A DNA stretch of 32,367 nt, taken from positions 1 through 32,367 of IMG/VR virus record IMGVR_UViG_3300047375_001158; one strand, written 5' to 3'. This document shows, piece by piece, positions 1-32,367 of the stretch (its first letter is position 1; every line of letters starts with the position of its first letter). The position numbers and the translations under genes were made by a program. A model generated the notes under the pieces. It did no database searches. It saw nothing but the letters and a program-made list of their open reading frames with translations, and had not been told where the DNA came from. Source of the DNA: a virus.

Positions 1-23
1 AATAAAATGTCAACCCCAAAAAC

Positions 24-54
24 AAAAAAACCCCAACTTTTTTACAAGTCGGGG
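24..54 (-). terminator. Rho-independent terminator, leftward
   Basis: Bases 31-39 (CCCCAACTT) pair with 46-54 (AAGTCGGGG) in a 9-bp stem with one G-T wobble and a 6-base loop. Read on the minus strand, the stem is followed by seven T residues (30-24). The other strand has no T-run, so it acts leftward. It ends the transcript expected from the GTGTAA motif at 161-171. Confidence 0.8.
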
Positions 55-160
55 CTAAGTTGATTCGGAGAGTTATAAAAAACTACACAACGAAAGCCCC
101 AATACTTGATTGTGGTCTATTATTCGTTTCTGTTGTCTTTATAAGCATCTGCGTGTTATA
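24..160 (-). ncRNA. Possible small RNA or tiny-peptide transcript
   Basis: A GTGTAA promoter-like motif (161-171, minus) and the terminator at 24-54 bracket about 130 bases with no sizeable gene. On the minus strand this stretch contains a 21-codon reading frame, ATG at 148 to TAG at 83, starting 12 bases after the motif and without a Shine-Dalgarno sequence. Local complementarity (CACAA near 108 with TTGTG near 87) suggests some secondary structure. It does not look like a tRNA. Whether the product is RNA, a micropeptide or only a spacer transcript cannot be decided from the sequence. A similar unit lies at 6302-6413. Confidence 0.3.
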
Positions 161-171
161 TTACACTTAAA
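161..171 (-). promoter_or_regulatory. GTGTAA promoter-like motif (leftward)
   Basis: The minus strand reads TTTAAGTGTAATA. It lies downstream of the protease gene that ends at 200 and points to the left, towards the small unit at 24-160. It matches the motif seen in front of most genes in this window. Confidence 0.55.
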
Positions 172-199
172 AGCAAAAATTAAATTAAAATTAGTTTTA

Positions 200-1447
200 T
201 TAATAAACTGTGTAAGACGAAAGGTCGCCTTCTGTTACAGTGTAGCCCGTGGAAATTCCAGCGAGTGCGTCTACCTCCGCAATTGTTGAGTTAAGGGCGG
301 AAGTTAAGTCTCCGTAGAAGGGTCCAGCTTTTGGCGTCGTGAATGTTGATACTAGTAGCAACTTGGTGTCATTCACGGCAAAAAGAGGAGACCCAGAATC
401 TCCAGCAATTATGGTTTTGTTGAAAGCTAGTCTGTCTGTTTTTACTGGAACTGAAAAAAGAGCTCGATTATATGATCCAGACGAGTCATAAACATAATTA
501 AAATCAAGTAGCACCACTTTGTTTTCTTGATTTAAGGCAATGATTGGTAAGGAGTTTGCTGCAGCGGAATTATTTCCTGAGGGTAAATAGGTTGCGTAAT
601 TGCTGGGAAAGATTTCACAGGGGGTGATGTCGTTGGGGAGATCTTCGTTTAACAGAGCAATGTATACATCGGTTGGGTTTGCACCGTTGTCAACGCGCTT
701 TCCTTGGATAACAGTTCTATTGAAAACAGTTCCGTCAGTTCCAACAAATCTTACGGTTGTCCCATTTCCGTACCTATAATGATTAGCCAAGACGACGTGT
801 CTTGGAGTGACAAGGGTTCCAGCCTTCTTCGTTCCGCCAGATGAGTTCCAAGGCGACTCGCAGGTTAAGGCGGCAAGGTGAGACGCATTTAAGATTAACG
901 AACTGTTTCTGGTGTAGTTTTGTGAGACATGGTTCTCAGTTGAAAATAAACTCTGCTGAAGGCTTGTTGATGCGCCCGATAGAGAGGTGTCTATGGTAGT
1001 TGTCAAAGCTTCTCTAGCTGTGCCTGAAACGCCGCCCTCAATAACTTCAGTGGTAATGCCACCAGATACATCTAGGTTAAGTATCAACGCCCTAGTTACA
1101 GTGTCGGTTCCCTTAGCTGCTACAATAGTTATCGTTGTTGAGGCTGACTCTTCAACCAAAGAGGATACGACTCCAAATGAATCAACTTCAATTTCAGCAG
1201 CGTTACTGCTTGAGTATGAAAAAGAAACATCTGTGGCGCCAAGGGAAGTGCTGTAATTGAGTAGGGGATACAAGTATGCAATCTCTACCGAGGATGAAGA
1301 CGTGTAGCTGGTGATAGTTTTGTCATCTTCTGTAATTGAAGACTGGGACTGAGAGCCTAAAGCGGAGGCCTCTTTAACCACGTTAATGTCAAACCAGAAC
1401 TTTAATGGCTTTCCTTCGTTTTCTATAGCCGTGCCTAAGTTTGTCAT
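200..1447 (-). CDS. Trypsin-like serine protease with Ig-like N-terminal domain (copy 1)
   Basis: The 415-aa product has a chymotrypsin-fold (S1-type) protease domain from about residue 190. The triad can be read as His223 in TPRHVVLANHY, Asp260 in PTDVYIALL and Ser351 in IIAGDSGSPLF. Cys196 and Cys277 are conserved in the paralogue at 2592-3833 and could form a disulfide. Residues about 35-130 are rich in Thr, Ser and Val and look like one bacterial Ig-like beta-sandwich; a linker containing EVIEGG follows. No signal peptide is visible, so the protein probably reaches the outside on the virion or through lysis. Its ATG overlaps the stop of the upstream fibre gene by four bases (ATGA), which implies coupled translation. 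Both paralogues end in a GYTVTEG motif and a final Tyr. The protease fold is well supported; the virion-associated role and the target (host surface protein or phage precursor) are inferred. Confidence 0.85.
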   Translation of the reverse strand: MTNLGTAIENEGKPLKFWFDINVVKEASALGSQSQSSITEDDKTITSYTSSSSVEIAYLYPLLNYSTSLGATDVSFSYSSSNAAEIEVDSFGVVSSLVEESASTTITIVAAKGTDTVTRALILNLDVSGGITTEVIEGGVSGTAREALTTTIDTSLSGASTSLQQSLFSTENHVSQNYTRNSSLILNASHLAALTCESPWNSSGGTKKAGTLVTPRHVVLANHYRYGNGTTVRFVGTDGTVFNRTVIQGKRVDNGANPTDVYIALLNEDLPNDITPCEIFPSNYATYLPSGNNSAAANSLPIIALNQENKVVLLDFNYVYDSSGSYNRALFSVPVKTDRLAFNKTIIAGDSGSPLFAVNDTKLLLVSTFTTPKAGPFYGDLTSALNSTIAEVDALAGISTGYTVTEGDLSSYTVY

Positions 1448-2526
1448 CCTTGATTATTTTCAGTTAGAGCCCCGTCTAAACATAATCTAGTTTTTCCTGC
1501 GCCTGAAACCGTTTCAAAGGTTGTTGAGGTTCTACAAGAGATCAGAGTTCCTGTTAGAGTGCCGCTTTTTCCGAAAGAGTCGTCACCGCCTACGCAGTTT
1601 GTATACGTACCACTAGCGGGAGAGAAACCACCAAACGACCAATCGCCCCCTATGCATCGAGTAAATGTTCCACTGGATAAGCCCTGTGCTGTATACCAAC
1701 CGCCAAAGGAGGATGTCCCGCCCTCGCAATTAGTAAAAGTTCCGCTGGCTGTTCCAGACCCACCAAACGAATTTTCAAAGGGAGCCTCGCAGTTTATAAA
1801 AGTTCCGCTGGCTGTTCCAGACCCACCAAAGGAATTAGTAGTTGCGCGGCAATCAATGAAAGTTCCGCTGGCTATTCCACCATTACCGCCAAAAGAATTT
1901 GCTCCACCAAAGCACGAACGGAATACCTGTAAAGGCTTGTCACCCACAATAGTATTGGATGCCATTTGTAAACCATAGACAAGAATATTATTTGCCGAGA
2001 AGGATATGCCAGCTCCATCAATGTAAGTATTTAGCTTAGAAGCATCCCCAGAAAAATTAGTAGATATTAAATCAACAAATTCGGTATCAATGTCAAGTGT
2101 GGACGCTAACGTGTATCTTCCTGAGCCAATTATCAACGTTGCTCTATTGTTGTTCGCTAAAGCGCTTCCGTTGGGAGTTAGGGCACACGCTTTATTATAG
2201 GCTGCAGCCAAAGCTAATCCATTTTCAGCCGCCGTTCCAGTAGCTTTAACATACACGGTAGAATTGCTATCGAGGTCTGACCCCAGCGCTTCGTAAGCGG
2301 ACGCGCTAGTAAAGCGAACTTGTAATTTTCGATCCGTATCTACCATGACCTGTCCGACGACGGCGCTAGTAACGGCATCAATCTCCGCTGTCGTTCCCGC
2401 TGGTGGAACGATGGCTCCAAACTCTACGACGTCAGCGCTTCCTAAGCCCATAGAAGACCTTAGTTGTGTTTTCTGTTCGTCGGTAGGCGGTGTTCCTACT
2501 GGGCTGTTCCCTAAATCAATGCTCAT
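1444..2526 (-). CDS. Tail-fibre / receptor-binding-like protein with Cys-ladder beta-helix repeats
   Basis: The 360-aa product has three parts. Residues 1-82 are nearly the same as the start of the protein at 3833-4969 and probably anchor both to the virion. Residues about 95-190 resemble the start of a pectate-lyase-type beta-helix (LIIGSGRYTL and following). Residues 203-331 hold six to seven repeats of about 21 residues built around SFGG, SGT and a Cys, with Cys at 205, 226, 247, 268, 291, 311 and 331. The regular Cys spacing suggests a stacked Cys ladder in a right-handed beta-helix. The ATG at 2526 has AAGGA nine bases upstream and follows a GTGTAA motif at 2565-2573. The gene is translationally coupled to the protease that follows. 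A receptor-binding or host-surface role is inferred from architecture, not from a recognised family. Confidence 0.7.
   Translation of the reverse strand: MSIDLGNSPVGTPPTDEQKTQLRSSMGLGSADVVEFGAIVPPAGTTAEIDAVTSAVVGQVMVDTDRKLQVRFTSASAYEALGSDLDSNSTVYVKATGTAAENGLALAAAYNKACALTPNGSALANNNRATLIIGSGRYTLASTLDIDTEFVDLISTNFSGDASKLNTYIDGAGISFSANNILVYGLQMASNTIVGDKPLQVFRSCFGGANSFGGNGGIASGTFIDCRATTNSFGGSGTASGTFINCEAPFENSFGGSGTASGTFTNCEGGTSSFGGWYTAQGLSSGTFTRCIGGDWSFGGFSPASGTYTNCVGGDDSFGKSGTLTGTLISCRTSTTFETVSGAGKTRLCLDGALTENNQG
1534..1920 (-). repeat. In-gene tandem repeat, about 63-bp unit
   Basis: This segment encodes the 21-residue Cys repeats of the fibre gene. At DNA level, a 34-base string is identical at 1734-1767 and 1797-1830, exactly one 63-bp unit apart, and a partial copy begins near 1860. 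Such identity would allow copy number to change by slippage or recombination. Confidence 0.8.
2381..2526 (-). repeat. 146-bp imperfect direct repeat, copy 1 (fibre N-terminus)
   Basis: It aligns without gaps to 4824-4969. By hand I count about 16 differences in 146 bases (roughly 89 percent identity), and the first 43 bases on the plus strand are identical. It encodes the shared N-terminal anchor of the two fibre genes, while the rest of the two genes is unrelated. Confidence 0.9.
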
Positions 2527-2564
2527 AATTTTGTTCCTTGTCTGTTGAAGATTTACAATAAAAG

Positions 2565-2573
2565 TTACACTTA
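2565..2573 (-). promoter_or_regulatory. GTGTAA promoter-like motif for fibre/protease cassette 1
   Basis: The minus strand reads ATTAAGTGTAACTT in the 65-base gap between the protease gene 2592-3833 and the fibre gene starting at 2526. The distance to the ATG is 38 bases, and this leader holds a Shine-Dalgarno-like AAGGA. Confidence 0.65.
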
Positions 2574-2591
2574 ATAATTAAAATTTGTTTA

Positions 2592-3833
2592 TCAATAAGT
2601 GGGGTAAGCTGAAAGATTGCCTTCTGTTACAGTGTAGCCCGTGAGGTCTCCTTGTAGGGTGTCGAGCGAGAGAATTGCATCATTTAGCTCTGCAACTAAA
2701 CCGCCGTAGAAGGGGCCAGAAGCCGCACTCCAATACGTGGATAAAAGCCACAGCTCTGAGTTGGTGACGGCAAATATGGGGTTACCAGAATCTCCCGAAA
2801 TGGCAGAGTCATAGAAAGCTAATCTATTTGGTAGCTTGGGTTCTCTAAAATTTACGATGAAGCTTTGGTTTCGTGAAGCCCCTCTTAAGGACCTTACGCT
2901 TCCGCGTTCAGACTGATCAAAAGAAAATAGGGGAAGATCTTCTCCCGCCCTGGTAGTGCCTCCAGCGGGTAAATAAACCTCATAGTTGGCGGGAAATATC
3001 TTACAGGGCGTGATGGAGCTAGGGAGGTCTGAGTCTAGTAGAACAAGCATGGCATCCGTGTTAACGCCTTCACGAAAGATAACAGAAGTGCTAACAACGT
3101 TTCTAGTGATTACCGTATTGTCAGAAGTTATAAACCTGAGTGAATCGCCAGCATAAAGCGGGTAATGTGCTGCTAATACGGCGTGTCTAGGAGTGATAGC
3201 TGTTCCAGCTCTTCGACTGCCCGACCTAGAGTTCCAAGGAGAAGCGCAAGTTAATGCCTCTGCGTGTGTAGACCATAAAAGAAAGTCTGTGTTTCTAATA
3301 TATGTTACAGTAGCGTGGTTCTGTGACGTATAAACTAAACTCTGCGTAGATGGATTAGCACCTACAAGTAAGTTGTCTAAAGGGTCGGAGAGTGCTTTAC
3401 GAGCGCTTCCTGCTACCCCGCCCTCAATAACTTCAACTACACCCGCTCCAGAAACCGTTAATGTTATGTTGAATGAACGCGTCGCGCTTTCATTTCCGCT
3501 ATTGGCTGTGATAGTAATGTTAGCGCTAGAAGTAGACTCTGGTTCAACCATAAAAACAACATTACCATCTGGTAACACATCAATTTCCGTAGGGTTATCA
3601 GATGAAAAGGTAAATACCACAGGTGAGCCGATGGGCGAATAAGAAATAAGTGGAGAAAGCCTAACCTGCTCTCCTGTGACTATTGTGGCAAATCGCTCTC
3701 CCGTCTTGTCGTCTTCGGTATAAGGACCACTAGTGTCTGGAGATATTTCTGTAAGTTCACGAGACTCTTCAACCTCAAACCATAACTTAAGGACGTTACC
3801 ATTGTTAATCAAAACATTGTTTAACGAAATCAT
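2592..3833 (-). CDS. Trypsin-like serine protease with Ig-like N-terminal domain (copy 2)
   Basis: This 413-aa paralogue of the protein at 200-1447 has the same layout: an Ig-like segment at about 35-130, a linker with EVIEGGVAGSARKAL, and a trypsin-like domain from about 190. The triad can be read as His223 (TPRHAVLAAHY), Asp260 (NTDAMLVLL) and Ser349 (ISGDSGNPIF); Cys196 and Cys277 are conserved. Pairwise similarity is highest around these motifs and at the C-terminus (GYTVTEGNLSAY) and low elsewhere, so the copies have diverged substantially. A 25-base string near the 3' end is identical in both genes (221-245 and 2619-2643). The start overlaps the fibre stop by one base (TAATG). All catalytic residues are intact, so both copies are likely active. 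The substrate is unknown. Confidence 0.85.
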   Translation of the reverse strand: MISLNNVLINNGNVLKLWFEVEESRELTEISPDTSGPYTEDDKTGERFATIVTGEQVRLSPLISYSPIGSPVVFTFSSDNPTEIDVLPDGNVVFMVEPESTSSANITITANSGNESATRSFNITLTVSGAGVVEVIEGGVAGSARKALSDPLDNLLVGANPSTQSLVYTSQNHATVTYIRNTDFLLWSTHAEALTCASPWNSRSGSRRAGTAITPRHAVLAAHYPLYAGDSLRFITSDNTVITRNVVSTSVIFREGVNTDAMLVLLDSDLPSSITPCKIFPANYEVYLPAGGTTRAGEDLPLFSFDQSERGSVRSLRGASRNQSFIVNFREPKLPNRLAFYDSAISGDSGNPIFAVTNSELWLLSTYWSAASGPFYGGLVAELNDAILSLDTLQGDLTGYTVTEGNLSAYPTY

Positions 3834-4969
3834 TATATGGAATGGTGGAGTAATTTATCGGCGTTTGCGTCTACGGTAAACTGCCCGAAGGTTGTGTCTA
3901 CAGTGATATTACTAGCAGCAGTTTGGGCTGCATTATTTCCTTGGGCGTATACTTCAGGCTGAGTGCTTCCCGACGGTGCTTTAATTGATAACTTAGGATT
4001 CGCCATAGTGGAGACCGTACAAACGCTATTGACTATAACAAGTTTGCATCCCGTGTCGCTTGTAATTTCGCATAGACCTGCTTTATCGGAGCTGACTTCT
4101 GTTAGTTTTAAAGTAGCAGTATCCGATAGGGTTGTTACCATAGGCGATGGCGAAAAGAATCCTCCGACGGAATCACATCTCAAACCCGCAGCGTTTACAA
4201 TAGCGCTTCCCTCTGCTTTGATAACGGGAGCCGAATTTACGTTAGAAATAATTCCTGCTATATCGATGATGCAGTCGCCTCCTAAACATGTAAACAATGG
4301 TGCATTGTCAGGTGAAGCGGGAACGGATTCTAGACTCAAGTAAGTGCCGTTGCTTGACGCATGTCCGTTGAAAAAGCCATAAGAACCTGATAACCAAGTC
4401 AAGTTGCCTCCTATGTATTTCAAGGATGGAATATCTGAACTTGATGTTAAATTAAAAAGTGCCGTGCTCATTGAGGGGTTATTGTAAGTGCATCCAATAT
4501 CAAACTTAATACTCACGACAGTCGAACCTGAAACGGTAATACCATTAAAGGCATCCTCTTCCGAATACTCTCCCGACATACAGTTAATAACAATAGGATT
4601 AGCATTATCCGACACCGCTTGAGCCATTGCACTGTTAATTGTTGCGAAAGGAGCGCCGCCCACGCTTCCAGAGGTATCATCTCCATGCTGAGGATCCACG
4701 TAATACGTGTTGGCGGATGTATATCCTATCGTTTCATATGTAGATGGAGCAGTAAAGCGTATATAACGGTTTCTATCTGTATCTATCATTACCTGACCCA
4801 CAGTCGCATTCGTAATTAGGTCGATCTCCGCTGTCGTTCCCGCTGGTGGAACGATGGCTCCAAACTGTACCGTGTCCGCGCTTCCAAGTCCAATTGAAGA
4901 TCTTAGCTGTGTTTTCTGTTCGTCGGTAGGCGGAGTTCCTACTGGGTTGTTTCCTAAATCAATACTCAT
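3833..4969 (-). CDS. Tail-fibre / receptor-binding-like beta-helix protein (copy 2)
   Basis: The 378-aa product starts with the same roughly 80-residue module as the protein at 1444-2526 (LGNNPVGTPPTDEQKTQ and following). It then switches to a different body with YYVDPQHGDDTSGS and PFATINSAM, a pattern typical of parallel beta-helix proteins of the DUF1565/pectate-lyase-like type. Ser/Thr/Val/Ile-rich short strands continue to about residue 350. It lacks the Cys-ladder repeats of copy 1 but keeps several Cys residues. It starts seven bases after the 131-aa gene and is probably on the same transcript. The same anchor with different tips suggests two alternative or co-displayed host-binding proteins; this is an inference. 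Confidence 0.7.
   Translation of the reverse strand: MSIDLGNNPVGTPPTDEQKTQLRSSIGLGSADTVQFGAIVPPAGTTAEIDLITNATVGQVMIDTDRNRYIRFTAPSTYETIGYTSANTYYVDPQHGDDTSGSVGGAPFATINSAMAQAVSDNANPIVINCMSGEYSEEDAFNGITVSGSTVVSIKFDIGCTYNNPSMSTALFNLTSSSDIPSLKYIGGNLTWLSGSYGFFNGHASSNGTYLSLESVPASPDNAPLFTCLGGDCIIDIAGIISNVNSAPVIKAEGSAIVNAAGLRCDSVGGFFSPSPMVTTLSDTATLKLTEVSSDKAGLCEITSDTGCKLVIVNSVCTVSTMANPKLSIKAPSGSTQPEVYAQGNNAAQTAASNITVDTTFGQFTVDANADKLLHHSI
4824..4969 (-). repeat. 146-bp imperfect direct repeat, copy 2 (fibre N-terminus)
   Basis: This is the partner of 2381-2526 and marks the shared anchor module of the two fibre genes. Downstream of it the genes are unrelated, as expected if tip modules are swapped by recombination at the anchor. 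Confidence 0.9.
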
Positions 4970-4976
4970 AATGTTA

Positions 4977-5372
4977 TTAGTTATAAATCAAAGATTGGTT
5001 GTTAAATGTAAGGCTCTCCCCGTTGAATATAAGTTCATCGCCTGATTCTAGGATCAATTTAAATCCATCTTCGTCCAAAATAAAGCTGCCATTTTCAAGT
5101 TGTAGACAATCTGTAAAAAAATCAGCAACGTCTTGGGGTCTAAATCCCGCATCTACAGGATGAGCTATCTTATCAGCGAGGCCAAATTTATTTAATTTTC
5201 TGTTTAACTCTTGTATAACATGAGTAAACATATGAAAGTTTTGAGATTCACTTATTGGATACGAAACCAAAAGAGAATCTATCCGACTTGTAAAAGAGTT
5301 TACAGTATCGTCGTCCCAATTAAATGTTTGGTGTATTTCCTTTTCTAGAAGATGGATATTTTCTGCGCTCAT
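4977..5372 (-). CDS. Hypothetical protein, first gene of the fibre/protease operon
   Basis: I do not recognise this 131-aa acidic protein. Residues 1-90 look helical (EKEIHQTFNWDDDTVNSF and following). Residues 92-131 alternate in a beta-strand pattern with short turns (SFILDEDGFKLILESGDELI, then repeated NGE/NNQ turns). It is the first gene of a minus-strand unit: a GTGTAA motif lies 13 bases before its ATG and a terminator for the preceding gene lies just upstream. By position it could be a tail adaptor or a fibre-assembly factor, but nothing in the sequence proves this. Confidence 0.6.
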   Translation of the reverse strand: MSAENIHLLEKEIHQTFNWDDDTVNSFTSRIDSLLVSYPISESQNFHMFTHVIQELNRKLNKFGLADKIAHPVDAGFRPQDVADFFTDCLQLENGSFILDEDGFKLILESGDELIFNGESLTFNNQSLIYN

Positions 5373-5385
5373 ATACTATAGTGTA

Positions 5386-5399
5386 TTACACACAAAAAA
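5386..5399 (-). promoter_or_regulatory. GTGTAA promoter-like motif fused to upstream terminator
   Basis: The minus strand reads TTTTTTGTGTGTAATACAC, 13 bases before the ATG at 5372. The six T residues are also the T-run of the terminator at 5394-5417. Confidence 0.65.
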
Positions 5400-5417
5400 C
5401 CCCATAATTCTAGGGGT
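5394..5417 (-). terminator. Rho-independent terminator after the 265-aa tail gene
   Basis: On the minus strand ACCCC (5417-5413) pairs with GGGGT (5403-5399) around a 9-base loop and is followed by six T residues. It lies 37 bases past the stop at 5454. The stem is short, so efficiency is uncertain. Confidence 0.65.
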
Positions 5418-5453
5418 AAAAAAATGCGATTTAAATTTTTTGATTTTTTTAAA

Positions 5454-6251
5454 TTATACAGATCTATACCCTCTGTAGTTTAATTGAGCCAACATAGTGT
5501 CGCTAGATCCAGCAGTTATGTTTTCACTAACCATACACCCGTTGCTTAAAGAAAAAGTATTTAATACACCGCTGTCTCCACTTATTTTTAATTCAATGTT
5601 TCTATTCCTATCTTTGGAGCCGCTCAAGAATGAAAATGTTTCTTCTATTTCGTAGTTTTCGACTTCTATAGATATGTTGACCTCTTGAAGTATTGGGCCA
5701 ACAATAGAAATATCTGCTGGCGTTTTTTGCCCTAGGCCGTAAGTTGGTTGGATATTAAAAGATTCAGAAAAAGTAAAAGATTGAACGGCGTTTGTTTGAT
5801 GTTTGTCAAACGTAACAATTAACCCTGATTGAGATACATTTTCTATTCCGCTTTCGGCCGATGCGAGAGGCCTTATTGATGTATTGCTGCCACTTAAGCT
5901 GCCATATATAGATAAGTCAAAAGAGATTTGGGGTAAGTCCCCGACGGCTGTGGAAACGGCATATCCATTTATAGTAGCTTGTGAAAAATCAAGAAGATTG
6001 TCTCCATATTCAAACTGACCTGAAATATTTGTTAGTCCCGTTAAGGTTGTCACAAAATCATTATTTAAAAGATATTTATCAATCGAGGCAGTGACTTGAG
6101 TAGGCGCTTCAATCGTCTTCCCAGCAAAATCATTTCCAAGCATAGAGATTGGACTCTCATTAACATTCTGTTGGAATGATACATTCTCAATGCCTTGTAA
6201 TTCAGTTCCGTTAATTATTATATATTCTTCGTGAGATCCTGCGAGTGCCAT
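5454..6251 (-). CDS. Tail-tube-like structural protein (paralogue)
   Basis: The 265-aa protein is rich in beta-strand patterns. It shares a strand layout with the candidate major tail tube protein (20371-21513) and with the divergent neighbour at 6463-7311. Matching stretches are EAPTQVTASIDKYLL against EAPTVSFDMSYFL, and GDLPQISFDLSIYG against GSIPTVSLSLEG. It carries an N-terminal domain of about 120 residues and a second beta-rich domain. It is likely a virion protein with a tube-like fold, perhaps a minor or terminal tail component. A GTGTAA motif sits exactly eight bases before the ATG, no Shine-Dalgarno sequence is present, and a terminator follows. The family assignment rests on motif comparison by eye. 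Confidence 0.55.
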   Translation of the reverse strand: MALAGSHEEYIIINGTELQGIENVSFQQNVNESPISMLGNDFAGKTIEAPTQVTASIDKYLLNNDFVTTLTGLTNISGQFEYGDNLLDFSQATINGYAVSTAVGDLPQISFDLSIYGSLSGSNTSIRPLASAESGIENVSQSGLIVTFDKHQTNAVQSFTFSESFNIQPTYGLGQKTPADISIVGPILQEVNISIEVENYEIEETFSFLSGSKDRNRNIELKISGDSGVLNTFSLSNGCMVSENITAGSSDTMLAQLNYRGYRSV

Positions 6252-6259
6252 AAACTACT

Positions 6260-6270
6260 TTACACTTTTT
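6260..6270 (-). promoter_or_regulatory. GTGTAA promoter-like motif, 8 bases from ATG
   Basis: The minus strand reads AAAAAGTGTAA, then the 8-base spacer AGTAGTTT, then the ATG at 6251. There is no ribosome-binding sequence in the spacer. It is divergent from the two plus-strand motifs at 6302 and 6443. Confidence 0.75.
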
Positions 6271-6301
6271 CTTTTTCAAATTTTTTTTTCTTTTTTATAA
6301 A

Positions 6302-6313
6302 TTTTAAGTGTAA
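6302..6313 (+). promoter_or_regulatory. GTGTAA promoter-like motif upstream of a hairpin unit
   Basis: The sequence TTTTAAGTGTAA is followed by about 60 bases and then the strong hairpin at 6376-6410. No gene of useful size starts between them. Confidence 0.6.
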
Positions 6314-6413
6314 CACTTTTCACGTCCCATTAGCTTAATCGCGTGGTATGTTTTTGCTAGCTTTGTACAAAATTTAAGCTCCGAAGTCTGAAATAGAGAC
6401 TTCGGGGCTTCTT
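6314..6413 (+). ncRNA. Possible small RNA between divergent operons
   Basis: About 100 bases lie between a GTGTAA motif and a 14-bp hairpin. The stretch contains short self-complementary parts (CACG near 6321 with CGTG near 6341; an AGCTT/AAGCT pair) and only an 8-codon reading frame beginning near 6348. It lies between the divergent genes at 5454-6251 and 6463-7311. The layout repeats that at 24-170, which supports a short independent transcript, but no RNA family is recognised. Confidence 0.35.
6376..6413 (+). terminator. 14-bp hairpin terminator
   Basis: Bases 6376-6389 pair with 6397-6410 over 14 bp (one G-T wobble) around a 7-base loop. The stem is followed by CTTTGCTT, a weak T-rich tail, on the plus strand. 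It sits before the promoter-like motif at 6443 and could insulate the next operon. Confidence 0.65.
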
Positions 6414-6442
6414 TGCTTATGGAATCAATTCCAATAGATAAC

Positions 6443-6454
6443 AAAAAAGTGTAA
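6443..6454 (+). promoter_or_regulatory. GTGTAA promoter-like motif, 8 bases from ATG
   Basis: AAAAAAGTGTAA is followed by the 8-base spacer TAAAATTT and the ATG at 6463. No Shine-Dalgarno sequence is present. It would drive the packaging operon that includes the sigma-like gene. Confidence 0.75.
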
Positions 6455-6462
6455 TAAAATTT

Positions 6463-7311
6463 ATGGCATATATATCATATAAGGACGTACCATTATACTT
6501 TGGAGGGGTAAACACAAGCGTTTTACCGACAACTAGCGACGGCAGTAACACAGCAGTTTTTTGTCAGCAGGTTCAGCTCAACTACGCCCCAAATATTTCT
6601 CCAGTGCGACTTTTAGGAAAAACGCCAACTAAAGATAATTTCAATCTTGCTGGACCTCCAAATTCTTCTATTTCTTTTTCTTGTTACGTGAGTAACGACG
6701 AATTTAATCCAAATGACTTTACTGGCGATGTCGGAGATCTTGGAGCTACATTTAGATTAGGTGATGATGTAAGCGGCATATCTGGCAGTGGAGCGTTTTT
6801 AACATCTTTTTCTTATACACTCGCGCCGTATTCTCCAGTTTTAGTCCAGTGTGATTTTTCTATTTATAACCCTATGACCATATCCAACCCTGGTGGAAAG
6901 ATTGCGGCCGAAACAGCTTCTGTTGTAGATGATTTAAATTTTGCAGATTATGGACATGGAGCTTATTCATCTTTTGGAGGAACGCCCTTGGACGATATAG
7001 ATGTGTTTGAAACAGTTCAATATCAATTCAACGCCAATCGTTTGCCAGTTTACGAAATTGGAGAATATAATCCAAAAGTCGTTGAATTAATAACAGCGGA
7101 GCAAAACATACAAGTCAGGGGTGATAATATACAGGCTCTAGTGCCATTGACTGGTTCAAATCCTGGAAATATAACAATAGATGTAAAAAATTCCAGCTCA
7201 ACGACTCTTTTTTCCACTGATATTGACGGAAGAATCACGTCGGAAAATATTTCTATTGCTGGTGGCGACTTAGCGAGAGGCTCGTTAACTGTTACCGAAT
7301 TATTAAAATAA
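6463..7311 (+). CDS. Tail-tube-like structural protein (divergent paralogue)
   Basis: The 282-aa beta-rich protein follows the same scheme as the genes at 5454-6251 and 20371-21513. An opening QQVQLNYAPNISPVRLLG corresponds to LRRVQSANYS...QFGQ in the tube protein. GPPNSSISFSCYV matches the EAPT strand, and FLTSFSYTLAPYSPVLVQC matches the FLTDYSLEASVGSIPTVSL strand pair. A C-terminal segment from about 195 to 282 forms another beta domain. It is probably a virion component rather than the main tube, because its codon use is ordinary and AT-rich. It is the first gene of the packaging operon; PhoH begins ten bases after its stop. Confidence 0.5.
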   Translation: MAYISYKDVPLYFGGVNTSVLPTTSDGSNTAVFCQQVQLNYAPNISPVRLLGKTPTKDNFNLAGPPNSSISFSCYVSNDEFNPNDFTGDVGDLGATFRLGDDVSGISGSGAFLTSFSYTLAPYSPVLVQCDFSIYNPMTISNPGGKIAAETASVVDDLNFADYGHGAYSSFGGTPLDDIDVFETVQYQFNANRLPVYEIGEYNPKVVELITAEQNIQVRGDNIQALVPLTGSNPGNITIDVKNSSSTTLFSTDIDGRITSENISIAGGDLARGSLTVTELLK

Positions 7312-7320
7312 AAAGCTTAA

Positions 7321-8016
7321 ATGCCCAATAAACTTGAATTCAACCAATTGAGCCAAAAAATAAGGTTTAAGGAACGTAAATTTAAATTTACCCAAAATCA
7401 AATAGATTTTTTAAAAAGGACATTAGACGATCAAACGAAATTAATGTTTTTATCTGGACCAGCTGGAACAGCCAAAACTTATATGGCTGTCTATTCGGCC
7501 TTACAGGTTATGATGGACTCAGGTCTAGAAAAAGACATATTGTACGTTAGAAGCATAGCAGAAAGCTCGCAAAAGAGCCTTGGATCTCTTCCTGGATCTA
7601 TTGATGAAAAATTCGGAGTTTTTGCTGGACCGTTTTATGATAAGATGGACGAGATGTTGCAAACCTCGGATATAAAAATGCTTCGAGACAAAAATCAATT
7701 TCAATGTATGCCAGTTAATTTTGTTAGAGGCTCTAACTGGAATGATACAATTGTTATCATTGACGAAGCTCAAAACTTTACATATAGCGAACTTATGACA
7801 GTGCTCACCAGAATCGGCGAAGATTCTAAAATATTAATCTGCGGAGACGTAACTCAATCTGACATACGAGACAGCGGCTTTGAAAAAATATTTAATACCT
7901 TCGACGATGAAGAATCTATAGAGAATGGAATAGTTTGCACTAAGTTTGGAACCGAAGACATCAAAAGGAGTGAAATTTTAAAGTTTATAGTTAAAAAACT
8001 TGATGCTAATATTTAA
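7321..8016 (+). CDS. phoH: PhoH-like P-loop ATPase
   Basis: The 231-aa protein has a clear PhoH-type ATPase core. Walker A is GPAGTAKT at residues 46-53, Walker B is IVIIDEAQN at about 144-152, and a sensor-like ICGDVTQSD lies near 173-181. PhoH proteins are common in marine and other large phages; the molecular role is uncertain, with RNA-related or ATP-dependent nucleic-acid functions usually suggested. The length is typical for phage copies, which lack extra RNA-binding domains. Its place in a packaging/transcription operon next to a zinc-ribbon and a sigma-like protein is compatible with a role in phage gene expression, which is inference. Confidence 0.92.
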   Translation: MPNKLEFNQLSQKIRFKERKFKFTQNQIDFLKRTLDDQTKLMFLSGPAGTAKTYMAVYSALQVMMDSGLEKDILYVRSIAESSQKSLGSLPGSIDEKFGVFAGPFYDKMDEMLQTSDIKMLRDKNQFQCMPVNFVRGSNWNDTIVIIDEAQNFTYSELMTVLTRIGEDSKILICGDVTQSDIRDSGFEKIFNTFDDEESIENGIVCTKFGTEDIKRSEILKFIVKKLDANI

Positions 8017-8044
8017 AAAAATATTTTTTATTTTATCATGAAGT

Positions 8045-8368
8045 ATGAAAAAATTTTGTTTTGAATGCGGCACCAAGCTTGAATATAATTTCAATCCTCC
8101 AAATTTTTGCCCTAATTGCGGGGCGAACTTAAAAACAGGGGACTCTAAAAAACCCAAACCTACTCAATCAAAAATATCAGCTGACATTTCAAAGTCTTCC
8201 GAGGACTCTGAGGGTTATACTGACGCCAGTTACATACCAAATATCTCGAGCCTACAGTATGAGATTGAGGACTTTGGAGCGACGTCGCAACAAACTATTG
8301 GATCTCTTGGAGGCAAGCAGAGTCCTAGAAGATGGAAAAATTCTATCAGGAGAATTGACGATCTATAA
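8045..8368 (+). CDS. Small zinc-ribbon protein
   Basis: The 107-aa protein begins with a zinc ribbon of four Cys: CFEC at residues 5-8 and CPNC at 22-25. The rest is low-complexity and polar (KKPKPTQSK and a Ser/Asp-rich stretch) and ends in a basic tail (SPRRWKNSIRRIDDL). Its stop overlaps the start of the sigma-like gene by one base (TAATG), so the two are translationally coupled. It may act with that protein or with RNA polymerase, but this is inferred from position only. Confidence 0.75.
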   Translation: MKKFCFECGTKLEYNFNPPNFCPNCGANLKTGDSKKPKPTQSKISADISKSSEDSEGYTDASYIPNISSLQYEIEDFGATSQQTIGSLGGKQSPRRWKNSIRRIDDL

Positions 8369-9039
8369 TGTACATCTTTCAAGATAAAATAGAGCAAATT
8401 GAGACAGCGATAGAAAGAAAAAGAGCAAAATGGAATTTAGATGCGGTAGCTTATATAGATTATGATGATATAAAACAAATCATCATGACCCATATTTACA
8501 AGAAGTGGCATTTATGGGACCAATCAAAACCTATCGAACCTTGGTTAAGTAGAGTAGTCTCTAATCAGTTTAAAAATTTATTGAGAAATCATTATGGAAA
8601 TTACGTTAGGCCCTGCTTGCAATGTAAATTCAATAATGGAGGAGACGGATGTTCCAAAACAAAGAGCGGCATTCAGAACGAATCTTGTCAAGAATATAAG
8701 CAGTGGTCCGTAAAGAAAAAAGCTGCTTACGACATAAAGCTGGCTGTTACAATGGAAGGCCATATAAATGAAGTTAACGAAAAAAGAGATTCTTTTTTAA
8801 ACTTAGAATCTGCGACGGCAAAACTATCGGCAGAAATGCAAACCCATCTTAGTGAAAGACATTTTAATGCATTTAAAATGATGTATATAGAAAATAAAAC
8901 AGATGAGCAAATTGCAAAATATTTAGGATTCAAAACCAATGAAAAGAAGCGATCAGCTGGCTACAAACAAATAAAAAATTTAAAAAAGATTTTCCAAGCA
9001 AGGGCTAGACAGATAATTCAAGACAGGGATATAGTATGA
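8368..9039 (+). CDS. Sigma-factor-like transcription protein with Cys4 insert
   Basis: The 223-aa protein has the layout of a minimal sigma-70-family factor. Residues about 33-77 (KPIEPWLSRVVSNQFKNLL within a helical block) resemble sigma region 2, which binds core polymerase and the -10 element. Residues about 160-210 (SERHFNAFKMMYIENKTDEQ and a following KKRSAGYKQIKNLKK) look like the helix-turn-helix of region 4. Between them sits a Cys4 cluster, Cys83, Cys86, Cys95 and Cys107, probably binding zinc; this is unusual for sigma factors. Its start overlaps the zinc-ribbon gene and its stop overlaps the next gene (ATGA). The gene lies within a unit headed by a GTGTAA motif, so it may activate its own operon. 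The family call is by pattern only; a DNA-binding protein of another kind is possible. Confidence 0.6.
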   Translation: MYIFQDKIEQIETAIERKRAKWNLDAVAYIDYDDIKQIIMTHIYKKWHLWDQSKPIEPWLSRVVSNQFKNLLRNHYGNYVRPCLQCKFNNGGDGCSKTKSGIQNESCQEYKQWSVKKKAAYDIKLAVTMEGHINEVNEKRDSFLNLESATAKLSAEMQTHLSERHFNAFKMMYIENKTDEQIAKYLGFKTNEKKRSAGYKQIKNLKKIFQARARQIIQDRDIV

Positions 9040-10082
9040 TTAATTTAAGCGAAGATCAAAAAAATAAAATTTTAGAAATATTTGAAAACAACCCAAACAT
9101 TTTAAACATTACCAAAATTATTTTTGAAGATGATAGTCTTGATGGTAGATCTAAAGAAGGCAGGGCTGTTACAAAGTTTTTAGCCGAAAACGGACTGAAG
9201 GCGAAAACGACAAAACGAGAAAAGATAAAAGAAATATCGCTTTCTCAAGAGCAGTTAGAAAAAATCGAAGAATTAAAGCAAGACAAATTAAATACTTCAG
9301 AAATAGCTGATATTATATTTCAGACTAAAGTAACCAGATTGTCTAAAGAATGGCGCTCTGTAAATGAAATAATAAATCAAAGCAAGGAAGAAGAAAAAGA
9401 TAAGGGGGAGGATTCTGCTGGAAATTATATTGCTCCTCAAGCAGTTTCTAGAATAATTAAAAAAATTAACGACTCAACTGGATACGGTTTAGAGGAGGGT
9501 AAAATGTCCAGAAACCAGCATACTTGCTGCGATAAGTTAAGGGTAAATTTATCGAATTCGCGATTTGTGGCTATTGTAAATAACTATATAAACACAAGAG
9601 ATAAAGAATTATTTGAGCAAGAATTTGTTCGACTGACTTGGGACAAGCCAGACCTTACCCCAGACGAACTAAACCTTTACATGAACGTATGCAAAGAAAT
9701 TATTAATTTAGAACTTATTACCTCTCACCTGCAAAAACTAAACGATATGTTTGAGTCTGCGGACGATCAAGATGAGATGAGTATTAGATTAGCAGAAATT
9801 ATCAAAGCCAAAAGTTCAGAGTATCACCAGTGTGAAACTCGTATTGAAAATCTTACAAAAAAACTTCAGGGGGATCGTGGGGCTCGTTTAGCTAGCAAGC
9901 AAAAAGATACAGCTTCATTTCTTTCTATAGTTCAGCTTTTTCAGGAAGAAGAAGAGCGACAAAATATGGTTAGAATAGCTGAAATGCAAAAGGAAGTAAT
10001 TAAAGAAGAGGCTCAACGTCTCGAAGGTATGGCCGCATGGAAGGCTCGTGTTCTAGGGATCGGTATTGAAGATGTCTTATAA
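9036..10082 (+). CDS. Candidate small terminase / DNA-binding protein with duplicated helical domain
   Basis: The 348-aa protein starts with two related helical modules, residues about 4-50 and 68-115. Both begin with LS-x-x-Q, continue through a charged helix to an II-F strand-like end (ITKIIFEDD and IADIIFQTK), then a basic R-S/W-R segment. They look like tandem winged-helix or helix-turn-helix units. The middle has a Cys pair (HTCCDKL) and the last 100 residues are strongly helical and charged, like a coiled coil. The position directly before the nuclease and large terminase suggests it recognises phage DNA for packaging. Family membership is not certain. Confidence 0.5.
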   Translation: MINLSEDQKNKILEIFENNPNILNITKIIFEDDSLDGRSKEGRAVTKFLAENGLKAKTTKREKIKEISLSQEQLEKIEELKQDKLNTSEIADIIFQTKVTRLSKEWRSVNEIINQSKEEEKDKGEDSAGNYIAPQAVSRIIKKINDSTGYGLEEGKMSRNQHTCCDKLRVNLSNSRFVAIVNNYINTRDKELFEQEFVRLTWDKPDLTPDELNLYMNVCKEIINLELITSHLQKLNDMFESADDQDEMSIRLAEIIKAKSSEYHQCETRIENLTKKLQGDRGARLASKQKDTASFLSIVQLFQEEEERQNMVRIAEMQKEVIKEEAQRLEGMAAWKARVLGIGIEDVL

Positions 10083-10989
10083 ATGTAAAGAATGTGAAGC
10101 TGAGTTTAACTCAGAAAAAAGTCTTCATGCGCATCTTAAGGCACACAAGATGTATGTAGCTGACTATTATATTAAACATTACCCAAGGTTTAATAAATTA
10201 AATGGCAACCCGCTACCCTTTAAGAAAAAAGACGAATACTTTGAAAATGATTTTATCAATAGATCACAACTTGTAAAGTGGTGCGAGTCTGCGCCAGATG
10301 AAGAAGTCAAGAGCTATATTATTGAGTTAGGTAAAAAAAGAATTCAAAGAAAAAAGTATGAGAATGCACCCTTTCATTTAGAGCTTCTCAAACGACAGTT
10401 GCCAGATATAGATCTTTATAAAAAACACTTCGGTACATATACCAATGCTTGTGAGGCTATGGGATCGAAGCCCATATTCTACAAGGGAATGCCAAAGGAA
10501 TTTATGAATAATGTGGAAGTTGAAGTTCTGATCGACACTAGGGAGCAGCAACCGTTAGAGTTCAATAAATCCACAATTTTAAAGTTAGACTTTGGAGATT
10601 ACACTTTGGGTGGAGATGATTTTACTAATACATTTGTAGATAGAAAAAGCGCTGGCGATTTTTTATCAACCTTTGGAGGGCAAGTAGATAGGTTTAGAAG
10701 AGAGATGAAAAGATGTGTTGAGCTAGATAGCTATATGTATATTGTTGTGGAGAAGCCCTTGGCAGCAATAGAGAAGGAGGCTATGTTCACAAAAGGGAGA
10801 AGAGTTTCTAAACTAGGATGGGTTTTCTCTAACTTAATTTCTGTCCAACACGAGTTCGCGGGTCATTGCCAATTTGTATTTACAGACAGTAGGAGCCATA
10901 GTGAAGAAATTATACCTAAACTTTTAAGTCTGGGCAAAAAGCTTTGGGACGTAGACGTGCAATATTTTTTAGACAAGGAGGAAAGATGA
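10072..10989 (+). CDS. C2H2 zinc-finger / ERCC4-type nuclease
   Basis: The frame is open from a TTG at 10066, but the ATG at 10072 is the better start and gives 305 aa. Residues 5-25 are a C2H2 finger (C5, C8, H21, H25) followed by the YYIKHYPR segment typical of phage zinc fingers. Residues about 95-140 (FGTYTNACEAMGSKP) resemble a homing-endonuclease-associated DNA-binding repeat. Residues about 150-240 are an ERCC4/XPF-type nuclease: VLIDTRE, then GDYTLGGDD, then VDRKSAGD. This fits the GD-x(n)-ERK-x3-D signature with Asp190 in place of Glu. The gene overlaps the upstream gene by 11 bases and TerL by four (ATGA). A structure-selective nuclease acting with packaging, for example on branched DNA or at the cut site, is plausible; a free-standing homing nuclease that lodged in the operon is an alternative. 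Confidence 0.75.
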   Translation: MSYKCKECEAEFNSEKSLHAHLKAHKMYVADYYIKHYPRFNKLNGNPLPFKKKDEYFENDFINRSQLVKWCESAPDEEVKSYIIELGKKRIQRKKYENAPFHLELLKRQLPDIDLYKKHFGTYTNACEAMGSKPIFYKGMPKEFMNNVEVEVLIDTREQQPLEFNKSTILKLDFGDYTLGGDDFTNTFVDRKSAGDFLSTFGGQVDRFRREMKRCVELDSYMYIVVEKPLAAIEKEAMFTKGRRVSKLGWVFSNLISVQHEFAGHCQFVFTDSRSHSEEIIPKLLSLGKKLWDVDVQYFLDKEER

Positions 10990-12836
10990 GTTGGGATATA
11001 GGAAATCAAAAGCCTTTAAAGAGGGAGCCAGTTAATAATCAAGTTATGGGTCTTGAGGGTTATCTTGAGGACACTAAAGCGAAAATTTGGTTGTATAAAT
11101 TTTTAAAGGAAAATGTAACCTTTACTACTGAATTGCTTACTGGCATCGAGCTATTCCCATTTCAGCACATGGCGGTTAAAGCAATGATGGAGAACGATTA
11201 CTTTTTGGGTATCTGGTCTCGTGGTATGTCTAAGTCTTTCTCTACTGGTATTTTCGCATTGCTAGACGCAATGATGAACCAAGGTGTACATATTGGAATC
11301 ATTTCAAAATCGTTTCGTCAATCTAAGATGATCTTTCGTAAAATAGAAGATATATCACAAGACCCTAAAGCTGAACTGTTTAGACAGTGTATAGGCAAGG
11401 TAAGCAAGTCTAATGATGAATGGTCAATGCAAATTGGTAAGAGCCGCATTACTGCCTTGCCGCTTGGTGACGGAGAAAAGCTTCGTGGTTTTCGTTTCCA
11501 GCGTATTATTATTGATGAGCTTCTACTTATGCCAGAAAAAGTTTTGAACGAAGTTATTATGCCGTTCCTAGCTGTTGTGGAAAACCCCACAGAACGTCAA
11601 AAAATTAAAGATGCAGAAGACGCAATGATTGAGGCTGGCAAGATGACAGAAGAGGAAAGAACCGAATGGCCATCTAATAAAATGATTGGTTTGTCGTCAG
11701 CATCATACAAGTTTGAATATCTCTACAAAATGTATCAAGCCTATGAGAACATGATCTTTAATCCTGGAGCAAAAAATCAAGGCAGAAGATGCATTATGCA
11801 GTTTAGTTATGATTGCGCCCCAAAAGCCCTATATGATGAAAACTTAATATCTCAAGCAAGAGGAACAATGAGTCAGTCGCAAATCGACCGAGAGTTTAAT
11901 GCTCAATTTACCGATGACAGTGCTGGCTATTTTAAGATTAGTAAGATGGCTGAATGCACTATTGAGGATGGGGAATCCCCTGCCGTAGAAGTGGCTGGCG
12001 ATCCAGACGCAGAGTATATAATGGCGTTTGACCCCTCTTGGTCTGAGTCAGAAACTTCTGATGATTTTGCTATACAAGTTATAAAGCTCATGCCAGAAAA
12101 AAAGAAAGGTGTCGTTGTCCACAGTTATGCACTTCCTGGGACAAACCTAAAAAAACATATGACTTATTTTAAATATCTTTTAGATAGTTTTAATATTATT
12201 ATGATTGTAGGAGACTACAATGGAGGCGTGCAGTTTATAAACTCTTGCAACGAAAGCGATATGTTTAAAAAAGAAAAGTTAGAAATAGGGGTTTTTGATC
12301 CAAAACTAGATAATCCACACGATTATGAGAAAGACTTGAGGGACGCTAGAAGGAATTACAATAAAAGTAGCAATACCATATGCATATTAAGAAAGCCAGT
12401 GTCCAACTGGATTAGAAGCGCAAATGAAATGTTGCAAACAGCTTTTGATAGAAAGAGGTTATATTTTGCTGCGACCGCTATGGATGATAATTATTCTTTG
12501 CAAAAAGCAAAAAAGATTCCGATCAAGGAATTAAAGTTTTCAAAGTATGAAGACGAAAAGAATGTTGGGGCAAAGATGATTGACTTCATTGAACATCAAA
12601 AGGATATGATAGACTTAACGAAAGCTGAATGTGCACTTATACAAGTAACTTCGTCTGCTGGAGGCACTCAAAGTTTTGATCTTCCCAGCAATTTAAAAAG
12701 ACAGAAGGGCGTAGATAGACCTAGAAAAGACTCCTATTCCGCTATTGTACTAGGCAATTGGGGTATGAATATTTATTACGATATGATGAATATTCCCGAA
12801 GAAGCTAACCATGGATTTACTCCGATGTTTATTTAA
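10986..12836 (+). CDS. terL: Large terminase subunit (TerL)
   Basis: The 616-aa protein carries the ATPase and nuclease of the DNA-packaging motor. Walker A is a degenerate SRGMSKS at residues 78-84, Walker B is IIIDE ending near 178, and SSAS at about 237-240 fits the coupling motif. The RNase H-like nuclease has acidic residues in AFDPSWSES (Asp349), IVGDYNGG (Asp410) and RKDSYSA (about Asp582). An in-frame start exists at 10944, but the ATG at 10986 has a strong Shine-Dalgarno AAGGAGGA at 10975-10982 and overlaps the nuclease stop as ATGA. The length is ordinary for large terminases. Confidence 0.93.
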   Translation: MSWDIGNQKPLKREPVNNQVMGLEGYLEDTKAKIWLYKFLKENVTFTTELLTGIELFPFQHMAVKAMMENDYFLGIWSRGMSKSFSTGIFALLDAMMNQGVHIGIISKSFRQSKMIFRKIEDISQDPKAELFRQCIGKVSKSNDEWSMQIGKSRITALPLGDGEKLRGFRFQRIIIDELLLMPEKVLNEVIMPFLAVVENPTERQKIKDAEDAMIEAGKMTEEERTEWPSNKMIGLSSASYKFEYLYKMYQAYENMIFNPGAKNQGRRCIMQFSYDCAPKALYDENLISQARGTMSQSQIDREFNAQFTDDSAGYFKISKMAECTIEDGESPAVEVAGDPDAEYIMAFDPSWSESETSDDFAIQVIKLMPEKKKGVVVHSYALPGTNLKKHMTYFKYLLDSFNIIMIVGDYNGGVQFINSCNESDMFKKEKLEIGVFDPKLDNPHDYEKDLRDARRNYNKSSNTICILRKPVSNWIRSANEMLQTAFDRKRLYFAATAMDDNYSLQKAKKIPIKELKFSKYEDEKNVGAKMIDFIEHQKDMIDLTKAECALIQVTSSAGGTQSFDLPSNLKRQKGVDRPRKDSYSAIVLGNWGMNIYYDMMNIPEEANHGFTPMFI

Positions 12837-12857
12837 AAAGTTCGAAAAGTGACTTTT

Positions 12858-12868
12858 AAAAAGTGTAA
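12858..12868 (+). promoter_or_regulatory. GTGTAA promoter-like motif for the head operon
   Basis: AAAAAGTGTAA lies just after the TerL stop and 17 bases before the ATG at 12886. No Shine-Dalgarno sequence is visible in the gap. Confidence 0.7.
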
Positions 12869-12885
12869 CTAACTTTATAATAGCT

Positions 12886-13041
12886 ATGCCGATACCGAAA
12901 CCAGGAAAAAAGGAAGAACAAAAACAATTCATGTCTCGTTGCTTGGGCGACAAGGTGATGAAAGAAGAATTTAAAGACATCAATCAGAGAATTGCGGTAT
13001 GCATAACATCATTTAAAGAAAAGGACAAAAAAGATGGCTAA
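12886..13041 (+). CDS. Small conserved phage protein (51 aa) before the portal
   Basis: This reading frame of 51 codons starts MPIPKPGKKEEQ and contains FMSRCLGDKVM, EEFKD, QRIAVC and a charged end. This IPKP...F-x-x-RC...QR-x-AVC pattern recurs in short phage proteins near portal and prohead-protease genes, where it also occurs fused to the protease. Two Cys (positions 19 and 39) are part of the conserved pattern. It overlaps the portal start by eight bases. The function is unknown; a packaging or head-assembly accessory role is suggested by position. Confidence 0.75.
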   Translation: MPIPKPGKKEEQKQFMSRCLGDKVMKEEFKDINQRIAVCITSFKEKDKKDG

Positions 13042-14980
13042 AAGAAAATATACGAAAAAATCTAATTATTGGAACAAATTTCAAAAGGTCTCTAACGAAG
13101 CGTCTGCGACCCAACAGGATGTAGAGCCCGCAACAATGGGCGAGGCCTATCACGTTTCTCACGGGTCGTATAATCGATCTGGTTCTATTAGCAACTTGTC
13201 GTCCTCTAGCACATCTACGCGAATTAATAGATCCTCCGTTACGAGTCCACTTAATAAATTTAGTCAAATTAGGGGCGGGCTTTTACCTTATGAAATTTCT
13301 TCTGACGGAATCAATGTAAGAGAGGCGATTGAGCTTTGCCAAAAAGCTTATGCAAATGTTCCGATCTTTAGAAATACTATCGACATGATGTCTGAGTTCG
13401 CAAACTCGGAATTGTATCTAGAGGGAGGCAACGCAACATCTAGAAACTTTTTTGAAAAACTATTAGACAGAATCAAAATTTGGGATTTAAAAGATCAATA
13501 CTTTAGGGAATACTATAGAAGTGGAAATATTTTCTTGTATCGCATTGATGGTAAATTTAGCTTAGATGACTACAAAAAGTTTTCGCAAAATGTGTCCGAA
13601 GGGCCTTCTCTAAATAAATTTCCTCTTAAATATGTCGTATTGAACCCCTTTGAAATTGTAGCTAAGCGCAGCACCGTATTTAACACGAAGGATGGAGCTT
13701 ATGCAAAAATTCTTTCCGAGTTCGACATGGAAAGATTAGCTAACCCCAAAAATGATTACGATCAAGCAGTCTTTGATGCGCTAGAACCAGAAGTTCAACA
13801 GCAAATCAGGGATGGAGCATACTTTAAAGATGGTTTAAAAATTAACCTAAAGAACGATAAAATTTCTTACAGCTTTTATAAAAAGCAAGATTACGAACCA
13901 TTCGCTATTCCATTTGGCTATCCTGTTCTTGAAGACATTAACGCCAAGATGGAAATGAAGAAAATGGACCAAGCGATCATGAGAACCGTTGAAAATGTTA
14001 TTCTAATGATCACGATGGGTGCCGAACCAGACAAGGGGGGCATTAACCCAAACAATGTAAAAGCGATGCAAAAACTTTTCCAAAATGAATCTGTCGGTAG
14101 GGTTTTAGTTTCTGACTATACCACAAAGGCAGACTTTGTTATCCCAGATATCAACAAGGTTGTTGGGCCAGGAAAATATGAAGTTATTAATAAAGACATT
14201 AAGGAAGGGTTGCAAAATATCATTCTTAATGACGACAAATATAATGGCGCTCAAATTAAAGCTCGTGTATTTTTGGACAGGCTCAAAGAAGCTCGTGAAG
14301 CTTTTATTCAAGATTTTCTACAACCAGAAATTAGACGCATAGCTAAAGATTTAGGATTCAGATCATACCCGACTGTTAAGTTTAAAGATATAGATTTACG
14401 TGATGAAGTTCAACTTATGAGAGTCGCTACAAGGCTTATGGAGTTGGGCGTTATGACTGCAGAACAAGGTATGGATTTATTTCACACTGGAAGGTTTCCC
14501 CTTGCTGAAGAGCTGGAAGGAGCGCAAGAAAAGTTCGTAGAGCAAAGAGAAAAAGGTTACTTTAATCCAGTAGTTGGAGGAGTTCCGATGATTGAACCCG
14601 ATGAAGAATCCAACGAGCAAAAAAAGAAGCCAGATGGTGGAATGGCTGGAAGGCCAGAGGGTTCTAAGGATCAATTCTCAAGAGAAAATATTCAAGGCAC
14701 GATTTATGAAGTGGAAGCGCTAAGCTCTATCGCAAAAGAAAAAATGTTAGAAAAGCTTGATTCAGAATCATTAAGCGAAGATCAAGAAAAAATGCTGAGC
14801 AAGCTATGCGAATCTGTTGTTTGTGCTTCAGAAAAAGAAAATTGGCAGGAAACAATTATTTCTTGTGTAAATGATTTTGCGCAGATTGAAAGACTGGGAA
14901 CCCTGAACGGTGTTTTTGAAATTTCAGACGCTCATAAATTAGAAGTTTATCCATCAGCAATATTATATCACTCAAAATGA
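13034..14980 (+). CDS. Portal protein
   Basis: The 648-aa protein lies directly after the packaging genes and before the protease/scaffold gene, the standard portal position. The N-terminal 70 residues are basic and Ser-rich. From residue 80 the sequence INVREAIELCQKAYANVP, then RNTIDMMSEF and FREYYRSGNIFLYRIDG, follows the usual portal core pattern, with a helical stem region around residues 340-470. The C-terminus (about 500-648) is acidic and includes GMAGRPEGSKDQ and a helical end. It would form the dodecameric ring for DNA passage at one capsid vertex. The portal overlaps its neighbours on both sides, in keeping with one polycistron. Confidence 0.85.
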   Translation: MAKRKYTKKSNYWNKFQKVSNEASATQQDVEPATMGEAYHVSHGSYNRSGSISNLSSSSTSTRINRSSVTSPLNKFSQIRGGLLPYEISSDGINVREAIELCQKAYANVPIFRNTIDMMSEFANSELYLEGGNATSRNFFEKLLDRIKIWDLKDQYFREYYRSGNIFLYRIDGKFSLDDYKKFSQNVSEGPSLNKFPLKYVVLNPFEIVAKRSTVFNTKDGAYAKILSEFDMERLANPKNDYDQAVFDALEPEVQQQIRDGAYFKDGLKINLKNDKISYSFYKKQDYEPFAIPFGYPVLEDINAKMEMKKMDQAIMRTVENVILMITMGAEPDKGGINPNNVKAMQKLFQNESVGRVLVSDYTTKADFVIPDINKVVGPGKYEVINKDIKEGLQNIILNDDKYNGAQIKARVFLDRLKEAREAFIQDFLQPEIRRIAKDLGFRSYPTVKFKDIDLRDEVQLMRVATRLMELGVMTAEQGMDLFHTGRFPLAEELEGAQEKFVEQREKGYFNPVVGGVPMIEPDEESNEQKKKPDGGMAGRPEGSKDQFSRENIQGTIYEVEALSSIAKEKMLEKLDSESLSEDQEKMLSKLCESVVCASEKENWQETIISCVNDFAQIERLGTLNGVFEISDAHKLEVYPSAILYHSK

Positions 14981-15444
14981 AAGAAATCAAAAATCCCCTA
15001 GAAATGAGCGTAGACCGCTCCAACGGCAATATAGAGATATCTATTGCGAAAAAATACAGCAAAACTGAAGAAGCTATGTACAAGTCATACATGAATATTT
15101 GCTCTATGGATGACAAAGCCTTAGTTGATACTTCTGGTATGGACGAAGAGTCTACGGCCAAAAGTTGTGGAATGCAATACGATAAAATGAGGGCAATGAT
15201 GAATGAAGTCGGAGAAGGGGGATTGACTGAAAACCAAAAAAAGCTTCCTAAACCTTTGCAAAAAGCCATTTTAGAAAAAATGAAAAAAGAAGGAAAGGCT
15301 TCCGAATCCGATGAAAAGAATTTCAAGCCTCATATGATGTATGATCCAAAAACTGGCAAAAGCTACGAAGCAAAAACCTACAAAGATCATATGGATATGA
15401 AAAAAATGGGCTATACCCACGAGGATCCCAAGAAGAATGCATAA
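14977..15444 (+). CDS. Hypothetical head-module protein
   Basis: This 155-aa charged, Met- and Lys-rich protein is not assigned to a family. It has a helical middle (SCGMQYDKMRAMMNEV, then NQKKLPKPLQKAILEKM) and a C-terminus with MMYDPKTGKSYEAKTYKDH and KMGYTHEDPKK, a pattern that looks conserved rather than random. It overlaps the portal by four bases (ATGA) and the protease gene by eight. A role in head assembly, such as a core or portal accessory, is suggested by position alone. Confidence 0.6.
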   Translation: MKEIKNPLEMSVDRSNGNIEISIAKKYSKTEEAMYKSYMNICSMDDKALVDTSGMDEESTAKSCGMQYDKMRAMMNEVGEGGLTENQKKLPKPLQKAILEKMKKEGKASESDEKNFKPHMMYDPKTGKSYEAKTYKDHMDMKKMGYTHEDPKKNA

Positions 15445-16963
15445 GTACACAGCAAAGTTCGATTTTGAAATTAAAGCCTGCGAAGAAATTTCAGGCATTA
15501 ATGTAAGTAAGGCTAATATTGAAAATTTAAGAGAGTTGATACCAACCTCTGTAGATTTAGAAAAGAATATTGACTTGATGGGCGTGGCATTTAACGCTGC
15601 GGTTGTTAACGAGTTTAATAAGAATGGCGATGGGATTGATACAAAAACAGCAATCGATTCAGTTCAGCAGTTTATTCATAAACCAACAAATATCGAGCAT
15701 AACAAGAAAAAAGTTGTTGGTCATATTGTAAATGCTGGCTTTAGCGATTACTCTGATAGCTCTATCTTGATTAATGTTGATGAAAACGAAAAAGATGCAT
15801 TTAATATCGCTTTGGGTGCTGTGGTATATAAGACCGTAGACAAAGAATTTTTTGAAATACTAGAGAAAAGTACCGACCCAAAAAACAAAATGCACAATAC
15901 GGTTTCTGCGAGTTGGGAAATTGGGTTTAGCGAATATAAAATCGCAGTAGGCAGTAAGAATCTCAAGGACGCAGAAATTATTTCTGATCCCGATCAAGTA
16001 AGGGAAATGAAAGGGATGCTGAGAGCCTTTGGAGGCAAAGGGAAGACCGAAGATGGTCGTCCAGTCTACCGACTCATCACTGGTCAAGTTTATCCCCTGG
16101 GCATAGGATTTACTATGAAGCCAGCTGCAAATGTTAAGGGTGTAATCAGTCAAGAGCACAAGCTCGATGAACCCAAAAACAAAAACTCTAATCAAGGACA
16201 AGCCTCACAATTAGAAAAAACGTCAAAGAAAATTTCACAAAAATTAAAAAATACTGTAAACAATACTAAAATTATGGAACTAGAAACTCTACTATCAGAA
16301 CTAAAAGACTCTCTTGCAGAAAAGAAATTTTCCGAAGAAGCTGTCGCTGGCATGACTTCGACCTTTGCCGAAGCCATTAAACAAAAAGATGACGAGTACA
16401 AGGCTTCTCTTGAAGCTACGGAACAAGAGAAAGCTGAAATCGCTTCCGCGAAAGAAGAGCTCGAAGCTTCCGTAGAGTCTATTAAGGAAGAGCTACAAGC
16501 TGCTCAAGAGCGCATCGCTTCTTTCGAAGCCGACAAAAAGGCCGAAGAAGCTGTTGCTACATTCAACGCACGTATGGAAGAAATTGATTCTACTTACGAT
16601 CTTGAAGAAAGCGACAGTGCATTTATTGCTGAGAAAATCAAAGGTCTAGATGACACCGAAGAGTCCTTCGCCTCATTTAAGAAAGAGCTTTCTATTTTCT
16701 GGGCATCAAAGAGCAAAGAAGCTAAAGCAAAGCAAGAAGAGGCAATCGCCGCTCGCGTTGAAGCTGAAATCGAAAAGCGTCTTAGCACATCAGAAGCGTC
16801 TGAAGTGACTGAGGCTGCAGAAGAAGTTGACGTCGAAGAAGCTCTCGAAAATGCAGAAGCTACCGAAGAAGCTCTTCCTAACAATAATGAAGCCCAAGCT
16901 TCAAATAAAACTTTTAAGGATAAGTTCGCTGCTGCGTTTAGCCGTGAAAATATTCTTGGATAA
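15437..16963 (+). CDS. Prohead protease fused to scaffold
   Basis: The 508-aa protein has two parts. Residues 1-240 look like a prohead maturation protease: FNAAVVNEFNKNGDGI, then NIEHNKKKVVGHI with candidate catalytic His88, and TVSASWEIGFSEY with candidate Ser157 or Ser159. Residues about 280-475 are a long, Glu/Ala/Lys-rich coiled coil typical of scaffold. The end carries a TFKDKFAAAFSRENIL tail that may bind capsid protein. Such fusions release the scaffold by self-cleavage or make it separately from an internal start. From about 16280 codon use becomes richer in C and T at third positions, like the capsid genes, in contrast to the AT-rich protease part. Confidence 0.82.
   Translation: MHKYTAKFDFEIKACEEISGINVSKANIENLRELIPTSVDLEKNIDLMGVAFNAAVVNEFNKNGDGIDTKTAIDSVQQFIHKPTNIEHNKKKVVGHIVNAGFSDYSDSSILINVDENEKDAFNIALGAVVYKTVDKEFFEILEKSTDPKNKMHNTVSASWEIGFSEYKIAVGSKNLKDAEIISDPDQVREMKGMLRAFGGKGKTEDGRPVYRLITGQVYPLGIGFTMKPAANVKGVISQEHKLDEPKNKNSNQGQASQLEKTSKKISQKLKNTVNNTKIMELETLLSELKDSLAEKKFSEEAVAGMTSTFAEAIKQKDDEYKASLEATEQEKAEIASAKEELEASVESIKEELQAAQERIASFEADKKAEEAVATFNARMEEIDSTYDLEESDSAFIAEKIKGLDDTEESFASFKKELSIFWASKSKEAKAKQEEAIAARVEAEIEKRLSTSEASEVTEAAEEVDVEEALENAEATEEALPNNNEAQASNKTFKDKFAAAFSRENILG
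16274..16963 (+). CDS. Possible separately translated scaffold (internal in-frame start)
   Basis: An in-frame ATG at 16274 (codon 280 of the fusion) begins MELETLLSELKDSLAEKKF, exactly at the junction between the Lys/Asn-rich linker and the coiled coil. It would give a 229-aa scaffold, similar in idea to Nu3 inside C of phage lambda. No clear Shine-Dalgarno sequence precedes it, but many genes here lack one. The change in codon use begins just after this ATG. The internal start remains a hypothesis. Confidence 0.4.
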   Translation: MELETLLSELKDSLAEKKFSEEAVAGMTSTFAEAIKQKDDEYKASLEATEQEKAEIASAKEELEASVESIKEELQAAQERIASFEADKKAEEAVATFNARMEEIDSTYDLEESDSAFIAEKIKGLDDTEESFASFKKELSIFWASKSKEAKAKQEEAIAARVEAEIEKRLSTSEASEVTEAAEEVDVEEALENAEATEEALPNNNEAQASNKTFKDKFAAAFSRENILG

Positions 16964-16995
16964 AATAAAAAAACTAAATTTAACTAAAAAAAATT

Positions 16996-17613
16996 ATGGC
17001 ACTAAGATTACTTCCATTCAGACAGTATGACGAGCAAGACGTTGTTAACGTTTTTGCTCTCCAAAACGCCGATGTTCTCGAGTCCACCACTGGTGACGGC
17101 AAGGGTTCTAACGGTGTTTTCGTCAAGGTCACTGACGGTAACTTCGACCAAGATGTTATTACTTACGGTTCTAACAGCTATCTTGGCAAGACAGATTACC
17201 CTCACGTCGGTGGCGACATGTATCCTACCAACCCTCTTGAAGTTGCTGCTGCTGCTTCTGGCGAAATCCCTCTTGGATTGACCCTGAATCAAACAGCGAA
17301 GACTGATGAGAATGGTGAGAAACTTCTTTATAATGTAACCAAGAAAGAAGAGCTTCAAGCTGTTCTTCCTGGCCAAAGCGTTCCTGTCGCAACTAAAGGT
17401 ATCTTTACCTTGAGCGCAAACGCTATCGAAGGTAACGCAGCTTCTGTGTTCACTATCGGAGATGGTTTTGAGGTTGCTGGTGATGGAACAGTTGGTCCTG
17501 CTACTGTAGGTTCTGCTGATTCGCTTGGTATGGTTCTTGGAACTGGCTCGCGTACTTCTAACACTGTTACTGATCAGTTCGCTGGTGATTATGTTATTGT
17601 TAAACTTGGATAA
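16996..17613 (+). CDS. Capsid decoration (cement) protein candidate
   Basis: The 205-aa, beta-rich, Gly/Val/Thr-rich protein lies directly before the major capsid gene, the usual place for decoration proteins. Its N-terminus (MALRLLPFRQYDEQDVVNVF) and the segment ALPGQSVPVATKG-like (observed AVLPGQSVPVATKGIFTL) fit the gpD-like pattern of trimeric cement proteins in which the protein sits on capsid three-fold points. Codon use is strongly biased to GCT, CTT and C-ending codons, which indicates very high expression. There is no GTGTAA motif and no clear ribosome-binding site in the A-rich 32-base gap before it. Confidence 0.65.
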   Translation: MALRLLPFRQYDEQDVVNVFALQNADVLESTTGDGKGSNGVFVKVTDGNFDQDVITYGSNSYLGKTDYPHVGGDMYPTNPLEVAAAASGEIPLGLTLNQTAKTDENGEKLLYNVTKKEELQAVLPGQSVPVATKGIFTLSANAIEGNAASVFTIGDGFEVAGDGTVGPATVGSADSLGMVLGTGSRTSNTVTDQFAGDYVIVKLG

Positions 17614-17633
17614 CAAGAAAGGGACTTTATAAT

Positions 17634-18725
17634 ATGAAAATTACTTTAAAAAATACTCCAGAACAAGTCGAGCTTGTAAAAGCAATGGCTTCTCGCAACC
17701 GTGATGTTGCTTACGAAGCTCAAACTGCTCTTGCTGAGTTTATCGGCCCTGTTCTCGCTGAAGTTATCAACAATGCTCCTGCTTTGTCGAATCTCTTCAC
17801 TACTCTTCAGTACAATGCTGATGACAATCCTTCGATTCCGTTGGATCTGTACTTCGACATTTCTGATGAAGATTACGTACAAGTTTATAGCCAAAGCCGC
17901 GCTGGTGGCCTTCCAACTTCGGAAGTTCTTCCAACATCTGCTGAGCTTAAGATCGCTACATACAGCCTTGATTCCGCTGTAAGCTTTGATCGTCGTTATG
18001 CTGCTAAGAGCCGCATGGACGTTGTCGCTAAGACAATGACTCGTGTTGCACAAGAAATCCTTCTTAAGCAAAACACAATCTCTGCTAATGTTATCATGAA
18101 AGCTCTTGGTGCTGCTTCTACTAACGGACTCGCTCACGTTATTGGAGCCGACACTGCAGATCGTTTCACTCTTGCTGACTTGAATGCTCTTATGACTCGC
18201 TCAAAGAGAATTGTCACTTCGTTTACAGGTGGTACTCCTGATGCTCGTCAAGGCCGTGGTCTTACAGACATCATTGTTTCTCCTGAAATCGTTGAAGAGC
18301 TTCGCGCTATTGCTTACAATCCAATCAACACCAAGGTAGCCCCTGCTGGCGCTGGTACTGATTCGGTTCGTACTGCTGACGTTATAGCTGAACAAGCTTA
18401 TAGTGCTGCTGGCGCTCCTGAGTTCTACGGTATCAATGTTATCGAACTTAACGAATTTGGTGATGGACAGAAGTTCAACACTACTTTCGACAACAGCTAC
18501 GCTGGTTCTTTCACTCCTGCTAGTGAGCAGATTGTTGTTGGTATCGACCGTAGCCGCGAAGCATTGGTTCGCCCAGTTGCTGTTGACGCTGAAAACGGTG
18601 GTGAGTTTAGCCTCATCGCTGATGACCAGTACAGCATTCGCCAAAGCAAGATCGGATACTTCGGTTCTCTTGAAGAGGGTCGTATCGTTCTTGATGACCG
18701 CGCTCTTGTTGGTTGCATCGTTTAA
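17634..18725 (+). CDS. Major capsid protein, HK97-fold candidate
   Basis: The 363-aa protein follows protease/scaffold and decoration genes, and its codon use is the most biased in the window, as expected for the most abundant virion protein. The N-terminal helix (MASRNRDVAYEAQTALAEF) would interact with scaffold. Middle segments such as DSAVSFDRRYAAKSRMDVV and DIIVSPEIVEELRAIAYNP follow the HK97-like E-loop, spine helix and P-domain order. The C-terminal beta segment (QIVVGIDRSREALVRPV) is typical. AAAGGGA lies about ten bases before the ATG. A strong terminator follows 21 bases after the stop. Confidence 0.85.
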   Translation: MKITLKNTPEQVELVKAMASRNRDVAYEAQTALAEFIGPVLAEVINNAPALSNLFTTLQYNADDNPSIPLDLYFDISDEDYVQVYSQSRAGGLPTSEVLPTSAELKIATYSLDSAVSFDRRYAAKSRMDVVAKTMTRVAQEILLKQNTISANVIMKALGAASTNGLAHVIGADTADRFTLADLNALMTRSKRIVTSFTGGTPDARQGRGLTDIIVSPEIVEELRAIAYNPINTKVAPAGAGTDSVRTADVIAEQAYSAAGAPEFYGINVIELNEFGDGQKFNTTFDNSYAGSFTPASEQIVVGIDRSREALVRPVAVDAENGGEFSLIADDQYSIRQSKIGYFGSLEEGRIVLDDRALVGCIV

Positions 18726-18746
18726 TCGAACAAAACACTTAAAACT

Positions 18747-18775
18747 AAGCCGTCCCGAAAGGGGCGGCTTTTTTT
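18747..18775 (+). terminator. Strong Rho-independent terminator after the capsid gene
   Basis: Bases 18747-18756 (AAGCCGTCCC) pair with 18761-18770 over 10 bp with a GAAA tetraloop, followed by a T-run to 18775. The T-run continues directly into the GTGTAA motif at 18776. Confidence 0.92.
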
Positions 18776-18781
18776 GTGTAA
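18769..18781 (+). promoter_or_regulatory. GTGTAA promoter-like motif fused to the capsid terminator
   Basis: TTTTTTTGTGTAATA overlaps the terminator T-run. The next ATG is at 18811, 29 bases downstream, in a T-rich leader without a good Shine-Dalgarno sequence. A second, weaker AAGTGTAT lies directly before the ATG. Confidence 0.65.
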
Positions 18782-18810
18782 TATTTACGCTTTTGTTTTA
18801 TCATAAGTGT

Positions 18811-19473
18811 ATGGATAATATATCAAAAAAAATTAATGAAGAGGGAAGCAAGTGCGAACAATTACCCGAAGCTATCCCTGTGAACGAAGAAAAAGTAAAA
18901 GAGTTCATGAAAAAAGTCCAGAAAACAATTAATGCAGACGAGAGAGATATTGCGACTGCAGTTGAAAACGACGAACCCAATAACGAAGAAATGCAGAAGA
19001 GCGTTCAGACTAACACTTTGGACAGCTTAAACTATGCAGATGGAAAAGAGAGGGATGAAATTGATGAAATTGAAGCCAAAGAAAAGCTAATGGGTGTAGA
19101 TGTCATTTCTCCGTTTGGCACAAGCAATCCCAAAGTTTTTAAAAGAAAGCTAGAGTCCATGGGGCATGTTAGAAAATCAACACTCGCAGAAAAAACAGGA
19201 ACAAGAGTTTTTGCGGATGAAGAAATGCAGAACGAAGCTTTAATTAAAGCTTTTCACGAATGGAGGGGAAGCAATTGGGGGTCGACAGGGAGTAAGACTC
19301 AAGCCAAAGCGAAGATGCTCGCGTCCGATTCTGTGCAGGACTTTGAGAACAAACTCAAAAGAAAAACCCTATCTGAACTTCAAGAAATGGCGCTGAAATT
19401 GGGGTTTACTCCAAGTTTTGATAGGATCAGACTAATATCCGCCTTAAGGCAAGAATATCTTAAGAGGAGCTAA
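18811..19473 (+). CDS. Hypothetical head/neck protein with SAP/Rho-N-like C-terminus
   Basis: The frame is open upstream into the capsid gene, but the ATG at 18811 after the terminator and promoter-like motif is the sensible start (220 aa). Residues 1-90 are very acidic and polar, probably disordered. Residues about 95-185 (GVDVISPFGTSNPKVFKRKL, then FHEWRGSNWGSTGSKTQAK) form a folded middle part that I do not recognise. The last 35 residues, TLSELQEMALKLGF and RLISALRQEYLKR, resemble a SAP or Rho-N helix-extended-helix domain, which usually binds nucleic acid. The gene at 19507 ends in a similar module. Its function is unknown; position suggests a head-completion or DNA-associated virion protein. 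Confidence 0.65.
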   Translation: MDNISKKINEEGSKCEQLPEAIPVNEEKVKEFMKKVQKTINADERDIATAVENDEPNNEEMQKSVQTNTLDSLNYADGKERDEIDEIEAKEKLMGVDVISPFGTSNPKVFKRKLESMGHVRKSTLAEKTGTRVFADEEMQNEALIKAFHEWRGSNWGSTGSKTQAKAKMLASDSVQDFENKLKRKTLSELQEMALKLGFTPSFDRIRLISALRQEYLKRS

Positions 19474-19485
19474 GCTTTTAACTTC

Positions 19486-19498
19486 TTTTTTTGTGTAA
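19486..19498 (+). promoter_or_regulatory. GTGTAA promoter-like motif, 8 bases from ATG
   Basis: TTTTTTTGTGTAA is followed by the 8-base spacer TAACAAAT and the ATG at 19507. The T-run may also end the transcript of the preceding gene, since a weak 6-bp stem (AAGAGG with CTTCTT) precedes it. Confidence 0.7.
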
Positions 19499-19506
19499 TA
19501 ACAAAT

Positions 19507-19785
19507 ATGGACGATATATTAAATGACCTAACAATAGTAGACGGTAAAGAAAAGCCGTTAAAGAAAAAGGTTGCAAAAAAACCAAAACTCAAGAACACAT
19601 TAAAAAAAGAGAATCCTGTCCTGGAGAAGACTGCAGGAGAAAAAAAGTCAACGAAAAGCGGTTACTCTCTCGAAGATTTATCTAAAAAAAGCACGAGCGA
19701 CTTAAAAAATATATGTAAAGAGTTAAATATTACAGTGGTTCGCCGCAAGACAGATTTAATTAAAAATATTTTAAATAATAGCTAG
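19507..19785 (+). CDS. Small basic protein with SAP/Rho-N-like C-terminal domain
   Basis: The 92-aa protein has a Lys-rich first half (KPLKKKVAKKPKLKNTLKK) and a C-terminal 40-residue helical module, YSLEDLSKKSTSDLKNICKE with RRKTDLIKNILNN. This fits the SAP/Rho-N helix-extended-helix pattern that binds DNA or RNA. It is likely to contact nucleic acid, perhaps packaged DNA at the head exit, but this is an inference. The next gene starts one base after its stop. Confidence 0.65.
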   Translation: MDDILNDLTIVDGKEKPLKKKVAKKPKLKNTLKKENPVLEKTAGEKKSTKSGYSLEDLSKKSTSDLKNICKELNITVVRRKTDLIKNILNNS

Positions 19786-19786
19786 T

Positions 19787-20251
19787 ATGTCAACTATAGG
19801 AAATTTAGCCAACTCTATTTTTGTAAATGAATTTGATTCCACTGGGGTATCTGAAGTATCCATTTCTGGGTGGCTTGATAATAACCTTGGACAGTTAAAT
19901 AATGTACTCTACTCCAGTTTCTCTGGAGTTAGCGGAGAAGTGTCTGGGTTTGGTCTAGAGGAACAGAGTATCTATAAGGAGATGTATTTATATCACTATT
20001 ATACGAAACAAACTCGAAACACTATTCGTGGGATAGCTAACGATACAAATGGCAACATTCTAAGCGTTAGAGATGGGGATAATGCCATTACATTTGTAAA
20101 TAAGAATGAGGTGTCTAAGGTTTATAAGAGCCTCGCTCAAGACTCTTATGACGCTTTAGAGCGGCTAGTAGCAAATTATAATAGCTACCAGTCAAGTCCA
20201 CGACAGGTGGGAGGGATTGAGTCTTCAGCCCAACCAAGCGAAGCAAGCTAA
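19787..20251 (+). CDS. Hypothetical neck / head-tail connector candidate
   Basis: The 154-aa protein has an N-terminal segment (MSTIGNLANSIFVNEFDSTG) and a helical middle with YKEMYLYHYYTKQTRNTIRG and a C-terminal helix (LAQDSYDALERLVANYNSY). The size, mixed helical content and position after the capsid genes fit a head-tail adaptor of the gp6/gp15 type, but no signature is certain. It ends a plus-strand unit and is followed by two hairpins facing the convergent tail-tube gene. Confidence 0.5.
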   Translation: MSTIGNLANSIFVNEFDSTGVSEVSISGWLDNNLGQLNNVLYSSFSGVSGEVSGFGLEEQSIYKEMYLYHYYTKQTRNTIRGIANDTNGNILSVRDGDNAITFVNKNEVSKVYKSLAQDSYDALERLVANYNSYQSSPRQVGGIESSAQPSEAS

Positions 20252-20278
20252 TTACACTCCTCAGAATATATCTCTGAT

Positions 20279-20314
20279 AGCGTGATCACTGCATAGCAGG
20301 ATTGCGCTTTTTTG
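20279..20314 (+). terminator. Rho-independent terminator, rightward
   Basis: AGCGTGATC (20279-20287) pairs with GATTGCGCT (20300-20308) over 9 bp with two wobbles, and an inner CTGC/GCAG stem extends it. A run of six T residues follows (20308-20313). It ends the 19507-20251 unit. Confidence 0.82.
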
Positions 20315-20321
20315 TGGGTAT

Positions 20322-20352
20322 AAAAAAACCCCGTCGAATTCGACGGGGTTTT
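20322..20352. terminator. Bidirectional terminator between convergent genes
   Basis: A perfect 20-base palindrome (20329-20348, CCCCGTCGAATTCGACGGGG) is flanked by seven A residues on the left and four T residues on the right, so it can work on both strands. It separates the convergent genes ending at 20251 and 20371. Confidence 0.9.
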
Positions 20353-20370
20353 AATATGATAGAGGTATTT

Positions 20371-21513
20371 TTAGCTTCTTGCGTTGCCTAGTACAGTAGA
20401 GGCATTTGAACCAGAGAAAAATACGTTATTGACATCGTCATTAGGGCCACCAATCGATAGAGAGAAACTCAAATCAACAGTCTTATTTGGTCCGATGCTC
20501 GAACTAAATGATTGGCTGTCAAGCTTAAGCTTTTTGAGCTTATAAGAAGCTCTTGGTGTACTGCCTGAGTCTGCGTCTTTGAACGTAAACTGAAGTTCAT
20601 CAATGAATTGGTCATCGTTAATGATGTCAGTCAGAGATGCTGACTGTGTCTCAGAAACGATAGCGGAAACAGAAAGTGTCGGAGTGATCGGGAAGTCAAC
20701 AACTCGAGCGAACGAAAAGCGAGATCCTAGTTTGTCGATAGGAGTTCTGCTGAGTGGGATTGAAATAGATACGCTTTGAACGTGTGCTGAGCCATCTCCA
20801 TCAAGGTCAACGAAGCTGTCTCCGTCTGCACTAGCAAGAGATAGGGTAATGTCTCCTGGGCGAAGAGCGGTTGGAATGTCTGCTCCAGTGCCTTGCAAAC
20901 CTACTGGAAGAGCGATGCCTAAATCTTGCTCAGCAAGAGATGTTCCGAGTTCAGGGTCGATTCCGACACCAGAAATGCCAGAATATCCGTTAGTCGAACC
21001 AGAAACACCAGCAGTCGCATTCATGTTTGTTCCTTCAAGTGATAGAGAAACTGTTGGAATGCTACCTACGGAAGCTTCAAGGCTGTAATCAGTAAGGAAA
21101 GCATTTCCAATACCTATTGTGTTGTAATTTGTAGATCCTACGGCTGGATCAAAGTTTGCGTCTACACCTTCTGGAGCCGTCAAAATGTAGAAGTTTTGAC
21201 CACTTGTGGCGGAAATTTGTCCCGAAATAAAACCAGCATCAAAGCTTGTTCCATTTTTAAATTGAAGGGCTTGCTCGTTGAAGCCGTCTCCGAGGAAGTA
21301 AGACATATCAAAAGACACCGTGGGTGCCTCAAGAATGATAGAATCGATTCTCGCAAGTTGACCAAATTGGTTCACATCTTGACGAGTGATATTTAGTGAA
21401 TAATTAGCAGATTGTACTCTGCGAAGTTGGACGTGCTCGCTGCTTCCAGTAGAATTTACTGTTTGGCTGGCGAACAGCGCGTCGGATTGATAAATAACTC
21501 TATTTTTAGCCAT
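20371..21513 (-). CDS. Major tail tube protein candidate
   Basis: The 380-aa protein is almost all beta pattern. Its codon use is strongly biased and GC-richer than its neighbours, like the capsid genes, which points to a very abundant virion protein. An N-terminal domain includes LRRVQSANYSLNITRQDV, EAPTVSFDMSYFL and FLTDYSLEASVGSIPTVSL. A second domain has a Gly/Asp-rich turn (DSFVDLDGDGSAHV) followed by VQSVSISIPLSRTP and a C-terminal strand-rich end. Two smaller genes at 5454-6251 and 6463-7311 share the first-domain scheme. The gene is last in the minus-strand neck/tail block, the position expected for the tube. No canonical GTGTAA precedes it, but CTGTAA lies 15 bases before the ATG. 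Confidence 0.72.
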   Translation of the reverse strand: MAKNRVIYQSDALFASQTVNSTGSSEHVQLRRVQSANYSLNITRQDVNQFGQLARIDSIILEAPTVSFDMSYFLGDGFNEQALQFKNGTSFDAGFISGQISATSGQNFYILTAPEGVDANFDPAVGSTNYNTIGIGNAFLTDYSLEASVGSIPTVSLSLEGTNMNATAGVSGSTNGYSGISGVGIDPELGTSLAEQDLGIALPVGLQGTGADIPTALRPGDITLSLASADGDSFVDLDGDGSAHVQSVSISIPLSRTPIDKLGSRFSFARVVDFPITPTLSVSAIVSETQSASLTDIINDDQFIDELQFTFKDADSGSTPRASYKLKKLKLDSQSFSSSIGPNKTVDLSFSLSIGGPNDDVNNVFFSGSNASTVLGNARS

Positions 21514-21528
21514 GATATTTTATATTGT

Positions 21529-21534
21529 TTACAG
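21529..21534 (-). promoter_or_regulatory. Variant motif CTGTAA upstream of the tail-tube gene
   Basis: The minus strand reads AATTAACTGTAAACAATAT before the ATG at 21513. It departs from the GTGTAA consensus at the first base and has no clear A/T tract of six. It may be a weaker or unrelated site; the strong codon bias of the gene would argue for a real local promoter. Confidence 0.3.
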
Positions 21535-21555
21535 TTAATTGTGTTGATTGTGAAA

Positions 21556-22416
21556 TTATGATCTAGGATATCTTACTGTAGATACCTCAAAATCAATAAA
21601 CCCGACTTTTATTTCGCCAGGGAGGGAGGATTGAGATTTTTGTGAAAATTTAGAAACAGTAACGTCGTCAATAAAATAAGGGTTACTCTCGAGATATAGA
21701 TCCCTTAAGGACGAATAATTATAAGAGCCGTTTTTGACATCGCCATATTCTGTTGAGGGGTGAGAAGAAAAGGGTATTTTTGCAAAAGATTTTCTAGCAG
21801 AGTCTGCAAAAATAGAAAGAGATCCGTCTAACTGATACTCGTTTTCAGCAAGAACTACCGCTTTAATAGAATTGTTTGTCTTGTCTTCTCCGCCAAAAGC
21901 AAAGCCTTCGTTTTTCATAAATTCACAATTTAAAAATATAGCTGGAACCATTTGGTCGTAAGGCTCCAAGCCCTCTATGGTAGGGGTTCCGTACCTGCTA
22001 TTTAGGGTGAACTTATTTTCTATGATCAAGTCTTCTTCTGTGTCGTTAGTGAGGTATATGTTAAAATCTTTTACGGCAAAAGTTCCTGTTGCGTTGTTGG
22101 CTGTACCTGCGCCAGTATGCAAAATTCTTCCATTTTCGTAATCATAAATATATTCCGATCTCTCTAGCTGAGAACCTTGATCTAAGATTGAATTTGGGTT
22201 AGCAATAATTGGGTTTACTTCTCCTGTTATTGAAGAGTCATTAACCCATTGTTTATAATTACTTTGAAGTGGCGTCCAAGGAGCTGGCAACCTGCTATCT
22301 GGCTTAGAAAAAAGTGTCCCCGTTTTATTTGAATAAGCTTCCCCTTTTTGAAGTAGTTCATGGTCAAACCACATAAAAAAACTGGTCATTAATTCGTGCT
22401 GGTACTGGGGTTTCAT
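21556..22416 (-). CDS. Hypothetical virion structural protein (neck/tail)
   Basis: I do not recognise a named family for this 286-aa protein. It opens with helical QYQHELMTSFFMWFDHELL, then a long beta-rich body containing the strands FNIYLTNDTEEDLIIENKF and PAIFLNCEFMKNEG and ending GEIKVGFIDFEVSTVRYP. The order in the block, between a gp10-like protein and the tail tube, fits a tail terminator or neck protein. A GTGTAA motif lies exactly eight bases before the ATG without a Shine-Dalgarno sequence. Confidence 0.6.
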   Translation of the reverse strand: MKPQYQHELMTSFFMWFDHELLQKGEAYSNKTGTLFSKPDSRLPAPWTPLQSNYKQWVNDSSITGEVNPIIANPNSILDQGSQLERSEYIYDYENGRILHTGAGTANNATGTFAVKDFNIYLTNDTEEDLIIENKFTLNSRYGTPTIEGLEPYDQMVPAIFLNCEFMKNEGFAFGGEDKTNNSIKAVVLAENEYQLDGSLSIFADSARKSFAKIPFSSHPSTEYGDVKNGSYNYSSLRDLYLESNPYFIDDVTVSKFSQKSQSSLPGEIKVGFIDFEVSTVRYPRS

Positions 22417-22424
22417 AAAAATAT

Positions 22425-22432
22425 TTACACTA
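22425..22432 (-). promoter_or_regulatory. GTGTAA promoter-like motif, 8 bases from ATG
   Basis: The minus strand reads TTAATAGTGTAA, then the spacer ATATTTTT, then the ATG at 22416. The motif overlaps the last codons of the upstream gene region (stop at 22433). Confidence 0.65.
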
Positions 22433-23020
22433 TTAAATAGTTAAGTTTTGAAATTCTTTCCTATATTTATTTAGAAGGGCTGATATATACTGAACATTTT
22501 TAAACTTTACCCCGTTTTTTCTAACTTTTCTTGGCGATTGGATACCTAGACCAGACCTACTATTATCTCTTTCTACTTTTAAATAGTAGCCTAGTCCAGA
22601 TATACCAGTTTCTATGCCCTTGGCCCAGCTTCTTCCACTAGCCCAGGGCATTGGGGTAGCGTCAAATACATCTTTGGGGTCTGGTATATAAATAGAAAAT
22701 TCAATTGATTTACCCTTAATGGTGGCAAATTCAAAGTTGGTTTCCTGTAGTATGTTTTCTATTTGCTTTGTCGGGTCTCCCAGCGACTCGTCGAATCCTA
22801 TGAATGAGTATAAACTGGTCGCTCCTCCGAGAGTGCCGCTAATATTTTGAGCACCCGCGCCTTGTTTTATTTCTATGGTGACTGGGTGATTTAAAAAATC
22901 AGCAATCATTTGATTTTTAATCCTCTGAAAAGCCGCTCTCCCCCTTTTTTGTATTTCGTTTCTGAGTATTTTGGGAGCCTGCTTCTCTAGGCTGGATATG
23001 ATTTTTAGATCGAGAGGCAT
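22433..23020 (-). CDS. Neck / tail-completion protein candidate (HK97 gp10-like)
   Basis: The 195-aa protein has an N-terminal basic helix (ILRNEIQKRGRAAFQRIKNQ), a short beta region with PVTIEIKQGAG, and a C-terminal MPWASGRSWAKGIETGISG. This combination of a long basic helix followed by beta strands and a Trp/Gly-rich segment is reminiscent of gp10-like tail-completion proteins. It starts where the preceding gene stops (one-base overlap). The call rests on pattern and gene order. Confidence 0.5.
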   Translation of the reverse strand: MPLDLKIISSLEKQAPKILRNEIQKRGRAAFQRIKNQMIADFLNHPVTIEIKQGAGAQNISGTLGGATSLYSFIGFDESLGDPTKQIENILQETNFEFATIKGKSIEFSIYIPDPKDVFDATPMPWASGRSWAKGIETGISGLGYYLKVERDNSRSGLGIQSPRKVRKNGVKFKNVQYISALLNKYRKEFQNLTI

Positions 23021-23499
23021 TATGATGTCGGTGCATTTTGAAGCTCTTCGATCGGCTCCAAATAAAAATGGTAATACTGAGGTCCAAATATGCCAGTAGG
23101 GTTGCCTTTTGTAACTATTTTGTACTTTCCACCCTCAAACTCGCACCTTTTTGCTTCTTTTAAAATATTAAACCCAGAGGCGTCTACGGTAATTCTAACC
23201 GAACCATCTATCACTTCTATGTCTAGCTGACTGTTTATTTTTTCACCAGCTAAAGCTACCTCTTTAGCATCTATATATTTTATTCTAGCCTTAACAGTGT
23301 GAGCTTCTGAGCTTATTGATGTGCTAGATTCTCCAGAGTCAGTTCTGCCATATATTCCGTTGTATTCTTGGCTCGCTGCTATTAAAATTTTTACACCGTC
23401 TTTGTATACAGTGATATTTCTAGCAAATGTTTCATGTATGTCGTCAATGATTGATTTGATAGCGGTCTTTTGCGAGTCTGAGATTAAAGAAGTTGCCAT
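23020..23499 (-). CDS. Head-closure / head-tail connector candidate
   Basis: The frame is open to 23541, but the ATG at 23499 lies exactly eight bases after a GTGTAA motif and gives 159 aa, so I choose it. The protein has an N-terminal helix (SDSQKTAIKSIIDDIHETFA) and a beta-barrel-like rest (NITVYKDGVKILIAASQEYN, then a GIYGR motif and TVKARIKYIDAKEV). The size and fold pattern fit head-closure (stopper) proteins. As first gene of the neck/tube block it is in the right place. Assignment is tentative. Confidence 0.5.
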   Translation of the reverse strand: MATSLISDSQKTAIKSIIDDIHETFARNITVYKDGVKILIAASQEYNGIYGRTDSGESSTSISSEAHTVKARIKYIDAKEVALAGEKINSQLDIEVIDGSVRITVDASGFNILKEAKRCEFEGGKYKIVTKGNPTGIFGPQYYHFYLEPIEELQNAPTS

Positions 23500-23507
23500 A
23501 TCTACTT

Positions 23508-23525
23508 TTACACTTTTTTGTGTAA
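23508..23525. promoter_or_regulatory. Back-to-back divergent GTGTAA promoter-like motifs
   Basis: TTACACTTTTTTGTGTAA holds one GTGTAA on each strand sharing a single 6-base T/A tract. The minus copy is eight bases from the ATG at 23499 (spacer AAGTAGAT). The plus copy is 19 bases from the ATG at 23545, and that leader has a GGGACAAGGA Shine-Dalgarno-like sequence. Confidence 0.8.
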
Positions 23526-23544
23526 AGAGTTCGAGGGACAAGGA

Positions 23545-23835
23545 ATGAAAGCTCAGGATTTTTTAAATGATAGGTCGGATTACTATATCCGTTTTCTGTT
23601 CAAATCTTTTTTGAACACTCTAGAGGACTTGCAGTCTCATCACGAGATAAACTTTGGCAAGTTATATGATAATTTACCTCAAGAATACCACGGCATTATC
23701 GAGATGTCGGATTATTTTGATGAAGATCATTTTCAAGCCTACCGAAAAAGAATTTTAGATACTGGAAATTCTGTATTAAGGGATTATAATAATGAAGTTG
23801 AAAATCTAACAGTAGAATTTAGATTTAAAAATTAA
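23545..23835 (+). CDS. Hypothetical small protein at the start of the tail operon
   Basis: A TTG at 23518 extends the frame, but that start would lie inside the promoter motif. The ATG at 23545 has AAGGA in front and gives 96 aa. The protein is helical and charged (MKAQDFLNDRSDYYIRFLFK, then HHEINFGKLYDNLPQEY). I do not recognise it. It comes just before the tail-chaperone-position genes. Confidence 0.6.
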   Translation: MKAQDFLNDRSDYYIRFLFKSFLNTLEDLQSHHEINFGKLYDNLPQEYHGIIEMSDYFDEDHFQAYRKRILDTGNSVLRDYNNEVENLTVEFRFKN

Positions 23836-23839
23836 AATT

Positions 23840-24577
23840 ATGAAAACAAAGTATATTTACAAATTTAAGGTAAACAAGAGCGAAAAGAAACAGGTAGAAG
23901 TAAATCGTAAAAATAAAGAAACTGGTGAAACAGAAACTATCTTGCAGAACAAAGAAGTTAAAACACCAGTTGAATTTGTAATTAAAAAGCCAAGTCGTCG
24001 GATTGTTGATGAAGCTGAGGCTCAGTATGCTATCGAACTTAGTAAGAATATCAAGAAAGGTATTGTAACTAAAGATATGCTTGTGAAGAAATACGCTGAT
24101 ACTGGAGGAAGCTTAACCGAAGAAGAAACTAAAGACACTCTTAGAAAACTCCAGCGAAGCAATGAAATTGCGAACAAGATTCAAATGCTGTCTTCAACAG
24201 ATAAGAAAAAAAATAAAAGCGAAATAGAAGAGCTGGAATTAGAGCTGGTTCAAATTAGAAAAAATTTAATTGACGTCGAAATGTCTGTTCAGAGTGTTTA
24301 TGAACACACTGCAGACTCCAGAGCTGAGAGATCAATGCTCTTATGGTACACCGTACAACTTTGCAAGATTATCGCAGAAGATGAAGAGAAAAGCTTTTTC
24401 GATGGGATTATTTACGAAGATCAGTTAAACGATCTATATCAAAAAGATGAAGAAGGTGATGATCTTGAAAGAGAAGCCTTGTCTACAATGATGCTTGTTA
24501 TTTCTTATTGGTTTTATAACAATAATGCCGAAGAGAAAGATATAGAAGAATTTTTAAAACAACAACAGGGTGCATAA
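23840..24577 (+). CDS. Tail assembly chaperone candidate, first gene
   Basis: The 245-aa charged protein has an N-terminal beta segment (KYIYKFKVNKSEKKQVEV), a long helical middle and an acidic C-terminus. It is placed just before the tape measure with an overlapping second gene, the arrangement of the G and GT tail chaperones. VDEAEAQYAIELSKNIKKG is a good helix. Near the end lies T TTA AAA (24553-24559), a classical -1 slippery heptamer in phase, but the -1 frame stops after nine more codons, so it does not lead into the next gene. Chaperone function is inferred from position. Confidence 0.55.
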   Translation: MKTKYIYKFKVNKSEKKQVEVNRKNKETGETETILQNKEVKTPVEFVIKKPSRRIVDEAEAQYAIELSKNIKKGIVTKDMLVKKYADTGGSLTEEETKDTLRKLQRSNEIANKIQMLSSTDKKKNKSEIEELELELVQIRKNLIDVEMSVQSVYEHTADSRAERSMLLWYTVQLCKIIAEDEEKSFFDGIIYEDQLNDLYQKDEEGDDLEREALSTMMLVISYWFYNNNAEEKDIEEFLKQQQGA

Positions 24578-25541
24578 CGATGATCTAGCCGACATCGTCG
24601 TTGAGATTTTTGATGGTTGCAGTGTATTAGGCTCTACTTTGGGCCCGATTTACATTAAACATTTTCACCAGCTAGATACCAGAAAAATACTAGCAAAAAA
24701 AAAGCTATATGAGGCACAGGCAGAAGAAAGGGGACTATTAACCGAAAGGAGCTCCTTGAAAATGCTGATTCAGGATGGAATGTGGGATGACGAATCCGAA
24801 AAGGAGATAAAAGACAAAAAGAAATTTATAGAAAATTTAAAAAATTCTTTAGCTAAAATTGAACTGCCTTCAAAAAGAAGAAATCATAAAAAATTAATAG
24901 ATACGGAAGTTGGTAAATTAAATACCCTAGCCTTTGAAAGAGAAAAGTTAATTGGCCTTACGGCAGAGAAGTACGCGCAGAGAAAAGTTAACAAAGATTT
25001 TTTTGAAAGCCTTTTGTTTCTAGATAAAGAATTTAAAGTATCCCCCTTTGAGGAATTAGATTATCAAGATACTGAATCAGCCCAAGAGTTAGCAAATTTA
25101 GAAGAACAGTTTTTTAAAAGAATGGCCGACGAAAATATATCTAAGGCCGTTTTGTCACCTTTTTTTGGTCCTTATTTGCCTTATTCTGAAGATGTCATCA
25201 ATATGTTTGGAGAGCCTTTAAAGAATTTGACAGCATTTCAGTTAAAAATGATAACTTATGCCAGAAGTTTTTTGAATATATTTAAAAACTCTCAAAAAGA
25301 AATTCCAGATCATGTAGCCTCGGATCCAGATTTATTGATAGACTTCTATAATGCGCAGAAAACAGATGGCAGTAGCAAAAGCAGTAGCGATGCTGACGCA
25401 ACTACTTATTTTGGAGCTGACAGAAATGACATAGAAGAATTAAAGAAACAAGACCAGAATGCTATAGTGCTAGAAGATGAAATAAAAAAGAGGGGTGGGG
25501 TATTAAATATGAAGGATATGGTAGATTTGCACGGACTTTGA
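24570..25541 (+). CDS. Tail assembly chaperone candidate, second gene
   Basis: The frame starts at a GTG (24570) inside the last codons of the preceding gene, an 8-base overlap, and gives 323 aa. No ATG occurs nearby and no good Shine-Dalgarno sequence is present, so translation must be coupled or reached by a frameshift. The reading frame is +1 relative to the upstream gene and open back to 24558. The protein is strongly helical and charged (KIELPSKRRNHKKLIDTEVG and similar) with a conserved-looking SPFFGPYLPYSEDVINMFG. The last 60 residues are Ser/Asp-rich. It likely assists tail-tape folding, by position. Confidence 0.55.
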   Translation: MHNDDLADIVVEIFDGCSVLGSTLGPIYIKHFHQLDTRKILAKKKLYEAQAEERGLLTERSSLKMLIQDGMWDDESEKEIKDKKKFIENLKNSLAKIELPSKRRNHKKLIDTEVGKLNTLAFEREKLIGLTAEKYAQRKVNKDFFESLLFLDKEFKVSPFEELDYQDTESAQELANLEEQFFKRMADENISKAVLSPFFGPYLPYSEDVINMFGEPLKNLTAFQLKMITYARSFLNIFKNSQKEIPDHVASDPDLLIDFYNAQKTDGSSKSSSDADATTYFGADRNDIEELKKQDQNAIVLEDEIKKRGGVLNMKDMVDLHGL

Positions 25542-25556
25542 TTTAAAAAGATGAAT

Positions 25557-25568
25557 AAAATAGTGTAA
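25557..25568 (+). promoter_or_regulatory. GTGTAA promoter-like motif, 9 bases from ATG
   Basis: AAAATAGTGTAA is followed by the 9-base spacer CACTACTAT and the tape-measure ATG at 25578. There is no Shine-Dalgarno sequence. Confidence 0.7.
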
Positions 25569-25577
25569 CACTACTAT

Positions 25578-28500
25578 ATGGCATCGGCAAAAGTACCAGT
25601 AACATTCACACCAGTAGATTCAAGGAAAGTAGACGCGGCATTAGCAAGAATTCAGGCCAAGGCTAAGGGGGTTGATTTTGGAGGAGGCGCGGCGTCTATA
25701 GGAAAGCTTTCCAGGCCTCTTGGAAAGATAACGGGACAAGCCTCAGAATTTCAAAAATCACTTGAAGCTTCTAATGCTCGTGTCTTGGCTTTTGGAGCAT
25801 CTGTCGCTGTTATAAATAAACTTTCACAAGCCTTTGGGGCTTTAGTCGCGAACACTATTAAAGTAGAGGCAACTTTCGCTAAAATTAATACAATCCTAGG
25901 AGCGTCGACAAAAGAATTAGAAAAGTTTGGAAATGGTATATTTAAAGTAGCCCAACAAACTGGAACATCTTTTGATCAGGTTGCCGAAGGCGCTCTAGAG
26001 CTAGCTAGGCAGGGTTTAAGTGTTGAGGAGTCTCTAAATAGAGTTTCCACTTCTTTGAAGCTTGTTCGCGTTGCTGGAATTGATTCAGAAAAAGCTGTTT
26101 CGGGTTTGACTGCAGCTATTAAGGGTTTTGAGGGGGCTGGATTAACTGTGGCTCAAATTGCAGATAAACTAGCGGAAGTTGATACGAAATTTGCTGTATC
26201 GACTGAGGATTTGATTAACGGCCTTGAGAGAGCTTCGGCTTCTGCTCGAGTCGCTGGAGTCTCTTTTGATGAGTTATTGGGTGTTGTTACAACTGTTCAG
26301 GAAAGAACTCAGCGTGGTGGTGCTGTTATTGGTAACGCCTTTAAAACTATTTTTGCCAGACTAAGTAGGACTGATACCTTAGATACTCTTGAGCAGTTGG
26401 GTATTGAAGTTTTGGACGCCCAAGGAAATGTAAGATCGGCGATACCTCTCTTTACGGAGCTTGCCGCTGAACTAGACAAACTTGGACTACAAAGTCTTAA
26501 GGCTGGAGAAATTATTCAAAAAGTCGCTGGTGTTCGTCAGCGTGATATTTTAATTAGCTTGGTTGAAGATTTAAATTCTGGACAAAGTCAATTTGCCAAA
26601 GCACTACAGGTATCTGCGGGTGCCGCTGGAGCTCTAGATGCCAAAAATGAAAAATTGAATCAAACCCTAGAAGCTTTAATTAATAACCTGACCGTTGGCG
26701 GCCAAAAATTAGCTTCTGTTTTGGGGGAAATAGGTTTTACAGACGCGGCAGCAGATATTCTAAAAACTTTTTCAACAATAGTTAGCGGCATAACTGATAT
26801 TTTGCAAGGAGACAGCATAGGGGCAAAATTTGCGCAAGGACTCGTTAAGGGAATAGGTAGTGTTTTGACTGGCCCTGGTCTAGCCTTGATCGGCGCTATA
26901 TTTGTTAAGTTGTTTTTGGATTTAGCTAAATTTGGAGCCAGTTCTTTAAAACAAATTTTAGGAATCAACAAAGCAGCTATGCAGCAAAATGCCCTGCAGC
27001 AATCCGTCTTGCAAACATTACTGCAGAACGAAGATATACAAAGAGAAATTTTAAAGCTAGAGGGTAACAAGGTTGCTCAAGAACAATTACTTTTAAAAAT
27101 TTATAACCAACAAGCGGCAGCTTTAGCTAGAGTTCAAAAAGCTGCGGCAACTGTTTCTCCTGGTCTTTTTGGTAGAGGGTTTAGGGGCGGTGAAGGCGGC
27201 GTAGGAAAAACTGGAAGAGGTGCTAGTGGTTATGTAGCAGCTGAAGCTCGTGATGTATCTAGAGGAGTTGGTGGAGCGCCCGCAAGCTCTAAGGTAGTCT
27301 CGATTCCAAACTTTGCTTTTGGTGGCGGTAAGCGAGGAACAATGGTAGCAAATACAAGCGAGTATTTTGTTCCTAATTATGCTGGAGGTGGAGATGCTAT
27401 ATTTAATCAAAATATGGTTAAGGCTATGGGTCTTCCTGCTGGCGCTAGAAAAATAAATGCAGCTGGTGGATATATACCAAATTTTGTTAGAACTAGGGTT
27501 GGAGCTGGTCTTCCTGCAAATAATAGATATAGAACTAACAATCTTTCTGAGCTTGAGAGGATAGATCCATCAAAATTAAAAGGCAAGGCCCGAAAGGAAT
27601 ATGATGCTGCACTAGCTTCTAAGCAAAAGGCTAAAGTAAAACCATTAAATTTAGACGCTTCTGCGTATTCTTATTTAGTTCCCCAGTTTAATTTTTCACA
27701 AAAGGGAGGACTATCAAAAACTGGAAGTTTTAAAAAAGGAAAAAAAAGTTTTCCGTTTTCTCTTTCTAATTTTTCGGCATTTGGCCCAAGAATACCAGGA
27801 GGGGTTGCTGCTGCTGGAGACCCTCAAGATGAATTTCTTGAAGAAAATATAACCAATTCTTTAGTAAAAGAATCTCAAAAATATGCGAACATATTAACCA
27901 AGGCTGTTGGTGGTAGAGTGGTAAGCGGAGGTAATTTAAGGACTAAATTTTCTTCTGGAGGTACAAAGGGTGCGTTTGGCGCATTAAGATCTTCGGTAGG
28001 TTCGGCTTTTGAAATAGCTACCTCAGAAGCGTTGGGAATAGATGATGCCGCTGTTAAAAAGGGTGGGGGAGATTTTGATATAAGAAATCCTAGCCAAGAA
28101 GCTAAGAAAAAATTAGAAGCACTTTTTGGGTCAGCAGGCGGCAGATCTAAAGGAGAATTTAAAGTAAGCACTTCTATAGATAACATTGCTAGTTTTGCTA
28201 AAAAAATAGCTACAGAAAAGAAAATGGCTTCGGGTGGTTATATTCCAAATTTCGCCATGTCGCCTCTTGACGATGCTATTGAAAGAGAAAAAGCCGCTGG
28301 CCTACCAATTAATCAAATTAGAATTAATCAAAGCGGAAAACTTCGTAACGCCCAAAACCCAATGGGTCTTGCTGTAACTAATACAAGAGATGAGCCAACT
28401 GGAGCAATACCAAACTTTACTGCATTTTCTTCGCTAAAAGAAGCTAGGGCTTCGAATATGTCGGACAAACAAATTGCCGCTGGTTTTGGGGGAAAGGCTG

Positions 28501-31500
28501 CGAAGGACGAAATCAATAATCTCGGTAAGTCTGCGGGTGCAACCTCTAGCGCTTTGGACGCTTCAATCGGAAAGATTTTTGCCTTACAGCTAGGTGTGAG
28601 CGCAATAACCAACAGCTTCGCTGAACAGGGCGGCAAGATGCAAGAATTTGGAAACTCGTTGAGCGGGGCGATAAACACAATGCTAGTTCTGTCGACGGTT
28701 GGCGCTAGCCCTTTAGGCGCTTTCGGTAAAGGTGGAGGAGGACTAAAGGGCCTTGTGGGGTTAGCAAAAAGTACAAAGGGTTTAACGAGAGTTTTCGGTC
28801 TACTTAAGGGTTTGGCGGGGCCAGTCGCTTTAGGTTTCACGGCGGTAGATATCGCTCTTAAGTCATTTACAGGCAAGGGAGTTTTGGGCTACGCTAAAGA
28901 TGGATTAGTTGCTTTGGGACTTGCAGCAAGCGAATCTAGTAAGAAATTTGCATCATCTGCCGAAGAGTTTGCGCAAAGAACATCGGGACTAGGAGTAGGC
29001 GGTTCAGTTAACGTAGCGATAGAGCAGCTTCGAAAAGAAGCTAAGGCTAGATCTTTAGGTGTAAAAGCTGAGGAACTAAGCGAATCAGTTCTAGCTTTTT
29101 CTGGAGTATCTGGTTTGAGAGCTGGTCAACAGTTAAAAGGGCCTGAGCAGACAGTTATCACATCAGCGAATTATGCGGGTGTATCAACTTCGACTTTTCG
29201 ACCAACAGGAACCCTCACAAAAGAACAGTTAAAACCAGTTCAAGAAGCACTAGGAAACTTATTCGCAGGTTCTGCCGAGGAAATACAAAAAGTAATACCA
29301 GGGATATCGGACGAAAATGCACAAGCATACATAGAAAGCCAAGCTGAAATAGTTAAAGATTTAGATGCCAAGATTAAAGCGGCAGTAATTGCGGGCGTTA
29401 ACGTTGAAGATAATATAAATACCGCAGCGCAAAGCACTAGAATTGCAATAATTGATATGTTTTTGCGCGCCCAAAAAGCGGCCAAAGCGGAAGCAGTAGA
29501 AGTAGAAGATGACATAGAAAGAGTCAGCGGTAGAGATGCCGCTACGGCGATAGCTTTAGCCGCATCAAGAAGACAAAATCAAATAGATATATCTGCCGCA
29601 CAAACAGCCGCCAGAAGAGAACAACTTCAAAGAACGCCAATGGGCAGCGTTGAAAGAGCAGGCTCTGCTTTTGCTTCTGAATCAGATGATCTAGAAACCT
29701 CAGCCAAGTCAGAAAGACTTAAGATAAGGACATCTTTGATAGAACAAGCAAAACTTCAAGAAAGCCTGAAAGACATAGAAAAAGAAAAATTAGATACTAT
29801 TTTAGCCCAGGTTAGCGAGTATGGATCTATTGAAGAAATCCAAAAAGCTATCGGATCTATACAAGGTGTATCAGTAGATAATCTTGAAGAGTTGGTTCAA
29901 TTAGCTGAACTTCAAAATACGCAGCTTGAAGAAGCCCTAGCAAAAGACAAGCAAATTTTAGAAATTAGAAAACAACAAGCCATAGAGACGGCAAAAGCCA
30001 ACAAGGGTTTAGCTAAATATTCAAAGGACGCGCAACAAGATTTAATAGATCAAGCGGAGAATTTACCAAATATTTTAGCTACCAATTTGGAGCAATCATT
30101 ATCTCAAACGTTTAATAATCTGGCAAATGGCGCTCACGATACCGTTGGTGATGCTCTTTTAAGTATAGCCTTAAGCTTTGGTCAAGAGCTACAAAATCAA
30201 ATGAATCAAAGACTAGCAAAGCAGACTACAAGCGCTTTGTTTGGTGAGGGCACAAAAGGAGGTGGACTACTAGAAGGCCTCAGTGATATGATTACTGGAG
30301 GCGGTGACAAAGACGGTCAGGGCAACAAAGGCGGTAAGGGTGCAAAAGGAGGTGGACTACTACAAGGCATCAGCGGTATGTTTACTGGGGGCGGTAACAA
30401 AGGCGGCGGCGGCTTCTTTAAAGATATTGGCAGCTTTTTTGGATTTAATTCTGGAGGTATTGTTCCAGGAGGCTCAGGTGTCCGCGATGACGTGCCAGCA
30501 GTTTTGACTGGTGGAGAGTATGTTATTAAGAAATCCGCAGTACAAAAATATGGAAAAGGTTTTTTGGATCAATTGAATTCAAGTTCAGTAAACGGGATGC
30601 AGGAGGGGGGCTTCTTCGTACCAGGCACCCGAGGACAAGGGCAGATTAAAGGTAAAGATAATTTACTAAAATTCGCCCTACAACAAAGCACATCTGGAGC
30701 AACAGACTTTATAAGGTCTGGTGGATCGGCAGCATCTATAGACCTAGAAGTTCAAAGCTCGAGGCTTACGACATTTGGTAGGTTCAGAGATAGTCCAGCT
30801 AGGAGATCGTTAAGGGAAGCTCAGGAGAAAGCTTATAATTTATATTTGGCGAGACTAGAAGAAGAAGAAAGAGTAAAGCAAGCTAAAAAAGCTCGTAGCA
30901 ACATGCTCAAAAGCGGCATTACGGGGGCTTTTACGAACCTTGGTATTGGGGCTTTAACTGGAGGACTTGGTAGTCTTTTCAACAAACCAGGTGGAAACTT
31001 TTCTTCCCTTGGCTCGTTCGAGGCTGCGGCCAACCAGTATTCCTCTAATGCTCTAGGTTACAATGTCGGATCAAATCAGTCTGGCACTTTTGTTAATCTT
31101 GGCGGTGGGCAAACTTACGACGCTTCGATGGCTGGAAGCGGAAACGGGTTTGGAGACTACAGAGCGTTCGCAGGTGGAGGAAGTGTATCAAGTGGATCAA
31201 ACGCTTTGCTGATGGGTGGAGAATATGTATTATCTTCTGCGGCGGCTTCTAGGATTGGTAGAGAAAACTTGGACGATATAAACATGATGCGATACTCGAA
31301 TGGCGGACCTGCTGGAAATGTAGCGTCCGATTCTAGTAATTCTTCGTCTGGTGTTGGAGAAGTCAATATAACAATAAACATGGAAAAAGGAGATGCGTCT
31401 GTTGACGAAAATTCAAACGGCGGAGCAGACCCAACGCAAACAAAAGAATTTGCTAGACGAATTAAAGACGTAGTTGTAGGCGTTATTAATGAAGAAAAGC

Positions 31501-31535
31501 GCGTATCTGGGTCTCTGTTTACTAGGAGAAAATAA
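25578..31535 (+). CDS. Tail tape measure protein
   Basis: The 1985-aa protein sets tail length and helps eject DNA. Residues about 60-370 follow the TP901-type tape-measure core (KINTILGASTKELEKFGNGI, FDQVAEGALELARQGLSVEE, EIIQKVAGVRQRDILISL). Hydrophobic segments occur around 420-450 and 1020-1120. Five IPNF-like motifs lie at about 576, 596, 632, 888 and 942. Residues about 800-880 look like a PD-(D/E)XK nuclease fold. The second half is Ala/Glu/Lys-rich and helical. Near 1624-1658 and 1875-1895 there are Gly-rich GGEYVI and GGEYVL motifs common at tape-measure C-termini. At about 0.15 nm per residue a fully helical protein would span close to 300 nm, but the Gly-rich inserts mean the real tail may be shorter. 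Expression is probably driven by the motif at 25557. Confidence 0.93.
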   Translation: MASAKVPVTFTPVDSRKVDAALARIQAKAKGVDFGGGAASIGKLSRPLGKITGQASEFQKSLEASNARVLAFGASVAVINKLSQAFGALVANTIKVEATFAKINTILGASTKELEKFGNGIFKVAQQTGTSFDQVAEGALELARQGLSVEESLNRVSTSLKLVRVAGIDSEKAVSGLTAAIKGFEGAGLTVAQIADKLAEVDTKFAVSTEDLINGLERASASARVAGVSFDELLGVVTTVQERTQRGGAVIGNAFKTIFARLSRTDTLDTLEQLGIEVLDAQGNVRSAIPLFTELAAELDKLGLQSLKAGEIIQKVAGVRQRDILISLVEDLNSGQSQFAKALQVSAGAAGALDAKNEKLNQTLEALINNLTVGGQKLASVLGEIGFTDAAADILKTFSTIVSGITDILQGDSIGAKFAQGLVKGIGSVLTGPGLALIGAIFVKLFLDLAKFGASSLKQILGINKAAMQQNALQQSVLQTLLQNEDIQREILKLEGNKVAQEQLLLKIYNQQAAALARVQKAAATVSPGLFGRGFRGGEGGVGKTGRGASGYVAAEARDVSRGVGGAPASSKVVSIPNFAFGGGKRGTMVANTSEYFVPNYAGGGDAIFNQNMVKAMGLPAGARKINAAGGYIPNFVRTRVGAGLPANNRYRTNNLSELERIDPSKLKGKARKEYDAALASKQKAKVKPLNLDASAYSYLVPQFNFSQKGGLSKTGSFKKGKKSFPFSLSNFSAFGPRIPGGVAAAGDPQDEFLEENITNSLVKESQKYANILTKAVGGRVVSGGNLRTKFSSGGTKGAFGALRSSVGSAFEIATSEALGIDDAAVKKGGGDFDIRNPSQEAKKKLEALFGSAGGRSKGEFKVSTSIDNIASFAKKIATEKKMASGGYIPNFAMSPLDDAIEREKAAGLPINQIRINQSGKLRNAQNPMGLAVTNTRDEPTGAIPNFTAFSSLKEARASNMSDKQIAAGFGGKAAKDEINNLGKSAGATSSALDASIGKIFALQLGVSAITNSFAEQGGKMQEFGNSLSGAINTMLVLSTVGASPLGAFGKGGGGLKGLVGLAKSTKGLTRVFGLLKGLAGPVALGFTAVDIALKSFTGKGVLGYAKDGLVALGLAASESSKKFASSAEEFAQRTSGLGVGGSVNVAIEQLRKEAKARSLGVKAEELSESVLAFSGVSGLRAGQQLKGPEQTVITSANYAGVSTSTFRPTGTLTKEQLKPVQEALGNLFAGSAEEIQKVIPGISDENAQAYIESQAEIVKDLDAKIKAAVIAGVNVEDNINTAAQSTRIAIIDMFLRAQKAAKAEAVEVEDDIERVSGRDAATAIALAASRRQNQIDISAAQTAARREQLQRTPMGSVERAGSAFASESDDLETSAKSERLKIRTSLIEQAKLQESLKDIEKEKLDTILAQVSEYGSIEEIQKAIGSIQGVSVDNLEELVQLAELQNTQLEEALAKDKQILEIRKQQAIETAKANKGLAKYSKDAQQDLIDQAENLPNILATNLEQSLSQTFNNLANGAHDTVGDALLSIALSFGQELQNQMNQRLAKQTTSALFGEGTKGGGLLEGLSDMITGGGDKDGQGNKGGKGAKGGGLLQGISGMFTGGGNKGGGGFFKDIGSFFGFNSGGIVPGGSGVRDDVPAVLTGGEYVIKKSAVQKYGKGFLDQLNSSSVNGMQEGGFFVPGTRGQGQIKGKDNLLKFALQQSTSGATDFIRSGGSAASIDLEVQSSRLTTFGRFRDSPARRSLREAQEKAYNLYLARLEEEERVKQAKKARSNMLKSGITGAFTNLGIGALTGGLGSLFNKPGGNFSSLGSFEAAANQYSSNALGYNVGSNQSGTFVNLGGGQTYDASMAGSGNGFGDYRAFAGGGSVSSGSNALLMGGEYVLSSAAASRIGRENLDDINMMRYSNGGPAGNVASDSSNSSSGVGEVNITINMEKGDASVDENSNGGADPTQTKEFARRIKDVVVGVINEEKRVSGSLFTRRK
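27978..28220 (+). other. PD-(D/E)XK-nuclease-like segment within the tape measure
   Basis: Residues about 801-881 of the tape measure read SVGSAFEIATSEALG (Glu812), GGGDFDIRNP (Asp832, Asp834), then a spacer with a charged helix, and GEFKVS (Glu860, Lys862). The order Glu on helix 1, Asp on a strand, and E-x-K on the next strand matches the PD-(D/E)XK endonuclease core. The segment is flanked on both sides by IPNF motifs, which suggests an inserted module. Nuclease activity is not shown by sequence alone. Confidence 0.5.
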
Positions 31536-32367
31536 ATGAGTTTTATCGAAAAATTTAATTACAACCGCGATTCGATCACAAGCGGAAGTGTATTTGGGTT
31601 CACGGGGTCGCCTATTTATGGGTCTTCTATTGAGTTTGAAGCCTCTAACTCTTCTTGGCGTGGGTCTAGTTATAATCAATTTATTATGGCTAATGGTATC
31701 AACTCTATAAAAGCCAATATGGAGTTCTCCTTTCAAGGAGATAGAGAACAAATGAAAAGCATTTTAAGACGAATCGAAAATTCTACCACTGGATATATTA
31801 CTGGAGAGATTGCTTTTTCTGGTACGGAGGATTGCATTAATTTTGGAGAATCTAAAAATGGAGTGCAAATAAATATAGATACAGGGTATTATGAAAACTT
31901 TAGCGGATCTCAGGTTGAAGGTTACAATATTAAACATATTTCTAAGGATGTTTGCGAGATAAACATGAGGCTGTTTAACAATAGGGTTTCTCCAGTTATG
32001 CAAAATGGGATGGGTTTTGTTGCAGATAGAACTTTACCTACATCTAGTTTGACTTTCGATAAATTTGACGTGGTTACTGGGACAACTGGATCGGCTAACA
32101 GCAATGTTTTTGATAATTATTTTTATTTAACTGGCTCCAGGAATGGATCAATTAGTGAATCGGCAGTTTCTGGCTTAAGCACTTACACTGGCGTCGCCGA
32201 AGATTCTACAAGGACGTTTTTTTGGGATCCAGACCAGCAAACCTCCATACCCATTACGCATCAACAAAGGGTTAATGTTTTTACAAGATCATTTAATCAA
32301 CAATTAAACGTGTCGCGGAATCAGAACCGATTAGACCAATTGTCGCTCACATTTAGCAATAGAAGCG
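31536..32367 (+). CDS. Minor tail protein, partial (runs off the window)
   Basis: The frame starts at an ATG directly after the tape-measure stop, with AGGAG seven bases upstream, and stays open for 277 codons to the window end. The start is MSFIEKFNYNRDSITSGSVF, followed by a beta-rich pattern with IKANMEFSFQGDREQMKSIL and TTGYITGEIAFSG. Position after the tape measure and the beta content fit a minor tail or distal-tail protein of the gpM/gpL kind. The C-terminus lies outside the window, so the length and full domain content are unknown. Confidence 0.75.
   Translation, partial: MSFIEKFNYNRDSITSGSVFGFTGSPIYGSSIEFEASNSSWRGSSYNQFIMANGINSIKANMEFSFQGDREQMKSILRRIENSTTGYITGEIAFSGTEDCINFGESKNGVQINIDTGYYENFSGSQVEGYNIKHISKDVCEINMRLFNNRVSPVMQNGMGFVADRTLPTSSLTFDKFDVVTGTTGSANSNVFDNYFYLTGSRNGSISESAVSGLSTYTGVAEDSTRTFFWDPDQQTSIPITHQQRVNVFTRSFNQQLNVSRNQNRLDQLSLTFSNRS

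Follow-up and report, generated by a model that had tools for sequence, protein, structure and literature searches.

Tape measure proteins (TMPs) of siphophages in general fill the tail tube and, as the DNA enters, are released into the envelope or cytoplasm of the host, and in polymorphic toxin systems enzymatic cassettes are exchanged behind a conserved delivery backbone. In lambda the TMP is known to contact the inner-membrane ManYZ machinery, and work on SNIPE places siphophage TMPs at the inner membrane during injection (PMC13190303). Enzymatic activity in a TMP-related protein is reported for Tme, a tapemeasure-related effector of the contractile injection systems of Streptomyces davawensis, for which endonuclease activity was demonstrated (PMC11126660). 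Phages and plasmids also encode multidomain polyvalent proteins, in which enzymatic domains of unrelated kinds are joined and which are presumed to accompany the DNA into the cell (PMC5512222). A survey of protein mosaicism saw signals in TMPs as well, genuine recent cases of which could not be confirmed (PMC10684548).

The locus described here lies in a 32,367-base IMG/VR virus record (IMGVR_UViG_3300047375_001158; the whole of this stretch is hereafter 'the window'), where a putative nuclease domain occupies an exchangeable slot, bounded by IPNF motifs, inside a TMP. We found no description of IPNF-bounded TMP cassettes in the open-access literature, and the nearest concepts are the polymorphic toxins and the polyvalent proteins. 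Swappable enzymatic cassettes on a conserved delivery backbone, the hallmark of the former, are found here too, but the cassette in the window is internal rather than C-terminal, and no co-varying immunity gene was found beside the TMP in two swapped pairs. Any likeness to polyvalent proteins would lie in their joining of unrelated enzymatic domains and their presumed entry with the DNA; here, by contrast, it is the TMP that acts as carrier, its slots being bounded by motifs, and the word 'tape' is absent from the main text of PMC5512222. Tme is likewise a TMP-related protein with a nuclease domain, loaded in a phage-tail-like particle, but its nuclease is C-terminal and EndA-like (DRGH and H-N-N motifs), its particle is a bacterial injection system and not a phage, and the available portion of that report describes neither IPNF motifs nor an exchangeable slot (PMC11126660).

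The segment of interest lies inside a plus-strand open reading frame at 25578-31535, which also holds all TMP features given below. Its 1985-residue product is identified as the TMP by matches to TMP sequence families (PF10145, 6.4e-28; PHROG tape-measure families, down to 3.5e-45) together with its great length and its position in the tail region; the PF10145 (PhageMin_Tail) match covers residues 124-304 (25947-26489). Among cultured phages, TMPs of the Bacillus Slash and SPbeta groups resemble the N-terminus, at 28-30% identity only. Downstream, a first IPNF motif (residues 576-579, 27303-27314) and a VPNY motif (residues 598-601, 27369-27380) precede the two IPNF motifs that bound the cassette, at residues 633-636 on the left (27474-27485) and 889-892 on the right (28242-28253), and a further IPNF follows at residues 944-947 (28407-28418). 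The last two of these enclose a small 'NPxGLxVxNTRDEP' module (residues 893-943, 28254-28406), which occurs in about half of the aligned relatives, stays in place when the adjoining cassette is swapped, and had no match in a search of cultured phages. Elsewhere in the window, a four-gene block on the minus strand just upstream of the tail genes (20371-23541) has the same order in three related contigs (L002, L003, L028), and a plus-strand gene at 8368-9039 encodes a protein with a sub-threshold match to sigma-70 region 2 (PF04542, 8.4e-5; 22.7 bits against a cut-off of 24).

The initial annotation had read 27978-28220 as a nuclease core, and this interval does correspond in frame to residues 801-881, with Glu812, Asp832, Asp834, Glu860 and Lys862 where they had been placed and IPNF motifs on either side, at residues 633 and 889. 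The segment itself had no match in Pfam or PHROG and none above chance in cultured phages; a single-sequence search of the latter with the domain returned matches at chance level only, which we dismissed, and a PDB sequence search gave no convincing match, its hits to lectins (GxxFE-like stretches, E about 0.01) being taken as chance along with Pfam near-misses. A single-sequence scan of IMG/VR recovered only the close relatives L001-L003 (86-100%), the first of which is nearly the same virus as the window, and the flanking motif was therefore searched instead. Scans for DNA coding for GYIPNFA and for GFIPNFA each returned at least well over a hundred virus contigs which, among the matches listed, bore mostly TMP-like reading frames with several IPNF motifs; loci chosen in this way are selected independently of the nuclease signature. 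An iterative HMM seeded with the domain of the window found 90 domain places at first and 145 after loci were added, all in IPNF-bearing reading frames and none in any other of the 4812 reading frames (~2.1 Mb) of the fetched loci, a restriction that applies to these loci because most were fetched by the motif. As judged from these relatives, the named residues head a real domain family, previously unnamed.

Conservation within this family falls where a PD-(D/E)XK active site would have it. Alignment of 106 diverse members, mostly 15-48% identical to the window, shows that most columns other than the signature positions vary freely, although collection by HMM biases such an alignment toward conserved columns. 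In the signature core (residues 801-881, delimited from the HMM family and this alignment), Gly808 of the GxxFE motif (27999-28001) is invariant (106 of 106), as are Asp834, the second acidic residue (28077-28079), and Lys862, the Lys of (D/E)xK (28161-28163). The first acidic residue, Glu812, lies in a helix (28011-28013) and is E in 102 members and D in 4; the acidic residue of (D/E)xK, Glu860 (28155-28157), is D in 69 and E in 37; and Lys876 in the following helix (28203-28205) is K in 89 and Q in 16 of 105. The key residues had been expected to vary freely should the nuclease reading be wrong; across 82-106 diverse homologues the proposed catalytic ones do not, and of the residues named E812, D834, E860 and K862 are conserved. 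Asp832 is not, being D in just 20 of 106, so that Asp834 alone is left as the second acidic ligand. One member that lacks the Lys (L027) was still picked up by the HMM, and losses are therefore detectable and rare. The E...D...(D/E)xK pattern seen throughout the homologues is the sequence signature of PD-(D/E)XK nucleases, and alternation of D and E at 860 beside a strict Lys862 is what an active (D/E)xK site would show.

The domain sits in a cassette that has moved between TMPs. Between the window and a relative with the same family in its slot (L028), TMP identity in 40-residue bins is 72-95% up to residue 640, 12-20% over residues 641-880 and ~70% over residues 881-960, falling thereafter; at the left IPNF boundary it drops from 80% (residues 601-640) to 17% (residues 641-680), and at the right one it rises from 12% to 67%. 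Placed between these well conserved flanks, the exchangeable cassette comprises residues 637-888 (27486-28241), and the two slots are only ~20% identical. Where the N-termini of two TMPs are 86-99% identical, BLAST often finds no relation between their slot contents, and for the 261 pairs with upstream flanks at least 60% identical the median identity is 70% upstream of the slot, 25% within it and 73% downstream of it. A second relative, L002, shows the converse. Silent sites in the N-terminal part are saturated (dS 1.91), whereas the slot has a dS of 0.22 and is 91% identical at the nucleotide level. Identity at third positions goes up near residue 620 and down again after about residues 920-940; the cassette has therefore moved horizontally between divergent TMP backbones. 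The cassette-like character suggested initially is thus borne out by both identity profiles and silent-site divergence, which switch at the IPNF motifs, and the L002 and L028 comparisons provide confirmed recent TMP mosaicism of the kind sought earlier without success (PMC10684548). Slot dN/dS is ~0.32 against L002 and 0.25 against L003, and the cassette is under purifying selection among these close alleles. Two further stretches of the TMP, residues 1101-1320 (28878-29537) and about 1781-1880, have 15-40% identity to L003 amid well conserved sequence.

Slot cassettes of the relatives were scanned against Pfam models, and further classes were judged by eye. Staphylococcal-nuclease-type (SNase) domains occupy equivalent slots (PF00565, best 2.2e-9 among the scanned cassettes), and AAA/P-loop models match some slots (best 0.002). 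One relative (L099) carries an SNase plus nuclease-like cassettes in its TMP, against a single recognised enzymatic cassette in the window. SNase-like slots were noted in L099, L137 and L197, the latter two judged by motif; GNAT acetyltransferase-like cassettes lie between IPNF motifs in L050 and L054 (PF00583, best 7e-5); and a P-loop cassette (GPAGTGKTT) at residues of about 630-796 fills the first TMP slot of L020, L035 and L092. Classes assigned by eye only include ADP-ribosyltransferase (ART)-like (L159, L198, L102), kinase-like (L053, L159), HAD (phosphatase)-like (L204, L035) and nucleotidyltransferase-like (L166) cassettes, as well as several additional PD-(D/E)XK-type sites in other slots.

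We favour, with modest confidence, the reading that the region of interest is a PD-(D/E)XK-like nuclease domain carried in the TMP as an exchangeable, IPNF-bounded cargo cassette, which would be ejected and whose evolution would be driven by conflict. By analogy with siphophage TMPs in general, the protein would thread its way into the envelope and cytoplasm of the host before the DNA does; the cassette would then fold in the host, hold a divalent metal with E812, D834 and E860, and use K862 in cutting DNA near the entry site. Because a TMP resides in the tail lumen and is released during DNA entry, the cassette would be delivered before any phage gene is expressed. Its likeliest purpose would be conflict, namely early cleavage of host, plasmid or rival-phage DNA, a role we favour because the slot is so strongly exchanged and diversified; steady exchange and divergence may keep the cargo ahead of the counter-measures of hosts and competitors. 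Against this reading stand the structural models, which show no proper sheet and had no Foldseek match, and a profile comparison with Mrr that was not significant. Moreover, a nuclease that enters together with the phage genome calls for self-protection, and no immunity gene co-varies beside the TMP: in the pairs L089/L118 and L022/L106 the recognisable neighbours are conserved although the cassettes differ. Self-protection, if needed, would thus have to come from folding only after ejection, target specificity or DNA modification.

A broader proposal, which we advance more tentatively and which seems to us plausible if somewhat doubtful, is that the IPNF-bearing TMPs of a large group of uncultivated phages are polymorphic cargo carriers in which the IPNF motifs act as universal joints, for threading, folding or cleavage. 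Their slots would swap nucleases, SNases, acetyltransferases and ADP-ribosyltransferase-like, kinase-like and NTPase domains, and the slot in the window would hold a new family of PD-(D/E)XK-like nucleases, with circular permutation within the slot a possibility for some of its copies. Since slot contents are swapped for other nucleases and enzymes, the tails look like delivery devices with interchangeable cargo. If true, the ruler of the tail would double as an interchangeable system for delivering early effectors, before any phage gene expression, which would explain why many TMPs are so long and so mosaic; it would also add a large stock of nucleases and effectors that have yet to be named, and its motif-bounded slots might be usable for protein delivery.

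Among the alternatives, the one that fares best would have an active nuclease serve phage entry itself, by nicking or trimming the phage's own DNA end or by clearing host DNA at the entry site. The near-universal presence of the nuclease-like domain (84 of the 103 TMPs that were long enough and whose N-terminus matched) fits such a core function and could indicate entry instead of conflict; a separate immunity gene was not seen beside the TMP in the two swapped pairs, and the idea of a DNA-entry nuclease has been put forward for Tme (PMC11126660). Yet alleles only ~20-25% identical within near-identical TMP backbones would be unusual for a housekeeping step, and some TMP slots hold other nuclease-like or non-nuclease cassettes, so we regard an entry role as unlikely.

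Structural models bear on a second alternative, that the domain is catalytically dead or purely structural, its acidic and Lys cluster binding metal or stabilising folded cargo. Two AlphaFold models, from 59 and 106 sequences (mean pLDDT 82.3), place E812 in a helix, D834 in a strand and, after another helix, E860 and K862 in a second strand that a further helix follows, which is the order expected. The core strands are, however, only two, of 2 residues each, where the superfamily has a central sheet of about four, and Foldseek searches of both models against the PDB and viral models gave no matches. Family members share a conserved N-terminal part (about residues 698-775, 27669-27902), in which motif alignment suggests two strands, the first marked by 'xLVP', followed by a helix. 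Neither model includes this part in full, and the conserved strand pair at residues 698-735 is missing from both. That the models show no PD-(D/E)XK sheet would suit a dead or structural domain, as would the fact that TMPs are structural proteins. The catalytic positions are nevertheless the most invariant of the domain, with the D/E alternation typical of active sites, and in dead PD-(D/E)XK relatives E, D or K is usually missing. We therefore consider a dead domain distinctly improbable, and return to the nuclease reading.

Assignment to the PD-(D/E)XK-like group rests on the conserved signature and not on the fold. No significant profile similarity to any known PD-(D/E)XK family was found in Pfam, PHROG, PDB sequences or by hhalign against Mrr, which is weak evidence against the assignment because a search with one member of this superfamily often fails to detect another. 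Mrr domains share with the family the GxxFE...D...(D/E)CK pattern, and the order seen in PD-(D/E)XK nucleases such as Mrr_cat (PF04471), a GxxFE helix, an acidic residue after a hydrophobic one and then hydrophobic-(D/E)-x-K, is the same; the domain in the window differs in that a helix separates the strand bearing the D from the one bearing (D/E)xK, and the N-terminal side possibly supplies some of its sheet. With hhalign, the family and a small Mrr profile aligned at the GxxFE motif only; the score was the best against 30 column-shuffled controls, but the E of 0.11 is not significant. Copies in five relatives (L071, L009, L092, L179, L204) start directly after IPNF and extend further at the C-terminal end, where they carry a similar strand, 'xVIIP/MLF', a possible circular permutation within the slot. 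If permuted, these copies would come nearer to the textbook order of PD-(D/E)XK strands. An HMM built from the domain's N-terminal portion gives only a weak match at the C-terminal end of these copies, and permutation is therefore kept as a lead.

The sharp exchange boundaries at IPNF could also be explained by a homing-like device, in which the nuclease acts mainly in DNA exchange between phages and promotes cassette swapping at IPNF-coding sites; nucleases are reportedly often located at the boundaries of phage genetic exchange. The domain is, however, not free-standing but fused in frame into a protein of the virion, and cassettes other than nucleases swap at the same boundaries, which makes this explanation very unlikely. 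It is scarcely credible that the signature arose by chance in a region of ordinary TMP filler, under little constraint and recombining freely, given a consistent HMM family with invariant residues in 106 relatives, close-allele dN/dS of 0.25-0.32 and the occurrence in equivalent slots of SNase and other enzyme families, even though mosaic signals, with genuine recent cases unconfirmed by earlier work, are known in TMPs (PMC10684548).

IPNF-bearing TMPs with the nuclease-like domain were also observed in metagenome-assembled genomes (MAGs) labelled Verrucomicrobiales and Flavobacteriaceae (L129, L130, L134), which are possible host groups unless phage contigs were mis-binned. Among 248 relatives searched for one Flavobacteriaceae MAG, the domain occurred in that MAG only, on two contigs that may be binned phage.
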